Positions 1 to 64,000 of a DNA stretch of 64,000 nt are shown one piece after another. The notes below the pieces were generated by a model. The model worked only from the letters and a program-made list of their open reading frames with translations. It was not told where the DNA came from and did not search any database. The first letter of the stretch is position 1, and each line of letters starts with the position of its first letter. Where the stretch lies: assembly GCA_017558005.1 (NCBI GenBank), contig JAFYWN010000014.1:81902-145901 (forward strand), written 5' to 3'. Position numbers and translations under genes: made by a program. This DNA comes from Kiritimatiellia bacterium (GTDB lineage Bacteria > Verrucomicrobiota > Kiritimatiellia > RFP12 > DVOR01).

Positions 1-217
1 TCATGAAAAGGCTGAAATAGCAACCTTTCACAGCAGATCGGGGCGGGGTAAAGGGGCGCAACCCAGAAACAACGAAAAAGAAAACGCATTTTTTGTTGAT
101 TTCAATTGCTCAATCATGGTACTATGTTGTCGTTGTGATGTGCCTTCGAGTGAAGTGTCACATGAACGAAAAGGGGATAAAACCCCGTAAACAAGGACTT
201 TTAACGAGGCAAACGCA
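1..217. other. left edge, no gene recognised
   Basis: No coding sequence is supported here. The stretch leads into the secreted-protein gene at 218. A possible promoter TTGATT (96-101), 18-bp spacer, TACTAT (120-125) lies about 95 bp before that start, and a GAGG ribosome-binding site sits at 206-209. The promoter is a weak match to consensus. Confidence 0.3.
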
Positions 218-925
218 ATGAACTTCAAGACGATTCTTGCATGCGCAGCTCTCTTAATTGGCATCGGCACCGCCACCGCCGCAGTTGAATCGGATGTCGT
301 CGGATACACCACCATCACCATGGAGGCAGGTAAGTGGTATATGGTCGGGACGCCTTTTGTGGCCTTGGATGATGCCACCGCGAAGTTGAATAATGTGTTC
401 ACTATTGGTTTTGGCGAGGGTGACACTTTACAACTTTATAAAGACGGTCAAGGTTACTCAACCTATCGCTGGAATAAGTATAAGAATGGTTGGGCTACCT
501 CTACGTTCTCGGTTGCATCTCTTGCAGATGTGGTCCTTCCTGCTGGTCAGGCCGTTTTCATCAATAAAAAAATTGATGGCGAAGTAGTTCTTTCTGGCAA
601 GGTCGCAGTTGAAGAGGCTGTTACATTTGGTAGTGAAGCGGGTAATGCTTGGGATCAATTCGTTTGCGTTTACCCTGAAACTGTTAAATTGAATTCTATC
701 ACATGGACAGGGATGGCTGAAGGGGATACGCTTCAGATTTATAACCCTGGTGATGAAGTAGCGGGTGTCGCAGCGGGTTATGTTACTTATCGTTGGAATA
801 AGTACAAGAATGGCTGGGCCACATCTACGTTCTCGGTCGCACCTCTTGCAGAAGTGAATGTTCCCGCGGGTCAGGCATTCTTTGTAAATAAGAAGTCGGC
901 GGGTAAGGCGACTTGTGTTCGCTAA
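218..925 (+). CDS. secreted protein of two tandem repeat domains
   Basis: A 235-residue protein with an N-terminal signal peptide: Lys4, then a hydrophobic stretch ending in Ala-rich residues about 17-22. The mature part is two copies of a domain of about 105 residues. Each copy has a GDTLQ(L/I)Y motif, then the block YRWNKYKNGWATSTFSVA, then a PAGQAxFxNKK motif. The 18-residue block is identical in both copies, but its codons differ at six synonymous positions and no non-synonymous one, so the sequence is under constraint rather than freshly duplicated. It is probably exported to the periplasm or cell surface. The next gene, a PEP-CTERM protein, starts 36 bp downstream with its own AAAGGGA site and is likely co-transcribed. 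I do not recognise a characterised family and infer no enzymatic role. Confidence 0.75.
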   Translation: MNFKTILACAALLIGIGTATAAVESDVVGYTTITMEAGKWYMVGTPFVALDDATAKLNNVFTIGFGEGDTLQLYKDGQGYSTYRWNKYKNGWATSTFSVASLADVVLPAGQAVFINKKIDGEVVLSGKVAVEEAVTFGSEAGNAWDQFVCVYPETVKLNSITWTGMAEGDTLQIYNPGDEVAGVAAGYVTYRWNKYKNGWATSTFSVAPLAEVNVPAGQAFFVNKKSAGKATCVR

Positions 926-961
926 TGTTTACGCGATAGAGATTTATTTGAAAGGGATAAA

Positions 962-1531
962 ATGAAAAAGAAAGTTTTAGCGTTCATTTTTGGCATTGTG
1001 TTTGCCAATATGGCATTTTCCGCGGCCGTTTCGTGGCAGGCGGGTTTCTTCTCTGCAGATTATGCGGATGGAACTTGCTATTTGGTTCTTACGCAGACTA
1101 CGGTTACCGCAGATCAAATTAGTACGTATATTGGTCAAAATGGTTTGACCTATACAGGCTCTGATTTTGTTGCAGCGGGTAATTCTGCAGTTCAGAACAT
1201 GGAAGGTTTTTACTTGACAGAAGGTAAGAGTGACAATCTTGGCGTAGGTAATTATTCTGCATTCTTGTTTGTTCTTTCAAACGATTCTTCGAAGTATCTC
1301 ATCACAACGATTGAGTCGGTCTCCATTACAGATGGCACTCCTCAGGGTGCTAATTATGATATGGGACAGGCATGGGTTGATGAAGCCGGTCAGGCATTTA
1401 TTGCTGCAAGTGGTACCGTTGGCACCACACCTTCCGAACCAGGCACCGGCGGTGGCGATGTCCCCGAACCGACCGCACTTGCTCTCTTGGCACTCGGTGT
1501 GGCAGGTTTCGCACTCCGTCGTCGCGCCTAA
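962..1531 (+). CDS. PEP-CTERM sorting domain protein
   Basis: A 189-residue secreted protein. Residues 1-20 form a signal peptide (KKK, then a hydrophobic core ending AFSA). The middle has no recognised domain and is rich in Ser, Thr and Gly. The linker TTPSEPGTGGGDVPEPT leads into a C-terminal PEP-CTERM signal: the VPEPT motif, a hydrophobic helix, and a terminal RRR cluster. In known systems this tripartite tail is processed by an exosortase, and the protein then goes to the cell surface or exopolysaccharide. No exosortase lies in this window. A strong hairpin terminator follows at once (1551-1580), so this is the last gene of a two-gene unit with the repeat protein upstream. Confidence 0.85.
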   Translation: MKKKVLAFIFGIVFANMAFSAAVSWQAGFFSADYADGTCYLVLTQTTVTADQISTYIGQNGLTYTGSDFVAAGNSAVQNMEGFYLTEGKSDNLGVGNYSAFLFVLSNDSSKYLITTIESVSITDGTPQGANYDMGQAWVDEAGQAFIAASGTVGTTPSEPGTGGGDVPEPTALALLALGVAGFALRRRA

Positions 1532-1550
1532 GCGCACACGGTATAAAAGA

Positions 1551-1580
1551 AAAAAGCGGCAGTCCCTGCCGCTTTTTTTA
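1551..1580 (+). terminator. rho-independent terminator after PEP-CTERM gene
   Basis: A perfect 12-bp stem (AAAAAGCGGCAG paired with CTGCCGCTTTTT), a 3-nt loop TCC and a run of T. It lies 20 bp after the PEP-CTERM stop codon. Confidence 0.9.
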
Positions 1581-1600
1581 TTGTCCCCCCCTCTTCAGAG

Positions 1601-1749
1601 AGATAGGATAGATAAGGCAGGGGAGCAGTATGAGCATGAGGCAGGGGGCGGTGTGAAGTGGTGGCGTGGCGAGTCCCCCTAAATAATCTATCCATAATCC
1701 ATCTGATAACCTATCTGATAGACGGGCCGTTGCCCGTCTCACCTATCTT
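1601..1749 (+). repeat. RAYT-associated repeat, divergent copy D
   Basis: Starts with the GGATAGATAAGGCAGG head shared by all copies. It diverges in the middle, where the first hairpins are lost, and keeps the tail: TCTATCCATAATC, then the GACGGGC-CGTT-GCCCGTC hairpin and a CTATCTT end. It has the same orientation as copies A, B, C and E. The closest partner is copy E downstream of the transposase gene. Confidence 0.7.
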
Positions 1750-1792
1750 CTATGCTTTTAGTCTATCCATCGATGGCGGCTTTCTTACTTCA

Positions 1793-1951
1793 GGATAGAT
1801 AAGGCAGGCAACGGCCTGCCGCTCAGATAGGTGAGGGATAGATAAGCGGCTCCGCCGCGGATACCATGAGGCGACCATCTGCGAGGAGCCCTAAATAACC
1901 TATCCATAATCTATCTGACAGACGGGCCGTTGCCCGTCTCATCTATCTTTT
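1793..1951 (+). repeat. RAYT-associated hairpin repeat, copy A
   Basis: A full-length unit of about 155-160 bp with three GC-rich inverted repeats in order: GGCAGGC-AACG-GCCTGCC, then GCGGC-TCC-GCCGC, then GACGGGC-CGTT-GCCCGTC. TCTATCCATAATC lies between the last two. A short spacer containing AAAGAAACCTCGTCCGCG joins it to copy B, and the same spacer joins copies E and C on the other side of the transposase gene. This architecture resembles REP/BIME elements mobilised by RAYT transposases. Confidence 0.8.
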
Positions 1952-1972
1952 AAAGAAACCTCGTCCGCGACT

Positions 1973-2127
1973 GGATAGATAAGGCAGGCAACAGCCTGCC
2001 GCTCAGATAGGTGATTGATAGATAAGCGGCTCCGCCGCGGATACCATGAGGCGCCATTTGCGAGGAGCCCTAAATAACCTATCCATAATCTATCTGACAG
2101 ACGGGCCGTTTCCCGTCTCATCTATCC
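1973..2127 (+). repeat. RAYT-associated hairpin repeat, copy B
   Basis: A full-length unit with the same three hairpins as copy A. It begins at GGATAGATAAGGCAGG and ends at the GACGGGCCGTTTCCCGTC hairpin and ATCTATCC. It differs from A by a few substitutions and a short deletion near 2054. Confidence 0.8.
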
Positions 2128-2225
2128 ATCTCTCCACCATCTCCCATCTATCTCTCTATCCCTCTCTCTCATCTCTCTTTTATATCTCTATCTCTTTATC
2201 TCTCTATCCCGTCTCATCTATCTTT
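2128..2225 (+). repeat. pyrimidine-rich CTATCTCTC tract
   Basis: About 95 bp made almost entirely of C and T on the plus strand, with degenerate repeats of (A)TCTATC and CTCTC. It separates repeat copy B from the transposase start. It has no coding potential and no purine-rich ribosome-binding site. Confidence 0.6.
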
Positions 2226-2234
2226 TGTTACAAT
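2226..2234 (+). promoter_or_regulatory. possible extended -10 of the RAYT gene
   Basis: TGTTACAAT, an extended -10 form with TACAAT at 2229-2234. The expected transcription start falls at about 2241, which is the ATG itself. No Shine-Dalgarno sequence precedes the ATG, so the mRNA may be leaderless. Inference from position only. Confidence 0.35.
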
Positions 2235-2240
2235 ACTTTT

Positions 2241-3203
2241 ATGAGTACGAAGTCTTATGATTTACCACGACATTCATCTAATGTGAGCCTTATCACGGCT
2301 GCGCATCATGATTTAAAGGGGACAGGGCGTTATTTTGTGACGATGGTCACAGAGGGGCGTCAGCCAGTACTCTCTGTTATTTGTCAGGGTGGGTATGCGC
2401 GCTGGACGGAGGTGGGACAATGTGTGAATGATGAGATTCATGCATTGACAGAGAAATGGCCGATTGCGATTGATCGTTTGGCGATTATGCCAGATCACAT
2501 CCATCTCTGCTTTCGTGTGACTGAAAATCTTAATCAGAGTATTTTGAAGATTTTGTCGAGTTGTCGTAGTTTTGAACAGAAAGAGGCGGGGTTTAATAGT
2601 GATACAAAGCGTCTATGGGAGCGTAAATACCGTTTATTTGTAGCATTTAATCGAGAGGCTTATGGGCGTTGTATTGACTATACTGCGGCGAATCCACTGA
2701 GGTGGTGGTTGACGCATCATCATTCAAAGATACTGACACCACAGATGGTCGAACACGCGCTATTACCGAGTGAATTTCAGTGGCAGGCTGTTGGACATTT
2801 GACACTCTTAGAGTCGCCACTCTTTTTCCCAATTATCATCCATCGTAAAGATACACCCGAACAGGTGGCACAATTAGCGTCTCAAGCTTTACGTGTGGCA
2901 CAAAATGGCGGCGTGATAGTCGGAGGTTTTATTTCTCAAGCAGAAAAGGCTCTATTGAAAGCATTGTATGCGAAAGTGCCAGACTTGAAATTAATTAGAC
3001 TTGTGCCACATACATTGTCTGGTTATAAACCTCCTGCACGTGTGGTAGATGCCTTTGCACAGGGACGGCGTTTATTGTTAACTTCTGTACCTGGGGTACA
3101 AGAAGATGAGACTTGTAGTCGGGTGGTTTGTCTACGTCATAATGCTGTGGCAGAACACTTTGCTGAGACATCTAAGGGACTTTGTTTACCTGAGATAGGA
3201 TAG
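2241..3203 (+). CDS. REP-associated tyrosine (Y1/HUH) transposase with extra C-terminal Rossmann-like domain
   Basis: A 320-residue protein. Residues 25-160 match the IS200-like Y1 transposase fold. They include the HUH metal-binding motif MPDHIHL (His86, His88) and a likely catalytic tyrosine, Tyr147, in IDYTAANPLRW. RAYT enzymes of this type cut single-stranded REP hairpins, and five hairpin repeats flank this gene. Residues about 180-305 form a second domain: WQAVG, a strand FFPIII, VIVGGFISQAEKALL, LIRLVPHTL, then AFAQGRRLLL and CLRHNAVAEHF. From memory this resembles the DprA/Smf (SLOG) Rossmann fold seen in some gut transposases. That assignment needs a profile search. I chose ATG 2241 because the upstream in-frame codons only translate the repeat and pyrimidine tract. 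The stop codon lies inside repeat copy E. Confidence 0.8.
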   Translation: MSTKSYDLPRHSSNVSLITAAHHDLKGTGRYFVTMVTEGRQPVLSVICQGGYARWTEVGQCVNDEIHALTEKWPIAIDRLAIMPDHIHLCFRVTENLNQSILKILSSCRSFEQKEAGFNSDTKRLWERKYRLFVAFNREAYGRCIDYTAANPLRWWLTHHHSKILTPQMVEHALLPSEFQWQAVGHLTLLESPLFFPIIIHRKDTPEQVAQLASQALRVAQNGGVIVGGFISQAEKALLKALYAKVPDLKLIRLVPHTLSGYKPPARVVDAFAQGRRLLLTSVPGVQEDETCSRVVCLRHNAVAEHFAETSKGLCLPEIG

Positions 3204-3326
3204 ATAAGGCAGGGGTGTGTTAAGTGGCGGTGTGTGGAGAGCCTAAATAATCTATCCATAATCCATCTGATAACCTATCCATAACCTATCTGACAGATGG
3301 GCCGTTGCCCGTCTCATCTATCTTTT
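3196..3326 (+). repeat. RAYT-associated repeat, divergent copy E
   Basis: Begins at AGGATAGATAAGGCAGG, whose TAG is the stop codon of the transposase gene. Like copy D it lacks the first two hairpins and keeps the tail with the GATGGGC-CGTT-GCCCGTC hairpin. The spacer AAAGAAACCTCGTCCGCG then leads into copy C, just as A leads into B. Confidence 0.7.
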
Positions 3327-3348
3327 AAAGAAACCTCGTCCGCGCCTG

Positions 3349-3504
3349 GATAGATAAGGCAGGCAACAGCCTGCCGCTCAGATAGGTGATTGATAGATAA
3401 GCGGCTCCGCCGCGGATACCATGAGGCGACCATCTGCGAGGAGCCCTAAATAACCTATCCATAATCTATCTGACAGACGGGCCGTTGCCTGTCTTGTCTA
3501 TCTT
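3349..3504 (+). repeat. RAYT-associated hairpin repeat, copy C
   Basis: A full-length unit nearly identical to copies A and B, in the same orientation. It carries the GGCAGGC-AACA-GCCTGCC, GCGGC-TCC-GCCGC and GACGGGC-CGTT-GCCTGTC inverted repeats. Confidence 0.8.
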
Positions 3505-3978
3505 CCATCCCTCTCTGCTTTTATCCCCTCACTTCTTACTTCTTACTTCTTACTTCTTCCTGCGCCGCAGGCGCCCCCTCGGGCGGTGGATTCGTATCAA
3601 TTTGTGAAATTCGTGGTTCTTAATCCATCCTGGCAGTCCTTTACATGCTTCGCAGATGCGGGGGGATAACCAACCAACGGGGCTACGCCCCGCTCCCCAC
3701 CTTAGTGCGCCACCGATTCGCTTGTCACAGCGGCTCGTCTGAGTGCTGGGGGAGCGCCACTATCACACTGCTGGAGGAGTGGGGCACGCCTTTTGTCACA
3801 GCGGCTCGTCTGAGTGCAGCTAGGGGAGCGGGGAGCGCAGCGTCCCCGTTGGTTGGTAAGGCGCGGCGCGCCTCCGCTCCCACGCTGTGCATGGATGCAT
3901 GAGGCTGCGCTGTGTGAGGAGGATGGCTACCGCTTAGAGAAGTGATCGATAGATAAGCGGCTGTGTAGTGGCTTCGCC
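3505..3978. other. non-coding repeat-rich stretch
   Basis: No credible gene. It contains a short CTTCTTACTT tandem near 3531-3557. A long imperfect inverted repeat follows: CCAACCAACGGGG...GCTCCCC at 3670-3698 and its complement at 3829-3856. A 25-bp exact direct repeat sits inside it (3722-3746 and 3793-3817). At 3948-3962 is a 15-bp remnant (GATAGATAAGCGGCT) of the repeat family around the transposase. The 85-codon frame at 3645-3902 has repeat-driven composition and is not called. Confidence 0.6.
3670..3856. repeat. inverted repeat enclosing a 25-bp direct repeat
   Basis: The arms at 3670-3698 and 3829-3856 both read CCAACCAACGGGG then GCTCCCC, allowing a few mismatches in the middle. Between them is an exact 25-bp duplication beginning TTGTCACAGCGGCTC, with copies starting at 3722 and 3793. 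This could be a non-autonomous element or decayed insertion. No flanking target-site duplication was identified. Confidence 0.55.
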
Positions 3979-5256
3979 TTAGTAGTCCATTAATTTGGAC
4001 CAGGTGGTGGGGGTGCGGCGGTCTTTTTCGGGGGTGACGACGGCGAGGGAGAGGCGCTCGGGGGTGAGGATTTCGGCCGCGAGGGTTTGGATATCTGCCG
4101 CGGTGACGTTTCTAAATCCTTCAAGGATGGCTTCGGGGTCGGGAGGAAGGCCGAAGAGGACACGCCCTGCTGCCCAACCGATGGGGGCGCCGTCCATGCG
4201 CAGTCGGAAGCGTCCGCAGAGGTAGTCGCGGGTGCGGCGGAGCTCTGCGGTGGGGAGGGGTTTTTCAATGATTTTGCGAATTTCTGCGAGGATTGATTTG
4301 GTGCAGTTGGCCGCTTTCGCCGCATCGCATCCCGCGGTAATTAAGAGGGCGCCACAGTCTTGGCAGAGGGTGGTGCCACTGGTTACGCTATAGCAGAGTC
4401 CCTTGCGTTCGCGGATGTTTTGAAAGAGGCGCGACATCATGGTTTCGCCGAGTGCGCAGGAGAGGAAGGAGAGTGCGGGGAGGCGGGAGGCTTCTAAGAG
4501 GCCAGGCGCGCGCCATCCGAAGGCGAGTTGGGTCTGTTGGATTGCGCGGCGGGTGAGGGTGAGGGGGTCTTGGGGGCAGGCGCGAGAGAAGGGTTCGGGG
4601 TCGCGCAGGGTGGTGGGGTTAGAGTGATGTCCCGCGAGTTTCTCAACAGCTCTAACGCACTTTTCGTGGGAGATTCTGCCCGCGAAGGAGAAGACTGTCC
4701 TGGAGGGAGCATACTGTGATGCACGATAGTCCAACAAGGTCTCGCGGGGAATATTGAGGACATTTTCAAGGGTGCCGAGGATGGGGCGCCCGAGGGGATG
4801 GCCGGACCAGAGTTGGCTACCGAGGCGATCCATGGCGACGCTATCGGGTTGGTCATCGTACATAAAGATCTCTTCGGCGATGACTTGGCGTTCGCGGTTG
4901 AGCTCTTTTTCATCAAAGGTCGAGTTGTAGTAGAGGTCGCCGAGGACTTCAAGGGCGGCGAGGGCGCGGTCGTAGGGGAGTTTGGCGTAGTAGCAGGTGT
5001 TATCTTTATCCGTAAAGGCATTGATGGAGCCGCCTTGTCCCTCAATGGCTTGTGAGATTGCTTTGGCGCTACGCTTGGCGGTGCCCTTGAAGAGCATGTG
5101 TTCAATGAAGTGGCTGGCGCCGTTTTGCGCCTCGGTTTCGTTGCGGCTGCCCACGCGCGCATGGATGGCGACTTGTACGCTTTCGGCGTGGGGCTTTTCA
5201 AGGGAGACGACTTTGATGCCGTTGGAGAGTTCGGTGATTTGGAGCGTGTCGAGCAT
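3979..5256 (-). CDS. M16 family zinc metallopeptidase (processing-peptidase type)
   Basis: A 425-residue peptidase of the pitrilysin/M16B type. The inverted zinc motif HxxEH is seen as HFIEH at residues 49-53. The third ligand is a glutamate about 76 residues later, in VIAEEIFMYDD near residue 129. The protein has the two-lobed half-barrel layout of the family: N-terminal catalytic lobe, C-terminal lobe with the R-Y type region CYSVTSG. No signal peptide is evident, so cytoplasmic peptide degradation is likely. The length fits single-unit bacterial M16B proteins. It is the last gene of a minus-strand unit, 11 bp after the double-ABC ATPase, with MarC upstream. There is no clear Shine-Dalgarno, and ATG 5256 is chosen because the family N terminus aligns there. 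Confidence 0.9.
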   Translation of the reverse strand: MLDTLQITELSNGIKVVSLEKPHAESVQVAIHARVGSRNETEAQNGASHFIEHMLFKGTAKRSAKAISQAIEGQGGSINAFTDKDNTCYYAKLPYDRALAALEVLGDLYYNSTFDEKELNRERQVIAEEIFMYDDQPDSVAMDRLGSQLWSGHPLGRPILGTLENVLNIPRETLLDYRASQYAPSRTVFSFAGRISHEKCVRAVEKLAGHHSNPTTLRDPEPFSRACPQDPLTLTRRAIQQTQLAFGWRAPGLLEASRLPALSFLSCALGETMMSRLFQNIRERKGLCYSVTSGTTLCQDCGALLITAGCDAAKAANCTKSILAEIRKIIEKPLPTAELRRTRDYLCGRFRLRMDGAPIGWAAGRVLFGLPPDPEAILEGFRNVTAADIQTLAAEILTPERLSLAVVTPEKDRRTPTTWSKLMDY

Positions 5257-5267
5257 AGGGAAATGGA

Positions 5268-6635
5268 TTAGTGGGCGCCGAGGCGCAGGTGGCGGTCAAA
5301 GCCCTCGGGGATGTGTTCGGGACGATGGGCGATACAAAGAACCGTAAGTGTGGGGATTTCGCACAAGAGGCGCGAGATGAGGCGCAGGAGCTTTTTGCGT
5401 TCGGCAGTTTCGAGATTGAGGCAAGGCTCATCCAAGAGGAGGAGGTCAGGGGAGGCGACCAATGCACGAACGATGAGCACCAAGCGGATGTATCCCGCAG
5501 AGAGGGTGCCAAGGGTGTCATGGAGACGTTCGTGGAGGCCCAACGTGGTGAGGAGGTGGCGCGCAGTGGCGCGTTGGGTCGACGAGGGGGCCTTACGGAC
5601 GCCATTTTTGGTAAAAATGCCAGAAAAGACGACCGCTTCAACGGTCTGCGTGGGGTCAATCGCGGCCTGGGCTTCAGGGGAGACACTCGCAATGCGCGAG
5701 CGAATCTTCCAAAGCGGAACGCCTGGGCCGAGTTTTTGGCCGAAGCGAGTAATGTCGCAGGCGTAAGCGTAGGGATTGTCTCCTGCAATCAAAGAGAAAA
5801 GGGTGGTCTTACCAGAACCATTGGGACCCGTAATGACCCAACGTTCCCCTTGGTGGACCTCCCAATCCAAGTCGTGGAAGAGTTCGCGGCCGCCAGGTTT
5901 GTGCGAGAGTGCACGGATGGAAAGGACGCAGGGCGTGTCTAACGCAGGTGGATTCCGAGAGAAGGAGAGCTTTTCGATTGCTTGAATACGGGGGCGATAG
6001 CGACCCTGCGAGCGAATTTCGCAGTTTTCCAAGCGCAGGCGATGGGTGATGAAGGGAGGGATTTCATCTTCGTTGCGAACGGTTAAGATGAGGGTGCGTC
6101 CCTCCTTCACAAGCGTGGAGAGCGTTTGGGTGAGCGCCTCTCGCATGACTTCATCAAGGCCTGCGTAGGGGTCATCCAAAATTAGGATAGGGGATTGGCG
6201 CAGGATGGCGCGGGCTAAAAGGAGGCGGCGGTGTTCGCCATTACTCAAGTGTACGGTCCAAGAATCAAGGAGGGGCGTCAACTGTAAGGCATCATCTAAC
6301 CAAGCGCGCATACGTTTGAATTCGGCACGTTCCTTTTTCTCTGGTGGGCGTACTTCAAAGGGACTCACGCAGTGGATGGACTCGTAGGTCAGACAATCGG
6401 CCACCGTGCGAAAATCGTATTCAATCGAGGCGTGATAACGCGCTTCAGCCCAGGAACTGCCTGTGGCATTTGCTTGATCTCCAAAGGTGACGAGGCAAGC
6501 GGCGTCAGGATAGAGGCGGGCGAGTTGGGTGGTGAGGAGGGTTTTGCCGCTGCCGACAGGGCCAGAGACAACCCATTGTTCGCCCGCCTTGAGGGTCCAG
6601 GTGCGGGCGGAGAGTGTTACTGAAAAGTCATTCAT
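5268..6635 (-). CDS. duplicated ABC ATPase, ModF-like
   Basis: A 455-residue protein with two ABC nucleotide-binding domains and no membrane segment. Domain 1 has Walker A GPVGSGKT (residues 25-32), signature LSNGEHRRL and Walker B LILDDPY. Domain 2 has Walker A GPNGSGKTT, signature LSAGYIRLV and Walker B LLLDEPC. The second signature departs from the canonical LSGGQ, and the final residue of the second Walker B region is Cys rather than Tyr or Thr. Soluble tandem ATPases of this layout are usually annotated ModF or PhrA-like. Their role is poorly defined, and no molybdate transport genes are adjacent. The start overlaps the marC stop by four bases (ATGA), implying translational coupling. Confidence 0.8.
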   Translation of the reverse strand: MNDFSVTLSARTWTLKAGEQWVVSGPVGSGKTLLTTQLARLYPDAACLVTFGDQANATGSSWAEARYHASIEYDFRTVADCLTYESIHCVSPFEVRPPEKKERAEFKRMRAWLDDALQLTPLLDSWTVHLSNGEHRRLLLARAILRQSPILILDDPYAGLDEVMREALTQTLSTLVKEGRTLILTVRNEDEIPPFITHRLRLENCEIRSQGRYRPRIQAIEKLSFSRNPPALDTPCVLSIRALSHKPGGRELFHDLDWEVHQGERWVITGPNGSGKTTLFSLIAGDNPYAYACDITRFGQKLGPGVPLWKIRSRIASVSPEAQAAIDPTQTVEAVVFSGIFTKNGVRKAPSSTQRATARHLLTTLGLHERLHDTLGTLSAGYIRLVLIVRALVASPDLLLLDEPCLNLETAERKKLLRLISRLLCEIPTLTVLCIAHRPEHIPEGFDRHLRLGAH

Positions 6636-7300
6636 TGGGTAATTGTTTCAAGAATTTTTGCGCCAACGGCGGACTTGTCCAAGAACGCAAAGAGACCGCG
6701 GGCAATCATTTGGGCCGCCATCGCCATGAGGATGACGCCAGAAACTTTAGAGAAGATGCGGATGATGTTTTTGCCAAAGACACGTTCTAATGCTTCTGCG
6801 AAGTAGAGAATCGTGCCGAGGGCAAGGATGGCGCCAAAGAAGCCCACAATGCCAAAGGCAAAGGTAAACCACGAGACGTCGGGCGCCTTTAAGGCTTCTG
6901 CGCCGATGATGATAATCGGCGAGACGCAGGCGGGGCCCATGATAATCGGAATGCCGAGGGGAACCACGATGATGTCGCGAACGCTTGTGGGGCGCGCAGA
7001 GGCGGTGGGGGTGTCGCTACCGAGAGCTAACTTTTGCGCCATAATCATCAACAGAATCCCTGCGCCAATGCGGAATCCATCCAAGTCTAAGCCAAAGAGG
7101 TTGAGAAATACGTTGCCGGCGAAGTAAGAGATGATTGCAACGACAAGCACTACATATGTGACATGTACCGCGACATAGCGTTTGTCTTTTCGAGACGCGC
7201 CTTCTGTCAGCGAGAGGAACATGTTGAGAACGAAGAATGGACAAAACAGGAAGAACAGTTTTACGAAGTTGCCCCAAGCGAATAGTAATGCTTCAGTCAT
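6632..7300 (-). CDS. MarC family integral membrane protein
   Basis: A 222-residue polytopic protein with about six hydrophobic segments. The family-typical stretch is PLGIPIIMGPACVSPIIII, with a conserved Asp-Gly-rich segment (GLDLDGFRIGAGILL) before it. MarC/UPF0056 proteins are inner-membrane proteins of uncertain function. The old link to antibiotic resistance was not confirmed. It is the first gene of a three-gene minus-strand unit with the double-ABC ATPase and M16 peptidase. The start is preceded by AAGGAGAGG and by an extended -10 at 7334-7342. The clustering gives no specific role. Confidence 0.88.
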   Translation of the reverse strand: MTEALLFAWGNFVKLFFLFCPFFVLNMFLSLTEGASRKDKRYVAVHVTYVVLVVAIISYFAGNVFLNLFGLDLDGFRIGAGILLMIMAQKLALGSDTPTASARPTSVRDIIVVPLGIPIIMGPACVSPIIIIGAEALKAPDVSWFTFAFGIVGFFGAILALGTILYFAEALERVFGKNIIRIFSKVSGVILMAMAAQMIARGLFAFLDKSAVGAKILETITQ

Positions 7301-7333
7301 GACCTCTCCTTAAAAGATAAGTAGATGGGTAAA

Positions 7334-7342
7334 AGTATAGCA
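7334..7342 (-). promoter_or_regulatory. extended -10 promoter for the marC unit
   Basis: On the minus strand this reads TGCTATACT, an extended -10, 34 bp before the marC start. A TTGACG lies upstream but 21 bp away, too far for a standard -35. The extended TG may compensate. Confidence 0.45.
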
Positions 7343-7506
7343 CAAAGTCTGCTTAACGTGCGTCAATACAATGTGTAACTTTTGATTCAGCGCGTGTAAA
7401 ATGACAGCATGTTAGGCGCAACGGAGAAGCGGTGGAGCGCGATTGATGCCTTTGTGCACCTTGGGGGAGGTAGGATTTTTTTAGTGATTTATTGTGTGGC
7501 GGAATT

Positions 7507-7515
7507 TGCTATAAT
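7507..7515 (+). promoter_or_regulatory. extended -10 promoter for gpmI
   Basis: TGCTATAAT, a perfect TATAAT hexamer with the TG extension, 31 bp before the chosen gpmI ATG. Its presence argues against translation starting further upstream at 7409, because that region would be outside the transcript. Confidence 0.5.
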
Positions 7516-7546
7516 GAATGCGTTTATTTTCAGAAAGGAAACCGTT

Positions 7547-9106
7547 ATGTCGAAACGTCCTGTTTGTTTGATTATCCGTGATGGCTGGGGTATGAATCCC
7601 CGTTTTGATGGCAACTCTGTCTTCAGCGCGAGGACGCCGGTGATTGATGCGTTGCGTACGCGTTATCCTTGGTGCCGCATTGAGTGCTCTGGCGAAGAAG
7701 TGGGCTTGCCTGACGGTTATCAGGGTTCCTCTGAAGTCGGCCACTTGAACATGGGCGCTGGCCGCATTGTGGAACAGGAACTGAAGCGTATTGACGACGG
7801 CCTGAAGAGCGGCGAACTCTTCAAGAGCGACAAGTGGGAAGCCCTCATCGCAAACTGGAAGCAGAACGCTTCTCAGCTCCACTTGATGGGTCTCTTGCAG
7901 GACGAAGGTGTGCATGCGCACCAGGAACACCTCTTCAAGATCATGAAACGTGCTCGTCAGGAATATCCTGAAGGTCGCATCGTGATTCACCCCTTCCTCG
8001 ATGGTCGTGACACCCCGCCGCGCTCTACGCTCGAATATCTTGCCAAGCTCCAGACGGTGATGGCAGAAGTGGGCGGTTGCGTCATTGGTACCGCAATGGG
8101 CCGCTACTACGGCATGGATCGTTCTAAGAACTGGGTGCTCACCTCCGAAGCCTATGAATGCATCGTCTCTGCGAAGGGCAAGCCCTACGCGAAGGTGGAA
8201 GATGCCGTCAAGGACGCTTATGACAATTTGAAGACGCCCGATGGCACCGAAATGACGGATGAATACATTCCGTGCTGCATCATCGGCGACTACGCAGGTG
8301 TGAAGGATGGCGATAGCGTGATGCACACGAACTACCGTCAGGACCGCGCAATTCAGCTCACGCAGGCCTTCTTCTGCGATGACTATGCTGGCACGCGCTC
8401 GGTGCGTCCGGCAGTAACCTTCCTCGGCTTCACCCGTTACTGGGATGAATTCGAAGCCTACTTGCTCGGCGCAATGGGCGGTGATGGTGGCATGGATATG
8501 CTCTTGGGCGAAGTCGTCGCCAAGGCAGGTATCCGTCAGCTCCGCATCGCTGAAACGCAGAAGTTCCGCCATGTGACCTCCTTCTTCAACGGTAAGAGCA
8601 CCAAGCCTTACGAAGGTGAAGATCAGGTTGACGTGCCCAGCCGTTTCGACCCCGCAACCTTCGCCTCTCACCCTGAGATGGAAGCTTACAACGTCACGAC
8701 CGAATTGCTCAAGCGTTTGGAAGATAATCCCTATGGTTTCATCGTGGTGAACTACGCCAACTGCGACATGGTCGGTCACACCGGTGACCTCGCCGCCGCT
8801 ACGAAGGCTGTGGAAATCGTGGATGAATGCGTTGGCAAGGTGGTGGAACGCCTCCTGGAACTCGATGCCCACGTGCTCATCACCGCAGACCATGGTAACG
8901 CGGAACAGATGGTGGACTACGTCACCGGCATGCCTAAGACCTCTCACACCCTCAACAAGGTGGAGTGCATCTATGTGGCTAAGGATGCTGACAAGCGCAC
9001 CATGCGTGCCGATGGTAAGCTCTCTGATATCGCCGTGGCTTGCATTGACCTGCTCGGTCTCGAAAAGCCCGTGCAGATGACGGCGAACAACCTCTTCGTG
9101 GACTAA
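7547..9106 (+). CDS. gpmI: 2,3-bisphosphoglycerate-independent phosphoglycerate mutase
   Basis: Interconverts 3- and 2-phosphoglycerate in glycolysis and gluconeogenesis, using two Mn ions and a phosphoserine intermediate. The protein is 519 residues, normal for the iPGM family. Visible motifs are CLIIRDGWG at the N terminus, the catalytic-serine segment GSSEVGHLNMGAGR, and FLDGRDTPP and ITADHGNAEQM for metal binding near the C terminus. ATG 7547 is chosen over an in-frame ATG at 7409. The family begins at this point, AGAAAGGA precedes it, and the -10 element at 7507-7515 lies between the two. Codon use is strongly biased, with many AAG, CTC and GGC codons, as in a highly expressed gene. A GC-rich hairpin (9138-9160) separates it from the peptidase gene. 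Confidence 0.96.
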   Translation: MSKRPVCLIIRDGWGMNPRFDGNSVFSARTPVIDALRTRYPWCRIECSGEEVGLPDGYQGSSEVGHLNMGAGRIVEQELKRIDDGLKSGELFKSDKWEALIANWKQNASQLHLMGLLQDEGVHAHQEHLFKIMKRARQEYPEGRIVIHPFLDGRDTPPRSTLEYLAKLQTVMAEVGGCVIGTAMGRYYGMDRSKNWVLTSEAYECIVSAKGKPYAKVEDAVKDAYDNLKTPDGTEMTDEYIPCCIIGDYAGVKDGDSVMHTNYRQDRAIQLTQAFFCDDYAGTRSVRPAVTFLGFTRYWDEFEAYLLGAMGGDGGMDMLLGEVVAKAGIRQLRIAETQKFRHVTSFFNGKSTKPYEGEDQVDVPSRFDPATFASHPEMEAYNVTTELLKRLEDNPYGFIVVNYANCDMVGHTGDLAAATKAVEIVDECVGKVVERLLELDAHVLITADHGNAEQMVDYVTGMPKTSHTLNKVECIYVAKDADKRTMRADGKLSDIAVACIDLLGLEKPVQMTANNLFVD

Positions 9107-9137
9107 GTTCACGTCGGGGCGTTTACCACCCGTACTA

Positions 9138-9167
9138 GGGCGGCGGACCTCCCGCCGCCCGCTCTTT
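9138..9167 (+). terminator. hairpin after gpmI, possible attenuating terminator
   Basis: An 8-bp GC stem GGGCGGCG/CGCCGCCC with a 7-nt loop, followed by GCTCTTT. The U-run is short, so partial termination before the peptidase gene is plausible. Confidence 0.45.
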
Positions 9168-9187
9168 CCAGAAAGGCAAGTGCAACG

Positions 9188-10267
9188 ATGAATAACGAAC
9201 ATCTGAATCGTATTGGAAAGCTTCAGGCGGCAATGGCCGCCGCGAATGTGGATGCCGTCTTCTTATATTCCACCGTCAATCGCAACTACTTCACTGGCCT
9301 GACTACCAGCAATGGCTTGCTCTTGGTTGAGCAACAAGGGACGCCAGTGTTTTACACCGACTTCCGTTATCTCGAAGTGGCGCATCGCGTGCTGAAGGGG
9401 ATGGATATCCGTAAGTTTAAGCCCGCGAAGGAACAGCTTGCAGACTATGCCGCTGCGGCGAAGTCTTGGAAGACGATTGGCTACGAAGGCAATCTCACGG
9501 TGGCACAGTTCTTGCCGCTTCAAGAGGCGATGTCTGGTGCGAAGTGGGTCAGCGTTTCGGCAATGGTTTCCACGCTTCGTGCGGTGAAGACTGCTGGAGA
9601 AATTGATGCAATTCGTCGTTCTGCGGCAGCAAATGATGCGCTCTTCGCCGATTTGATGGATACCTTTAAGGTGGGTATGAGCGAATTGGAGATGTTGCGT
9701 CAGTTCCGCATGAAGCTCGCTGCACGTGGTTTGACCGAATCCTTCTCGCCGATTTTGTGCGCAGGTGTCAATGCAGTGGAATGTCATCACCAACCCGATG
9801 AGACGGTGTTGCAACCCAATAGCGAACTTTTGATTGACATGGGTGTGGTGGTCGACGACTACTGTTCGGACATGACGCGTACCGTGTTCTTCGGAACGCC
9901 CACCGCACGCTTCCGCGAAATTCACAAGATCGTCTTGGAAGCAAACTTGGCCGCAAAGGCCGCGGTAAAGCCTGGGGTGCGTTGTTGCGATATTGATGCA
10001 GTGGCACGCAATATCATCAAGGATTATGGTTATGGCGAATACTTTGACCACTCGCTCGGCCATAGCGTGGGCTTGGAAGTGCATGAACAGCCAGCCTTCG
10101 CTGCTACCTGTGAAACCGTGCTTGAACCAGGCATGATTATCACCAATGAACCCGGCATTTACATCCCCGGAGACACAGGTGTTCGTATCGAAGATTTGCT
10201 GCTCATCACTGAAGATGGATGCGAATCGCTCTCTCACACCCCGCACGAGATTGTGATCCCATGCTAA
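9188..10267 (+). CDS. M24 family Xaa-Pro aminopeptidase/dipeptidase
   Basis: A 359-residue cytoplasmic metallopeptidase of the pita-bread (M24B) fold. The N-terminal creatinase-like domain covers residues 1-125 and the catalytic domain residues 130-359. Dinuclear metal ligands are visible in order: Asp in LLIDMGVVV, Asp in [10 protein letters not shown], His in [13 protein letters not shown], Glu in ITNEPGIY and Glu in VRIEDLLL. Such enzymes remove residues ahead of proline. Sequence alone does not separate aminopeptidase P from prolidase. The stop overlaps the folE start (ATGCTAA), so the two are translationally coupled. The preceding gene is gpmI, 81 bp upstream. Confidence 0.92.
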
Positions 10268-10830
10268 AGAAAGAACCAAATCAAGAACGCATCGCATCGC
10301 TCGTTCGAGAACTCTTGATTGAGTTGGGCGAAGATCCTGATCGTGAAGGTCTGTTGAAGACGCCTAATCGTGTGGCGAAGGCAATGACCTATCTCACGCA
10401 AGGATATCGTCAGACCCCGCAAGAAGTGCTCAATGGCGCGGTGTTTGAGTCAACGGCGAACAACATGGTGATTGTGCGTGACATTGAGATTTACTCGCTT
10501 TGCGAGCATCATCTCTTGCCCTTCTATGGGCGTTGTCATGTGGGCTATATCGCCAATGGTAAGGTGGTCGGGCTCAGCAAGGTGGCGCGTATTGTGGACT
10601 GCTTTGCGCGTCGCTTGCAGATTCAGGAACGCCTGACCGAAGAAATTGCCCATGCGATTCAAGAGATTACTGGGGCAGAAGGGGTTGGCGTGGTGATGAA
10701 TTGCGCCCACCTTTGCATGATGATGCGCGGTGTGGAAAAGCAAAATGCCATTACCGTGACCTCCTCAGTCTTGGGTTCCTTCCGTGAAGACGCCGGTGTC
10801 CGCGCCGAATTCATGAGCCTCGTCCGATAA
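10261..10830 (+). CDS. folE: GTP cyclohydrolase I
   Basis: Converts GTP to 7,8-dihydroneopterin triphosphate, the first step to folate and related pterins. The protein is 189 residues, the usual length for type IA. The zinc-binding Cys-His pair is in [13 protein letters not shown] and the second Cys in [11 protein letters not shown]. The substrate-binding stretches [23 protein letters not shown] and the closing [11 protein letters not shown] are also present. The start at 10261 overlaps the stop of the M24 peptidase. An earlier in-frame ATG at 10219 would lie inside that gene and add residues not seen in the family. A strong terminator follows at 10846. Confidence 0.96.
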
Positions 10831-10845
10831 ACATCACATTATAGG

Positions 10846-10886
10846 CAAGCAGGGATATCGAAAGGTATCCCTGCTTGTTGTATTTT
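10846..10886 (+). terminator. rho-independent terminator after folE
   Basis: A perfect 12-bp stem CAAGCAGGGATA/TATCCCTGCTTG with an 8-nt loop, followed by TTGTATTTTT. It ends the gpmI-peptidase-folE transcript. Confidence 0.88.
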
Positions 10887-10957
10887 TGTCAATATTCAAA
10901 AGGCATAAATGCTCTGCTTTTTTTGTTGCATTTAAGTGCGTCTCGGAACGATTTAAA

Positions 10958-10986
10958 TTGACGTAAAGCGTTTAACATGCTATTCT
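10958..10986 (+). promoter_or_regulatory. promoter of the heptose operon
   Basis: TTGACG (10958-10963), a 17-bp spacer ending in TGC, and TATTCT (10981-10986). It combines a good -35, ideal spacing and a TGn extended -10. The distance to the hldE ATG is about 68 bp. Confidence 0.6.
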
Positions 10987-11054
10987 TATAAGGTAGTTTT
11001 ACTCTGATTTGAGTAGCGCAAAATGTTGCCCCTAATGACAGGAGATGTAGCAGT

Positions 11055-12521
11055 ATGCAGATGCCTGATTTGTACTCATACGTAGATCAATTTTCTGGAA
11101 TTCGTGTATTGTGTGTCGGCGACATTATGTTGGATAATTTTGTCTACGGAAAGACGAATCGCCTTTCCCCCGAAGCCCCGGTGCCCGTGTTGTTGGAACA
11201 GCAACGTCGGAGCATGTTAGGTGGTGTGGGCAATGTAGTCGCGAACTTAAGTGCATTAGGGTGTAAAACGGCAATTGCAGGGATTGTGGGGGAAGATGAA
11301 GAAGGGCAAGTGGTTCGCGCTTGCTTGCATGAATACGCTGCAGACGACACGGCGTTGTTTTCACTAGAAGGGTATCAAACGGCTGTAAAGACGCGTTTTG
11401 TCGCGGGACGGCAACATTTATTGCGCGTTGATAAGGAAGAACGTTTGAATGCGCCAGAGACCTTGTTGGGCCAGATTTTTGCCTCTGTTGAGGCGGTGTT
11501 GTCGCAGACGGATATTGTTTTGATTTCGGATTATGGCAAGGGCCTAATTGATGAACGTCTGACACCTGAAGTGATTAAGTTGTGTAATCGTGAAGAGGTG
11601 CCTGTAATTGTAGATCCAAAACGTACGGATTACACAATCTATGCGGGTGCCACATTGGTTAAGCCGAATCGAAAAGAGTTTGAAGGCGTGACAGGTCGTC
11701 ACTTTGATCCAAGTGCGCCCGATTTCATTGAGGTCGCAACGCAAGCAGGTCGAGAAGTTTGTGAAAAGTACCATGTGGGCAACTTGTTGGTCACGTTGAG
11801 TGAATATGGCATGTTATACATTCCTGGCGACGCAACTAAGAAGCCTGCCTTGATTCCAACAGAAGCAAAGGAAGTCTTTGATGTTTCTGGTGCAGGTGAC
11901 ACCTCTTTGGCCACTTTAGGCGCCGCATTGGCAGTGGGTGCGCCGATGAAGCATGCAATTAAGATTGCGAATGCTGCTGCGGGAATTGTGGTCGGCAAAT
12001 TGGGCACTGCGTGTGTCTCTGGTGCTGAATTGAAGCAGAAGCTGACGAACAAAGAACAGAAGTCTGTATTGACCGCTGATGAAGCAGTGCAGCTCATTGC
12101 AAAGTTGAGGCAAAAGGGATACACCATTGGCTTCACCAACGGATGCTTTGATATTTTGCATCCGGGGCATTTGGCTTCGTTTAAACGCGCACGTGCGCTT
12201 TGTGACGTGCTTTTTGTTGGGCTGAATAGCGATGCATCCGTTCAGCGCCTCAAAGGCCCGACGCGTCCTATTAACAAGCAGGACGATCGCGCAGCCATGT
12301 TAACTGCACTTCGCTCGGTTGATTATGTGGTAATTTTTGATGAAGATTCTGCGTTGCCACTTCTTGAAAAGTTAAGACCGGATGTGATTGCAAAAGAAGG
12401 ATACCCGTTGGATAAGTGGCGCGGTGGACGATTTGTGCAGTCATATGGCGGTCAAGCCGTCGTACTTCCGCGAATGGATGGCTTTTCTACGACAACGATT
12501 ATTGAAAAGATTAATAAGTAA
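11055..12521 (+). CDS. hldE: bifunctional heptose-7-phosphate kinase / heptose-1-phosphate adenylyltransferase
   Basis: Makes ADP-heptose precursors for the LPS inner core: phosphorylation of D-glycero-beta-D-manno-heptose 7-phosphate, then adenylylation of the 1-phosphate. The protein is 488 residues. Residues 1-330 are a PfkB/ribokinase domain, with GGVGNVVANL near the N terminus and the anion-hole motif DVSGAGDTSLATL. Residues 355-488 are a nucleotidyltransferase domain with TNGCFDILHPGH (361-372). Both halves are intact, so this is the fused E. coli-type enzyme. AGGAGATG precedes the ATG. The next two genes are gmhA and a heptosyltransferase, so the operon covers sedoheptulose-7-phosphate to core transfer. 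The phosphatase GmhB is not in the window. Confidence 0.95.
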   Translation: MQMPDLYSYVDQFSGIRVLCVGDIMLDNFVYGKTNRLSPEAPVPVLLEQQRRSMLGGVGNVVANLSALGCKTAIAGIVGEDEEGQVVRACLHEYAADDTALFSLEGYQTAVKTRFVAGRQHLLRVDKEERLNAPETLLGQIFASVEAVLSQTDIVLISDYGKGLIDERLTPEVIKLCNREEVPVIVDPKRTDYTIYAGATLVKPNRKEFEGVTGRHFDPSAPDFIEVATQAGREVCEKYHVGNLLVTLSEYGMLYIPGDATKKPALIPTEAKEVFDVSGAGDTSLATLGAALAVGAPMKHAIKIANAAAGIVVGKLGTACVSGAELKQKLTNKEQKSVLTADEAVQLIAKLRQKGYTIGFTNGCFDILHPGHLASFKRARALCDVLFVGLNSDASVQRLKGPTRPINKQDDRAAMLTALRSVDYVVIFDEDSALPLLEKLRPDVIAKEGYPLDKWRGGRFVQSYGGQAVVLPRMDGFSTTTIIEKINK

Positions 12522-12580
12522 GGATGGTGTTTGGGGAGTGTTTTGAAGACTACACTGTTTCGTAATAGGGAAGGAAAACA

Positions 12581-13156
12581 ATGAAGAAATCATGGATTTG
12601 CGATGAACTAAATATGTTGGCCGCAAGTTTTACGGCATTAGCATTGCAAGCGGAAACAATCCAACAGATTGCAGATGTTTGCATTCGTGCGATTAAGTCT
12701 GGCGGCAAGGTGATGTTCTGTGGTAATGGTGGTTCTGCCGCAGACTCTCAACATTTGGCGGCAGAGTTTATTGGGCGTTATAAAATGGAACGCGCAGCGT
12801 TGCCTGCGATTGCGCTCACAGTGGACACATCCATCTTAACTGCAATTGGGAATGATTACGGCTATGACACGGTCTTTCGTCGACAGGTGGAAGGGCTTGG
12901 TCGGGCAGGGGATGTGTTGATTGGGTTGTCGACGAGTGGAAATAGTCGGAATGTTTTGCAAGCATTTGAGCAAGCGGCTACAATGGGTATCACAACGGTC
13001 GCCTTTACAGGTAAACTCGGCGGACAGATGAAGCAACAAGCGGACATATGCTTAAACGTTCCTGCTGAGGTTACGAATCATATTCAAGAATTGCACATCA
13101 CCGCAGGGCATCTCATTTGTGAATTGGCAGAAAAAGCGGTGTGCGAAACGCTTTGA
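12581..13156 (+). CDS. gmhA: sedoheptulose 7-phosphate isomerase
   Basis: A SIS-fold isomerase turning sedoheptulose 7-phosphate into D-glycero-D-manno-heptose 7-phosphate, the step before HldE. The protein is 191 residues, the usual GmhA size. Motifs are FCGNGGSAADSQHLAAEFIGRY (phosphate-binding serines), LSTSGNSRNVLQAF and the C-terminal QELHITAGHLICELAE with the catalytic His. The start is preceded by GGAAGGAAAA. It lies 59 bp after hldE and 13 bp before the heptosyltransferase, in one operon. A DiaA-type SIS protein is the alternative, but context favours GmhA. Confidence 0.93.
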   Translation: MKKSWICDELNMLAASFTALALQAETIQQIADVCIRAIKSGGKVMFCGNGGSAADSQHLAAEFIGRYKMERAALPAIALTVDTSILTAIGNDYGYDTVFRRQVEGLGRAGDVLIGLSTSGNSRNVLQAFEQAATMGITTVAFTGKLGGQMKQQADICLNVPAEVTNHIQELHITAGHLICELAEKAVCETL

Positions 13157-13169
13157 ATTCTGAGGACGT

Positions 13170-14111
13170 ATGAAACGGATTTTGATTATTAAGCTTGGCG
13201 CATTAGGTGATTTCGTCATGTCGGTTGGCACAATGCGTCGCCTAAAAGAACGTTATCCAGATGCGGAGTTTACATTGCAGACGCATCGTTCGCTCGTTGC
13301 GATTGGACAACAGATGGGGATGTTCAGCGATTTTATCATTGACAATCGCGCCCCTTATTGGAACCTTCGCGCTCAGTACAATGTGCTTAAACAGATGTGG
13401 GGGAAGAAGTTTGATTTAGTGATTAATCTTCAACCAAATCGTCGCACCAATTCGTATTATTATTCGATGGTTCGATGGTTTGCTTCTTCTCCTTTCGCAT
13501 GGACTTCTATTTTTGACAAAACGATTAAGCATGTCGATAAAAAGCGTGCGTTTTGTTGGGGGAAGCAACGTGAAGAAGAGGGGCGCCTTGTTGAAATTGT
13601 TCAAACCGATTTAGGGTTCTTACATGGTGAAAATAAGCATTTTCACGAACTTCCAGAGCGGTTTGTCACCTTAATCCCAGGATGCTCTCCTAAAAATGCG
13701 CATAAGCGTTGGCCGGCGTATCGTTTTGTGGAGCTCGCACGTCGTTTGGCAGAGCATAACATCCATTCCGTTGTGCTAGGCACGAAGAGTGAACTCTCCG
13801 AGATTGAAGAGATTGTTCATGCAACGCCGTTTGCGTGTAACATGTGCGGAAAAACTTCCTTGTTAGATATTCCAGATTTGGCGCGTCGTTCGTTGGCGGC
13901 AGTAGGCAATGACACGGGGCCATCGCATATGACGGCACTTTCGGGTCAACCCATGATTGCCTTATTTGCAACGCGAACGAAGCCATGCTCAATTCGCGGT
14001 GCACAAGTGACGAACATTATTTCTTCTGGCACGATTGATTTAATCACCGTGGATGATGTTTGGGAAAAACTCTCGCCGTACTTGGGGCTTTCCACGAATC
14101 AAAGTGAGTAA
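13170..14111 (+). CDS. glycosyltransferase family 9 (heptosyltransferase-like)
   Basis: A 313-residue GT-B fold transferase. The N terminus reads MKRILIIKLGALGDFVMS, the hallmark of ADP-heptose:LPS heptosyltransferases. The C-terminal half has LIPGCSPKNAHKRWP and the nucleotide-binding GNDTGPSHMTALSGQP. It would add heptose to the Kdo-lipid A core on the cytoplasmic face of the inner membrane. Whether it acts as WaaC, WaaF or WaaQ cannot be told from sequence. The product of the two upstream genes is its donor. A Leu-Gly-rich tail follows the C-terminal domain. A hairpin shared with the convergent U32 gene ends the operon. Confidence 0.9.
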   Translation: MKRILIIKLGALGDFVMSVGTMRRLKERYPDAEFTLQTHRSLVAIGQQMGMFSDFIIDNRAPYWNLRAQYNVLKQMWGKKFDLVINLQPNRRTNSYYYSMVRWFASSPFAWTSIFDKTIKHVDKKRAFCWGKQREEEGRLVEIVQTDLGFLHGENKHFHELPERFVTLIPGCSPKNAHKRWPAYRFVELARRLAEHNIHSVVLGTKSELSEIEEIVHATPFACNMCGKTSLLDIPDLARRSLAAVGNDTGPSHMTALSGQPMIALFATRTKPCSIRGAQVTNIISSGTIDLITVDDVWEKLSPYLGLSTNQSE

Positions 14112-14135
14112 ATGTACGTTACCTTTTAAGGTAAA

Positions 14136-14170
14136 ATAAGACGTCACGTGCACGGCTCGTGACGTCTTAT
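14136..14170. terminator. hairpin between convergent genes
   Basis: A 13-bp perfect stem ATAAGACGTCACG/CGTGACGTCTTAT with a 9-nt loop. It lies between the heptosyltransferase (plus) and the U32 gene (minus). A second small palindrome TTACCTTTTAAGGTAA lies just before it. The flanking U-runs are weak, but symmetry suits both directions. Confidence 0.6.
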
Positions 14171-14203
14171 CGTATTGTGCAATAGCGTGCAGTGACGCTT
14201 CGG

Positions 14204-16561
14204 TTATAATCGATGCTCGGAGAAGTGGGTGGGGAGGGTCTCTTGGGCTTCGAGTGTGTCGCGCCAGGTGGCAACGGGGAGGGCTGTGCCAGCCCAAGAG
14301 AAATCCACGCGGAAGGTGCCGAAGCCGGCTTGCATTAATTCGCGTTGGTGACGTTGTGCCGACCAAGGGCGTTCGTCAAAGGTGATCCAAAGCGATCCCA
14401 GACGGGCAATACGCAGGCGCTTCCCCTCGCGATTAACGAGTAGATTCGTTTCTGCGTGAGGACGCGTAAAGGCAATAAACTGTGGGGCATACTGCGCAAT
14501 GAGAATCTCTTTAGGGAGAACTGCGGGCAGGTCTGTGAGATTGGGCAGGTTGGCTTCGGGGCCAGAGACATTGCCGGTGATGCCACAGGCGAGTTGGCGT
14601 TGCTCCGCGTCTGAATTGATGGCGTACCACGTCCAATCGGCAGTGATATCCAAGGCATCGCAAGCGGGTGACCAATCTTGTAGGAGTTGCCACGAGGTTA
14701 AATCGGCACATTCAAACTTCCTAAAGCCCTTATCCAAGAGTGCGCCAACGGTAGCGCACAAGACATCAATGTCTTTTTCACGCAATGCAACCGGCAATGC
14801 AAAGCGAAGTCGTTCGTAAGGGACCGCATTAAGCCACGGCTTGAGGTCGTTCATGGTCGTGTCGGACGCCAAGGAGACGATGACCTGGGCAGGAATTTCT
14901 CCACCTAAAAGGGAGGGAGGCTGCAAGGCCGACACCTTGAGGGTGTAGGTTGCTTCAGAGACGGGCGTGCGTGGTCCGATTTCGGCCGCAGGCGATGCAC
15001 CTTCAGGGTGTTGAGCTTCAGTGCATTCTGCGGCTTCTCTGGCCGCTTCTGCCCATTCACGACGCGTGGCATTGAGCAACCCCGCGGGCAAAAAGAGTCC
15101 ATTATCCTTTAGTGTGAGGCGACGCAAGAAGAAGCCATCGTCACCCAATCGCGACAATAACTTCTGTGCCGCTTCCGCAGTGCGCGAGGGATCCTTAGCG
15201 GGGGTGAGGGTGGCGGGCGTGGAGAGGGTTACGCCATTGCCAGAAAGGGTGATAGCATCTGGCGAAAGGGTCAGTGTGAGGTCAGCGGGTTTGAGAGAAC
15301 GCAATTCAGTGCTACGTGGCTTTGTTACGGGGAAGGCGCGACGCACTGCTTGCGATGCCGAACAATAGACCGTTGCACCATGCGGCAATTCCTTTACGTC
15401 AGGAGGTAATGCCACATCAACACGCGTATCGCCTGGCAATGAAAGTGCGCTCTTTTTGGTGCGGTTGTCACGCATTTTTAAGACCGCGAAGCCGATAGGA
15501 CGTCCGCCTTCGGGTGGGTCAATTTGTAACCCATCGTGCTTCTCAATGGCGCGCATCGTATCAAAGGTCATCCATCGGATTCCATCGGTGTCGCGCATCA
15601 CGCGTAAGACGCGGCCAATCGGCGCTCCGCGATGTCCGACACAAAGCGGATCAATAATGGCCTCCACGGGCGTTTTTAGGTCGGTCGCGTAAAGTGTAGT
15701 CCACGGACGAGAGAAGATGGTGCGCAAGTCTTCTGTCTTTTTCGCGCGCAGGGCGGGTGTCAACTTGCCATCTAAGAGGGTACGATAAAGATCGGTTACG
15801 GCCGCCACATAGAGCGGATTCTTCATGCGCCCTTCAATTTTCAAGCTCGCCAAGGGGAGCGTGCGTAAAGCCTCGCCGCAGTCAATCAATGCTAAATCGC
15901 GCATGGAAAAGGGATGACACGTGACCGTTTCGCCTGTAGCAGGATTGAGTTCGCGGAAGGGTTGGCGGCAACAGTAGGCACAACGGCCACGATTGCCACT
16001 ACGCCCCGTGGTGAGCGAGGAGAAAAGGCAGAGACCGCTGATGCTATAACAGAGTGCGCCATGAACGAAAACCTCAATCTCCACCCCCGCCTTGCGACCA
16101 ATTTCGGCGGCTTCTGCTAAGGTTAATTCACGCGCAGTTACGATGCGAACAAAGCCCATCGCCTTTAATGCACGTGCTCCTGCAAGCGAGGTGCACGCCA
16201 ATTGCGTGGAAGCATGGAGTGGGATTTTGGGGAATTGGCGATGGATGCGTGCGGCAAGTCCAAGATCTTGCACGATGACGCCATCAATTGCAATCTTCTC
16301 CAAGAGCGCGAGGGAGGGCAAGAGAGCCTCCATCTCATGTGCCTCAATCAATGTATTTAATGTGACATACACCTTGCGCGGGCGCTCAAGATTACGGGCA
16401 TACGCAACGATTTGAGCCAATTCGTCATCGGAGAAATTGGCGGCATCCGCGCGCGCTGAGAAGCGAGAGAGTCCCAAATAAATCGCATCTGCGCCATAAG
16501 CAAAGGCGGCAAGGGCTGCATCAAAAGAACCAGCGGGCGCAAGGAGTTCGGGAAGTTGCAT
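14204..16561 (-). CDS. U32 family peptidase-like protein (RlhA/TrhP type)
   Basis: A 785-residue protein. Residues 1-300 are the U32 domain: ELLAPAGSFDAALAAFAYGADAIYLG at the start, then EVFVHGALCYSISGLCLFS. A cysteine cluster CAYCCRQPFR follows and probably binds an Fe-S cluster. Residues from about 370 form a long C-terminal part like the DUF3656 region of E. coli RlhA (YdcP). Characterised relatives take part in prephenate-dependent hydroxylation of 23S rRNA (RlhA) or tRNA (TrhP), and proteolysis has little support. The length and the C-terminal part favour the RlhA branch. It is the last gene of the minus-strand block and is 83 bp from the upstream leucine-rich repeat gene. No clear Shine-Dalgarno is seen. 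Confidence 0.85.
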   Translation of the reverse strand: MQLPELLAPAGSFDAALAAFAYGADAIYLGLSRFSARADAANFSDDELAQIVAYARNLERPRKVYVTLNTLIEAHEMEALLPSLALLEKIAIDGVIVQDLGLAARIHRQFPKIPLHASTQLACTSLAGARALKAMGFVRIVTARELTLAEAAEIGRKAGVEIEVFVHGALCYSISGLCLFSSLTTGRSGNRGRCAYCCRQPFRELNPATGETVTCHPFSMRDLALIDCGEALRTLPLASLKIEGRMKNPLYVAAVTDLYRTLLDGKLTPALRAKKTEDLRTIFSRPWTTLYATDLKTPVEAIIDPLCVGHRGAPIGRVLRVMRDTDGIRWMTFDTMRAIEKHDGLQIDPPEGGRPIGFAVLKMRDNRTKKSALSLPGDTRVDVALPPDVKELPHGATVYCSASQAVRRAFPVTKPRSTELRSLKPADLTLTLSPDAITLSGNGVTLSTPATLTPAKDPSRTAEAAQKLLSRLGDDGFFLRRLTLKDNGLFLPAGLLNATRREWAEAAREAAECTEAQHPEGASPAAEIGPRTPVSEATYTLKVSALQPPSLLGGEIPAQVIVSLASDTTMNDLKPWLNAVPYERLRFALPVALREKDIDVLCATVGALLDKGFRKFECADLTSWQLLQDWSPACDALDITADWTWYAINSDAEQRQLACGITGNVSGPEANLPNLTDLPAVLPKEILIAQYAPQFIAFTRPHAETNLLVNREGKRLRIARLGSLWITFDERPWSAQRHQRELMQAGFGTFRVDFSWAGTALPVATWRDTLEAQETLPTHFSEHRL

Positions 16562-16644
16562 AAGAAAAGGTCCGAGAATTGAAAGGTGAAAGGGCTACAT
16601 GAGCACGTACGTAGAAATCGTGCGCACCGAAGTCGCATGAAGCG

Positions 16645-17379
16645 TTAGAAAATCAGGAGGGTTTTGAGGGGATCAAAGAAGGCTTCCAAACGGTCTTTTT
16701 CCTCATGAGAAAGAGGACAGTGGGCGAGATTGAGTACACGAAGCGTACGCCAACCCGTTAAATCTGCGGGCAATTGGCTGACCTTGGTGCCACTTAAGTC
16801 AAGTTCTTCCAAACCACATCCCAATGTATCAGGCACGCGCTCAAGCGGGTTGTTTGCCAACGTCAAATGGCGTAAGGCCTTGGGTTTGGCGGGGGCCTCA
16901 CGGAGTTGATTGTCGGCGAGGTAGAGGCGTTCAACCGAATCGGGCAAAGGTGGCACTTGGGTGAGGTGATTGCCATTACATCTAAGCCAACGTAATGAGG
17001 TGGCAGAGAGATTGGGTAAGGCATTAATGAGATTACGGTCAAGATTCAGGTAGGTGAGATTCCGCCACTGACTTGCATCTTGGGGCAAAGAAAGCAGACG
17101 ATTATCCGCGAGCCATAGCCGTCGAATCCCTTGAGGGATGAATCCCTCGGGTAGGAGCATGAGATTGTTGGCGGAGAGGTTTAAGTCAATGAGGGCCTCG
17201 GGAAAGTGTTGGACATAGACGCGATCTGCGCCAATTGCTTTTAGATGCACCGCTGTCACGCTTTGGGTAATCGGTGGAATGGGTGTGATTCTTCCCTCCA
17301 CCATCACCGTCTCTGCAACACCAAAGGGTGCTGCAAAGAGCATGAGGAACATTGTCCACCACCGCATAATCAATCCCAT
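16645..17379 (-). CDS. exported leucine-rich repeat protein
   Basis: A 244-residue protein. An N-terminal signal peptide (MRWWTMFLMLFAAPFGVAE) is followed by about eight leucine-rich repeats of 20-23 residues. Typical units are LIDLNLSANNLMLLPEGF, RRLWLADNRLLSLP, LTYLNLDRNLINALPNL and LRHLTLANNPLERVP. Such repeats form a curved binding surface, so this is probably a periplasmic or surface protein-binding module. No anchor or catalytic domain is present. Its start overlaps the stop of the Nudix-BirA gene, and GGAG lies 10 bp before ATG 17379. An alternative start four codons later would also keep the signal peptide. The functional partner is unknown. Confidence 0.8.
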   Translation of the reverse strand: MGLIMRWWTMFLMLFAAPFGVAETVMVEGRITPIPPITQSVTAVHLKAIGADRVYVQHFPEALIDLNLSANNLMLLPEGFIPQGIRRLWLADNRLLSLPQDASQWRNLTYLNLDRNLINALPNLSATSLRWLRCNGNHLTQVPPLPDSVERLYLADNQLREAPAKPKALRHLTLANNPLERVPDTLGCGLEELDLSGTKVSQLPADLTGWRTLRVLNLAHCPLSHEEKDRLEAFFDPLKTLLIF

Positions 17380-18506
17380 TGTACAATTTCTCCGCAGACG
17401 ATGGGAGTAAGCGTCCCATCAGCCGTTTCCAAAAGTAGGGCGCCATCTTCTCGAATACCCCGCGAAATCCCCTCGGTCGGCGTATCGGACAGTTTGACTG
17501 TAATCGGTAAACCCACTTTGCAATCGCAAGCATCGAGTTCAGAACGCAGTGCAGCAAGGCCCTGTTGAGTCCAACGTTCGTGTAAACGTTCAAAGTGTTT
17601 GAGGACTTGAGCAAGCAAGACCAATCGGTCAATATTGCCAGGGATTTGTGTCGCACGGTAGGCGACCGCCTCTGGCACTGCGCCGGTATTGATTCCGATG
17701 CCGATGATAATCCCCTCAAGCCCGCGGGCAGAGGTCTGTGCTTCACAAAGGATGCCACAGACTTTGCGGTCGCCGATAAGGACATCATTTGGCCATTTCA
17801 GGCCCGCTTCGCATCCAATCTCGCGGAGCGCCAATGTCACGGCAAGACCCGCGACTAAGGGTAATGTGACGGCAATCTCTGGTGGTAACGAGGGGCGTAC
17901 CAAGAGTGAGAAGAGCAAGCCCTGTCCGGGTTCGGCTAACCAACTCCGTCCGAGGCGTCCCCGTCCAGCAGATTGCACCTCAGAGATGACGATGGAGCCT
18001 TCGGGTGCGCCCGCCTCTGCCAACTTTAAGAGTTCGTCATTTGTGCTCGCACATGCGGCTAAGAAGTGGGGATAACGGCCAAAACACTTCGTTTTTAACA
18101 CCGCACCAAAGGCTTTTTCACGCAGATAAGCGAGTAGGGGGACGTCCGCTTCTGCGAAGTCTAATTTCCAGAGCGCATCTGGCGCACACCAACACTGCTC
18201 AATGTGTTCGCTCAATTGCGGCACCTTTTCATCCGCTTGCACGCATAATACGCCATGTAAAGTGATGGAGAACTCTGGATAAACATGCTCCACGGTTGGC
18301 GCATCTGCGATGGCTTCTACGGTGATTCCAAGCTCTTCTTCAATTTCTCGCACGGCGGCCTGCGCAGGTGTCTCGCCCGCCTCAAGTTTGCCGCCAGGAA
18401 ATTCCCACTTAAATGCGGTGGATTGAAACTTCGAAGCGCCCCGCTTCACACAGAGCACTTCACCCATCTCATTCAAAATTAGGGCTGCTGCCACAGTTAA
18501 ATGCAT
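17370..18506 (-). CDS. birA: fusion of Nudix hydrolase and biotin-protein ligase
   Basis: A 378-residue fusion. Residues 1-135 are a MutT-like Nudix hydrolase with a complete Nudix box at 39-61 (GKLEAGETP then AVREIEEELGI, all catalytic Glu present). Residues 140-378 are biotin-[acetyl-CoA-carboxylase] ligase: STNDELL, the ATP/biotin loop GRGRLGRSW (181-189), KWPNDV (237-242) with the catalytic Lys, and a C-terminal SH3-like part. The ligase half should biotinylate carboxylase carrier proteins. It lacks the N-terminal helix-turn-helix of repressor-type BirA, whose place is taken by the Nudix domain. The two functions may only be co-expressed, or the Nudix half may act on nucleotides. No frameshift or stop separates the halves. 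The stop overlaps the leucine-rich repeat gene start. Confidence 0.9.
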   Translation of the reverse strand: MHLTVAAALILNEMGEVLCVKRGASKFQSTAFKWEFPGGKLEAGETPAQAAVREIEEELGITVEAIADAPTVEHVYPEFSITLHGVLCVQADEKVPQLSEHIEQCWCAPDALWKLDFAEADVPLLAYLREKAFGAVLKTKCFGRYPHFLAACASTNDELLKLAEAGAPEGSIVISEVQSAGRGRLGRSWLAEPGQGLLFSLLVRPSLPPEIAVTLPLVAGLAVTLALREIGCEAGLKWPNDVLIGDRKVCGILCEAQTSARGLEGIIIGIGINTGAVPEAVAYRATQIPGNIDRLVLLAQVLKHFERLHERWTQQGLAALRSELDACDCKVGLPITVKLSDTPTEGISRGIREDGALLLETADGTLTPIVCGEIVQWD

Positions 18507-18521
18507 ACCATGCTCCGTCGT

Positions 18522-19256
18522 TTAGTCATCCAAAAGCGGACGCAATGCCGTTGCCAATTGTGCATAACCTGCTGCATTGGGATGCACAACATCTCTGAAA
18601 TACGTAGGATTGGCCAAGCCGTCTGCGCCAGTAATCACTTGTCCAATATCTGCGAACCGGATTTGCTTACCATCAGCTAAGGTTTGCAAGAGTTCATTGG
18701 TGTGAGCGATGGTGGCCCTCAAGTGGGGTTCTCTCCGTGGATAAATCCCCAAGAGTAAAATCTTAGCATCGGGCTGTTTCGCGCGGATGAGCGTCAGCAA
18801 TGCCGCAAGATTCGCCGCACACGCTTCTGCAGTATCACCACGATGACCTAAGTTATTCGTGCCGATGTTAACGATAATCAATCGGGGCGCGATTCCATCC
18901 AGTTCGCCATTCGCCACGCGATAGTACGCATTATCCACGTAGTCAAAGCCAAAGCCCAAATTCGTCACCACGCGTTCGCCGAATAAATCCGTCCAGGCTG
19001 CTTGCCCAACAATCCGATGCCCTTTGGGTTCGCCGCCCCACTGGTGTGTGATACTATCCCCAATGAAGACAATCTCTGGCTTTACATTAGTATGGCGCGC
19101 CAACACCTCTGCGTGGCGCGCCATCCAATTGTAGTCATCACGTTGTTGGGGTGCTACGTGTAAGGAGTCTGGGAGCGCCGTTACACAACCCGTCATTTGG
19201 ACGCAGAGCGCCCCAATGATGCACATTGTACCGGCGAAATTCCGCAGGCTTACCAC
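18522..19256 (-). CDS. SGNH/GDSL hydrolase, probable lipoprotein
   Basis: A 244-residue secreted esterase-type protein. The N terminus has a hydrophobic segment ending in MTGC, a plausible lipobox with lipidated Cys24. SGNH blocks follow: GDSITHQW (nucleophile Ser), a Gly-rich block with LGFGFDYVDNAYY, NIGTNN (oxyanion Asn), and VVHPNAAGY with the catalytic Asp-x-x-His arrangement. Known relatives deacetylate sugars or act as acyl esterases or platelet-activating-factor acetylhydrolase-like enzymes. The substrate here is not predictable. It lies 12 bp after the RidA-fold gene and 15 bp before the Nudix-BirA gene, in one minus-strand run. Confidence 0.87.
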   Translation of the reverse strand: MVSLRNFAGTMCIIGALCVQMTGCVTALPDSLHVAPQQRDDYNWMARHAEVLARHTNVKPEIVFIGDSITHQWGGEPKGHRIVGQAAWTDLFGERVVTNLGFGFDYVDNAYYRVANGELDGIAPRLIIVNIGTNNLGHRGDTAEACAANLAALLTLIRAKQPDAKILLLGIYPRREPHLRATIAHTNELLQTLADGKQIRFADIGQVITGADGLANPTYFRDVVHPNAAGYAQLATALRPLLDD

Positions 19257-19268
19257 GTCATTGACACC

Positions 19269-20252
19269 TTACAGACGCTGGACCGCGTCTAATTCAAGCT
19301 CGAACAGTAAGTCGTCACGGCACACATCTGCGATGATTTCCTGCGCATAATCTGCAGGAAGCTCATTGGCCTTCAACCAATTCTGCCATGCGGGACGATC
19401 TTCAGGGCGCTTGATGTAGGCGATTGCACGCACTGAATCCTTAAAGGTCATATTGCGCGTTTCAAGGATTGCCTTGACCACTTCCATGGTCAGTTCGACC
19501 TGCTTATCGGCATCATCATGGTGGACCGTTTCGCCACCGGGCTCAATGCTTGCTGTGCCAGAGACGAAAACTGTGCGCCATTCAGGCGTGACAATCTCTG
19601 CGGCGCGGCTGAAGCTGCTCCGATAGTCCAGTGCAGAACACTGCAAAGGCGAGTCCAAAATAGCCTTCGTGGCGCGACCATCCTTCGGGCGCATCGCGAT
19701 TGCACCAACGATAATTTCGGCGCCAAGCGTATTTGCGCAGCCAATTCCTGTGCTTGCCGGGACAAAGCCGCCAAAGACGTTGTGTTCTTCAAAGAACTCA
19801 TCACGCACACGATTGAGGACGTCATACCACTCTAAGAGTTTGTCCAAGTAGAGCCACGTGCGCACCACATCATGGAAGGAGTAGCCTTGTTCCTTTAACA
19901 ACTTATCAATGTTGTCAAAGGCCGAACGCGCCTGCACTTCACGGGAAGCAGAGAGATCATTAGGTGCCACACCCATTAAGAGCACGTATTCAGCATAGGC
20001 ATCTTCATACTTTGCCCCCACGGCGCGGCCATTTTGCATCACCACTTCGACGGGCCCCTTCGTGGAGATAAAACGTTGCACCATCGGTGGCACATCGCCA
20101 GTGATTTCATTCACCAACCAAATCCCTGGCACGTCCCCTTGCGGTAACATCGCAATCTGTGCGGGAGAGCCCCATCCATTGCGGGCAATTTCCACGCCAC
20201 GTGTGGGCGTTTCAAGGGTCTGCCAGAGCGTTCCGTTTAGCCAATTTAACAT
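19269..20252 (-). CDS. two-domain RidA-fold protein (chorismatase-like architecture)
   Basis: A 327-residue protein with two RidA/YjgF-like modules. The clearest parts are SFHDVVRTWLYLDKLLEWY, VPASTGIGCANTLGA, SPLQCSALDYRSSFSRA and the C-terminal VFVSGTASIEPGGET followed by TFKDSVRAIAYIKRP. Long RidA-superfamily proteins of this layout include the chorismatases (FkbO/Hyg5 type), which cleave chorismate to hydroxybenzoate or dihydroxycyclohexadiene acids. I cannot confirm the catalytic residues, so the reaction is only a suggestion. ATG 20252 is chosen because GGAG lies 8 bp before it; an in-frame ATG at 20288 has no such site. The upstream neighbour is the propeller cytochrome, 38 bp away. 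Confidence 0.7.
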   Translation of the reverse strand: MLNWLNGTLWQTLETPTRGVEIARNGWGSPAQIAMLPQGDVPGIWLVNEITGDVPPMVQRFISTKGPVEVVMQNGRAVGAKYEDAYAEYVLLMGVAPNDLSASREVQARSAFDNIDKLLKEQGYSFHDVVRTWLYLDKLLEWYDVLNRVRDEFFEEHNVFGGFVPASTGIGCANTLGAEIIVGAIAMRPKDGRATKAILDSPLQCSALDYRSSFSRAAEIVTPEWRTVFVSGTASIEPGGETVHHDDADKQVELTMEVVKAILETRNMTFKDSVRAIAYIKRPEDRPAWQNWLKANELPADYAQEIIADVCRDDLLFELELDAVQRL

Positions 20253-20290
20253 GATGTAATCTCCAAAATTAGCGTTTTTACCGCACATGC

Positions 20291-22183
20291 TTAGAGCGAC
20301 AAGACGTAAATTTCGAGGTCGTTCAATTCTTGTTCCGTCAAATCCGAAGTGACACCGTGGTAGTCATCCTGGTTCCAAACGGTCAACACTTCACGGAGAG
20401 TCTTTGCGCGTCCGTCATACAGATAAGGAGCCGTACGCCAGACTTCGTTCAACGTCGGCACGTCGAACTTCTGTCCCTGTTCATCACGTGTGCCGAGCCC
20501 CAAGTCATAGAGCGGCGCCTTCGAGCCATCATTCGGATCGGCAGAAGCGGTGAAGTAGAGGTCAGGCTTGTGGCAACGCGCACAGTCTGCCTTTTCAGGG
20601 CTATCAAAGATTTCCTTACCACGGGCAATCGCATCGGCATATTCTGGACGTGCCCACGGCGAGATCTGTGCCTTCATGTTCATCACATAGGCGTCAATGC
20701 AGAGCGTATCCTCTTCGGCTACTGCGCAGAATTGGATGTGACGGAAGCCTGCACGATTACAGTGTTGCATGCTCTTGCGAATGCCCGTGATCATGGTCGG
20801 AGGCGTTACGCCACTGAGATAAAGCGACTTGGACTGCTTGGGATTGCCGATGCTATCGTTCATCAAGTCCCAGTTTAAACCATCCACAATTGCATCCGGG
20901 TGACACGATGCGCAGCTCTGCCACTGTTGGAAGCACTTGGTGCCGTCATTGAAGAGCATTTCGCCACGCAACACCTTGTCTGCCTTTAAGTCTGCCAATG
21001 CAGTACCATTCAATGGAATCACCTCAGGACGCACCACGCGACGATCCTTGAAGGGCACCTTCACCAAAGCATCGGCGAAGTGACAAACTGCATACACGCA
21101 GTCCTCCGTTGCCACCACGCCACGCGGGCCATCTGCATCAAAGCGGAAACGGCGACGAATTCCCGTGAGGAAGGAGAGGTCGTTGTGTACTTCATCGGCA
21201 GAGAACGTGACCTCCGTCACCTTCTTTCCTGCCGCCGCATCGTCCAAACGTTTATGCAGAGCGGTGCGATCAATTACGCTAACTTCACGCGTACCTGCAT
21301 GGCTCACGACGATGTACTGATTGTCTGGCGTTACCGTCACACCCCAAGGATTTGCGGCGCCGAGGTCAATGTCATCCAAAAGCACCGTGTTGATGTATAC
21401 CCCCGTCACGCCATCCAAAACAGAAAGCGCCGCAGTGTTCATCCATCCACGTTCCAACTGCGTCGTGGGCAACTGATAGCGCGCCTGCGTATGGGTCAAG
21501 TAGATATTGGCACCATCGGGCGAAGCCGTAATGCCGCGAACGCCTGTTGAACCATCTGGTAAAGGAATGTTCGCGACCACATTAAAGGTTGCTGTATCAA
21601 TGACCGTCACCTTTGCGCCGACATACTTCACGGGTTCGGCAGCATCATCTGGCAACAGATTGATGACGAAGAGTAACTTGCCATCCTTACCCAAGGCGCA
21701 ACCATGCGTTTCGCGCACGCACTTTGCCGATTTGAGCAACTTCATTGTTGCGGCATCATACTGTTGCACTGTGGCATCAAAACGGTTGCAGACGTACACA
21801 TAGCGACCATCTGCCGAGACAATCGGAGCCATTGGATAATTGCCTGTGATGACCGATTCGCCGTCCGCACGGAAGAGACGGCCCTCATTGCCATCGTCAG
21901 CGGTGTAGAAAATCGTGCCGTTAGGGGCGACACATGCACCTGTTACAGGCAATTTTACTTGATCTTTGAAGAATCCGAAGAAACCGCCAGTGTACTTCTC
22001 GGCACCATAAGAGGCTTTGATTACGCCGTTCAAATCACGCACGGTCACGCGATGTGCACGCTTTTCTGCGATGATTAGGGCATCCTTCTGCGGGGTCATT
22101 GCCACCGTTTCAGGCGAAAGATACTGCGCCTTTGCGGTAAAACCGAAACTGATCAAACCTGCTAAAAGAAGATAACGTGTCAT
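20291..22183 (-). CDS. periplasmic beta-propeller / di-haem cytochrome c fusion
   Basis: A 630-residue exported protein. A signal peptide covers residues 1-19 (MTRYLLLAGLISFGFTAKA). Residues about 20-385 are a YVTN-type seven-bladed propeller, with blades such as RYVYVCNRFDATVQQYDAA and NQYIVVSHAGTREVSVID. Residues about 400-630 are a cytochrome-c-peroxidase/MauG-like part with two haem sites, CASCH and CARCH, and the late motif PYLYDGRAKTLREVL typical of that family. Such proteins reduce peroxide or oxidise partner proteins in the periplasm; the propeller may bind the partner. ATG 22183 is chosen because AGGAG lies 8 bp upstream and the signal peptide begins there. No cytochrome c maturation gene is in the window. 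An extended -10 lies at 22217-22225. Confidence 0.88.
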   Translation of the reverse strand: MTRYLLLAGLISFGFTAKAQYLSPETVAMTPQKDALIIAEKRAHRVTVRDLNGVIKASYGAEKYTGGFFGFFKDQVKLPVTGACVAPNGTIFYTADDGNEGRLFRADGESVITGNYPMAPIVSADGRYVYVCNRFDATVQQYDAATMKLLKSAKCVRETHGCALGKDGKLLFVINLLPDDAAEPVKYVGAKVTVIDTATFNVVANIPLPDGSTGVRGITASPDGANIYLTHTQARYQLPTTQLERGWMNTAALSVLDGVTGVYINTVLLDDIDLGAANPWGVTVTPDNQYIVVSHAGTREVSVIDRTALHKRLDDAAAGKKVTEVTFSADEVHNDLSFLTGIRRRFRFDADGPRGVVATEDCVYAVCHFADALVKVPFKDRRVVRPEVIPLNGTALADLKADKVLRGEMLFNDGTKCFQQWQSCASCHPDAIVDGLNWDLMNDSIGNPKQSKSLYLSGVTPPTMITGIRKSMQHCNRAGFRHIQFCAVAEEDTLCIDAYVMNMKAQISPWARPEYADAIARGKEIFDSPEKADCARCHKPDLYFTASADPNDGSKAPLYDLGLGTRDEQGQKFDVPTLNEVWRTAPYLYDGRAKTLREVLTVWNQDDYHGVTSDLTEQELNDLEIYVLSL

Positions 22184-22216
22184 CGTCTCTGCTCCTAATA
22201 AAATCAAATGCGCGAA

Positions 22217-22225
22217 AGTATAGCA
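22217..22225 (-). promoter_or_regulatory. extended -10 promoter for the cytochrome gene
   Basis: Minus-strand TGCTATACT, 34 bp before the cytochrome ATG at 22183. This is the same spacing and sequence as upstream of marC. No good -35 was found. Confidence 0.45.
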
Positions 22226-22307
22226 CGTTTGCCAACGGCGACTGCCGAAAACCCCTCCCAAAAATGGAGTTGCTTTCTATGGTAACCACGTCCAAACGCT
22301 TACTGTA

Positions 22308-22316
22308 AGTATAGCA
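22308..22316 (-). promoter_or_regulatory. second TGCTATACT element
   Basis: An identical minus-strand extended -10, 91 bp upstream of the first. It may be a second promoter of the cytochrome gene. The 170-bp stretch around it (22226-22395) holds no gene. Confidence 0.3.
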
Positions 22317-22397
22317 TATTTTGTGCGATTCCCTTACATTAATTAATAAGATAGAAAACTTTTATTACGTTTAGAAGAGTCATGGTGAGGGATATAA

Positions 22398-22424
22398 AAA
22401 ACGCGGGCCAGAGGCTCGCGTTTT
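22398..22424 (-). terminator. terminator after ridA
   Basis: A 12-bp stem AAAACGCGAGCC/GGCCCGCGTTTT with one G-U pair and a 3-nt loop, followed on the minus strand by T-rich DNA. It closes the long pyrF-to-ridA directon. Confidence 0.8.
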
Positions 22425-22460
22425 GGGCTTTCATTGCGAAAGAGGTTTTGGGAGGTCAGA

Positions 22461-22832
22461 TTAGTCAACCTTGGCGAGGATTTCGATCTCGCAGAGGCAT
22501 CCCTTCGGGATATCCTTCACTGCCACGCAGGAGCGAGCAGGCTTGGAGATGAAGTACTTGGCATAGACTTCGTTGAATGCGGCAAAGTCAGCAATGTCTG
22601 CGAGGAAGCAGGTGGTCTTGATGACTTTGGTGAAGTCAAGGCCGGCGGCAGCGAGGAGTGCGCCGCAGTTCTTGCAGGACTGTTCGGCCTGAGCGGTGAT
22701 ACCTTCAGGGATGATGCCCGTGGCAGGATCCACAGGGATTTGACCGGAGGCGAAGAGCATGCCATTGACGATGATGCCCTGAGAGTAGGGGCCGATGGCG
22801 GCGGGAGCTTTGTCTGTAGAGATGACGTTCAT
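22461..22832 (-). CDS. ridA: RidA enamine/imine deaminase
   Basis: A 123-residue cytoplasmic protein that hydrolyses reactive 2-aminoacrylate and related enamines released by PLP enzymes such as threonine or serine dehydratase. The diagnostic motifs are GPYSQGIIVNGMLFASGQIP, the arginine in PARSCVAVKDIPKGCLCEIE, and the C-terminal EIEILAKVD. ATG 22832 is chosen because AAAGGA precedes it and the family begins here. The in-frame DNA upstream is the neighbouring gene in another frame. ilvA lies in the same directon and sdaA nearby, so detoxification of their intermediates is a fitting role. Confidence 0.95.
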   Translation of the reverse strand: MNVISTDKAPAAIGPYSQGIIVNGMLFASGQIPVDPATGIIPEGITAQAEQSCKNCGALLAAAGLDFTKVIKTTCFLADIADFAAFNEVYAKYFISKPARSCVAVKDIPKGCLCEIEILAKVD

Positions 22833-22855
22833 GTTTGTTCCTTTCAAAAGGGGAG

Positions 22856-23176
22856 TTATGAGTGAGAGAGGGATCCAAGAATCTTGGCCGCAGCTTCCAC
22901 GCACATGGGGCAGGGAGTCTTGGCGGCCGATTTGATTTCGCGACAGGTGAGTGCGCCGACTTCTTTGGCGAAGGCGGCTTTGATTTCTTCTGCGCGTTCG
23001 GGGCACATCACGAGTGCGCCGTAGAGTGCACCACAAAGACCATCTGGGGCGCGACCGCCACCACAAGCGGCCATCTCGGTAATCTGTTCTGGGGTGCCAC
23101 CAGCGCCTTCCACAACGGCTTGTGCGCAGTTGTGCAATTTGGGCACTGCGGTAAAGAGGGCGTGAGCCTTGGTCAT
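22856..23176 (-). CDS. C_GCAxxG_C_C family redox-type protein
   Basis: A 106-residue cysteine-rich protein with Cys at 17, 38, 48, 58, 78, 89 and 92. The pattern NCAQAV...ACGGGR..G.CGAL.GAL fits the C_GCAxxG_C_C family, whose members are small, often in anaerobes, and presumed to bind metal or act in redox; function is unproven. It has no signal peptide. Its ATG abuts the kdsB stop directly, and ridA follows 23 bp later. Nothing links it mechanistically to LPS synthesis. The assignment rests on spacing of the cysteines. Confidence 0.7.
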   Translation of the reverse strand: MTKAHALFTAVPKLHNCAQAVVEGAGGTPEQITEMAACGGGRAPDGLCGALYGALVMCPERAEEIKAAFAKEVGALTCREIKSAAKTPCPMCVEAAAKILGSLSHS

Positions 23177-23914
23177 TTATTCACCTCGCTTTTTCAAGAG
23201 GGCTTCCACGATGGCCACGTCTTCAGGAGTGTCCACGCCGACGCCTTCATCGTCGCAACGAATCACGCCGATGCGCCCCCCGAGCCAAAGGGCACGGAGT
23301 TGTTCGAGGGATTCGGTTTGTTCCAATGCGCAGGGTGGGGTGGTGATGAGTTTCTTGAGGAAGTCGCCACGATAGGCATAGATGCCCAAGTGGCGCCAAT
23401 AGAGACCAGAATTGAGGTCGGGCTCGCCATCGCGACGGCAGGGAATCGGCAGACGCGAGAAGTAAATCGCGCTGTCATCTTCGCGCAAAATAGCCTTCAC
23501 CACGGTGCGCGCCATGAGTTGTTCCATCGACTTGATGGGGCATGCGGCGGTCGCCATCTCTTCACCTGTGCGAATCATGCGTTCGGCAAGGGCATCAATG
23601 AGACCAGGGTCCATGAGCGGTTCGTCGCCCTGGATGTTGATCACGATATCTTCCGGACCTGCATTTGCGGCGACGGCCACGCGGTCAGTGCCAGAGGGCA
23701 ATTCGCTTGCGGTCATGACGACTTCACAATCGGCGCCGATGGCATCACGAATACGTTCGTCATCGGTGGCAACGAGGACGCGATCCAAACGCTTGGCGCG
23801 CTTTGCCGCTTCGACCACCCATAAGACCAACGGCTTGCCCAAAATCGGCGTCAGGGGTTTGCCAGGAAAACGAGAACTTCCCCAACGGGAAGGAATCACT
23901 CCGATAACAGCCAT
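23177..23914 (-). CDS. kdsB: 3-deoxy-manno-octulosonate cytidylyltransferase
   Basis: Activates Kdo to CMP-Kdo for transfer onto lipid IVA by WaaA. The protein is 245 residues, standard length. Visible motifs are GVIPSRWGSSRFPGKPL (CTP-binding loop), VLVATDDERI, IQGDEPLMDP with metal-binding residues, and YRGDFLKKL. WaaA is encoded in the same directon 6 kb upstream, and LpxA elsewhere in the window. It starts 40 bp after the gpsA stop. Kdo synthesis genes kdsA, kdsC and kdsD are not present here. Confidence 0.95.
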   Translation of the reverse strand: MAVIGVIPSRWGSSRFPGKPLTPILGKPLVLWVVEAAKRAKRLDRVLVATDDERIRDAIGADCEVVMTASELPSGTDRVAVAANAGPEDIVINIQGDEPLMDPGLIDALAERMIRTGEEMATAACPIKSMEQLMARTVVKAILREDDSAIYFSRLPIPCRRDGEPDLNSGLYWRHLGIYAYRGDFLKKLITTPPCALEQTESLEQLRALWLGGRIGVIRCDDEGVGVDTPEDVAIVEALLKKRGE

Positions 23915-23954
23915 TGTTGTACTCCTTTAGTGAGATAGAATAGAGAAAGTGGGA

Positions 23955-24944
23955 TTATTCCGGCTTGGCGGCGCGTTCCATCAACATGCCGACGGCATCT
24001 TCTGCGGTGAGATTTTCGTAGCACATCCGATAGACCACTTCGGCGATCGGCATCTCCACGCCATGTTCTGCGGCTAATTCGCGCAACAGCATCGCGTTAT
24101 CCACACCCTCAGCCACCATTTGCATGGAGCCCATAATCTCCTGGATGGTCTGTCCCTTACCGAGACGTTCGCCAACCGAGTGGTTGCGGCTGTGCGTGGA
24201 GGTGCAGGTGACAATCAAGTCGCCGACGCCCGCTAAACCGCTCAAGGTCTGCGGTTTAGCGCCCACGGCAAGGCCGAGACGCATCATCTCTGCGAGACCA
24301 CGTGTAATCAATGCGGCACGGGTGTTATCGCCAAATCCAAACCCATCACTCACGCCTACAGCGATGGCGAGAACGTTTTTGACTAAACCGCCGATTTCAA
24401 CGCCAAGGACGTCATCGGTGGTGTAGACGCGGAAACGCGGACCATTGAAGAGGTTTTGGGCTTCAATGGCGAGATTGTGGTCAGCGCAGGCGCAGGTTAC
24501 TGCAGTCGGAATGCGACGCGCCACTTCTTCTGCGTGCGAGGGACCCGAAAGCACCACAATGCGCTTTGTCTTCAAGGTCGTTTCAGCCACTTCACTCATG
24601 CGACGATGGGTTTCGGGGCAGACGCCCTTGGTGAGGCTGATAATCAACGTCTTGTCGGGGTCGATGAGTGGGGCGACTTGTTCGCAAATGGGCTTGTAAA
24701 ACTTGGAGGGCACCGCCAGGACGACCACCTCTTTATCCTCAATTGCGGTCTTCATATCGGCCGTCCAATTAATGGAGGGCTGGAAATGAATACCAGGGAG
24801 GTAGCGAGGGTTTTCAAGGGTCGTGCGAATCTCTTCAATGTAGTCGGCAAAGGGCCCCCAAACGGTTACTTGGTGGCCATACGAATCTAAGAGTTGCGCG
24901 GCCGCTGTGCCCCAGCCGCCATCACCGATGACTGCAATGTTCAT
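23955..24944 (-). CDS. gpsA: glycerol-3-phosphate dehydrogenase [NAD(P)+]
   Basis: Reduces dihydroxyacetone phosphate to sn-glycerol 3-phosphate for phospholipid synthesis. The protein is 329 residues. The NAD-binding site is GDGGWGTAAAQLL; the usual third residue of GxGxWG is kept. SLTKGVCPET, the Lys in GGLVKNVLAIAVG, and GLAGVGDLIVTCTSTHSRNH complete the family pattern. Its start overlaps the plsY stop by four bases (ATGA), so the enzyme that makes glycerol 3-phosphate and the one that acylates it are translationally coupled. Confidence 0.96.
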   Translation of the reverse strand: MNIAVIGDGGWGTAAAQLLDSYGHQVTVWGPFADYIEEIRTTLENPRYLPGIHFQPSINWTADMKTAIEDKEVVVLAVPSKFYKPICEQVAPLIDPDKTLIISLTKGVCPETHRRMSEVAETTLKTKRIVVLSGPSHAEEVARRIPTAVTCACADHNLAIEAQNLFNGPRFRVYTTDDVLGVEIGGLVKNVLAIAVGVSDGFGFGDNTRAALITRGLAEMMRLGLAVGAKPQTLSGLAGVGDLIVTCTSTHSRNHSVGERLGKGQTIQEIMGSMQMVAEGVDNAMLLRELAAEHGVEMPIAEVVYRMCYENLTAEDAVGMLMERAAKPE

Positions 24945-25663
24945 TTCGCTTCCTCCTGTTGTGCGCGCTTAGCATCGCGAGCGGCGCGCTGTTTAGCGGT
25001 AAATGCAAAGCGGTTTTCCGTGCCCTTGCAAAGACGAACAATATTGGTACGATGTTTGAAGATGGCTAAGGCTGCCAAAGCAGTAATCAGAATGGAATAC
25101 CAGAGCGGCGTGCCTGCGTAGAGCGGAGACCACATTGCGCCACCGACCACGACTGCGGCCAAGCAGCTGGCCAGGGAGACATAGCGCGACGAGACGAAGA
25201 AGATGCCCCATCCCGCGAAGCCTAAGAGGCCTGCGAGCGGTGCCACGCCGAAGAGTAGACCTAATGCAGTCGAGACGCCCTTGCCACCCTTGAAGCCGAG
25301 GTAAATCGGGAAGATGTGGCCTAACATTGCGGCCGTGCCGCAGAGCACGCGCAGGAGTAGGGTGGTGTTTGCAGGGATGTCTTCAATGAGAAGCGCCGGC
25401 AAAAAGCCGCAGAGGGTGCCGAAGATGCCTTTGAGCATGTCGAGGACAAAGGCGGCAATGCCAAACTTGGCGCCTACGCAACGGAAGACATTGGTCGCGC
25501 CAATGTTCTTACTGCCAACGGTCCGCACGTCAATGCCGCGCGCCTTACCAATTAATAAGCCGAAGGGGATTGCGCCGAAGAGGTAGGCAATCACAAGCGC
25601 AAGTGCGGGCAAGCCGAAATCAAGCGCGATTTGTGTGAGAGAGCAGGTAGAGGTGGGTTCCAT
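24941..25663 (-). CDS. plsY: glycerol-3-phosphate acyltransferase PlsY
   Basis: An inner-membrane enzyme using acyl-phosphate to make lysophosphatidic acid. The protein is 240 residues with about five to six membrane segments. The three conserved loops are visible: GSKNIGATNVFR, GHIFPIYLGFKGGKGVSTALG and SLASCLAAVV. The C terminus is longer than usual, with a basic tail (KQRAARDAKRAQQEEAK) facing the cytoplasm. It partners gpsA downstream. PlsX, which makes the acyl-phosphate donor, is not in the window. Confidence 0.94.
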   Translation of the reverse strand: MEPTSTCSLTQIALDFGLPALALVIAYLFGAIPFGLLIGKARGIDVRTVGSKNIGATNVFRCVGAKFGIAAFVLDMLKGIFGTLCGFLPALLIEDIPANTTLLLRVLCGTAAMLGHIFPIYLGFKGGKGVSTALGLLFGVAPLAGLLGFAGWGIFFVSSRYVSLASCLAAVVVGGAMWSPLYAGTPLWYSILITALAALAIFKHRTNIVRLCKGTENRFAFTAKQRAARDAKRAQQEEAK

Positions 25664-25676
25664 AAGTTTTCCTTAA

Positions 25677-26114
25677 TCAATGTTGGTTCAAATAAGCGAC
25701 AAGGCCTTCCACAGCAAGTGCGTAGCCAGTCAAGCCGAATCCCTGCAACTGCGCGACGCAGACGGGGGCGGTGTAGCTCACGTGACGAAAAGCTTCGCGT
25801 TTGTGGGTGTTGGAGATGTGCAATTCTACGGTTGGGAGGCCGGCGGCGGCGATGGCATCACGCAGTGCCACGGAGGTGTGCGTGTAGGCGGCGGGATTGA
25901 TGATGATGCCATCATAAACGCCACGCGCTTGACCAATTGCTGAGACGAGTTCGCCTTCGATGTCACTCTGGAAAGCTTCCAGCGTGGCGCCGAACTTTTC
26001 TGCAGTGGTCTTCGCTAAGGTTTCCGCATCGGCGAGGGTGAACGAACCGTAAATGTCGGGTTCACGCGTGCCTAAAAGGCGAAGATTGGGGCCATTGAGT
26101 AAGAGTAATTTCAT
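25677..26114 (-). CDS. aroQ: type II 3-dehydroquinate dehydratase
   Basis: Dehydrates 3-dehydroquinate to 3-dehydroshikimate in the shikimate pathway. The protein is 145 residues, normal for the dodecameric type II enzyme. Motifs are NGPNLRLLGTREPDIYG with the catalytic Arg/Tyr lid, INPAAYTHTSVALRDAI, ELHISNTHKREAFRHVSY with the catalytic His, and GFGLTGY. ATG 26114 is chosen because AAGGAG lies just before it. It starts 8 bp after the holB-like gene. Confidence 0.95.
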   Translation of the reverse strand: MKLLLLNGPNLRLLGTREPDIYGSFTLADAETLAKTTAEKFGATLEAFQSDIEGELVSAIGQARGVYDGIIINPAAYTHTSVALRDAIAAAGLPTVELHISNTHKREAFRHVSYTAPVCVAQLQGFGLTGYALAVEGLVAYLNQH

Positions 26115-26122
26115 AATTCTCC

Positions 26123-27055
26123 TTAGAGATAAAAGCGATCCATCCAGTAGGGGAGCACTTGGGCGGGGGAAATATTGCGCTCCAAATGAACGGTAAATTG
26201 TTCTAACATCGTGAGGTTTTCCAATAGTTTCGCGAGGGTATAACACGCGGCACGTTGTTGTAAAACTGTTCGATGTTCGGGGAAGTTAAGAGGGACGTCG
26301 GTCGCTTCACCAGAGGCTTTGAGGCGAACTAAATCGCGCATCCAGCGTTCAATTAAGAGGAGTAAATCGTTGCGCCACGATTTTGTCTTTGCACCAACGA
26401 GCGCCTTTAGGGTGTCGGCATCATCATCGATGGGGCTGTCTTTGCGTTCCTCTCGCACCGCTTTACCTGCGCGCTCAGCCATATCTTCCAAGACGCCACA
26501 GAGGACTTCTGCGCGAACGGTGTCCAGTAAGGCGGATTTCTCACGGATGTTGGTGAGTAAATCCAATACCGTCGTGCGCCACGGCTCATCCAATTCACGT
26601 GTACCGCCCACGTGGATGACTTGGCTACGAGAGATAATCGTAGGTAACATATCCGCGAGGGAGTCGGCTAAGAGTAAAAAGAGGGTGCGTGGTGGGGGCT
26701 CTTCCAAGGTTTTTAGGAAGGCATTCGCCGCCTCTGCTTTCATGCGGTCTGCAGAGACAATGACGGGCACCTTCCATCCTCCAGAGAGCGAGGATTGCTG
26801 CGCCATCGGCAGGATGCGGTCGCGCATCATCTCCACATCAATGATGCGACTGACCTTTTCAGGCTCGAACCATGGCATGTCTGGATGCGCACGATCTGCG
26901 ATTGAGGGCATCTCTCCGATGAGTTGGGAGCCAATCCATGTTGCAAGCGCGGCACCATCTTGGTAGACGGGGCCAATGATGATATACGCCTGTGCAGGAC
27001 GCCCTGTTGAAAAGGCATTCTGAAGATAGGTCTTAATCTGTTCGAGATGCGTCAT
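26123..27055 (-). CDS. holB: DNA polymerase III delta' subunit-like protein
   Basis: A 310-residue AAA+-fold clamp-loader subunit. The N-terminal part has IIIGPVYQDGAALA in place of a canonical Walker A, so ATP binding is unlikely, as in known delta' proteins. VIVSADRMKAEAANAFLKTLEEPP and the SRC-like ISRSQVI motif follow, with Ser-Gln replacing Arg-Cys. The zinc-finger cysteines of gamma/tau are absent. It would help load the sliding clamp at replication forks. It sits 8 bp after the ABC permease, in a directon where tmk, its usual neighbour, is missing. The alternative is another clamp-loader paralogue. Confidence 0.82.
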   Translation of the reverse strand: MTHLEQIKTYLQNAFSTGRPAQAYIIIGPVYQDGAALATWIGSQLIGEMPSIADRAHPDMPWFEPEKVSRIIDVEMMRDRILPMAQQSSLSGGWKVPVIVSADRMKAEAANAFLKTLEEPPPRTLFLLLADSLADMLPTIISRSQVIHVGGTRELDEPWRTTVLDLLTNIREKSALLDTVRAEVLCGVLEDMAERAGKAVREERKDSPIDDDADTLKALVGAKTKSWRNDLLLLIERWMRDLVRLKASGEATDVPLNFPEHRTVLQQRAACYTLAKLLENLTMLEQFTVHLERNISPAQVLPYWMDRFYL

Positions 27056-27063
27056 GTTTCAGA

Positions 27064-27816
27064 TTATCGTTCAGTCGCACAGAGTCGTAATGCGTCAAAT
27101 ACCATGCCAGATGCGTAAATTAATACGAGTGAGCCTGTGAGGCACCCAACTGCTAATCGGACGTCAATGAGCCCGCTCGCGCAGTCATACACCATCGTTT
27201 GCAAGGGGAACCACGGCCATTGCGTCATGCTTCCAGTGGTCAAGGTCGTTAAGGCGAACACCACCAAGGGCGGTGCGAAGAGGCAACTGACTAATGCAAA
27301 GAGGAAGGTGGAGGCAGAGCTTCGTGAAAAGAGGGAGACAAAGGTTCCAAGGCTGCACCATAAGAGTGCTTGTAGCATCAGTGCGCCACCTGCGAAGAGG
27401 AAGCCTGTCCATGAGTAAGAGAGTTGCGCATCTTCGGGGAGGAGCCACCGCAGGAGCACATAGCAAGAGGTTGCCATCCCTAAGAGATAAAAGAGGCAGA
27501 GCATCCATGCTGCGCCGACCTTTCCCAAAACCCACCACCGCGCACGCACGGGCGTTGAGAACATCAAACGAAGCATACCGTTCTCACGGTCTTGTGTAAA
27601 CCCTCTTGATGCCGCCACCGCTGCCAAGAAGGGGAGACCAAATGCAACCGCTAATCCCCACAATGAGGGCAGGGTTTCGGTGGTGCCTTCGGCCTTCATT
27701 AAAAAACTCACCAAGAGTGCATTGGCGCCTGCCAACGAGAGGAAAATCGGCACAATGCCGTGCCCCGAGCGCACCAATTGCGGGAATTCCCGTCGTAAGA
27801 GTGTGAAGAAAATCAT
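27064..27816 (-). CDS. ABC-2 type transporter permease
   Basis: A 250-residue inner-membrane protein with about six hydrophobic helices. The segment GFTQDRENGMLRLMFSTPVRARWWVLGKV is the coupling-helix region common to ABC-2 exporters, including CcmB-like permeases. Its start overlaps the stop of the ATPase gene by four bases, so the two form one exporter. The substrate is unknown. A CcmB-like role in haem or cytochrome maturation is possible, given the c-type cytochrome at 20-22 kb, but nothing in the window confirms this. Confidence 0.8.
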   Translation of the reverse strand: MIFFTLLRREFPQLVRSGHGIVPIFLSLAGANALLVSFLMKAEGTTETLPSLWGLAVAFGLPFLAAVAASRGFTQDRENGMLRLMFSTPVRARWWVLGKVGAAWMLCLFYLLGMATSCYVLLRWLLPEDAQLSYSWTGFLFAGGALMLQALLWCSLGTFVSLFSRSSASTFLFALVSCLFAPPLVVFALTTLTTGSMTQWPWFPLQTMVYDCASGLIDVRLAVGCLTGSLVLIYASGMVFDALRLCATER

Positions 27817-28541
27817 GCTTCTGTTTCCTTCCGAAGGGGTTCGGGTAAGAGCCGATTCATGGCGGTGTCGGCATCCAAGTCGTCCGCAACGATGCGTGCA
27901 TTTTCAATGAGGACAAACCGTGTGCAACAGGCCTTCAAAAGGAGCGGGTCATGGCCACTGATGAAGACGTGTGAACGGGTGGAGACTTCACGGATGACAT
28001 TGGCAATCGTACTCCGTTGGGCGGCATCAATACCCACGAATGGATCGTCTAAGACGAGCACTGCGGGCGCAGAGAGCAACGCTTCTGCGAGTGCTACGCG
28101 ACGCTGGAGGCCCAAGGAAAGTCGCCCAAGGAGTTCTTTCTTATGGGGTTGGAGTCCGCAGCGCAACATCGCTTCGTTTAATCGGCGACGCAGACGGAAG
28201 AGGCCCACCCCATGAAGTCGTGCACGGAAGGCGAGATAGTGCTTTACGGTGAGTTCGCCATAGACGGGCGCCGACTCAGTGAGATAACCGACATGGCGTC
28301 GATAGCCGATGCCGATATCAGACTGAAGTCGACGAACGCGTCCGCCAATTCCCGCTAAGGAGAGTGTGACCCTGCCATACTGCGGGACAAGCGCCGCGGC
28401 AATTAATCCCAATAAGGTACTTTTGCCGACGCCATTGCCGCCGACTACGCCAATGACTTCGCCGGGTTCAACCGAGAGGGAGGCCTCTTGGATGCCGCGG
28501 TTCGGCGCGTACAGTAGGGTGACATTCTCCAGTTTCAGCAT
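27813..28541 (-). CDS. ABC transporter ATP-binding protein
   Basis: A 242-residue ATPase with Walker A GGNGVGKSTLL, signature LGRLSLGLQRRVALAEALL and Walker B VLVLDDPFVGID, then the H-loop at SGHD. The signature is degenerate (LSLGL for LSGGQ). It powers the permease encoded immediately downstream (4-bp overlap). The size and short C terminus match exporters of the CcmA/NatA type. No solute-binding protein is adjacent, which also points to export. Confidence 0.88.
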   Translation of the reverse strand: MLKLENVTLLYAPNRGIQEASLSVEPGEVIGVVGGNGVGKSTLLGLIAAALVPQYGRVTLSLAGIGGRVRRLQSDIGIGYRRHVGYLTESAPVYGELTVKHYLAFRARLHGVGLFRLRRRLNEAMLRCGLQPHKKELLGRLSLGLQRRVALAEALLSAPAVLVLDDPFVGIDAAQRSTIANVIREVSTRSHVFISGHDPLLLKACCTRFVLIENARIVADDLDADTAMNRLLPEPLRKETEA

Positions 28542-28567
28542 ATCAAAGGTTCCGGTGTTGACGGGAA

Positions 28568-29773
28568 TCAGTGTAAGAGGTTGTAGCCTGCCGCTTCAAG
28601 TGCGCCATGGATTTCGCCAATCTGGACGAAGTCACGGGTTTCGAGTTGCAGGTTGAGCACGCAGGTGGCGAGGGCGGTATCCATGGCGGAGGGGCCGTAG
28701 CTCACGTTGATGACATTGCCACCGCACTTGGAGACGATTTCGGATACGGCTGCGAGTTGACCGGGCTTATCTGGCAGGCAGAGGCGAATTTCGGTGCGGC
28801 GACCGCTGGCCTGGAGACCACGATAAATCACGCGGCTAAGGATATTGACGTCGATGTTACCGCCAGAGAGCAGACAGCAGACCTTCTTGCCTTGCAATTC
28901 GGGAACCTTGTCATAAATCATGGCGGCCACAGAGACAGCACCCGCGCCTTCGCAGACGAGTTTGCGCTGTTCAATTAAGAAGAGGATCGCGGCGGCGATT
29001 TCATCTTCAGAAACGGTCACGATGCCATCGACGTACTTATTGACCATGTCGAAGGTCAGACTGCCAGGATGCTTCACGGCGATACCATCTGCAAAGGTGT
29101 TGGCAGAGGCGAGGGTCAGGCGATCCTGCGCTTCCACAGAGCGCTTCATACTGGCTGCTTCTGCGGCTTCAACGCCATAGACCTTACAGTCGGGCTTCAA
29201 TTGCTTAATCGCATAGGCCACACCAGAGATTAAGCCGCCACCGCCCACGGGAATCATAACTGCTTCCACATCGGGGAGCTGTTCCAAAATTTCAAGGCCG
29301 ACCGTGCCCTGGCCTGCAATGACATTCGGGTCGTCAAAGGGGTGGACGAAGGTCATGTTTTCTTCACGGCAGAGCTTCGCTGCGTAGGCGCTCGCATCAT
29401 CGTAGGTGCCAGGCACCAGGCGGACCTCTGCGCCGTAGCTCTTCGTGGCTTCCACCTTCGCAATCGGTGCGATGTCGGGCATGCAGATGATTGCCTTCGC
29501 GCCGCGCTGTTGCGCGCCTAATGCCACGCCCTGAGCATGGTTGCCTGCGCTGCAAGCAATCACACCGCGAGAGAGTTCTTCGTCGGTGAGCGTGGAGAGT
29601 TTGTAGTACGCACCGCGCACTTTGAAGGAACCTGTAATTTGCAGGTTTTCAGTTTTCAGATAGACTTGAGAACGGATAGAGAGTTTGGGGGCATAGATCA
29701 TGTCCGTCCGGCGGGCGATCCCTTTAAGGACTTCGGCAGCTTCGCGGATTTTTTCCAATGTGACTTCTGACAT
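28568..29773 (-). CDS. ilvA: threonine ammonia-lyase with C-terminal ACT domain
   Basis: A PLP enzyme deaminating threonine (and serine) to 2-oxobutyrate (or pyruvate) and ammonia. The protein is 401 residues. The Schiff-base Lys is in ITGSFKVRGAYYKL, the phosphate loop is PVGGGGLISGVAYA, and the C-terminal ACT domain begins at RRTEIRLCLPDKPGQLAAV. One ACT domain of about 75 residues marks the shorter TdcB-like or Corynebacterium-type form, not the E. coli IlvA with two. It could serve isoleucine synthesis or threonine catabolism. The aminoacrylate it releases is a RidA substrate, and ridA lies in the same directon. Confidence 0.92.
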   Translation of the reverse strand: MSEVTLEKIREAAEVLKGIARRTDMIYAPKLSIRSQVYLKTENLQITGSFKVRGAYYKLSTLTDEELSRGVIACSAGNHAQGVALGAQQRGAKAIICMPDIAPIAKVEATKSYGAEVRLVPGTYDDASAYAAKLCREENMTFVHPFDDPNVIAGQGTVGLEILEQLPDVEAVMIPVGGGGLISGVAYAIKQLKPDCKVYGVEAAEAASMKRSVEAQDRLTLASANTFADGIAVKHPGSLTFDMVNKYVDGIVTVSEDEIAAAILFLIEQRKLVCEGAGAVSVAAMIYDKVPELQGKKVCCLLSGGNIDVNILSRVIYRGLQASGRRTEIRLCLPDKPGQLAAVSEIVSKCGGNVINVSYGPSAMDTALATCVLNLQLETRDFVQIGEIHGALEAAGYNLLH

Positions 29774-29822
29774 GTCAGTCTCACTTTCCTTTGGGGTGTT
29801 GAATGTAGGCAGGCTCCACGAT

Positions 29823-31118
29823 TTAGATGCGCTTTAGCAAATCTGAAACGAGACGCGGTGTGACACCGCAACGTAACGCGACGGCTTTTGAACTCCGTCC
29901 ACCAAGTGCTTTCGCAGCGGTGGGGTCTTCCAAAAGCCCGAGCAACGTTTTTTCAAGCGTGGCTTCATCGGGGGCTTGCAAAATGGCTTCATGTGCTAAC
30001 AAATCGCTCATCACTGGACGGAAGTTTTCCGTATTGGGGCCGACTACGGTCGCACATCCGCAGAGGCAGGGCTCAATCATGTTTTGAGCGCCATGTTCAT
30101 AGAGGGATTTCCCCACGAATGCCACGTCGGCAAGGCCATAGAGCCCCATCAGTTCGCCCGTTGTATCGGCGAGCAAAACGGTGTCTTCTGGCATGGGGGT
30201 GGGGGAGGCTACGCGTGAGCGGCGGAGGCACGTGAAGCCCGCTGCACGGATGTTCGCTTCTACTGCGTCGGCCTTTTCAAAGTGGCGCGGGGCGAGGATT
30301 AAGCGTAAGTTGGGGGCAATCGCGCGAGCCTTGGCGTAAACCTTCAAGAGGAAGGCATCTTCGCCCGGCCAAGTGGAGCCGCCGAGGAGAATGCGCGCAT
30401 TGGAGGAGAAGCCTGCGCTAGTCAGATAGTCGCGCAGTTCGGCTTCTTTTGCTTCGTTGCGATGGGCCACGTCAAATTTCATGGAGCCAGTAACTTCAAT
30501 GCGTTCGGCATCGCATCCTGCATCGCAGAGGCGTTGGGCATCAAGGTCGGACTGGGCATAGATACGTGTCATCATGTTGAGCACGGGGCCGAACCAACAC
30601 TTCAAGCGGCGGTACCCTGGCGCGCTTCGGTCGGAGATACGGGCATTCACCAAGAAAACAGGGATGTTGCGTTGGGTTGCCAAACGGATAATGTTCGGCC
30701 AGAGTTCCGTCTCCGTGATGATGTAAGCCTCTGGACGGATGGCCTCTAATGCGCGCTTGACGCACCGCGGCATATCCAATGGATTATGGATCAAAATGTC
30801 GGTGTCACGGACCTGTTTCTGCGCTTGCGTCCACCCTGTGCTGCTGGTTACCGAGAGGACGAAGGCGATGTCGGGGGACTGTTGGCGCAGTTCTTCCATG
30901 AGCTGGCCTGCCACCGCCACTTCGCCCACGGAGACCGCGTGAATCCAAAAGCGCTTTCGACCATCATTAAAGCGTGCCAAAATCTCTGGCGGATAGCATC
31001 CGAAGCGGTCGGCGAAGCGATTGACATAACCGCCACGTCGCGCCATACGCCACAGGAATTTGGGCATCATGCAAATGTAAGCGATGGTAAAAAGGAAGTT
31101 GTAGAGGAACCATTTCAT
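29823..31118 (-). CDS. waaA: 3-deoxy-D-manno-octulosonic acid transferase
   Basis: Adds Kdo from CMP-Kdo to lipid IVA at the inner membrane. The protein is 431 residues, usual for WaaA/KdtA. An N-terminal membrane anchor (residues 1-20) is followed by the GT30 N-domain with FWIHAVSVGEVAVAGQL and ITETELWPN. The C-domain has ILLGGSTWPGEDAFLL, FVGKSLYEHGAQNMIEP and PNTENFRPV. The donor-making gene kdsB is in the same directon. Its start overlaps the DciA-like gene stop by four bases. Mono- versus bifunctional transfer cannot be read from sequence. Confidence 0.95.
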   Translation of the reverse strand: MKWFLYNFLFTIAYICMMPKFLWRMARRGGYVNRFADRFGCYPPEILARFNDGRKRFWIHAVSVGEVAVAGQLMEELRQQSPDIAFVLSVTSSTGWTQAQKQVRDTDILIHNPLDMPRCVKRALEAIRPEAYIITETELWPNIIRLATQRNIPVFLVNARISDRSAPGYRRLKCWFGPVLNMMTRIYAQSDLDAQRLCDAGCDAERIEVTGSMKFDVAHRNEAKEAELRDYLTSAGFSSNARILLGGSTWPGEDAFLLKVYAKARAIAPNLRLILAPRHFEKADAVEANIRAAGFTCLRRSRVASPTPMPEDTVLLADTTGELMGLYGLADVAFVGKSLYEHGAQNMIEPCLCGCATVVGPNTENFRPVMSDLLAHEAILQAPDEATLEKTLLGLLEDPTAAKALGGRSSKAVALRCGVTPRLVSDLLKRI

Positions 31119-31564
31119 CGCATGCGGTCCGTCAATTGGATGCGCACCGCGCCCAAGTGTGGCGCTAATGCGGTTTTGAGTTTGGGGACTAAGGTCCGAT
31201 TGTAAAGATAACGATCACCCTTGCGTGCGAGGGAGAGGGTGATAATGCCTGCGCTCACGGATTCAACTGCGAGGCGATAACGCTCTGCCGCGGGCATTAA
31301 GCGGTCTAATACCGCAACGACCAATGCTTCGGCCGAATCGCCCGCGCCAAGCTGTTGCTCTAAGGCATTGAGCGTCTTTCGCAAAAATCCGGCGAGGGGC
31401 TTTACTTCGTAAGCGCCCACTGCGCCAGACATTCCATAGTCACGCGGTAAATCGGCCGGGTGAAGGTGTGAGGTGTAAGTTGTGGGCACTTCATAATCAG
31501 GGGCACCCGCCACTTCAAGTGGCGTTGGGGTGCCCTTTGAAACGAATGTGCTTGACTTTTTCAA
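31115..31564 (-). CDS. DUF721/DciA-like protein, tentative
   Basis: A 149-residue protein. The first 70 residues are low in predicted structure and Pro/Thr-rich. The C-terminal part, from about residue 65, resembles DUF721: LRKTLNALEQQLGAG, a helical middle, then ITLSLARKGDRYLYNRTLVPKLKTAL. DUF721 includes DciA, the ancestral loader of the replicative helicase DnaB. The match is by general pattern and could be wrong; otherwise it is a hypothetical. It overlaps waaA by four bases and lies 8 bp after pyrF. If DciA, its proximity to the candidate origin at 32.7-33.4 kb would be notable. Confidence 0.5.
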   Translation of the reverse strand: MKKSSTFVSKGTPTPLEVAGAPDYEVPTTYTSHLHPADLPRDYGMSGAVGAYEVKPLAGFLRKTLNALEQQLGAGDSAEALVVAVLDRLMPAAERYRLAVESVSAGIITLSLARKGDRYLYNRTLVPKLKTALAPHLGAVRIQLTDRMR

Positions 31565-31572
31565 GCCGCTCC

Positions 31573-32286
31573 TTAGCGGACGGAGTCCATCTCAGCGCGG
31601 ATGGCAATTGCTGCCGCCACGGGATCGACTGCTTCGAGAATCGGACGACCCACCACCAAGTGGGTGGAGCCATCACGCACAGCACCAGCGGGTGTGGCAA
31701 CGCGCTTCTGATCGCCCACTGCGGCACCTGCGGGACGGACGCCAGGGGTGACAAAGACGACCTTGCGACCATTTGCCGCAGGGATTAAGACCTTGTTCAT
31801 GTTGGCCACTTCCTTGGGCGAACACACAATGCCGTCTGCACCGTTGGTAATCGCCAGTAAGCCCATCGCTTCCACCTGGTCCGGCATTGCACGCGTAATG
31901 CCCAAATCGGTCAAGTCATCCTGGTCAAGCGAGGTCAAAGCCGTCACCGCCAAAATCTTCGGTGCCGCCGCACCAAAGGACGCTGCCGCCTCTGCTGCCG
32001 CACGAATCATGGCTTTGCCACCCGTAGAGTGAATGGTCATCAAATCAACGCCGAGGGTCGCGCCAGACTTCACTGCGCGTTCCACCGTGCGAGGAATGTC
32101 GTGAAGCTTCAAGTCAAGGAAGACGCGCTTGCCCGCATCCTTCACCAACTTCACCACATCTGGCCCCTCTGCCGAGAATAATTCAAGGCCAATTTTGTAA
32201 AAATCAACAGAATCCCCAAGACGACGCAGCACATCTGCGACTTCAGCCTTGGTCGAAACATCAAGTGCAACAATTAAATCTGCCAT
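31573..32286 (-). CDS. pyrF: orotidine 5'-phosphate decarboxylase
   Basis: The last step of UMP synthesis. The protein is 237 residues with a TIM barrel. The catalytic Lys-Asp network is DLKLHDIPRTV, and VCSPKEV, FVTPGVRPAG and VGRPILEA follow in the usual order. ATG 32286 is chosen: an AAAGGA site lies about 10 bp before it, the protein family starts at MADLIVALD, and an ATG at 32304 overlaps the Shine-Dalgarno sequence itself. It is the first gene of the long minus-strand directon down to ridA. A promoter lies at 32316-32344. Confidence 0.95.
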   Translation of the reverse strand: MADLIVALDVSTKAEVADVLRRLGDSVDFYKIGLELFSAEGPDVVKLVKDAGKRVFLDLKLHDIPRTVERAVKSGATLGVDLMTIHSTGGKAMIRAAAEAAASFGAAAPKILAVTALTSLDQDDLTDLGITRAMPDQVEAMGLLAITNGADGIVCSPKEVANMNKVLIPAANGRKVVFVTPGVRPAGAAVGDQKRVATPAGAVRDGSTHLVVGRPILEAVDPVAAAIAIRAEMDSVR

Positions 32287-32315
32287 GACAATGCATCCTT
32301 TCATTCAACACATTT

Positions 32316-32344
32316 AGTATACAATAAAAAAGGAAAAACGTGAA
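32316..32344 (-). promoter_or_regulatory. promoter for the pyrF-ridA directon
   Basis: On the minus strand, TTCACG (32339-32344), a 17-bp spacer and TATACT (32316-32321). It lies about 30 bp before the pyrF ATG. The match is four of six for -35 and five of six for -10. Confidence 0.45.
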
Positions 32345-32586
32345 GTAAAAAAGAAGGTGAAAAGCAAGAAAAACGTGAAAAAGGTGAAGGGGATAAGGGC
32401 GCTCCAAGAGGCCTAAATGCGGGATAGGGCATGCCCTCCGAATCATCGCCTCGGTGTCGTGGCCACATTTCTCCACCCGTCTTCTAATCGGCCGTTATCC
32501 AGAGAGATCCACGGCCGCAGTGGGCCGTGGCCACGATAGATGCCGTCTTCTAATCGGCCGCAGTCCTGCCTCACATTCCATCCTCG

Positions 32587-32668
32587 TGAGCACCAGTAAA
32601 AGCATCCGCCAGGATGCGTAGGGTGCAGGACTAGTCCTGCCGCGGGGTGTGGGGCGCGGAGCCCCCGC
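32587..32668 (+). repeat. left arm of long inverted repeat
   Basis: The core 32587-32645 begins TGAGCACCAGTAAAAGCATCC and ends CCTGCCGCGG. It is the reverse complement of 33562-33621 with a few mismatches. It contains two internal palindromes: GCATCC-GCCA-GGATGC and the perfect GCAGGACTAGTCCTGC. Weaker similarity continues through a GTGTGGGG...GCCCCC hairpin to about 32668. Confidence 0.8.
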
Positions 32669-32689
32669 GTCATCCCTTTTATCTCTTAT

Positions 32690-32960
32690 ATCTTTTTTAT
32701 AGTTTTCACACTAATTGTACTAATAAATAACTTTTCCTAACTTATTGGGTGGCAATAACTTATTTCAAATAGTATTGTTGCCCAATATTTTTATAGTACA
32801 AAATGTACTAATCATCTATTTTCAGGACAATAATTGGCGAGACGAAAAGCAGTTCTGGAAAAATAGTACAAAACATTAGAAAATTTTAAATCTTTTATCC
32901 CTTTTTATCTCTTTTATCCCTCTCATCGCTTATCCCTTTTATCGCTTTAAAATCCCTTAC
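32690..32960 (+). other. AT-rich segment, possible unwinding region
   Basis: Strongly AT-rich. It has several GTAC-centred boxes (near 32715, 32796-32811 and 32868) and then a run of TTTTATCCC/TTTTATCTC repeats. It precedes the TTATCAACA boxes and would suit a DNA-unwinding element if this is an origin. Confidence 0.4.
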
Positions 32961-33021
32961 GCAGGTTTGTCGATTTTTCGAAAATTTTAGCGATTTTTCA
33001 CCTGTTGAAAACTCTTTTGAG

Positions 33022-33041
33022 TTATCAACAAGTTATCAACA
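33022..33041 (+). promoter_or_regulatory. two adjacent TTATCAACA (DnaA-type) boxes
   Basis: TTATCAACA at 33022-33030 and again at 33033-33041, in the same orientation and 11 bp apart, about one helical turn. The sequence differs by one base from the E. coli consensus TTATCCACA. A third copy is at 33229-33237. Confidence 0.5.
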
Positions 33042-33228
33042 ATGTAGGTTTTTCGACGCAGGTTTTTGAAAAATTTTCGGAGGATTGGTGGATTTTGAGG
33101 TGAAAATGGTGAGGGTGTTAAAAATGCATAACTCCTTTAAGGAGAATGAGATAGTGTGAAAATTGGGTGAAATCAACTCCGCTACAGCGGCTTCCTTGCG
33201 AAAAAATGGGTCATGAGGGGAGGAAAAG

Positions 33229-33237
33229 TTATCAACA
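33229..33237 (+). promoter_or_regulatory. third TTATCAACA box
   Basis: An exact copy of the boxes at 33022 and 33033, in the same orientation, 42 bp before the iteron-like array. Confidence 0.45.
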
Positions 33238-33278
33238 ATTTGCCTGTTTTTGGGGGCGGTCTGGAGAAATTTTGGGTC

Positions 33279-33360
33279 AATACTAGCGAAATTGGATCCC
33301 AATACTAGCGAAATTGGGGTGGTAATACTAGCGAAATTGAGTCGCAGTTTCGCTAGTATT
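33279..33360 (+). repeat. iteron-like array AATACTAGCGAAATTG
   Basis: Three direct copies start at 33279, 33301 and 33324 (spacing 22 and 23 bp). A fourth copy is inverted at 33348-33360 (TTTCGCTAGTATT). Each is 13-17 bp of near-perfect identity. Helical spacing near two turns suggests a protein-binding array. Confidence 0.75.
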
Positions 33361-33416
33361 TGGGTGCATTTTTCGAGCTTTTTTAGGATCATTTCACCCT
33401 TTTCTAAAATGACGAT

Positions 33417-33445
33417 TTGACACCGTTAAGAAAGTTTGGTACACT
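33417..33445 (+). promoter_or_regulatory. strong promoter overlapped by a palindrome
   Basis: Consensus TTGACA (33417-33422), a 17-bp spacer and TACACT (33440-33445). The -10 is part of an 8+8 inverted repeat, GGTACACT-GAA-AGTGTACC (33438-33456), which looks like an operator. Downstream, AGGAGG (33525-33530) precedes an ATG at 33535 that runs for only 13 codons into the right repeat arm. Confidence 0.6.
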
Positions 33446-33535
33446 GAAAGTGTACCTAGAGAGAAGCGTGTGGGGAGGCGAGGAGCGGCTACTTAGCACC
33501 CCGGATAGCGGGTAATTAGATGACAGGAGGAGAAA

Positions 33536-33621
33536 TGTGGGGGCCACGCTGCCCCCACACTCCGCGGCAGGACTGAGTCCTGCACGCTACGCATCCTGAG
33601 GGATGTTTTTACTGGTGCTCA
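33536..33621 (-). repeat. right arm of long inverted repeat
   Basis: 33562-33621 is the inverted partner of 32587-32645, with the same two internal palindromes. Its outer extension is the GTGGGGGC/GCCCCCAC hairpin at 33536-33557. The two arms enclose about 0.9 kb with the boxes, iterons and palindromic promoter. Confidence 0.8.
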
Positions 33622-33684
33622 TGAGGAGAGGCTACAGGGGTGAATTTGGTGTGAAGGATACTTGAGGAGTAGGTAAAGATAAGC

Positions 33685-33690
33685 TATAAT
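33685..33690 (+). promoter_or_regulatory. possible -10 for moxR operon
   Basis: TATAAT preceded by AGC, 34 bp before the moxR ATG. The spacing matches that of the extended -10 elements elsewhere in the window. No convincing -35 is seen. Confidence 0.4.
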
Positions 33691-33724
33691 GTAAGGTAAT
33701 ACAGTTGAATTTGAAAGGAATTTT

Positions 33725-34711
33725 ATGTCTTCTGCAGATGGTTCTACTCGGTGCACGCAGATTCTTGCGGCGATTCGTGGTGAAGTGAATAAGATGCTTG
33801 TGGGTCAAGAGCATCTCTTGGATAGCCTTTTAATTGCACTCATGACGGGTGGCCACATTCTTTTGGAAGGTGTGCCAGGTTTGGCAAAGACTACGGCAGT
33901 GCGCGCTTTGGCGGCGGCATTGGGATTGGACACGCGTCGTATTTCCTTTACGCCAGATTTGTTGCCTGCGGATGTGACGGGTGGTTTGACCTATAACCAC
34001 AAAGAAGGCACCTTCACGCCGCGCAAGGGCCCTGTCTTCACGCATCTTTTGATTGCCGACGAAATCAACCGCGCACCGGCGAAGGTGCAGTCGGCACTGC
34101 TTGAAGCGATGCAGGAGCGTCAGGTGACCTTGGGTGACACCACGTATGCATTGCCGGAGCCCTTCTTGGTGATGGCAACGCAGAACCCGATTGAACAGGA
34201 AGGCACGTATCCTTTGCCTGAAGCGCAGACGGACCGTTTTATGCTCAAGTGCGTGGTGAAACACCCTGGTCGTGAGGATGAACGCCGCATCATGAATGGC
34301 AATACGCGCCCAGAAACGGTGGCGGCACCCGCACCGACGTGTTGCGTAACGTCGGAAGATATCGCGCTCTTGCGTCGCACGGCGGGCGAAGTGCACTGCG
34401 ATGCGAAGGTGGATGATTACATCTTGGATTTGGTGTTCGCAACGCGTAATCCGACGTTGTTTAAGGGCTTGGAAAGCCTTGAGGGGGCGATTCAGTTGGG
34501 CGCTTCGCCGCGTGCTTCGATTTGCCTGAAGTTGGCCGCACGTGCTACAGCCCTTTTGCGCGGGCGCACCTATGCCACTCCGCAGGACGTGAAGGATGTG
34601 GCGCATGATGTGTTGCGCCATCGTTTGTTGCTCACCTATGAAGCTGAAGCGGAGAATCTCACGCCGGATAGCGTGATTGATCGTCTCTTAACCGAAGTGC
34701 CTGTGCCGTAA
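33725..34711 (+). CDS. MoxR family AAA+ ATPase
   Basis: A 328-residue AAA+ ATPase. Walker A is GVPGLAKTTAVRALA, Walker B is LLIADEINRAPAKVQSALLEAMQE, sensor 1 is MATQNPIEQEGTYPLPEAQTDRF, and the arginine finger region follows. MoxR proteins act as chaperones that activate partner proteins carrying von Willebrand A domains. The next gene encodes a DUF58 protein, the standard partner, 32 bp downstream. AAAGGAA precedes the ATG. No membrane VWA proteins (BatA/BatB type) follow, so the cluster is the minimal two-gene form. Confidence 0.94.
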   Translation: MSSADGSTRCTQILAAIRGEVNKMLVGQEHLLDSLLIALMTGGHILLEGVPGLAKTTAVRALAAALGLDTRRISFTPDLLPADVTGGLTYNHKEGTFTPRKGPVFTHLLIADEINRAPAKVQSALLEAMQERQVTLGDTTYALPEPFLVMATQNPIEQEGTYPLPEAQTDRFMLKCVVKHPGREDERRIMNGNTRPETVAAPAPTCCVTSEDIALLRRTAGEVHCDAKVDDYILDLVFATRNPTLFKGLESLEGAIQLGASPRASICLKLAARATALLRGRTYATPQDVKDVAHDVLRHRLLLTYEAEAENLTPDSVIDRLLTEVPVP

Positions 34712-34743
34712 GGTGGGTGCATTCCGCAGAGGCTATTGAGCAG

Positions 34744-35628
34744 ATGGATATCAATACCGAAGCATTGATGAAAGAGGTCAGGCGCATTCGCATCCTGACC
34801 CGACGCCTCTTAGATGACCAATTGAGTGGGGATTACCACTCGGTCTTCAAGGGGCAAGGTATCGAATTTGACGAGGCGCGTCCCTATCAACCCGGAGATG
34901 ACGTGCGTGCGATTGACTGGAATGTCACGGCGCGCACGGGTGAGCCCTTTGTTAAGCGCTTTAGCGAAGAACGCGAATTGACCGTGCTCTTTATGGTCGA
35001 CGTCTCTGGCAGCCAGAGCTTTGGCACTGGGGGGCGTTCAAAGGCGGCGCGTGCGGCAGAACTGACTGCGCTCCTTGCAATGACGGCGATGGACAACCAT
35101 GATAAGGTGGGCTTAGTCCTCTTCTCAGATCGCGTGATTCAATTTATTCCTCCGCGGAAGGGACGCACTGCGGTGCAACGCCTTGTGCGCGAGGTTTTGG
35201 CCACAGAAGAAACGACTGAAGGCACCGATATTCGTGCGGCACTGCGCTTTGTCTCTGCGACGCAACGTCGAAAGGCGGTGGTCTTCCTACTTTCAGACTT
35301 CCAAGATGAGGGGTTTGAGAAAGAGTTGACCGCCTTCTCGCGTCGCCATGATGTGATTGCTTGCCGTGTGACGGATCCTGCCGAAGTGACCTTGCCAAAT
35401 GTCGGCATCGTGGAATTGCTTGACCCCGAGAGCGGGCGCACGGTATTGGTTGATACGGCTTCGCCAGAGGTGCGCCGTCAATTTGCCGAACAGGCAGCGG
35501 AACAACGTCTGAATGAGACGCGCTTATTCCGCCGAGCGGGCATTGATTTGTTAGATATCGCAACAGATAAACCCTACGTAGACGCCGTGCGAGAACTTTT
35601 CCGTCGCCGCGCCTTAAGGAGACATTGA
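34744..35628 (+). CDS. DUF58 domain protein
   Basis: A 294-residue protein with the hallmark RPYQPGDDVRAIDWNVTART motif. A VWA-like region follows with the MIDAS-type DVSGSQSFGTGG and later LLSDFQDEGF. DUF58 proteins pair with MoxR ATPases; their client is usually unknown. No transmembrane segments are present. ATG 34744 is chosen because homologues start at this point (MDINTEALMKEVRRI) and AGAGG lies 11 bp upstream. A GTG at 34717, just after the moxR stop, is the alternative. sdaA starts directly after the stop. Confidence 0.9.
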   Translation: MDINTEALMKEVRRIRILTRRLLDDQLSGDYHSVFKGQGIEFDEARPYQPGDDVRAIDWNVTARTGEPFVKRFSEERELTVLFMVDVSGSQSFGTGGRSKAARAAELTALLAMTAMDNHDKVGLVLFSDRVIQFIPPRKGRTAVQRLVREVLATEETTEGTDIRAALRFVSATQRRKAVVFLLSDFQDEGFEKELTAFSRRHDVIACRVTDPAEVTLPNVGIVELLDPESGRTVLVDTASPEVRRQFAEQAAEQRLNETRLFRRAGIDLLDIATDKPYVDAVRELFRRRALRRH

Positions 35629-35629
35629 G

Positions 35630-36823
35630 ATGGATTCGGTGAAAGACATCTTCAAAATCGGTATTGGCCCCTCAAGTTCGCATACCATGGGCCCACGCCG
35701 TGCGGCGCTGGACTTCTTAAAGCGCGCTCCGCAAGCGGTGAAATTCCGCGTGACGCTCTATGGGTCATTGGCCGCAACAGGCAAGGGCCACCTCACCGAT
35801 AAGGCGGTTCTCGATGTGCTCGGCGCAGAACGTACGGAGATTGTTTGGGAGCCCAACACCTTTTTGCCGTTTCACCCGAATGGGATGAAGTTTGAAGGCT
35901 TGACCGATGGGGGCACGACCATTACAGCATGGGAAGTGTATAGCATCGGCGGCGGCTTCCTCAGTGAGGGACTTGGCCAAACAAAGGTGACGCCGGTGGC
36001 CTATCCGTACACCACCATGGACGGTATTTTGAAGTGGTATGGTGAGACGGGGCGCATCTTTTGGGAGTACGTGCTCGAGTATGAAGGACAGCCCGTCTTT
36101 GACCATCTGCGTGAAGTCTGGGCAGTGATGCGTGATGCCGTGGAGCGTGGCCTTGAAGCAGAGGGCGTGCTACCAGGTGGCTTGGGCCTGCAACGTAAGG
36201 CGAGCGCCTATTTTCGCCGTGCGGAAGGGATGCGTGAAGGCTTGCGCGGACGCGGTCTGCTCTTTGCCTATGCACTTGCGGTTTCGGAAGAAAATGCGGC
36301 AGGCACGGGCTTGATTGTTACGGCGCCTACCTGCGGCAGTGCGGGCGTCCTGCCGGCGGTGCTCTACTACCTTTACAAACACCATGAAGTGCCAGAGAAG
36401 CGCATTATTCGTGCGTTGGCTACGGCAGGCCTGATTGGGGCGATTGTGAAGCATAATGCTTCCATCTCTGGCGCTGAAGTGGGATGTCAGGGGGAAATTG
36501 GCGTGGCGTGCGCAATGGCGGCCGCGGCGGTGAATCAGATTTTTGGTGGATCGCCGAATCAGATTGAGTACGCCGCTGAAATGGGATTAGAGCACCACTT
36601 GGGCTTGACGTGCGACCCCGTGTGCGGGTTAGTGCAGATTCCTTGCATTGAACGCAATGCCTTCGCGGCGGCGCGTGCAATGGATGCGAATATGTATGCA
36701 TGTCTTTCTGATGGCCGACACAATATCTCCTTTGATAAGGTCGTCCGGACGATGTTGGAGACGGGGCATGACTTGCCGAATCTCTACAAGGAAACGTCGA
36801 CGGGCGGTTTGGCGAAGGATTAA
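35630..36823 (+). CDS. sdaA: L-serine ammonia-lyase, iron-sulphur type
   Basis: Deaminates serine to pyruvate and ammonia with a [4Fe-4S] cluster. It is a 397-residue single chain with both domains. The beta part starts IGIGPSSSHTMGPRRAA. The alpha part has APTCGSAGVLPA, then CDPVCGLVQIPCIERNAFAA, whose cysteines bind the cluster. The enzyme is oxygen-sensitive, fitting an anaerobe. It starts within 2 bp of the DUF58 stop, though GGAGAC precedes the ATG. A terminator follows at 36859. Its aminoacrylate intermediate is a RidA substrate. Confidence 0.94.
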   Translation: MDSVKDIFKIGIGPSSSHTMGPRRAALDFLKRAPQAVKFRVTLYGSLAATGKGHLTDKAVLDVLGAERTEIVWEPNTFLPFHPNGMKFEGLTDGGTTITAWEVYSIGGGFLSEGLGQTKVTPVAYPYTTMDGILKWYGETGRIFWEYVLEYEGQPVFDHLREVWAVMRDAVERGLEAEGVLPGGLGLQRKASAYFRRAEGMREGLRGRGLLFAYALAVSEENAAGTGLIVTAPTCGSAGVLPAVLYYLYKHHEVPEKRIIRALATAGLIGAIVKHNASISGAEVGCQGEIGVACAMAAAAVNQIFGGSPNQIEYAAEMGLEHHLGLTCDPVCGLVQIPCIERNAFAAARAMDANMYACLSDGRHNISFDKVVRTMLETGHDLPNLYKETSTGGLAKD

Positions 36824-36858
36824 TTTGCATCTGCATGCTAAGATGCATCATCAAAAAC

Positions 36859-36893
36859 AAATCGCGGAGGCCTTGGCTTCCGCGATTGTTTTA
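36859..36893 (+). terminator. terminator after sdaA
   Basis: The stem AATCGCGGAGG/CTTCCGCGATT has one mismatch and encloses a CCTTGG loop. It is followed by GTTTT. It ends the moxR-DUF58-sdaA run. Confidence 0.75.
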
Positions 36894-36915
36894 GTGGGCA
36901 AAGTGGCGTGAGGCC

Positions 36916-38223
36916 TTAACGCAATCCCTCGCTAAAACGATGCAAATAGGCATCGGTCATGCCAGTGACAAAGTCAAACATGGTGTGCAACCACCAGAGG
37001 AAGGGCTTTTCACGATGAGCGGCAATAAATGCCTCGCCAAAGGTATATTTGCGCAAGAGGCTTTCGCTATAAGTGGGGCGTTGGGTACGGACATTACGCG
37101 TAACGGCGAAGAAGGTATCCAAGACGTGGTGGAAGTGTGCTTGAGCATTGAGTTCTTTGCGCACCTTGGCGGCGTCATCAAAGACGATTTTGTAGTTGCG
37201 CTTTAACGTCTGAAGGCGTTGCCACGTGGGTGAGGTCTGCTCAAAGGTGGCGAGGGAGTCAGGCGTTTGGAAGGCGCGTACGAGGTCTTCGGTGAAGCAG
37301 TGCATCAAATCCCCAATCACCTTTGCGCGCAAGAAGGAGACGGTGGCGCCAGGTTTGAGGGAGACACTGTGGGGATCTTCAAGGAGTTGGAGATACCAAT
37401 CGCGCACAAGACGTTCGTCCAAAATTCCCATGAGCACCGCATCTTCGCAGTCGGTGACGCAGTAGCAGATGTCATCAGCGATTTCGGTGAGATAGGAGAG
37501 CGGGTGGCGGTGGACGCCATCGGGACCATTGAGCCCGAGCGCGGTGGTGACACACTCAAAACACGGTCGCGCGGTTTGGAAGCAAGAGAACTTTGCGGTG
37601 GAGGTGTCGGCGGCGCAGCGCGGATATTTAATCAATGCCCCTAAACTCGCACAGGTGAGACGAAAATAGGCGCCATCGCTTGGGTCTGGGTGGCTCAAGA
37701 GGCGAAAGGCTTGTGCATTCCCATCGAATTTACGGAAGTCTTCAAGGAGAGCCGCCAAGGACGGGGAATTGGGCGTGGGGGCATCTTCGGCGAGTAGATT
37801 CCCGAGTGCTTCCAGATGTTCTTCTACCCAAGATTGAATGGCGTATTCACCCGCGTGACCATAGGGAGGATTGCCAATGTCATGCCCGAGGCAAGCCGCC
37901 TTTACATGGAGTGAACAGGCGGAGATTTGCGTGGGAGAGAGGGATAAGCGCGCGGCGAGACGTTGGGCCAAGCCAGCGCCAGTTTCAGCAACCTCTAAAG
38001 AGTGCGTCAAACGATTGTGGACATAGTCCACCTTTGCCAAGGGGTGAACTTGTGTCTTGCCAGCGAGGCGTCGGAAGGGGGAGGAGAAGATGATGCGCTG
38101 GATGTCCGCCTCTGCAGGGGTACGTGGGGGTGTCTCAGCTTGATGATAACAAGTCGGCTTTCCCGCCACATCGGTGCGCAGGCGGCTGTCATTTAGGAGT
38201 TGGTCCCAATCAAGTGTCTGCAT
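36916..38223 (-). CDS. dgt: deoxyguanosinetriphosphate triphosphohydrolase-like
   Basis: An HD-domain dNTPase that splits dNTPs into nucleoside and triphosphate. The protein is 435 residues. The metal site is HNRLTHSLEVAETG and CLGHDIGNPPYGHAGE (HD dyad). FRRLAGKTQVHPL near the N terminus and LTEIADDICYCVTDCEDA complete the family pattern. It lies 24 bp after the SNF2 helicase gene, so the two form a minus-strand pair. The strict dGTP specificity of E. coli Dgt cannot be assumed. Confidence 0.92.
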   Translation of the reverse strand: MQTLDWDQLLNDSRLRTDVAGKPTCYHQAETPPRTPAEADIQRIIFSSPFRRLAGKTQVHPLAKVDYVHNRLTHSLEVAETGAGLAQRLAARLSLSPTQISACSLHVKAACLGHDIGNPPYGHAGEYAIQSWVEEHLEALGNLLAEDAPTPNSPSLAALLEDFRKFDGNAQAFRLLSHPDPSDGAYFRLTCASLGALIKYPRCAADTSTAKFSCFQTARPCFECVTTALGLNGPDGVHRHPLSYLTEIADDICYCVTDCEDAVLMGILDERLVRDWYLQLLEDPHSVSLKPGATVSFLRAKVIGDLMHCFTEDLVRAFQTPDSLATFEQTSPTWQRLQTLKRNYKIVFDDAAKVRKELNAQAHFHHVLDTFFAVTRNVRTQRPTYSESLLRKYTFGEAFIAAHREKPFLWWLHTMFDFVTGMTDAYLHRFSEGLR

Positions 38224-38247
38224 AAGAAAGCTCCTGTGGGGGATGCG

Positions 38248-40788
38248 TTAGCGCGAAGGTGTGGGTGGCAACGTAGGGGCTTGGCCGTTATTTCGTCGCA
38301 AGATGCCCATTAAGGTGTCCTGTGGCAAGCGCGCCAACAAGGCGGCGGGAGTGGGGGCAACCACGGTTTCGGCGAGGAAGCGCTTTTCATTTAACATTCT
38401 GGAGATGTTATCCTCCAACGTGCCACGGCAGATAAGGTGGTGCACCACCACGGTGCGCTTTTGGCCGATACGGTGGACACGGTCGGTCGCTTGCGCTTCA
38501 ACGGCAGGATTCCACCAACGGTCCAAGTGGATGACGTGGTTGGCCTTTGTGAGTGTGAGACCAAATGCACCCGTGCGGAGGGAGAGGATGAAGACCCCTG
38601 GGCGGGGGGATTCATTGAAGTGTTCAATCTCTGCGCGACGTTGTTTGGCTGAGAGTTCGCCGTGAATGAAGGGAACGCGTTCACCAAAGCGTTCGGTGAG
38701 GAGGGTTTGGAGTCGTGCGCCCACGCGAGCAAATTGCGTAAAGATGAGGAGACTTTCGCCACGCTCAAGAATTTCATCCAACAAGGGAATGAGGATATCC
38801 AGCTTACCTGAGCTAAACTCTGCACCGTGGTCGGCCTCGACTTCTACACCATTGCAGATTTGCTTCAGGCGCGTGAGCAATGCCAAAACTGCACCTGTGC
38901 GACCAGAGGCTTCGCCATTGCGCGAGTCGCGAGCGTATTCTGCCAAAGCTAAATCGTATTCTGCGGATTGAGCACTGGTTAAGGGTGCATAGTGTTCCTG
39001 CTGGATCTTCGGTGGCAATTCGGCGAGAATGCCTGGGTCAGACTTCAGACGGCGCAAGAGGAAGTGCGAGACTGCACGGCGTAAGCGCGTGGGGTCACGA
39101 TAGCGTTCGGTGAATTCACGCTTGGAACCGAAGAGCTCTGGATTCAAGAAGTCAAGGATGCTCCAGAGGTCTTCCAACTTATTTTCAATCGGCGTACCGG
39201 TGAGCGCAAGGCGGAAATTTGCAGGAAGCGAACGCGCCGCTTGTGATTGACGCGTGTGCGGATTTTTGATTTGTTGCGCTTCGTCAAGGATTAAGGTCTG
39301 CCAATGAACACGACGCAAGGTGGAATAGTCACGCCAAAGATAACCATAGGCTGTCAATGTGATCTGGTGGGCGCTTGCGTACCTGATGAAACTCTCGCCA
39401 TGGAGACGTTCGGGGCCATCGTGACGCAAAACCTTCACCTCGGGTGCCCAGTGCGCTAATTCACGTTCCCACACAGGTAAGACCGTGAGGGGCGCAACGA
39501 TGAGAACTGGGCCTGGACGGGACAAGAGGAAAGCAATCGACTGCAACGTTTTACCAAGGCCCATGTCATCGGCGAGACAGACGCCCAATCCGTGTGCGGC
39601 AGCCTGCATTAACCAACAGACCCCCTGTGCCTGATAGGGGCGAAGGACCTCGCGGAGGGGTAATTCGCCTTCGGGAGGTTGCGTCATTTCACGCAAGAAA
39701 TCCTGCACATCTTGCGCGCCTGGGGCAATGCGTAGTGCGCCAGCCAGGAGGAGCGGGAGCGCTCGGCGCGCAGAGAGCGTCTCGGGGCCAAGATTGTCCA
39801 GAATCCGCTTTAACGCTTGTAGGTCAATACAATGCCATGCCTCATTGATGAAAACGAGGGGTTCGCCCGCATCAACAATTGCTTGCGCCTCTTCCAAGCT
39901 CAACTCAATGTCGCCAAAGCGAATCATTCGGACGACTTTTACCGCATCCTCTTCAATGCCCGTCGCCGTTTCATGCAGTTCGGGTACGTGTACTTCGAGG
40001 GCTTGTGGGAGTTCAACGGTAAATGCGGCGGCACGAAGTACGGGGACTGCTTCACGTAAAAAACGCGCGAAGAAGGCATCATTCCAGGGTTGGGGGAGGC
40101 CCAACATCGGGGCGACGGCAACCGCTTGCCCTAACAAGCGTAATTTGGTAACAGACGGGAATTTGCCAGGGTGGGAACCATTGACGGCAAAGTCAATCCA
40201 CCATCCGCGCGCATCGCGATGGGGAATCAAGGGTAAAGCAGAGCGTCCGCCTTCAAAGAGGGGTGCGGCCCAAAGTCCCAACTCTGTGGCAAGCGGTTCG
40301 GAGGGAAGCGCAATCGTGGCATCTGGCGCGCGAAGTGCGGTCAGAAAGGCGTCGTCGGGGGAGTAGTATTTTCCCTTGATGGCTTGCGCACGCGTCAGTA
40401 CCGTGGATGAGGTGGTGCGCATCCAGAGGTCGGTCAGCGTTTGGAATAGGGCGATATTGGCATCTTTGGGGATGACGGTCGCGCGCCAACGTGCCTCACC
40501 TTTTTCCACAATTGGCGCAACGCATCCCGCGGAGATGGTACGGAGCATGATGGGAAACAGTGCGGCCGCTTCGCGGATGTCATTGCCATAAACAAGGGTA
40601 GGCGAGGTGGCGCCGCGTGCGATGAGTTGCAAAACCTGCAAAACGCCACGCCCTTCCAAGACAACTTCGCGCCATCCTTGGAAGAGAAAGGCGAGGGCAG
40701 GGCGTAGGGCTTCATCTGAAACCGCAACCCCAAACGCCTCTCCTGTGAGAGAGAGGTGATTGGGCTCGTGGCGCAGATGGAGAATCAT
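38248..40788 (-). CDS. SNF2 family DNA-dependent ATPase/helicase
   Basis: An 846-residue protein. The first about 380 residues are not recognised and may bind DNA. The two helicase lobes follow. Motifs are LADDMGLGKTLQSIAFLL (I), LILDEAQQIKN (II), LTGTPIENKLEDLWSILDF (III), LLIFTQFARVGARLQ (IV) and DRVHRIGQKRTVVVHHL (VI). Known SNF2 proteins translocate on duplex DNA; bacterial members include RapA and HelicaseC/SWIM types. No SWIM zinc motif is visible. It pairs with dgt downstream. Confidence 0.92.
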   Translation of the reverse strand: MILHLRHEPNHLSLTGEAFGVAVSDEALRPALAFLFQGWREVVLEGRGVLQVLQLIARGATSPTLVYGNDIREAAALFPIMLRTISAGCVAPIVEKGEARWRATVIPKDANIALFQTLTDLWMRTTSSTVLTRAQAIKGKYYSPDDAFLTALRAPDATIALPSEPLATELGLWAAPLFEGGRSALPLIPHRDARGWWIDFAVNGSHPGKFPSVTKLRLLGQAVAVAPMLGLPQPWNDAFFARFLREAVPVLRAAAFTVELPQALEVHVPELHETATGIEEDAVKVVRMIRFGDIELSLEEAQAIVDAGEPLVFINEAWHCIDLQALKRILDNLGPETLSARRALPLLLAGALRIAPGAQDVQDFLREMTQPPEGELPLREVLRPYQAQGVCWLMQAAAHGLGVCLADDMGLGKTLQSIAFLLSRPGPVLIVAPLTVLPVWERELAHWAPEVKVLRHDGPERLHGESFIRYASAHQITLTAYGYLWRDYSTLRRVHWQTLILDEAQQIKNPHTRQSQAARSLPANFRLALTGTPIENKLEDLWSILDFLNPELFGSKREFTERYRDPTRLRRAVSHFLLRRLKSDPGILAELPPKIQQEHYAPLTSAQSAEYDLALAEYARDSRNGEASGRTGAVLALLTRLKQICNGVEVEADHGAEFSSGKLDILIPLLDEILERGESLLIFTQFARVGARLQTLLTERFGERVPFIHGELSAKQRRAEIEHFNESPRPGVFILSLRTGAFGLTLTKANHVIHLDRWWNPAVEAQATDRVHRIGQKRTVVVHHLICRGTLEDNISRMLNEKRFLAETVVAPTPAALLARLPQDTLMGILRRNNGQAPTLPPTPSR

Positions 40789-40851
40789 GCGGGCGCAGTT
40801 GGAAACGCTTCAGTAATGTTAGGCCAATGTGTGACCTTCACTTCGTGCGTG

Positions 40852-40877
40852 TCGGCAGAAAGCTTTCGCCCTGCCGA
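40852..40877 (-). terminator. weak hairpin after thrC
   Basis: A 7-bp stem TCGGCAG/CTGCCGA with a 12-nt loop in the 119-bp gap between thrC and the SNF2 gene. The T-run is poor, so termination is uncertain. The rest of the gap shows nothing recognisable. Confidence 0.35.
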
Positions 40878-40907
40878 ATTGCGAACGCATCGGCAGGTGC
40901 TAAACAA

Positions 40908-42329
40908 TTAGAGCGAGAAGGTGCGGCAAATGGTTTCGGGCACCGTGTCGCGGAAGGTGACTGCGTCATGCAAGATGGGCGCATTCTTGAGGTCCACCAA
41001 TGCCGGCGTTTCGCCCGTCAAGGCGGCGAGGCCACCTGCGGCAGCGAATTCATCGGAGATGGTCTTGCCCGTGAGTGCGCGAAGCATCGTGACAGGGAAC
41101 TTCCAGGGCGATGCCGTGGCGGCAATGACGGTGGGGCGTCCGGTCACGGGCAAATCGCGATTCACCTTCCAACCGATGGCCGTGTGGGGATCGGCGAGGT
41201 AGTGATAGTTGCGCCAAATGTCGGCGATGGCGGCTTCGGTTTCTTCTGGTGTAGCCCATCCCGAGGCGAACTTGGTCTTCAAGTCGTGCAAAGGATAACC
41301 CGAAAGGGCGAAGTGACCTTCGGCCTTCAGTTGGGATTCCCATGTGCGCACTTCCACATCATTGCCCTTGGAGAGCAACCACAAGAGGCGTTCGACATTC
41401 GACGAGACGAGGATATCCATCGAGGGCGAATTGGTAATGCGGAATTCACGGCGGGCATCGTAGCAGCCTGTGCGAACGAAGTCGCAGACGACACGGTTGG
41501 CATTGGAGGCAACGGTGAGACGTTCAATCGGGGCGCCGAGCTGCCAAGCGTAGTGTGCAGCGAGGATGTTGCCGAAGTTACCAGTGGGGACAACCACGTC
41601 AAAGGGACGACCCAAACGGCGTGCGCAGTCAAGGTAGTAGCAAATCTGCGGGAAGAGGCGGCCGATATTAATGCTATTGGCCGAGGAGAGGAGGCAACCT
41701 GCGGCGCGGGCGCGATCAGCAAGTGCGGGATCGGCAAAGGCGGCCTTCACGGCAGCCTGCGCGTCATCGAAGTTGCCCTCAATTGCACAAGCCGAGACAT
41801 TTCCGCCGGGGCAGCAAACCATCTGGCGACGTTGGATCTCAGAGGTGCCGACTTTCGGGTAGAAGACGAGGACGGAGGTGCCAGGAATATCGGCGAAACC
41901 GCGCATTGCGGCGCTACCAGTGTCACCGCTCGTGGCGGTGAGGACGCAGACACGATTGATGCCAGCGGTCTGGGCGGCATAGCGCATCAAGTGTGGCAGA
42001 AGTGTGAGGGCGACATCCTTGAAGGCATAGGTCGGGCCGTGGAAGAGTTCAAGGAAGGAGAGGTTGTCAAAGGTCTTGAGGGGGACAATCTCGGAATCGC
42101 GGAAGCGGGAGAGGGCTTGCGCGACGGCATCTTTGCGAACGGCTTCAGGGATGTCGTCAAAGAAGCGTTCAAGCAAGGCTTCCATTGTGGTCTTAAAATC
42201 TGCGCCTGCGGGTAACGGGGCGAGGGGTTGCGCGGGGATATAGAGGCCGCCATCGGGGGCGATACCATTGAGTAATGCTTGGGTGCCGGTAACTTTTGGG
42301 GCAAGTCCGCGCGTGGAGATGTAGTCCAT
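40908..42329 (-). CDS. thrC: threonine synthase
   Basis: Converts O-phosphohomoserine to threonine with PLP. The protein is 473 residues, the long form seen in E. coli and many Gram-negatives. Motifs are MDYISTRG at the N terminus, the Schiff-base Lys in FHGPTYAFKDVAL, LTATSGDTGSAA, and VVPTGNFGNILAAHYA. GGAG precedes the start at 42329, and an extended -10 lies at 42362-42370. It is a single-gene transcription unit, with hom and thrB absent here. Confidence 0.95.
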   Translation of the reverse strand: MDYISTRGLAPKVTGTQALLNGIAPDGGLYIPAQPLAPLPAGADFKTTMEALLERFFDDIPEAVRKDAVAQALSRFRDSEIVPLKTFDNLSFLELFHGPTYAFKDVALTLLPHLMRYAAQTAGINRVCVLTATSGDTGSAAMRGFADIPGTSVLVFYPKVGTSEIQRRQMVCCPGGNVSACAIEGNFDDAQAAVKAAFADPALADRARAAGCLLSSANSINIGRLFPQICYYLDCARRLGRPFDVVVPTGNFGNILAAHYAWQLGAPIERLTVASNANRVVCDFVRTGCYDARREFRITNSPSMDILVSSNVERLLWLLSKGNDVEVRTWESQLKAEGHFALSGYPLHDLKTKFASGWATPEETEAAIADIWRNYHYLADPHTAIGWKVNRDLPVTGRPTVIAATASPWKFPVTMLRALTGKTISDEFAAAGGLAALTGETPALVDLKNAPILHDAVTFRDTVPETICRTFSL

Positions 42330-42361
42330 TGATAACTCCTTAAGGTCAAATTAGCATATTC

Positions 42362-42370
42362 AGTATAGCA
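42362..42370 (-). promoter_or_regulatory. extended -10 promoter for thrC
   Basis: Minus-strand TGCTATACT, 32 bp before the thrC ATG. This is the same element and spacing as for marC and the cytochrome gene. Confidence 0.5.
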
Positions 42371-42427
42371 AATTTAAGGTAAATAAAGGGGAAAGAATGC
42401 GCTCTTCTTACGGGAAAAAGGCATTTT

Positions 42428-44515
42428 TTAGGCGTCTTGCGCAGGGCAAGTGAGCAAATCGGTGGCCAGTAAAATTTCATTGTCCGAGCCCACGACCACG
42501 AGGGAGGCGCCCGCTTCAAGGCGGGTATCACGTCCAGGAGAGACGACAGGCGGTTTGCCAGGGATAGAAACCGAGATGACGGCGGCACCTGTAGTGCCGC
42601 GGAGATTGAGTTCGCCAAGGGTTTTACCGTCTGCGAGTGCAAAGCGCGGCACAACGATGGTTTCTGTGTGAACGGCGAGCACTTCACCAATGTTGACGGG
42701 GTCTTCGCGGGGGAGCGCGCCAACGTCAAAGGCGCGCGCAAGCTCTGCGTGAGAGATGCGGTAGTTGTGCTTGAAGCGTTTGGAGCAACACACCATTACG
42801 AGGGAGGCGCCATAGATGACGACGGCAAGGACCCAAATATTGCTAATGAAGGTGGAGCAGAGGAGGACTGCATAGCAGAGAAGCCCTGCCCAACCTGCCA
42901 CCGTGAGCAAAAACCGTACGAGCGCGCGGACGTGTTGAATGCGTGCTGTGGAGCGAGAGAGTGCAGTCTCCATGATGTAGTCGGTGAGTTCGCGCCAAAG
43001 GTGTTGTGCAGTCCAGAAGCCTGGCGAGGTGATCAACATCGCTACTGCACTGCAGAGGAATCCGCTCCAGTGGATTTCGAATCGGGCAGGTTGCCAATAG
43101 GTGTCGAGCGTGAGGAGGAAGTTGTGAACCGTGGGAATTTGTGCAACGAAGTAGACCGCACCGAAGAGGATGGCAATGATTGCCAAGCTAATGCCGATTT
43201 GGATGGCATAGGTGCGGATTTGCGCCACGCCAGAACGTCCACCTCCGTCTTGAGGACGGTTCATGTCGTAGAGTGCAGACTTATAGGCGAAGAAGAAGTT
43301 GCGAACTTTGGGGCCAACGAAGCGAGAAGCGAGGGCGTAGAGTTTGTCGGAGTAGCGCAGCAGGTAGGGGTTGGTCGCGGTGCAGAGGAGGGCGATGCCA
43401 GCAGCGATTTGGTAGAGGGGTTGGTCGCTCATCTTACCTGCCATGGCGATACCTGCAATGATGAAGGAAAATTCTGCCACCTGGCCGAGGCTGATGCCAG
43501 TCTTAAAGGCGTCCTTGGGGTGCTCGCCGACGAGGGTACAGGCGAAAAAGCCGTTGGCGAGTTTGAGGAGAATCATGACAATTGTGATGAAGAGAATAAT
43601 CCCGATGTTCGCCAAGATGACGCGTGGGTCAAGCATAAGACCGACTGAAACGAAGAAGACGGAGGAGAAGAGGTCGGTGACAGGGCGTACGATGCGTTCG
43701 ATACGCCGGCGCGCTTGCGCCTCGGCGACCACGGCACCCGCAAGGAAGGCACCCACCACAAGGGAGAGCCCCAGGCCTTCTTGGGCTAAGCAGGAGACGC
43801 CGAAACAGAGGCCAAGCGCTGTCATCAAGACGATTTCATCGCCGAATCGACGCGAGACGTAGTTCATAAGGCGAGGCACTAAGAGAATGCCGAAGACGGT
43901 GACGCCCACAAGGAAGAGTGCTAATACGCCCATCTGCTTGCCGATAACGCTCGCAGTGCCCCAAAAGTCAATCGTACTTCCGCTTGCAGTGCCACCGCTG
44001 ACGCCATTGAGAACGGCGATAAGGAGAATGGCAAGAACGTCTTCAATGAGCGCGATGGCGAAGGTGTTGTTGGCAAAGCGGTGTTGGGTCCACCCTAAGC
44101 TTTCGAAGGTTTTTGCGGCGATGGAGGTGGAGCTATCGCAGAGGATGAGGCCGAGTAAGAAGCATTCGAGATTGCCCCACCCTAAGAGTTTGCCTGTGAC
44201 AAAGCCGCCCACAACCATAAAGGTGATATCCCAAATGGCAGGGAAGACGACGCGCCCTCCGAGTTGGCGGACCTTTCTAAAGCTAAAGCCTAATCCGATG
44301 GAGAACATTAAGAACATCACACCGAAGTCAGAGAGCATTTGGATACTGGTGCTGTTCTGAATGAGCGCAGGCCCAAGGTGGGGACCAATGATGATGCCTG
44401 CGAGGATATAACCCACGGTGAGGGGTAGATTGAAGCGTGAAAAGAGGATGCCAACGCCCGCAGCGAATGCGATGGTAATGCTAAGATCAGCAAAGAAAGA
44501 AAACGTTTCTGCCAT
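42428..44515 (-). CDS. CPA2-type cation:proton antiporter with TrkA-C domain
   Basis: A 695-residue inner-membrane protein. The N-terminal about 400 residues form the Na/H exchanger fold with about 12 helices, including PLTVGYILAGIIIGPHLGP and LGLSLVVGAFLAGAVVAEA. A second group of helices follows (about 430-600), then a C-terminal TrkA-C-like domain (about 615-690, VPRFALADGKTLGELNLRG). There is no TrkA-N nucleotide-binding domain, unlike KefB/KefC. It should exchange K+ or Na+ for protons. ATG 44515 is chosen because AAGGAC precedes it; a TTG start at 44545 is less likely. It is probably a single-gene transcription unit. Confidence 0.88.
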   Translation of the reverse strand: MAETFSFFADLSITIAFAAGVGILFSRFNLPLTVGYILAGIIIGPHLGPALIQNSTSIQMLSDFGVMFLMFSIGLGFSFRKVRQLGGRVVFPAIWDITFMVVGGFVTGKLLGWGNLECFLLGLILCDSSTSIAAKTFESLGWTQHRFANNTFAIALIEDVLAILLIAVLNGVSGGTASGSTIDFWGTASVIGKQMGVLALFLVGVTVFGILLVPRLMNYVSRRFGDEIVLMTALGLCFGVSCLAQEGLGLSLVVGAFLAGAVVAEAQARRRIERIVRPVTDLFSSVFFVSVGLMLDPRVILANIGIILFITIVMILLKLANGFFACTLVGEHPKDAFKTGISLGQVAEFSFIIAGIAMAGKMSDQPLYQIAAGIALLCTATNPYLLRYSDKLYALASRFVGPKVRNFFFAYKSALYDMNRPQDGGGRSGVAQIRTYAIQIGISLAIIAILFGAVYFVAQIPTVHNFLLTLDTYWQPARFEIHWSGFLCSAVAMLITSPGFWTAQHLWRELTDYIMETALSRSTARIQHVRALVRFLLTVAGWAGLLCYAVLLCSTFISNIWVLAVVIYGASLVMVCCSKRFKHNYRISHAELARAFDVGALPREDPVNIGEVLAVHTETIVVPRFALADGKTLGELNLRGTTGAAVISVSIPGKPPVVSPGRDTRLEAGASLVVVGSDNEILLATDLLTCPAQDA

Positions 44516-44559
44516 GGTAGTGTCCTTGTCAAAAGGAATATCCAAACACGACTATTGTC

Positions 44560-44568
44560 ATTGTAACA
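44560..44568 (-). promoter_or_regulatory. possible extended -10 for the antiporter
   Basis: Minus-strand TGTTACAAT, 45 bp before the ATG at 44515. It has the same form as the element before the RAYT gene. Confidence 0.35.
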
Positions 44569-44657
44569 CAAAATGATGCGGATGAAATGTTAGAAGGCTG
44601 TTAAAAGAGTGGTTTGAGTGGGATTTTTTAGCAAAGGAAGATGGCGTAAGCGTAAAC

Positions 44658-44689
44658 AAAAACGGACGCCCGTGTGGGTGCCCGTTTTT
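44658..44689 (-). terminator. terminator after lysS
   Basis: A 14-bp stem AAAAACGGGCACCC/GGGCGTCCGTTTTT with two G-U type pairs and a 4-nt loop, followed on the minus strand by GTTTACG. It lies 25 bp after the lysS stop. Confidence 0.85.
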
Positions 44690-44713
44690 GTAGTTTAGTC
44701 CGTGTATGGAAAT

Positions 44714-46165
44714 TTACTTCTCAGACTTCATTTGCGGGAAGAGAATCACGTCACGGATGCAGTCGGCGCCAGTCATGAACATCACGAGGCGGTCAATGCC
44801 CAAGCCTAAGCCACCCGTGGGCGGCATACCGTACTCAAGCGCTTCCACGAAGTCTTGGTCGGTGGGCTCAGCATCGGCTTCAACCTGGTTGGCGAAGGCG
44901 GCGCGCTGGGCTTCGGGGTCGTTCTGTTCGGTGTAGCCAGGGCAGAGTTCCTTGCCCGCCACAACGAATTCAAAGACGTCCACGAGCGAGGGATCATCTG
45001 GGCATGCCTTAGCGAGTGGCACATATTGCTTAGGAATACGTGTCACAAAGGTGGGCTGACGGAGCGTGCCTTCAATCATCTTGTCATAGACTTCGTGGGA
45101 GAGAGTGACCATATCGGTGATTTCTTCCACAAGTTCCAGACCTGCAGCGGCGGCACGAGCACGAGCGGTTTCGTAGTCTAGTTCAAACCAATCTTCGCCC
45201 ATCTTTTCCTTGATGAGGTCTTGCTGTGTGACTTCACGGTAGGGAGGTTCGAAGTTGATGATTTCGCCATTCTCGCCGTAGGGCACCTGACGCGTGCCGA
45301 GCACGGTGTCGCAAAGGTAGGGCAAAAGACCTTCAATGATGTTCTTCATGGAGGTGCGATCGCCATAGGCCTCATAGACTTCCAAGACGGTGAATTCGGG
45401 GTTGTGCGTGCGGTCAATGCCTTCGTTGCGGAAGTCCTTGCCGAGTTCGAACACCTTGTCGAAGCCACCCACGATGAGACGCTTCAAGTAGAGCTCCGGG
45501 GCGATACGCAACACCATTTCGCGGTCAAGCGCATTGTGGTGCGTCACGAACGGCTTTGCCGCTGCGCCACCTGCCTGGCCCTGCATGATTGGGGTCTCAA
45601 CTTCAATGAAGCCCTTCGAGGTCAAGTAGTTGCGAATGCCAAGGATGATTTTGTGGCGCTTGTCAAAACGTGCGCGACTTTCAGGATTGGACATCAAGTC
45701 AAGGTAGCGACGGCGATAGCGTTCTTCCGTATCTTGAAGACCATGCCACTTTTCCGGCGGTTGACGAATGGCCTTGGAGAGCAACTGCCATTCTGCGACT
45801 TCAACCGTCTTTTCGCCCGCTTGTGTGGTGAAAAGGGTGCCATGTACGCCGATAAAGTCGCCCAAGTCGAGGAGCTTGGCAGCATTATAGGTTTCTTCAC
45901 CGAGCACATCGCGCTTGAGCAACACCTGGAATGCATCCGTACCATCATTGAGGTGGATGAACATCAACTTGCCCATGCGACGCTTCGTCATGATGCGACC
46001 AGCGACAGAGGCTGCCTTCCCTTCTTCAAAGCCTGCGCGCACTTCTGCGAGATTGCCAGTGCGCGGGAAGGCCTTGCCGTAGGGAGCATAGCCGAGTTCG
46101 GCGAGCTTACGACGATTTTCAATGCGTTGTGCGCGGTATTGGTCGGGTGTTTGTTCCTGAGCCAT
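44714..46165 (-). CDS. lysS: lysyl-tRNA synthetase, class II
   Basis: Charges tRNA-Lys. The protein is 483 residues. The N-terminal OB-fold anticodon domain (about 55-145) contains VAGRIMTKRRMGKLMFIHLND. Class II motifs follow: motif 1 FIEVETPIMQ, motif 2 DKVFELGKDFRNEGIDRTHNPEFT and motif 3 GLGLGIDRLVMFM. It lies 10 bp after transketolase and shares its transcript. A terminator follows. Confidence 0.96.
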   Translation of the reverse strand: MAQEQTPDQYRAQRIENRRKLAELGYAPYGKAFPRTGNLAEVRAGFEEGKAASVAGRIMTKRRMGKLMFIHLNDGTDAFQVLLKRDVLGEETYNAAKLLDLGDFIGVHGTLFTTQAGEKTVEVAEWQLLSKAIRQPPEKWHGLQDTEERYRRRYLDLMSNPESRARFDKRHKIILGIRNYLTSKGFIEVETPIMQGQAGGAAAKPFVTHHNALDREMVLRIAPELYLKRLIVGGFDKVFELGKDFRNEGIDRTHNPEFTVLEVYEAYGDRTSMKNIIEGLLPYLCDTVLGTRQVPYGENGEIINFEPPYREVTQQDLIKEKMGEDWFELDYETARARAAAAGLELVEEITDMVTLSHEVYDKMIEGTLRQPTFVTRIPKQYVPLAKACPDDPSLVDVFEFVVAGKELCPGYTEQNDPEAQRAAFANQVEADAEPTDQDFVEALEYGMPPTGGLGLGIDRLVMFMTGADCIRDVILFPQMKSEK

Positions 46166-46175
46166 GGAGCGCTCC

Positions 46176-48176
46176 TTACTTGGAAAGGTAATCGTTGATG
46201 AGCGTTGTCAGATTTGCAACGGTGAAGCCGAAGTGTTCTGCGAGCTTGTTTGCAGGGCCGGAAGCGCCGAAGCCACCCATTGTGAGGGTGGTGCCAGCAT
46301 CGCCGATGTAGCGTTCCCAACCGAAGGGCGAAGCTGCTTCCACTGCAATACGCTTCTTGACCGAAGGCGGCAAAACGCGTGCGCGGTAGGCCTTGCTTTG
46401 GGCATCGAAGAGTTCCCAGCTCGGCATGGAGACCACGCGGAGGTTGCGCGGGTCGGCTTGTGCCGCTTCAAGGGCGAGGGAGACTTCAGAACCCGATGCG
46501 ATGAGAATAGCGTCAGGCGTAGTTTCGGGGTCGCGCTGCCAGAGAATGTAAGCGCCCTTGGCGGTGTTGTCTGCAGAGGGATAAACCGTGCGGTCAATCA
46601 CAGGGAGGTTCTGGCGGGAGAGGAGGAGAGCGGTGGGGCCGAGCTTGCGGCTGAGCGCAATTTCCCATGCCACGGCGGTTTCGGTAGCATCTGCCGGACG
46701 CAAAATGCACATATTAGGCATTGCGCGCATCGCGGGGAGCTGTTCAATCGGTTCGTGGGTCGGACCGTCTTCGCCAACGTAGAAGCTGTCATGCGTGAGC
46801 ACGTAGATGACCGGCAGACCCATCAAAGCGGCCACGCGCATTACTGGACGGCAGTAGTCGCAGAAGACGAAGAAGGTGCCGCCGAAGGTGCGCAAGCCAC
46901 CATGGACGGTAATGCCGTTCATAATAGCCGCCATGCCCTGTTCACGGACGCCGAAACGGAAGTTACGACCAGAGAAATCGCCCTTTGCGATATCGCCAAA
47001 GCCATTGAGATAGGTCATGTTGGACGGGGCGAGGTCAGCACTACCGCCAACGAGCCACGGCACCACGGGAGCGAGTGCATTGAGCACCTTACCCGAAGCC
47101 ACGCGGGTGGAAATCGGCTTGCCATCCCATTCAGGCAAGTGGTCATCGAGATCTTCAGGAAGCGCATTCTTGAGGCAAGTTTCCCAAGAAGCCTTGAGCA
47201 TTGCATCGGCAGCGAAAATAGCCTTTGCCTTGCGCTTCCAAGCATTGCGGACGCGCTTCATGCGTGCGGCACGTGCGGCAAAGAGGTTGCTGACGGCTTC
47301 AGGAATGACGAAAGATTCATCGGGATTGAAGCCAAGCGCCTGCTTGGTAAGACGCAATTCATCTGCGCCGAGCGGTGCGCCGTGGCAAGAAGCCGAGTCA
47401 GCCTTGTTCGGCGAACCCTTACCGATGGTCGTGTTGCAAATAACGAGAACAGGCTTGTCTTCGGACTTGGTCGCCTTGCGGAGTGCGCGGTCAATCGAAG
47501 TGAAATCGTGGCCATCGCAGACGTAGACGCGCCAACCATATCCCTCAAAACGCTTCTTCGTATCGTCAGTCATCGTGATATCCACGCGACCTTCAATAGA
47601 GATGCGGTTGGAGTCATAGAGCATGATGAGCTTGTTCAGGCCGAGGTTACCTGCCATCGAGCAAGCTTCGTGGGAGATACCTTCTTCAAGGTCACCATCG
47701 CCACAAGTGACCCACGTGCGGTGGTCCACCAAGGTCTGCTCTGCGGTATTGAAGCGTGCGGCCATCATTCGTTCTGCGATTGCCATGCCCACTGCATTGG
47801 CAATACCTTGACCGAGGGGACCCGTGGTCGTTTCAACGCCCGGCACCATGCCATATTCCGGGTGACCCGGGGTACGACTGCCCAACTGGCGGAACTGCTT
47901 CAAGTCATCCAACGACAATTTGTGGCCAGAAAGGTGCAACAAAGCATAGAGCAGAGAAGAGCCGTGTCCGCCCGACATTACAAAGCGATCGCGATCTGCC
48001 CATGCAGAATCCGCGCCGCAAATCTTCAAGTGGCGCAACCACAAAACGGCAGCAACATCAGCCAAGCCCATTGCCACGCCCGGGTGACCCGAGTTGGCGG
48101 TCTGCACTTCATCAGCGGCAAGGCAACGCAACGTATTCGCTGCCAAAAGCATCTCGTTTGTGTCAAGTTTGCTCAT
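46176..48176 (-). CDS. tkt: transketolase
   Basis: A thiamine diphosphate enzyme of the pentose phosphate pathway that moves two-carbon units between sugar phosphates and supplies sedoheptulose 7-phosphate, the precursor of the heptose operon at 11-14 kb. The full-length protein has 666 residues. Motifs are GHPGVAMGLADVAAVL, the ThDP site GDGDLEEGISHEACSMAGNL, and HDSFYVGEDGPTHEPIEQL with catalytic His. The AGAGG site lies about 10 bp before the ATG. It starts a two-gene unit with lysS. The upstream 600 bp contains a striking array of palindromic sites. Confidence 0.97.
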   Translation of the reverse strand: MSKLDTNEMLLAANTLRCLAADEVQTANSGHPGVAMGLADVAAVLWLRHLKICGADSAWADRDRFVMSGGHGSSLLYALLHLSGHKLSLDDLKQFRQLGSRTPGHPEYGMVPGVETTTGPLGQGIANAVGMAIAERMMAARFNTAEQTLVDHRTWVTCGDGDLEEGISHEACSMAGNLGLNKLIMLYDSNRISIEGRVDITMTDDTKKRFEGYGWRVYVCDGHDFTSIDRALRKATKSEDKPVLVICNTTIGKGSPNKADSASCHGAPLGADELRLTKQALGFNPDESFVIPEAVSNLFAARAARMKRVRNAWKRKAKAIFAADAMLKASWETCLKNALPEDLDDHLPEWDGKPISTRVASGKVLNALAPVVPWLVGGSADLAPSNMTYLNGFGDIAKGDFSGRNFRFGVREQGMAAIMNGITVHGGLRTFGGTFFVFCDYCRPVMRVAALMGLPVIYVLTHDSFYVGEDGPTHEPIEQLPAMRAMPNMCILRPADATETAVAWEIALSRKLGPTALLLSRQNLPVIDRTVYPSADNTAKGAYILWQRDPETTPDAILIASGSEVSLALEAAQADPRNLRVVSMPSWELFDAQSKAYRARVLPPSVKKRIAVEAASPFGWERYIGDAGTTLTMGGFGASGPANKLAEHFGFTVANLTTLINDYLSK

Positions 48177-48213
48177 GTAAATAAAACCTCTATTTAGGCA
48201 AAAATCAAGCGGA

Positions 48214-48222
48214 TACTATATC
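48214..48222 (-). promoter_or_regulatory. extended -10 promoter for tkt
   Basis: Minus-strand TGATATAGT, 37 bp before the tkt ATG. It is the TGnTATAMT form with the last base pair varied. No good -35 is seen. Confidence 0.4.
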
Positions 48223-48277
48223 AAAAAACCGCAAAAATGACAATGCCATCAAAATAATAGTATTTCTCAAAGTAAAT

Positions 48278-48300
48278 GCACTTTAGTGGGTAAAAGTGCA
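48278..48300. repeat. inverted repeat near tkt promoter
   Basis: TGCACTTTA-GTGGG-TAAAAGTGCA, a 9-10 bp hairpin between the tkt -10 and the operator array. Its TGCAC end resembles the ends of the array units. Confidence 0.5.
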
Positions 48301-48483
48301 TTTTAGCTGCCAAATGGCAAAAGGCATTTACTCTGCCAAAAAAAGGCTCCTTTATGTACAGTCTTTGGGGAGTGTTCTCTTCTTGGCAGAATAAATGCCC
48401 TTTTTGGCAGAGTAATCGCTTCATTTGGTACAGTAACTGCACTTTTTGGCAAGCTGACTGCTTTTTTTGGCAAACTAAGTGCA
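48297..48483. repeat. palindromic site array with 21-bp phasing upstream of tkt
   Basis: Seven 15-bp units of the form GGCA-N7-TGCC/TGCA. Five are in one orientation and begin at 48385, 48406, 48427, 48448 and 48469, exactly 21 bp apart. Two more, read as the complement, lie at 48297-48311 and 48323-48337. The best units, GGCAGAATAAATGCC and GGCAGAGTAAATGCC, are near-perfect palindromes. Each forward unit is preceded by T-runs. A 7-codon repeat appears in translation of the minus strand, but it is only the DNA periodicity. The pattern suits cooperative binding of a dimeric repressor on one helix face. Confidence 0.75.
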
Positions 48484-48792
48484 CACTTCTATCAGAATGG
48501 TACAGTTAGTCTAAGAATTGACCCTAGTACAAAACTCGTTAAACTGATATGACTGAAATACAAAAGAATTTCAGTCAAATACTCAATGCGTTTTACCTGA
48601 AACTGTGATGCGAAAAGGGTGTTTGGGAAGGAGAGGTCTTCTCTCTTCTCCTCTGAACTCAATTTATAGAAAGAGTCCACACGAGCGAAATCAATTTACA
48701 GAAAGAATCCTACACAATTTGTTCCCGTGGTGTAGAGGTGCTCATTGCTAGGGGTGTTATGGTGGAGGGGTAGGTTTGGTGTGGGGAATGGA
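48484..48792. other. intergenic region between rhomboid and the operator array
   Basis: No credible gene. It contains the inverted repeat ACTGAAAT/ATTTCAGT (48552-48576). A near-direct repeat of TCAATTTAnAGAAAGAnTCC lies at 48659 and 48691, 32 bp apart. A 62-codon minus frame at 48492-48680 lacks a Shine-Dalgarno and is not called. Confidence 0.45.
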
Positions 48793-49443
48793 TTACGAAT
48801 TGTGGTGTGGTTCGCGGAGGAGAAAACCGCAGAGGAGTCCAGCGATCCAACCGCCTAAGTGAGCGCCATAGGCGGTGCTGAGTTGTGGCAGGAGGAATTC
48901 AGTAATGAAAAAAAGGAGCATTAAGGGAAGCAACCACACGGCTTTAAGGCGCAAGGGGAGCGCAGTAATCCACAGGGTAATGCGTTCGCGGGGTGCAAGT
49001 GTAACGACTGCGCCGATGCAAGCAGTGAGGAGGGCGGATGCACCGATGCAAATGGTGTAGGGGGAAAGGCGTGGATCAAGGAGAATCGAGAGGAAGAACC
49101 CTGCGGCGCCTGCAGTAGCTCCTGTGAGAAGAAGGAGAAAGGTCTTTCGCCAACCGAGGAGTGCTTCAAGCGTATTGCCCGTAATCCAGAGCCCGAAGAG
49201 GTTGAGCGCGAGATGCCACCAGGACCCATGAAGGAATACGTAGGTGAAGGTGCGCCAAAGTTCGCCTATTTGTACTGCGTTGGCCTGTAGAGGAAGGTGT
49301 TGTTTGAGCCAGTCAATAATAAAAAGGTCTTCCGCTCCAAGGGGTAACGGAAGACGTAAATTGGGGTGCGTAATAATCTGCACGCCAAGGCAGAGCCCGC
49401 ATAAGAGTGGCACTGCAATGGGGTGACGCATAGGGAGGTTCAT
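48793..49443 (-). CDS. rhomboid family intramembrane serine protease
   Basis: A 216-residue membrane protein with about six helices. The catalytic Ser136 is in the GASA motif (GxSx; glycine at the last position is more usual). The catalytic His195 is in AYGAHLGGWIAG. HGSWWHLALN (residues 72-81) is the conserved loop before the active site, with the His and Asn that form the oxyanion site. It should cleave type I membrane proteins within the bilayer; the substrate is unknown. Its ATG shares a base with the stop of the small upstream gene (TGATG), so the two are translationally coupled. Confidence 0.88.
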   Translation of the reverse strand: MNLPMRHPIAVPLLCGLCLGVQIITHPNLRLPLPLGAEDLFIIDWLKQHLPLQANAVQIGELWRTFTYVFLHGSWWHLALNLFGLWITGNTLEALLGWRKTFLLLLTGATAGAAGFFLSILLDPRLSPYTICIGASALLTACIGAVVTLAPRERITLWITALPLRLKAVWLLPLMLLFFITEFLLPQLSTAYGAHLGGWIAGLLCGFLLREPHHNS

Positions 49444-49631
49444 CAGCTAGCGATGAACTTCGTGTAGAGATCCCATTCAAGATAGAGGATCGTGAGGGTC
49501 GCTGCTGCGAGGCAGAAAGCAATAATTGCGCAAGCGCCGCCAATCCAATCAGGGGCTGCACTGCCTGTGGTTTTGGTGGTTGCCGCGGCTCCTTCAGCGG
49601 GATTGCGGAGACGAGGATTGATGTATGCCAT
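49443..49631 (-). CDS. small single-pass membrane protein
   Basis: A 62-residue protein. The N-terminal 30 residues are polar and Ala/Thr-rich. Residues about 33-52 form one membrane helix (ACAIIAFCLAAATLTILYL), followed by a short tail. It has a perfect AAGGAG site and overlaps the rhomboid start by one base, which supports a real gene. No family is recognised. As a short membrane protein coupled to a rhomboid protease it could be a partner or substrate. That is only inference from context. Confidence 0.6.
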   Translation of the reverse strand: MAYINPRLRNPAEGAAATTKTTGSAAPDWIGGACAIIAFCLAAATLTILYLEWDLYTKFIAS

Positions 49632-49657
49632 GGTCGTAAACTCCTTAAACTGTTATT

Positions 49658-49663
49658 AGTATA
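49658..49663 (-). promoter_or_regulatory. possible -10 for the small protein and rhomboid
   Basis: Minus-strand TATACT, 27 bp before the ATG at 49631. There is no TG extension or clear -35. Confidence 0.25.
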
Positions 49664-49805
49664 AAGGTTTTGGCGGGAAAAAGAAAGAGTAAAAATCGCT
49701 TTTGCTATTTTTTAATGGGGTATGCACGAGTGTAATTGCCGTGGAGGGTGTCTCGGTAATGCATTAGCAGTGCGAGAGAATCTGACGGGTTGCCGCAAGA
49801 AAGTA

Positions 49806-50804
49806 TCAGTGAGAGGTGAGAATCTGACGGGTCGCTGTGGTAAGCGGAAGCGTTTCTGGGGCAAGGCTCCAACAGAAATTTGCGGGGAGTTTGGGGAGGT
49901 CTATCGGCAGGGGGGCTGTATAGACGCGCAAAATTTGTCGGAAGTGGGTGAAGGTTTGACGATGGGTGTGGCACAACTTGGCTTTGTGCAGTTGGAAGGG
50001 GAGTGCATCGCGGGCGGGTAGTTCCCAAAAACCATCAAGGAGGCGTTCACCCTCGTGACGGGCGAGTAGGAGCGCGCCATCGGCATTTTTAAGAAGGCAG
50101 ACCTCTCGTGTGCGTTCTGGAAGGGCTTTCTTTGCGGGGATGACGGGGTAGTTGCTTTGCGTTTGGGTCTCTGCGGCTTGACATTCTTGACGCAGGGGGC
50201 AAGCATCACAGGTTGGGTTACGTGGGGTACAAATGAGGGCGCCGAGCTCCATCATTGCTTGGTTGAAGTCTCCAGGCGAGTCAACGGCTTGAATGAAGGG
50301 GCGTAGCCAATCTGCCAACTTGCGACGATTGGGCTCTTTTGAGAAGTCTTCGGTAAGACGATTGCGACGGGCAAAGACACGTGCGACGTTGCCATCGACG
50401 ACGGGTTCGGCTTCGCCAAAACAGATACTTGCGATTGCGGCGGCGGTGTAGGCGCCGATGCCAGGCAGTTGTTTGAGTGCGGCGGCGGTCCGAGGGAGTT
50501 GAGCATCGGCTTCAGCCACGAGTTGTTGCGCCGCCTTTCTGAGATTGCGTACACGTGTGTAATAGCCGAGCCCTTCCCAAGCTTTGAGCAACGCATCATC
50601 GGTGGCCGCGGCAAGGGTTGGGATATCAGGAAAGGTGGCTAAGAAACGTTCAAAGTAGGGGCGAACGGTGTTGACTTGTGTCTGTTGGAGCATGATCTCG
50701 CTCACCCAGACCGCGTAAGCATCAGGGTGACCGCGCCACGGCATTTCACGTCGCGCGGTTTGATACCATGCCAGTAACCGTTGGCACCAGTCGTTCATTA
50801 CCAT
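49806..50804 (-). CDS. mutY: A/G-specific adenine glycosylase
   Basis: Removes adenine mispaired with 8-oxoguanine. The protein is 332 residues. The catalytic Glu is in VSEIMLQQTQV. The helix-hairpin-helix is LPGIGAYTAAAIASICFG, with the Asp in EPVVDGNVARV. The [4Fe-4S] loop C-x6-C-x2-C-x5-C is present (CTPRNPTCDACPLRQEC). The C-terminal Nudix-like 8-oxoG recognition domain follows. The start overlaps the nitroreductase stop (ATGGTAATG). A second ATG two codons later is possible. A 15-bp direct repeat of its last codons lies just past the stop. Confidence 0.95.
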   Translation of the reverse strand: MVMNDWCQRLLAWYQTARREMPWRGHPDAYAVWVSEIMLQQTQVNTVRPYFERFLATFPDIPTLAAATDDALLKAWEGLGYYTRVRNLRKAAQQLVAEADAQLPRTAAALKQLPGIGAYTAAAIASICFGEAEPVVDGNVARVFARRNRLTEDFSKEPNRRKLADWLRPFIQAVDSPGDFNQAMMELGALICTPRNPTCDACPLRQECQAAETQTQSNYPVIPAKKALPERTREVCLLKNADGALLLARHEGERLLDGFWELPARDALPFQLHKAKLCHTHRQTFTHFRQILRVYTAPLPIDLPKLPANFCWSLAPETLPLTTATRQILTSH

Positions 50805-51310
50805 GTGCCGTGATGCACCTTGGTTTCATCGTAACGGGTGCGTGCTTCGGGAAATTCGTCTGGATATCCCAGGGCAATTGCGCTCACGGGAATGATATTG
50901 TCCGGCAGATTGAAGGCGGCCTTTACGGCGGCAATGCGATCATCATTCGGATGAATCCCCAACCATACTGCGCCAAGTCCCTGCAAATCGAGGGCAAGTA
51001 AGAGGTTTTCAATTGCGGCCGAAACGTCCTGCAAGAGATAGGAGAGTTCGCCACGATGGGCAGCCGTGATATCTCCGCAGACAATGATGCCTGCCGCCGC
51101 GCCACGCAACATTTGTCCGTAGGGGAGCGCATCTGCGAGGGCGTCACGTCCAGCTTGTTCCTTCACCACGATGAAGTGCCACGGATCACAATGACGTGCA
51201 CTCGGCGCCGCCATGGCGGCTTCAAGTGCAATGCGAATCTGATCGTCCCCAACAGGATCGGTGGTATATTTGCGAACACTACGACGAGAGAGAATGTCTA
51301 TGGTTGTCAT
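50798..51310 (-). CDS. nitroreductase family flavoprotein
   Basis: A 170-residue FMN-binding protein. The N terminus MTTIDILSRRSVRKYT and the middle AAPSARHCDPWHFIVVKE match the nitroreductase fold. LEGLGAVWLGIHP-like residues (LQGLGAVWLGIHP) are also present. The protein is slightly shorter than NfsB, like BluB-related or hypothetical oxidoreductases of anaerobes. The electron donor is likely NAD(P)H; the substrate is unknown. It is co-transcribed with mutY. Confidence 0.85.
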   Translation of the reverse strand: MTTIDILSRRSVRKYTTDPVGDDQIRIALEAAMAAPSARHCDPWHFIVVKEQAGRDALADALPYGQMLRGAAAGIIVCGDITAAHRGELSYLLQDVSAAIENLLLALDLQGLGAVWLGIHPNDDRIAAVKAAFNLPDNIIPVSAIALGYPDEFPEARTRYDETKVHHGTW

Positions 51311-51381
51311 CGGTTAAGACCTTTTGTAAAGGGTGGGAAAAATGGGGTTAAACTGAAACAACGTCCCGTCGGGAAACCGTT

Positions 51382-51432
51382 GCGGAACGTTGTGTAAAAA
51401 CGCACGAGGCGTGAAGCGAGAAGACGTTCCGC
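51382..51432. repeat. inverted repeat abutting the pheS stop
   Basis: GCGGAACGT (51382-51390) pairs with ACGTTCCGC (51424-51432) across 33 bp, ending right at the pheS stop codon. It could terminate or stabilise the pheS transcript. Confidence 0.4.
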
Positions 51433-52449
51433 TTAGCCGAGTTGGCTAAGGAAGCGGATATCATTTTCGTAGAGGAAGCGGATGTCCGGGATGCCATACT
51501 TAATCATGGCGATACGTTCCACGCCCATGCCGAATGCGTAACCATAGACGGCATCGGGATCGTAGCCGACGTGTTGATAGACGCGCGGGTCAACCATACC
51601 AGCGCCCGCAATTTCAATCCAGCCCGAATTCTTACACACGCGGCAACCCTTACCCTTACACACGTGGCAAGTGAAGTCCACTTCCACGCTCGGTTCAGTG
51701 AAGGGGAAGAAGTGAGGGCGGAAACGAACACCGATATCCGGGCCCATCATTTCACGGGCGAAGTAGGCGAGAGTGCTCTTCAGATCGGCCAAAGAGACCG
51801 GCTTCACATCCACATAAAGACCTTCAATCTGGTGGAAGTTTGCCGAGTGCGTGGCGTCGGTCGTGTCACGGCGATAGCAACGGCCCGGATTGATAATGCG
51901 CACCGGCGGAGGATTGTCCAACATCGTGCGAATCTGCACCGGGCTCGTCTGTGTGCGCAACACGGTTTCAACGTCAAACCAAAACGTATCGCTCGGGTCC
52001 ATCGAAGGGTGATGAGGTGCCGTGTTGAGCGCAGTAAAGTTGTTAAACTTCGTTTCGATATCAGGACCATCGGCCACAGTAAAGCCCAAGCGGTGGAAGA
52101 TTTCAGCCGTCTCTTCAATCACGCGGCTCACGGGGTGAATGATGCCTTCAGCGTGCCAACGGCCAGGAAGCGAGACGTCAAAACCCGCCACAGGGGTTTC
52201 ATTCGCCTGAAGAGCGGCGGTCTTCGCATTCAATTGTGCTTCAAATTCGCCACGCCAAGCGCCGAGTTCCTTACCAAACGCGGGACGATCCTGCGCCGGC
52301 ACATCCTTCATCTGCTTGACCAATGCGGGGAGAAGACCATTACGACCCAAATATTTTACGCGCAATGCATCTACTGCTTCGAGCGATTGAGCGGCTTCAA
52401 GAGCGGCGAGGGAGGCATTATGCTCCTGCTGTAATTCCTGCAACGTCAT
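51433..52449 (-). CDS. pheS: phenylalanyl-tRNA synthetase alpha subunit
   Basis: The catalytic chain of the (alpha-beta)2 enzyme that charges tRNA-Phe. The full-length protein has 338 residues: an N-terminal coiled-coil (1-85), then the class II core with HPVSRVIEETAEIFHRLGF, HPSMDPSDTFWF, RCYRRDTTDATHSANFHQIEGL and GWIEIAGAGMV, and a C-terminal GVERIAMIKYGI. pheT is not downstream; the next gene is the nitroreductase, so the beta subunit must be encoded elsewhere. The rest of the enzyme looks normal. Confidence 0.97.
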   Translation of the reverse strand: MTLQELQQEHNASLAALEAAQSLEAVDALRVKYLGRNGLLPALVKQMKDVPAQDRPAFGKELGAWRGEFEAQLNAKTAALQANETPVAGFDVSLPGRWHAEGIIHPVSRVIEETAEIFHRLGFTVADGPDIETKFNNFTALNTAPHHPSMDPSDTFWFDVETVLRTQTSPVQIRTMLDNPPPVRIINPGRCYRRDTTDATHSANFHQIEGLYVDVKPVSLADLKSTLAYFAREMMGPDIGVRFRPHFFPFTEPSVEVDFTCHVCKGKGCRVCKNSGWIEIAGAGMVDPRVYQHVGYDPDAVYGYAFGMGVERIAMIKYGIPDIRFLYENDIRFLSQLG

Positions 52450-52986
52450 GAAAATAAATCCTTACATCTATCTATGGAGAAAACTCCAAAAACGTCTAAC
52501 ATTCTACCATAATTAAAGGCTTCATCTCACAAAGTTACACGTTTTCATCCAAGTTTCATGCGAAAAAGCCCTTATAACAAGCATTGACATGGCACTAGAT
52601 GATGAAGGGGCATAGAACTCCGCGCCCCGATCTTCCAACAGATGCTGACATGGCACTATAAGATGACTCACATGGGGGCGTGCTATTTGCTTGGCGAGGT
52701 GTGGGACCTTTTCCTTTACGATAAGATGAAGTTCAGCGGGTTGGAAGACGGTGCGTCCACTCTCAAGGGTGAGCGTAGATTTTTAATCATGGGATAGCGC
52801 CATCGGGTCGGGACGGTGGCGTTGTGTCGGGATTGTGGCATCAAGTTGGAATTGCGGTGTTAGCTTAGGATAGCAGTGTCAGGATGGTGTGGCGGTGGCG
52901 GGGCGGGGAGAGGTGGTGGTTTTGTGTAAAAAATGGGCGAGGTTTGGGCAAATGTGGTACACTACAAGGCAAGAAGAGGATTTGTG
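52450..52986. other. intergenic region with G/T-rich and repeat DNA
   Basis: No gene is supported. It contains an exact direct repeat TGACATGGCACTA at 52585 and 52646, 61 bp apart. It also has a strongly G- and T-biased tract at 52801-52930 and a possible minus-strand -10 for pheS near 52501 (TAGAAT). A TACACT at 52958-52963 may serve the eboE gene. Confidence 0.5.
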
Positions 52987-54108
52987 ATGAATGCGATTAC
53001 GTATTGTATGAATGTGCATCGTGGGGAGGATTTGGCATCCGTTCAGGAGGCCTTGGAGGAGGTAACAATCCCTTTACGTGAGGTGTTTGGGACGGAGGGC
53101 GCATTCCCATTGGGATTACGATTGAGTGCAGACGCGGCAAAGTTATTGCGCGATTCTGAGACGTTGCGTCGGTTTTCAAGTTTTTTGGTGCACAATAAAT
53201 TGTCGGTGATGGGAATTAATGGGTTCCCACATGATGCATTTCATGATTGTGTGGTGAAGGAGAGGGTGTACGAACCCGATTGGACACATCCTGAGCGAGC
53301 GGTTTATACGCGCAATTTGTTTTATGCTTTGTCGCATTTACCCATGGCACGCTTGGGGGACCACTTTCCAAGTGTAACGACGGTACCATTGGCATATGAC
53401 CGTGGGCAGGAGATTTCGGATGCAATCGTTGAAGAGCTGTGCTCGATGGCGCTCTTTTTACGGAAGTTGGAAGGATTTACTGGGCGACGGATGTGCTTGG
53501 CGTTAGAGCCTGAGCCGGATTGCTTATTGGAGCGGACGCAGCAGACGATTGATTTCTTTGAACGGTTATGGTCGCATCCATTGTGGGTGCCGAGTTATCG
53601 TCCGTACATTGGCCTTTGTTTTGATACGTGTCACTTTGCGGTGAGTTATGAAGATCCACTGAATGCGCTTCGGAGCATTGTGGCGGCGAATATCCCTGTG
53701 GCGCGAATTCAGGTGTCGGCCGCGTTAGAGTTTAATTGCTACACGACGGAAGAGACGTTGCGCGCGTTCATTGACCGTGAGTATCTGCATCAAGTGCGTC
53801 GGCGTGAGGCGAATGCGGAGTTAACGTGTTTCCCTGATTTGACCGAAGAGGTGTTGCCACAGCTGGTGGGGCAGAGTGGTCGCATTCATTACCATGTGCC
53901 GTTGGCATGGCAGGGAAGTACGGAATTGGAGTCGACGCGCCGCACGTTAACGCCTGCTTTCTGGCGTTATGTGCGTGCGGGCGGCTGGCCGTTAGAGGTG
54001 GAGTCATATGCGTATTTTGTCTATCCACAGTCCCTGCGCAAGAAGACATTATCAGAATCGTTGTTGGATGATATGATATGGGTGCGCAATCAGTTGAAGT
54101 CGGTATAA
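52987..54108 (+). CDS. eboE: EboE-like TIM-barrel protein
   Basis: A 373-residue protein matching the metabolite-traffic protein EboE. It opens ITYCMNVHRGEDLASVQEAL, then has LGLRLSADAAKLL, NGFPHDAFHDCVVKERVYEPDW and VTTVPLAYDRGQE. LALEPEPDCLLE and YIGLCFDTCHFAV fit a xylose-isomerase-like TIM barrel. In other bacteria eboE belongs to a conserved eboABCDEF cluster whose products move unknown prenylated metabolites to the periplasm. No other ebo gene is here. ATG 52987 is chosen because AGAGGA precedes it. Its neighbours are pheS (divergent) and lpxA (convergent), so it is an orphan. The reaction is unknown. Confidence 0.8.
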   Translation: MNAITYCMNVHRGEDLASVQEALEEVTIPLREVFGTEGAFPLGLRLSADAAKLLRDSETLRRFSSFLVHNKLSVMGINGFPHDAFHDCVVKERVYEPDWTHPERAVYTRNLFYALSHLPMARLGDHFPSVTTVPLAYDRGQEISDAIVEELCSMALFLRKLEGFTGRRMCLALEPEPDCLLERTQQTIDFFERLWSHPLWVPSYRPYIGLCFDTCHFAVSYEDPLNALRSIVAANIPVARIQVSAALEFNCYTTEETLRAFIDREYLHQVRRREANAELTCFPDLTEEVLPQLVGQSGRIHYHVPLAWQGSTELESTRRTLTPAFWRYVRAGGWPLEVESYAYFVYPQSLRKKTLSESLLDDMIWVRNQLKSV

Positions 54109-54126
54109 GACTTGTTATTCATTGAC

Positions 54127-54168
54127 ACAACAAAAAGAAGTGCGGTGAACCGCACTTCTTTTTGTTGT
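54127..54168. terminator. bidirectional terminator between eboE and lpxA
   Basis: A perfect 20-bp stem with a 2-nt loop, beginning ACAACAAAAAGAAGTGCGGT. It has A/T runs on both sides, so it can terminate eboE (plus) and lpxA (minus) transcripts. Confidence 0.93.
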
Positions 54169-54184
54169 GAGTGGAGGCACTGAA

Positions 54185-54967
54185 TTAGACCACGCCATGC
54201 TTGGAAGCATTGGCATAGAAGTCCAAGAGGTGCTTGATTTCGGGACACTGCGGTAACTCCTTGGCGATGCGTTCCAGTGCGACCGAACGTGGCAGACCTT
54301 CGGAGTAGATAATCTGGTAGGCGTCCTTGAGTGCGCTAGAGGCTTCGGGGCTGAAGTTTTCAGGGTGACGACGGATGGCCACGGAGTTGAGGCCGCGCAC
54401 AACGAGGTTGTCCACACCCATGGTGAGCATGTAGGGCGGTGCGTCTTTACGCAAGTGGGTGCCGCCGCCGACCATTGCGAAGGTGCCGACGTGGGTGAAT
54501 TGGAGAATCGCGGTGGTGCCACCGATAATCGCGTGGTCTTCAACGATACATTCGCCCGCGATTTGGACACCATTGGACATGATGATGTGGTTGCCGAGGA
54601 CGCAACCGTGTGCGATGTGGCAGTAGGCCATGATTAAGCAGTCGGAGCCGATGACGGTCTTGGTGCCATCCATGGTGCCGAGGTGAATCGTGGCGCATTC
54701 ACGGATGACGGTACGGTCACCGATTTCCACATAGGTAATGTTTCCGGGCTTCCATTTCAAGTCCTGTGTCTTCATACCCACGCAAGCCTGCGGGAAGATT
54801 TCGCAATCTTCACCGATGGTGGTGTGACCCTCAACCGTGGCATGGTGGTGCAACTTGGTGCCACGACCGATGGTGACGTCCGGCCCAACGTATGCAAACG
54901 GACCGATTTCGGCATCGGGATGAATTTTCGCACCTTCGCAAACAAAAGCGAGCGGATGAATTGCCAT
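54185..54967 (-). CDS. lpxA: UDP-N-acetylglucosamine acyltransferase
   Basis: The first step of lipid A synthesis, moving an R-3-hydroxyacyl chain to UDP-GlcNAc. The protein is 260 residues of left-handed beta-helix built of hexapeptide repeats (for example ALAFVCEGAKIHPDAEIGP and AYVGPDVTIG). The catalytic His lies in MAYCHIAHGCVLG. The C-terminal helical part is RSVALERIAKEL. ATG 54967 is chosen because AAGGAG lies just upstream. The gene sits 10 bp after the LptF/G permease, so lipid A synthesis and LPS export are linked here. Confidence 0.96.
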   Translation of the reverse strand: MAIHPLAFVCEGAKIHPDAEIGPFAYVGPDVTIGRGTKLHHHATVEGHTTIGEDCEIFPQACVGMKTQDLKWKPGNITYVEIGDRTVIRECATIHLGTMDGTKTVIGSDCLIMAYCHIAHGCVLGNHIIMSNGVQIAGECIVEDHAIIGGTTAILQFTHVGTFAMVGGGTHLRKDAPPYMLTMGVDNLVVRGLNSVAIRRHPENFSPEASSALKDAYQIIYSEGLPRSVALERIAKELPQCPEIKHLLDFYANASKHGVV

Positions 54968-54977
54968 GGCGAACTCC

Positions 54978-56141
54978 TTATTGATTTTTAGGGATGAGAA
55001 CACATGCTGTGCAGAAACAGATTACGACGGGTAACCAGACCAAGAGCCACGGCAACGCCGCAGGCTTGGAGGCGAGTGCTTCAGACAACAAAATAAAGAG
55101 GAAGAAGGCGATACCAATGGAAAGGCCCATGACCATTCCCTTGGAGGATTCTTTTCGTTGCGCCTGGCATCCCATCGGGACGCCGACTAAGACGAAGCAG
55201 AATGAGGAAAGCGCCCACACCAAACGGTAATTTAAAAGGAATTTGAGCTTCGAGTGCCACTTAGCGGCCGCCTTTTCAGAGAGCGGGGTAGCGGGTTGAC
55301 CATCGGTCATCGGTGGCGGATTCTTGGCGAGGTCTAATTGTTTCTTGGCCTTCTGCTCTGCGGCGAGGAGTTCATCGAAGTCGTAGTCTTTTGGCTTCTT
55401 TAGATACTTTTTGGTTCGCGAGACAACGTCTTCGCAACGGTAGGTAAATTCAGAGAACTTTGCAGTGCCGACGATGCCCTTGTCTGGGGGGGTGATGGCG
55501 GCATCAAAGAGGGTGAAGAGAATGTCACTTCCTTCGGCACGCATGTGGGCACTATCGGCCTGAATTTCGCGCAAGAAACCATCGCGACGGTCAATCGCGA
55601 GCAAGTTGTAGAGAATCGTGTAACCTTTACCGTTGTCATCGGTCATGTCAGTTTTGCGATCGCAAAAGACGGCAAGGTTGTCAATTTCGTCAATGAAGCG
55701 TCCTGGTTCCATCAATTGGACGCCAGCGTCTAAGGCTAAGCGATTGGCGATGGTTCTGCGGACGTAGTGCCCACGCGGCATGGCATAGTTTTGGAGATAG
55801 AAGCCAAGTGCGGAGCAGAGGATTCCCACGATAAGTGGGCAACGCATAATTGAGAGGAAGCTCACGCCACAGGCCTTCATCGCGGCGACTTCGCTATCGG
55901 TAGACATTCTACCGAAGACAAGCAAAGAGGCGACCATTAACGCGAGCGGGATGGTGAAGCCCAGCACTTCAGGAAGCGAGGCGGCTAAGTATTGCAACAC
56001 CAAGCCTGCCGAAGCACCGCGCATCACGAATTGGAATACCTGGAAGAGAAATCCGACGGAAAGCACAAAGGTAAGTACTAAACCCGTCAGCCCTGCAGCA
56101 ACAAGGAAGGAACGCAAGATGTAGCGTTGAAGTGTTCCCAT
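54978..56141 (-). CDS. LptF/LptG family permease
   Basis: A 387-residue inner-membrane protein. Residues 10-110 form about three helices (RYILRSFLVAAGLTGLVL; IPLALMVASLLVFGRMSTDSEVAAMKACG is the conserved cytoplasmic loop). The central part, about 130-285, is the periplasmic beta-jellyroll domain, and helices 4-6 are in the C terminus. LptF and LptG extract LPS from the inner membrane with LptB. One such gene here leaves the other elsewhere. LpxA follows 10 bp downstream. Confidence 0.9.
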   Translation of the reverse strand: MGTLQRYILRSFLVAAGLTGLVLTFVLSVGFLFQVFQFVMRGASAGLVLQYLAASLPEVLGFTIPLALMVASLLVFGRMSTDSEVAAMKACGVSFLSIMRCPLIVGILCSALGFYLQNYAMPRGHYVRRTIANRLALDAGVQLMEPGRFIDEIDNLAVFCDRKTDMTDDNGKGYTILYNLLAIDRRDGFLREIQADSAHMRAEGSDILFTLFDAAITPPDKGIVGTAKFSEFTYRCEDVVSRTKKYLKKPKDYDFDELLAAEQKAKKQLDLAKNPPPMTDGQPATPLSEKAAAKWHSKLKFLLNYRLVWALSSFCFVLVGVPMGCQAQRKESSKGMVMGLSIGIAFFLFILLSEALASKPAALPWLLVWLPVVICFCTACVLIPKNQ

Positions 56142-56176
56142 AATTTCTCTCCAAGGGGCTCTTATTTGAAAGGGGG

Positions 56177-56207
56177 AAGCGGGACGTAAGCGATTTACGT
56201 CCCGCTT
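56177..56207 (-). terminator. terminator after ompA-like gene
   Basis: A 13-bp perfect stem AAGCGGGACGTAA/TTACGTCCCGCTT with a 5-nt loop, 10 bp after the OmpA stop. The T-run is short. Confidence 0.7.
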
Positions 56208-56216
56208 GGGTGCGAC

Positions 56217-57377
56217 TTACTTTGCAGCGCGAATCTTCGCGCGGGTCGCTTCATCCACGCCGCGGATAACGATTTCGGTGCGGCGGTTGGAAGGGGTGCC
56301 TTCGTCCAAGTTCACGGGATCCTTGGGCTGATCGAAGGAGTGGCCAGCGGACTGCATGCGATTAGCAGGGATGCCGTTGGTGCTGAGGTAGGTGAGCACG
56401 CTCTTTGCACGAGCTTCGGAGAGTTCCTGGTTGTAAGCGTGGTCAGAACCGTGCTGACGGTCAGCGTGGCCATCGATGGTCACGTAGACTTCTGGATTGG
56501 CTTCGAAAGCGAGGCGCATGATGCGAAGGAGTTCGTCGAGTGCGGGGTAGTTAGCCGGTTCGATGATGGAGGAGTCCTTAGCATACTGCAAGCGGAGCTC
56601 GAGCTTCATTTCGTTCACGGAGCCTTCCGGAGTCACGTCAATCAACGTATCCTTGTGTTCGGAAGCTTCGTCATATGCCAAAGCATCAGCTTCGATGGTG
56701 GTGGTGGCAGGTTCGGCGAGCGGAGCCACGGTTTCCACAGCGCCGTTATCGGAGCCGCCCATGACGTAGGTCAAACCGATGTCTGCGGTGGTGAAGCTCA
56801 TGAAGTCACCCGAAAGGGCCACGTGGTAACGGATGTCACCGCGGAGCGAGAGGTTTTCGCTGAAGTGCCAGAAAGCACCCACGCCAGCCTGAGCGAAGAA
56901 GTGAGAACGGTGTGCATCCTGCCAGAGGGGAGCGTTGCTTGCATTGTTATAGCTCACACCTGCGGCCAAGAAGGGGTCAAACTTCGCATAGCGATCGTAG
57001 AAGTGATAGAGAGCTTCTGCGCCGAAGCCGAAGAGGTTCTTGCTGCGAGACTTGTCATTGTCACGTGCATGACCGATCATGCCGTAACCTTCCACAGACC
57101 ACGGGCTGTCTGCGAAGTCATAACCGAGACGCAAGATGACGTAGGGCTGAACACCGCGAAGACCGGTGCCCGGTTCCGGATTAGCGGTGCGATGGATGCG
57201 CATGCCACCCACGCCAGCGCCGATGTAGAAGCGGCCATCATTGCCTTCATCTTCATCAGAGTGAGCGACAGGTGCGGAGTCGCGTTCAACGACCACAGGG
57301 CCCTGGGGCTTTGCTTCTTGTGCGGTCAGAAAACCTGCGAAGCTAAGAACCGTGGCTAAGAGCCAGAACTGTTTCAT
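56217..57377 (-). CDS. OmpA family outer-membrane protein
   Basis: A 386-residue protein. A signal peptide of about 19 residues is followed by an acidic linker. An N-terminal eight-stranded beta-barrel follows (residues about 45-215; strands such as RFYIGAGVGGMRI, PYVILRLGYDF, NLSLRGDIRYHVAL). After a linker comes the peptidoglycan-binding OmpA-C domain (about 255-380). Its DGHADRQHGSDHAYNQELSEARA motif, plus SNRRTEIVIRG, match the family. It links the outer membrane to the peptidoglycan. The codons are strongly biased, as in an abundant protein. It sits alone between terminators. Confidence 0.93.
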   Translation of the reverse strand: MKQFWLLATVLSFAGFLTAQEAKPQGPVVVERDSAPVAHSDEDEGNDGRFYIGAGVGGMRIHRTANPEPGTGLRGVQPYVILRLGYDFADSPWSVEGYGMIGHARDNDKSRSKNLFGFGAEALYHFYDRYAKFDPFLAAGVSYNNASNAPLWQDAHRSHFFAQAGVGAFWHFSENLSLRGDIRYHVALSGDFMSFTTADIGLTYVMGGSDNGAVETVAPLAEPATTTIEADALAYDEASEHKDTLIDVTPEGSVNEMKLELRLQYAKDSSIIEPANYPALDELLRIMRLAFEANPEVYVTIDGHADRQHGSDHAYNQELSEARAKSVLTYLSTNGIPANRMQSAGHSFDQPKDPVNLDEGTPSNRRTEIVIRGVDEATRAKIRAAK

Positions 57378-57473
57378 GGGTTTACCTTTCAGTAGTTATT
57401 CCGGAGAGCCTAAGCGACGGCATCTGCCGGAACAGGATTGGATATAAGACGCGCCATTAGGACGCGGAGGGAC

Positions 57474-58646
57474 TCAGTGTTTTACAAAGGGGGACAACGC
57501 CCGCATTTCCGCGACCACTTCAGGGACGTGACGCAGGGTGATGTCAATTTCATGCTCCGTTGTATAACGACTGAGGGAAAAACGGATGGATCCGTGGACG
57601 GCAGTGAATGGCACGCCCATCGCACGAATCACATGACTGGGTTCTAGACTGCCTGCAGCACAGGCAGAGCCAGAACTGGCACAAATGCCGCGATCGCTCA
57701 AATGGTAGAGGACGCTTTCCCCTTCGATGTATTCAAAGGAGATATTAAGCGTGTTGGGGACGCGACACGTACGACAACCGTTCACTCGGCTATCGGGGCA
57801 GGTGGCGAGCAAGCCTGCTTCAAGCTTGTCGCGTAACCGTGCGATTCGGGTCTCAGAGCCATCGGAGAGTGCGGCGGTTGCGAGTTTGCACGCCTTTGCT
57901 AAGCCGATGATGTAGGGCACATTTTCTGTGCCACCGCGGCGACCGCGCTCTTGGTGGCCTCCGAGAATAAGGGGTTTGATGCGGGTGCCACGACGGACAT
58001 ACAGCACGCCAATGCCTTTCGGCGCGTGCATTTTATGGCCGGCGATGGTCAACAAGTCTACGGGCACATCCTTTACATTGATCGCAAGTTTACCTGCGGC
58101 TTGGACGGCATCGGTATGGATCGTAGCACCTGCGGCTTTGCCGAGTTCGGCAATTTTACGAATTGGGAAGATGACGCCGGTTTCGTTGTTCGCCCACATC
58201 ACGGAGACCAACTTCGGTCCTGGTGTGGCGGCGAGCGCGGCTTCATAAGCTTCCAAGTCAAAAAGGCCTTCGTTGTTGACGCCAATTTCAATGACGTTAT
58301 GTCCCAATTCGCGCAAGCGCAAGCAGGGACCGAGGACGGCGGGGTGTTCCACGCGGCTGGTGATAATCGTGCCAGGCTGATTCCATGCCGCAGCTACACC
58401 GAGAATAGCATGGTTGTCTGCTTCAGTGGCACACCCTTCAAAGAGGATTTCTTCGGGGCGTTCTGCGCCAAGGAAGTTTGCCACAGTTTCACGCGCTTCT
58501 GCGACAGGGCGCGCGACATGGCCGCCGAATGCATGCATGCTGGACGGATTGCCCCATGCTTCATTGAAATAGGGGAGCATCGCCTCGACGACTTCTGGTG
58601 CGGGGCGTGTGGTAGCGTTATTGTCCAGATAGATAACTTCTGGCAT
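57474..58646 (-). CDS. nifS: cysteine desulfurase (NifS/IscS)
   Basis: A PLP enzyme that takes sulphur from cysteine as a persulphide for Fe-S assembly. The protein is 390 residues. The Schiff-base Lys is in TIAGHKMHAPKGIGV. The persulphide Cys loop is ASSGSACAAGSLEPSHV, the short class I-type loop of NifS/IscS. YLDNNATTRPAPEV marks the N terminus. It starts 2 bp after nifU and so is co-transcribed with it. Together they supply clusters for HydABC encoded just upstream in the minus-strand order. Confidence 0.95.
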   Translation of the reverse strand: MPEVIYLDNNATTRPAPEVVEAMLPYFNEAWGNPSSMHAFGGHVARPVAEARETVANFLGAERPEEILFEGCATEADNHAILGVAAAWNQPGTIITSRVEHPAVLGPCLRLRELGHNVIEIGVNNEGLFDLEAYEAALAATPGPKLVSVMWANNETGVIFPIRKIAELGKAAGATIHTDAVQAAGKLAINVKDVPVDLLTIAGHKMHAPKGIGVLYVRRGTRIKPLILGGHQERGRRGGTENVPYIIGLAKACKLATAALSDGSETRIARLRDKLEAGLLATCPDSRVNGCRTCRVPNTLNISFEYIEGESVLYHLSDRGICASSGSACAAGSLEPSHVIRAMGVPFTAVHGSIRFSLSRYTTEHEIDITLRHVPEVVAEMRALSPFVKH

Positions 58647-58648
58647 GG

Positions 58649-59488
58649 TTACTCCATGACCACCGTGATGGCGGGATCAACAAATTCGTGTAATGCAGTG
58701 GCAATGAGATTGTCACGCGTGAGCGCCGCGCTACGGCATCCTGCGCACATCCCACGGAAGGAGATGCGAACGACGTCACCATCGACGTCAATCAATTCCA
58801 CATCACCACCATCTTTACGCAAGACAGGGCGCACTTGCTCTTCAAGCGTTTGTTCAATCAACTTAATCTTCTGAAGCACCGTCATCTTCTTGGGGGCGGG
58901 CGCAGGGGCTGCTGCCGCCGCGGCGGTGTGATTCACTTCGTCCACAATTTCCTGAATGCGATCACGGCACATCCCGCAGCCACCACCCGCCTTGCAGAAG
59001 TTGGTAACTTCTTCCACGGAGTGGAGGTTGTTTTCACGGGTGACGCGTTCGATTTCTTCGCGCGAGACACCAAAGCACGAGCAGACAATTTCTTCGTGGA
59101 CTTGCACGACGCTCTCTTCGCCTGTGCGATAGTTGTGAATTGCGGCCTCTAATGCTTCCTTACCCATGACGGAGCAGTGCATCTTTTGATCGGGCAAACC
59201 GCCCAAATAGGCTGCAATTTCGCGGTTGGTAATCTTTTCGGCTTCTTCAAGCGTCTTGCCGATAACCATTTCGGTCAATGCAGAGCTTGATGCCACTGCA
59301 CTTGCGCATCCAAAGGTTTGGAATTTCGCTTCTGCGATTTTACCCTCAGCATCCAACTTGAACATAAAGGTCAAAGCGTCTCCGCAAGCTAACGAGCCAA
59401 CGGTAGCTTTCCCATCAGGATTGTCGATAATACCGACATTTCGCGGGTGGCGAAAATGATCCATCACTGTGTCAGTGTAGTCCCACAT
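58649..59488 (-). CDS. nifU: NifU-type Fe-S scaffold protein
   Basis: A 279-residue modular scaffold. Residues 1-125 are IscU-like, with cluster cysteines in SLACGD, FQTFGCASAVASS and MHCSVMG. About 133-185 is a [2Fe-2S] BFD-like domain (IVCSCFGVSREEI, then CKAGGGCGMC). An Ala/Pro-rich linker follows, then a C-terminal Nfu domain with the CxxC in GMCAGCRSAAL. All three are intact, as in nitrogenase-type NifU, but no nif genes are present. ATG 59488 is chosen because AAGGA precedes it and MWDYTDTVMDHF is the family start. It is co-transcribed with nifS. Confidence 0.95.
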   Translation of the reverse strand: MWDYTDTVMDHFRHPRNVGIIDNPDGKATVGSLACGDALTFMFKLDAEGKIAEAKFQTFGCASAVASSSALTEMVIGKTLEEAEKITNREIAAYLGGLPDQKMHCSVMGKEALEAAIHNYRTGEESVVQVHEEIVCSCFGVSREEIERVTRENNLHSVEEVTNFCKAGGGCGMCRDRIQEIVDEVNHTAAAAAAPAPAPKKMTVLQKIKLIEQTLEEQVRPVLRKDGGDVELIDVDGDVVRISFRGMCAGCRSAALTRDNLIATALHEFVDPAITVVME

Positions 59489-59538
59489 TGCGGGTGTCCT
59501 TCTAAGTCGTCTGAGTAAAAAATAAAACCTCGTCCCCA

Positions 59539-59569
59539 ATTATAGCAAAATTTCACTCTTATTTGTTAA
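59539..59569 (-). promoter_or_regulatory. promoter for nifU-nifS
   Basis: On the minus strand, TTAACA (59564-59569), a 19-bp spacer ending TGC, and TATAAT (59539-59544). It is an extended -10, 50 bp before the nifU ATG. Confidence 0.5.
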
Positions 59570-59795
59570 TAGAGAGAAAGATTGTCAATGAAGGTGACGG
59601 ATGTTTTGATTGGTGTTGATTGGCAAAGATTGGATGCGGAAAGGGGAGGCTGGTTGTCGCGTGGGGAGCATGGTGGCGCGGCAAATGGTGTATGGAAGAG
59701 ACGGCAGATCCGGTTGTCGCGCGAGGAGTTTTATGGTGTGGCAAATAGTGCGGAAGGGGGCGCAGGGAAGGGGGGTGATTGCGTGATGCAGGTGG
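59570..59795. other. intergenic region between nifU and hydA, with a 60-bp direct repeat
   Basis: No gene is supported. Two imperfect copies of about 47 bp start at 59651 and 59711, 60 bp apart, both containing GGTTGTCGCG and GCAAAT. The plus strand is G-rich and C-poor. A short minus-strand frame here is His/Pro-rich and follows the repeat, so it is not called. Confidence 0.45.
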
Positions 59796-59838
59796 CTAAA
59801 AACACAGATGCCACCCGAGTGGGCGGCATCTGTGTTTG
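59796..59838 (-). terminator. terminator after hydA
   Basis: A 17-bp stem AAACACAGATGCCGCCC/GGGTGGCATCTGTGTTT with one G-U pair and a 4-nt loop, followed on the minus strand by TTTAGCC. It lies 17 bp after the hydA stop. Confidence 0.9.
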
Positions 59839-59854
59839 CGCTCTGCGCTTAGGC

Positions 59855-61618
59855 TTACTTGGCGTAAACCGGCTTGGCAGAGTAGTGCGTGTGCAGGAGG
59901 TGATGAGCCTTTTCGCTGCAAGGCGCGCCCAAGAAGTCTTCGTAGATCTTTGCAATCTGCGGGTTCTGGTGCGAGCAACGGATTGCCTTTTCGCGGTCAT
60001 CCTTGTAGAGGCCTTCCATACGCATCTTGCGGATTTCATCCGTTGCGAGCGTGGGCTGACCACCACCACCGATGCAACCACCACGGCAAGCCATCACTTC
60101 AATGAACTGCCAACGCGGCGGGCGACCAGCCTTGCGGTCTTCGCGGATGGCATTCAACACCTGTTCCACGTTGCCCATCTGGTGAGCCACTGCGATGGAG
60201 ACCTTGGTGCCCTTGATGTCAATGACTGCTTCCTTCACGCCGTCCAAACCGCGCACCTGCGTGAAGTCGAGGTTGGCGAGTTCTTCCTTGGTGATGAGGT
60301 AGTAGGCCGAACGAAGCGCAGCTTCCATCACGCCGCCCGTTGCACCAAAGAGGGTGCCAGCGCCGGTGTATTCGCCGAGGATGGAGTCTGCATCACTTTC
60401 AGGCAGATTGTTGAAGTCGAGGCCTGCGATCTTGATCATACGAGCCAATTCGCGGGTGGTCAACACCACATCGACGTCCTGGTAGCCAGAGGCGTGCATT
60501 TCGTCGGAACGGGTGATTTCGTACTTCTTCGCTGTGCAAGGCATAATTGAGACCACATACATCGAAGCGGGGTTGATGCCCATCTTTTCTGCGAAGTAGG
60601 TCTTTGCCATCACGCCGAGCATCTGCTGCGGGCTCTTTGCGGTGGAGAAGTTGGGGATGAAGTCGGTCGCATACTTTTCCATCCAGTCCGTCCACGAGGG
60701 GCAGCAGGAGGTGATGAGCGGGAGCTCGCCACCCTGCGTGAAGCGCTGGACGAATTCAGTGCCTTCTTCCATGATGGTGAGGTCGGCAGAGAAGTTGGTG
60801 TCAAAGACTGCTTCGAAGCCCAAACGGCGGAGTGCGGTGTAAATCTTGCCCGTGGAGAGTTCGCCCGGCTTCATGCCGAAGGCTTCACCCAACGCCACGC
60901 GCACTGCCGGCGCAATCTGCACTGCAGTGTAACGTTCGGGGTCGCGGAGGGCATTCCACACTTTGCTGGTTTCATCCTTTTCGTAGATGGCACCGACGGG
61001 GCAGTGTGCAGAGCACTGACCGCACTTGATGCACGGGGAGTCATTCAACGGCACATCTGCAGCAGGGGCGATCTTCATCTTTTCGCCACGGCCGATGAAT
61101 TCGAGCGCCCACACGTTCTGCATTTCCTGGCAGACGATTGCGCAGCGGCCACACTTGATGCACTTATCCGGCTCAAGCACGATCGAAGGCGTGCTGGTGT
61201 CGCGTTCAATGTGTTCAATTGCAGGACGCGGGAAGGGTACTTCGCGGATGCCAAACTCAGCCGCCACGCGCTGCAATTCGCAGTTGCCCGAGCGGGGGCA
61301 ACGCAAGCAGTCGTTCGGGTGCGTGCTGAGGATCAATTCCACCACGGTCTTACGGATCTGGACGATGTCGGGATCGTGCGTGGTGATGTGCATGCCTTCT
61401 GCCACTTCCGTGCAGCAAGCACGGAGCAATTTCGGCGAGTTGCCATTACGCACCACGCAGATACCGCAGGCGGCCCACGCCTTGATGTCAGGGTGGTGGC
61501 AGAGGGTCGGGATGCGGATGGCCACCTTGCGAGCGGCTTCAAGAATGGTGGTGCCTTCAGGAACTTCCACGGCGATGCCGTTGATTTCCAAATGAATCAT
61601 TTTCTTTGCTTCTTCCAT
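59855..61618 (-). CDS. hydA: [FeFe]-hydrogenase catalytic subunit, trimeric type
   Basis: Makes or consumes H2 at the H-cluster. The protein is 587 residues. The N-terminal [2Fe-2S] domain contains PTLCHHPDIKAWAACGICV. A His-Cys3 cluster (HPNDCLRCPRSGNCELQ) and two [4Fe-4S] ferredoxin sites (CIKCGRCAIVC, CIKCGQCSAHC) follow. The H-cluster signatures are TSCCPSW, PCTAKKYE and MACRGGCIGGGGQP. This is the M3-type layout of bifurcating group A3 enzymes. It does not have the extra C-terminal clusters of longer HydA proteins. GAGGAG precedes ATG 61618. hydB and hydC lie directly upstream, 11 and 9 bp apart, in one operon. HydE, HydF and HydG maturases are not in the window. Confidence 0.96.
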   Translation of the reverse strand: MEEAKKMIHLEINGIAVEVPEGTTILEAARKVAIRIPTLCHHPDIKAWAACGICVVRNGNSPKLLRACCTEVAEGMHITTHDPDIVQIRKTVVELILSTHPNDCLRCPRSGNCELQRVAAEFGIREVPFPRPAIEHIERDTSTPSIVLEPDKCIKCGRCAIVCQEMQNVWALEFIGRGEKMKIAPAADVPLNDSPCIKCGQCSAHCPVGAIYEKDETSKVWNALRDPERYTAVQIAPAVRVALGEAFGMKPGELSTGKIYTALRRLGFEAVFDTNFSADLTIMEEGTEFVQRFTQGGELPLITSCCPSWTDWMEKYATDFIPNFSTAKSPQQMLGVMAKTYFAEKMGINPASMYVVSIMPCTAKKYEITRSDEMHASGYQDVDVVLTTRELARMIKIAGLDFNNLPESDADSILGEYTGAGTLFGATGGVMEAALRSAYYLITKEELANLDFTQVRGLDGVKEAVIDIKGTKVSIAVAHQMGNVEQVLNAIREDRKAGRPPRWQFIEVMACRGGCIGGGGQPTLATDEIRKMRMEGLYKDDREKAIRCSHQNPQIAKIYEDFLGAPCSEKAHHLLHTHYSAKPVYAK

Positions 61619-61629
61619 GGTAACGCTCC

Positions 61630-63489
61630 TCAGGCGAGTTCGATGGCGTGCAACTTACAAGTGTTGTAGCACTGACCGCACTTCACGCACTTCTGCGGAT
61701 CAATGACGTGCTTTTCTTTGATTTTACCAGCGATTGCATCAGCAGGGCAGACGCGGGCACACATGGTGCATCCCACGCAACGTGCCGGATTGATGCGATA
61801 CTGCACCAACTTCTTGCACTTGCCAGAGGGGCACTTGCGGTCATTGATGTGTGCGAGCACTTCGTCCATGAAGTAGCGCAACATTGCCTGCACGGGGTTG
61901 GAAGCCGTCTGGCCCAAGCCGCAGAGGGAGGCGCGATTCATTGCATCGCAGATGTCACGCATCTTCTGGATGTCTTCAGGTTCACCCTTGCCTTCGGAGA
62001 TGCGAGTGAGCGTGTTGAGCAGCGCACGGCCACCGATACGGCAGGGCATGCACTTGCCGCAGCTTTCATCCACAGTGAATTCGAGGTAGAACTTTGCCAC
62101 GTCCACGATGCAGTCGGTGTCGTCCATGACGATCAAACCGCCAGAACCCATGATGGAGCCAATCTTTGCGAGCGATTCGTAGTCAATGGGCATATCGAGG
62201 AATTCGGGCGGAATCATGCCGCCAGAAGGACCACCTGTCTGAGCAGCCTTGAAGGTGCGGCCGTTGGGGATGCCACCGCCGATGTCGAAGATGATTTCGC
62301 GAAGGGTGATGCCCATCGGCACTTCGATCAAACCGGAGTTCTTCACCTTACCTGTGAGTGCGAAGACCTTGGTGCCCTTGCTGGTGGCGGTGCCGATAGA
62401 GCTGAACCACTTGGCGCCCTTGGTGATGATGACGGCGACGTTGGCGAGGGTTTCCACGTTGTTGATAATCGTGGGCTTGCCCCAGAGACCCTTCACTGCA
62501 GGGAAGGGAGGACGCGGGGTCGGCTGACCGCGCTTGCCTTCAATGGAGGCGAGAAGAGCCGTTTCTTCACCGCACACGAATGCGCCTGCGCCGAAGCGAA
62601 GCTCGATGTCGAAGGTGAAGTCCGTGCCGAGGATGTTTTCGCAACCGAGCAAGCCGTATTCACGAGCCTGTTCAATAGCGATCTGCAGGCGCTTAATGGC
62701 CAGCGGATATTCGGCGCGGATGTAAATGAAGCCCTTCGTGGCGCCCGTAGCGCGACCTGCGATCATCATCGCTTCGAGGATGGCATGGGGGTCGCCTTCC
62801 AACGTGGAGCGGTCCATGTATGCGCCCGGGTCGCCTTCGTCAGCGTTACACACGATGTACTTCTGGTCGGCCTGAACGGCGGCAGAGAACTGCCACTTCT
62901 TACCCGTCGGGAAGCCTGCACCACCACGGCCACGCAGACCAGAGTCAAGGATCTCCTGAATGATGCCTTCGGGCGTCATTTCAAAGAGTGCCTTTTCGAG
63001 GCCCAAATAACCATCATGTGCGATGTAATCGTCAATCTTTTCAGGGTCAATCAAACCGCAGTGACGGAGCACGATACGCTGCTGCTTGGCATAGAAGTCA
63101 ATGTCTTTACCTTCATGGCCCGCTTCTGCCTGGCTCTTATCGTAGAGCAGACGTGCCACAACCTGACCGCCCACAATGTGTTCGTTGATAATTGCTGCGG
63201 CATCTTCGGGCTTCACGTCCACATAGAAGGTGTCGGAGGGAAGGACCTTAACAATCGGACCGCGTTCGCAGAAGCCCATGCAGCCCGTACGGACGATGCT
63301 CACATTTGCGCCAGCATATTCAGCCGCCTTCTTCAGGGCTGCGTAGAGCGCCAGACCGCCATTGGAGTCACAAGCGGTACCACCGCAAACGAGCAAATAC
63401 TGCTTACCGCCGACTTCATCCTTCTTGTTGGCTTCAGTCAAGCGCGTACGCAGTGCATTAAGAGATTCACGTGTAAGTTTTTCGGACAT
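61630..63489 (-). CDS. hydB: hydrogenase subunit HydB, NuoF-like
   Basis: The flavin subunit that exchanges electrons between NADH and the Fe-S chain. The protein is 619 residues. An N-terminal thioredoxin-like [2Fe-2S] domain (CGGTACDSNGG, GCMGFCERG) precedes the NuoF core with the FMN and NADH sites (GRGGAGFPTGKKW, CNADEGDPGAYMDRS). The [4Fe-4S] site ESCGKCMPCRIGG follows. Two C-terminal [4Fe-4S] motifs are present (CVGCTMCARVCPADAI, CVKCGQCYNTCKLHAI). The full cluster set matches electron-bifurcating HydABC, where NADH and ferredoxin are oxidised together. Confidence 0.96.
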   Translation of the reverse strand: MSEKLTRESLNALRTRLTEANKKDEVGGKQYLLVCGGTACDSNGGLALYAALKKAAEYAGANVSIVRTGCMGFCERGPIVKVLPSDTFYVDVKPEDAAAIINEHIVGGQVVARLLYDKSQAEAGHEGKDIDFYAKQQRIVLRHCGLIDPEKIDDYIAHDGYLGLEKALFEMTPEGIIQEILDSGLRGRGGAGFPTGKKWQFSAAVQADQKYIVCNADEGDPGAYMDRSTLEGDPHAILEAMMIAGRATGATKGFIYIRAEYPLAIKRLQIAIEQAREYGLLGCENILGTDFTFDIELRFGAGAFVCGEETALLASIEGKRGQPTPRPPFPAVKGLWGKPTIINNVETLANVAVIITKGAKWFSSIGTATSKGTKVFALTGKVKNSGLIEVPMGITLREIIFDIGGGIPNGRTFKAAQTGGPSGGMIPPEFLDMPIDYESLAKIGSIMGSGGLIVMDDTDCIVDVAKFYLEFTVDESCGKCMPCRIGGRALLNTLTRISEGKGEPEDIQKMRDICDAMNRASLCGLGQTASNPVQAMLRYFMDEVLAHINDRKCPSGKCKKLVQYRINPARCVGCTMCARVCPADAIAGKIKEKHVIDPQKCVKCGQCYNTCKLHAIELA

Positions 63490-63498
63490 GGCTGCTCC

Positions 63499-63975
63499 TT
63501 ACTTGTTACGGAACTTATCCAGAATTCCCGGCAACATCGCCTTGGTCACTTTACCAAAGACTTCGCCGTTAATCACAATCACCGGCGCCAAGCCGCAGCA
63601 TCCGAGGCAACGCACCGCTTCGGTGGAGAATTCGCCGTCAGGAGTGACCGTATTCACGCCGACACCGAGTTCCTGTTCCAACGCCTTCATGATGTCATCG
63701 CCGCCCTTGAGGTAGCACGCCGTACCAAGGCAGACCTGAATCAGGTTACGACCGGGTTGCTTCAACTTGAAGAAGTTGTAGAAGGTAATCACGCCGTAAA
63801 TCTTCGCCAACGGCACCTCTAAGAGATCCGCAAGTTCCAACACGATTTCGCGCGGCATATAGCCGTACGTCTGCTGGATTCGGTGCAATACCATAATCAA
63901 ATTGCCTGGACGCGGTTTCCATTCTTCGATGAAAGCGCGCAATTCTGGCGTAAGGGTCTTCGTATCCTGACTCAT
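63499..63975 (-). CDS. hydC: hydrogenase subunit HydC, NuoE-like
   Basis: A 158-residue [2Fe-2S] thioredoxin-fold subunit. The cluster cysteines are in VCLGTACYLKGG and LGCCGLAPVIV. The N-terminal helical part contains RIQQTYGYMPREI. It is the first gene of hydCBA on the minus strand. GGAGAG precedes ATG 63975, so the start is complete, but the promoter lies beyond the right edge (63976-64000 shows only the Shine-Dalgarno). Confidence 0.95.
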   Translation of the reverse strand: MSQDTKTLTPELRAFIEEWKPRPGNLIMVLHRIQQTYGYMPREIVLELADLLEVPLAKIYGVITFYNFFKLKQPGRNLIQVCLGTACYLKGGDDIMKALEQELGVGVNTVTPDGEFSTEAVRCLGCCGLAPVIVINGEVFGKVTKAMLPGILDKFRNK

Positions 63976-64000
63976 TGGAGTCTCTCCTTAATCTTATAAC

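Follow-up and report, generated by a model that had tools for sequence, protein, structure and literature searches.

It is an open question what role REP transposases (RAYTs) play in their hosts and in what way REPs are spread. The window, that is, the whole stretch of 64,000 nt analysed here from a Kiritimatiellia bacterium (contig JAFYWN010000014.1), contains a RAYT gene whose protein continues well beyond the transposase core. The initial annotation regarded this C-terminal part as a Rossmann fold of the DprA/Smf type. The questions pursued here are what the tail is, where else it occurs and what it could contribute to a RAYT.

The gene and its transposase core

The gene and the main elements of its N-terminal domain are located in the window as follows.

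2241..3203, plus strand: RAYT-DprA fusion gene (ORF with ATG at 2241, stop codon ending at 3203, 320 aa)
2319..2729, plus strand: Y1/HUH REP-transposase domain (residues ~27-163; from Pfam, NCBIfam and the match to 4er8, Z 12.3)
2496..2504, plus strand: HUH motif H86-I-H88 (read from the translation; invariant in relatives)
2679..2681, plus strand: catalytic Tyr147 (read from the translation; invariant in relatives)

The N-terminal part is a RAYT, with an HUH motif, a single catalytic tyrosine, a Y...NP motif and the RAYT/Y1 fold. In the window protein the HUH motif reads M83-P-D-H86-I-H88 and the tyrosine motif Y147-TAANP. The three residues from which the initial annotation had recognised an HUH/Y1 REP transposase (His86, His88 and Tyr147) are invariant in an alignment of 43 relatives, as is N151. 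Pfam Y1_Tnp matches this part with an E-value of 4.9e-5. The NCBIfam model REP_Tyr_transpos (NF047646) matches with an E-value of 4.4e-13 and 49.4 bits, which lies below the model cut-off of 80 bits, and the same holds for most relatives. The top structural match of the AlphaFold model in VIA is the E. coli REP transposase 4er8. Across the fused set, the motifs mostly take the form MPDH[LFVI]H...Y[IL]xDNP and are followed by ~150 more residues.

Comparison with homologues supports ATG 2241 as the probable true start. Another in-frame ATG at 2046, 5' of this position, falls in repeat DNA. Between 2224 and 2241 there is no Shine-Dalgarno-like sequence; a TACAAT element is located ~7 nt upstream of the ATG, so that a leaderless transcript is conceivable.

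Homology and predicted fold of the tail

The C-terminal part corresponds to the following feature.

2733..3194, plus strand: DprA-type Rossmann domain (residues ~165-318; from profiles, the AlphaFold model and structural matches)

The tail is a genuine domain. A run-on or frameshift artefact as its source is ruled out by its conservation in four phyla. The extra domain proposed in the initial annotation is thus real and contains the three sequence motifs quoted there; its edges, given as 180-305, proved slightly wider. No Pfam model matches residues 165-320 of the window protein. Its tail does not reach the gathering score of PF02481, and this model matches the tails of two out of 45 relatives, weakly (best E-value 0.024). 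A profile built from 45 tails and compared with all PDB chain sequences, however, retrieved H. pylori DprA with an E-value of 2.3e-6, the next match being at 0.13. Profile-profile alignment of the tail with the DprA proteins of relatives is collinear along the whole tail and scores 36.1, compared with a mean of 13.0 (sd 2.2, maximum 20.5) for 100 column-shuffled controls and 14.5 for the reversed profile.

The predicted structure gives the same picture. The AlphaFold model of the fusion protein has a mean pLDDT of 90, with values of 92-97 across nearly all of residues 165-311 and a dip near 281-290. With this model, Foldseek finds DprA (4ljk, E-value 2.5e-5), and VIA finds ShosA (Z 11.1) and DprA (Z 8.0-10.0) over 138-143 aligned residues. 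When a stand-alone homologue of the domain was folded alone, Foldseek places 1-14 were all DprA or ShosA. In VIA, DprA and ShosA reach Z 9.6-13.7 with the isolated domain, whereas all other entries stay at or below 5.8; members of the wider SLOG set (YpsA and the N-terminal domains of TRPM2/TRPM8) are among these lower scores. The shuffled-column and reversed controls, together with this gap in Z, rule out a chance resemblance to Rossmann folds. By these four independent lines from profiles and predicted folds, the tail is therefore a DprA-type Rossmann domain, as the initial annotation had supposed. It is counted as DprA-derived rather than as a DprA, since the dimer zone is lost and PF02481 is not reached.

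Residues kept and lost relative to DprA

Binding of ssDNA by H. pylori DprA depends critically on R52, K137 and R143 (PMC4489622). S. pneumoniae DprA binds ssDNA through R115 and a basic patch that includes K175 and K202 (PMC4066776). S. pneumoniae R115 is equivalent to H. pylori R52, and K202 to K137. Several positions of the window protein can be placed against these residues.

2844..2846, plus strand: R202, counterpart of the arginine in the DprA GSR/GTR motif (H. pylori R52, S. pneumoniae R115; PDB profile alignment)
2943..2945, plus strand: E235, invariant acid at the D position of the DprA SGxAxGID motif (profile-profile alignment)
3120..3122, plus strand: R294, counterpart of H. pylori K137 and S. 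pneumoniae K202
3141..3143, plus strand: N301, counterpart of N in the DprA RNR motif (profile-profile alignment)

Among 126 distinct fused tails, R202 is present in 115, position 294 is R in 105, N301 is present in 123 and E235 in all; the eight stand-alone tails described below keep all four residues (8/8 each). R276 is nearly invariant. The equivalence of R294 and K137 is based on one profile alignment and on equal spacing, both residues lying seven positions before the N of the RNR motif or its counterpart. The R preceding N in DprA RNR is not kept, and H. pylori R143 has no conserved counterpart; position 300 of the tail is L, M or H.

In S. pneumoniae DprA, the dimer zone comprises residues 249-275, and RecA is contacted by the triad E235/D243/E265 and by M238 (PMC4066776). 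The isolated domain aligns in VIA to S. pneumoniae DprA 70-241 only, so that no counterpart exists for the dimer zone or, at a minimum, for D243 and E265. In the predicted fold, the tail thus ends before the part that bears the DprA dimer zone and most RecA contacts. Between paralogues, the tail (58% identity) is as conserved as the nuclease (51%); with respect to dN/dS, synonymous sites are saturated in this comparison.

REP hairpins around the gene

The gene is surrounded by eight copies of a 37-nt REP, CTATCTGANNGRCRGGCYGTTGCCYGYCTYATCTATC, five on the 5' side and three on the 3' side, in mixed orientation.

1711..1747, plus strand: REP hairpin 1
1794..1830, minus strand: REP hairpin 2, inverted
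1911..1947, plus strand: REP hairpin 3
1974..2010, minus strand: REP hairpin 4, inverted
2090..2126, plus strand: REP hairpin 5
3286..3322, plus strand: REP hairpin 6
3349..3385, minus strand: REP hairpin 7, inverted
3466..3502, plus strand: REP hairpin 8

Genome-wide, 20 copies were found and none in the reversed-pattern control. As single strands, these REPs fold into hairpins of 7-8 bp (z -4.4 to -5.2). A paralogous RAYT-DprA gene of the same genome (G000:C14:54789; L109:4472-6075) has nine copies of a different 51-nt repeat in its flanks, which suggests a separate repeat family for every paralogue. At 36 out of 111 related loci, repeats common to the left and right flanks exceed the 99th percentile of the control, where ~1% would be expected by chance. 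Several of these repeats are obvious hairpins, Bacteroidota included.

Distribution of the fusion

All six RAYTs of the window genome carry the tail, and all six tails found in it are fused to a Y1 domain. Homologues of the window protein were detected by protein search in 42 of 59 relatives. A scan of GTDB genomes yielded 80 loci in Kiritimatiellota, Lentisphaerota, Verrucomicrobiota and Bacteroidota as well as in one Neomarinimicrobiota MAG, and in this independent scan 78 of 83 tail ORFs are fused to the domain with HUH and Tyr. The tail is accordingly present in close homologues. The Bacteroidota carriers belong to Prevotella, Muribaculaceae and Bacteroidaceae, which agrees with the mention, in the initial annotation, of similar tails in transposases of other gut bacteria. 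The cultured strain Prevotella lacticifex JCM 34664 has a member (L180), which opens the class to testing.

The general RAYT model took 30 Y1 loci, 12 with the tail and 18 without, and the tail thus marks a subset of RAYTs. A tree of the Y1 core needs a single change to divide tailed from tail-less sequences (SH-aLRT 99; only five tail-less sequences after filters).

A phage or plasmid gene was rejected as an explanation: no relative was found in viral contigs (two query proteins), in phages (window protein) or in plasmids (Prevotella relative as query). A defence system was likewise rejected, as PADLOC recognised neither the window protein nor a stand-alone tail. PF02481 has a single match in the window genome, to a small YspA/DUF2493-like SLOG protein (G000:C10:20103-20483, L096). 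The fusion was also considered as the replacement of a broken chromosomal dprA and this was dropped, the PF02481 match being a separate small SLOG protein and no dprA remnant. No canonical dprA was found in the window genome, an absence that proves nothing with an assembly that is 90% complete.

Stand-alone tails

At least seven genomes of the genus encode free-standing tail proteins without a transposase. These proteins comprise ~165-230 aa including a linker and share a conserved C-terminus, D-P-[AG]-A-I-F-L. Stand-alone tail genes are found at L098, L099, L100, L101, L103 and L104 (e.g. L098:5657-6163). The gene is placed after der or after a gene for a NeuD-like acetyltransferase, and in six of seven genomes it is directly followed by a gene for a 71-aa protein with the C-terminus EEPPPPHY, which we take to be SlyX-like. 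xseB was a first guess for this downstream gene and was dropped. The DDPAAIFL end of the stand-alone tails was also considered as a mimic of the SSB tip; the two are not the same, the SSBs of the genus ending in DLPF or PLPF.

In a tree of the tails, which is midpoint-rooted and has long branches, the stand-alone tails nest inside the fused forms. In an eighth case (G014), the stand-alone tail clusters with that of the window protein (support 98). From this grouping the nuclease seems, with moderate confidence, to have been lost at least twice. The stand-alone copies suggest that the domain has its own use after nuclease loss.

Relation to known systems

The core resembles the RAYT/TnpA-REP family (E. 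coli 4ER8; subclasses 2.1-2.8, PMC6006769) in its HUH and single-Tyr architecture, its Y...NP motif and its inverted REP flanks. Median lengths of the tabulated RAYT subclasses range from 151 to 325 aa, and none of these subclasses has the DprA-type tail of the fusion (PMC6006769). Subclass 2.3, at 325 aa, differs by its NHYH motif, a 61-aa distal domain and the lack of REPs (PMC6006769). Subclass 2.6, or RAYT group 5 of Bacteroidetes, overlaps in host phylum and has atypical REPs, but has a median length of 179 aa, the motifs NH[LIV]H and YIH[QN]NP and an extension of only 29 aa (PMC6006769). The TnpA-Y1 superfamily classification of 2018 contains no subclass with a DprA-type tail, and neither DprA nor Rossmann appears in its text (PMC6006769). 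The tail is therefore no known RAYT extension listed there, and the fusion adds a RAYT class missing from this classification. No description of the RAYT-DprA fusion was found in the open-licence full-text literature; an account outside it may exist.

With DprA/Smf (H. pylori 4LJK, S. pneumoniae 3UQZ), the tail shares the Rossmann fold, the GSR-type arginine, a SGxxxGID-like segment and the helix with the N of RNR. It differs in its position within a transposase, its ~20% identity and the lack of the dimer-zone end of the fold, of a SAM or DML1 domain and of R143. ShosA, a DprA-like antitoxin (8ZVA, 9VZO), is the structure that the isolated domain matches best (Z 13.7, 141 residues), but no partner toxin gene was seen beside the fusion.

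Proposed function

RAYTs cleave single-stranded REP hairpins via a 5'-phosphotyrosine and can join strands (PMC8266576). For the fusion we cautiously favour a protein in which the Y1 domain nicks single-stranded REP hairpins and the DprA-type tail acts as a monomeric ssDNA grip beside the nick, a proposal drawn from homology, predicted fold, pocket residues and the REP setting. The Y1 domain would recognise the flanking REP hairpins once they are single-stranded and cleave beside them through Tyr147. The DprA-type domain, as a monomer, would retain ssDNA adjacent to the hairpin or to the end set free by the nick. Such a grip could increase affinity, keep the 3'-OH in place for strand transfer or control activity. 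A monomeric grip is in line with the DprA monomer of S. pneumoniae, whose binding to dT20 is just 2.6-fold weaker than that of the dimer (PMC4066776). The conserved pocket residues point to a possible handling of ssDNA or a nucleotide by the tail. The invariant E235 and the nearly invariant R276 exceed the needs of plain ssDNA binding and could belong to a ligand or enzyme site.

The latter would fit a tail that serves as a SLOG-type sensor or enzyme, in which nucleotide binding or hydrolysis switches the nuclease on and off. E235 is found in 134 of 134 tails and R276 and N301 in nearly all, the lower-scoring structural matches include YpsA and the TRPM2/TRPM8 domains, and cADPR isomers are bound by SLOG domains in Thoeris ThsA (PMC11204291). 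Such a sensor is nevertheless unlikely, as DprA and ShosA, rather than LOG or ThsA, are structurally nearest by a wide margin, and E235, aligned with the D of the GID motif of DprA, may be an inherited structural acid. Regulation by the tail may also proceed without contact to ssDNA: the C-terminal tail of E. coli TnpA-REP is regulatory, and removal of its last 13 residues raises activity (PMC8266576). The DprA domain is attached at the same end of the core and might be a mere autoinhibitory or structural cap that replaces this short tail. It makes a rather poor candidate for a cap, however, since the DprA pocket residues, needless in that role, rank among the most conserved tail positions and stand-alone tails occur without any nuclease to be capped.

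The homology to DprA, a RecA mediator, further raises the idea that the tail brings RecA or a different recombination protein of the host to the REP once it is nicked, comparable to DprA in transformation. The domain stops, however, where S. pneumoniae DprA has residue 241, and this idea is quite improbable. RecA loading as by full DprA is unlikely because the tail stops before the dimer zone and most RecA contacts.

Beyond the hairpin nickase with an ssDNA grip preferred here for the single protein, a wider interpretation is offered tentatively. These widespread domesticated transposases of PVC bacteria and Bacteroidota might each join a nickase guided by hairpins to an integral ssDNA holder derived from DprA and so provide self-contained ssDNA processing. 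The holder might have been freed repeatedly as a host gene at the slyX locus, and a second, recombination-mediator-like role of DprA folds would be indicated. With members in several phyla and a domain derived from DprA, this large RAYT class offers a concrete, testable link between REP processing and single-strand handling and a case of the DprA fold reused outside transformation.

Additional observations

Positions 218-925 of the window, just 5' of the REP cluster, encode a protein of secreted type in which WNKYKNGWATSTFSV occurs twice as an internal duplication. Positions 962-1531 encode a signal-peptide protein with a PEP-CTERM-like C-terminus (VPEPTALALLALGVAGFALRRR). Two of the 80 loci encode, directly 3' of the RAYT-DprA gene, a second DprA-like protein of small size with the motif SGF[HS]S..E.DV (L130:4315-4671 and L149:4306-5004). 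The fused RAYTs at L058, L063, L049 and L024 contain long repetitive insertions (e.g. APSAPSPSTPPAVPGPAVPGP repeats), either between the HUH and Tyr motifs or N-terminally, which are perhaps repeats inserted into the gene.
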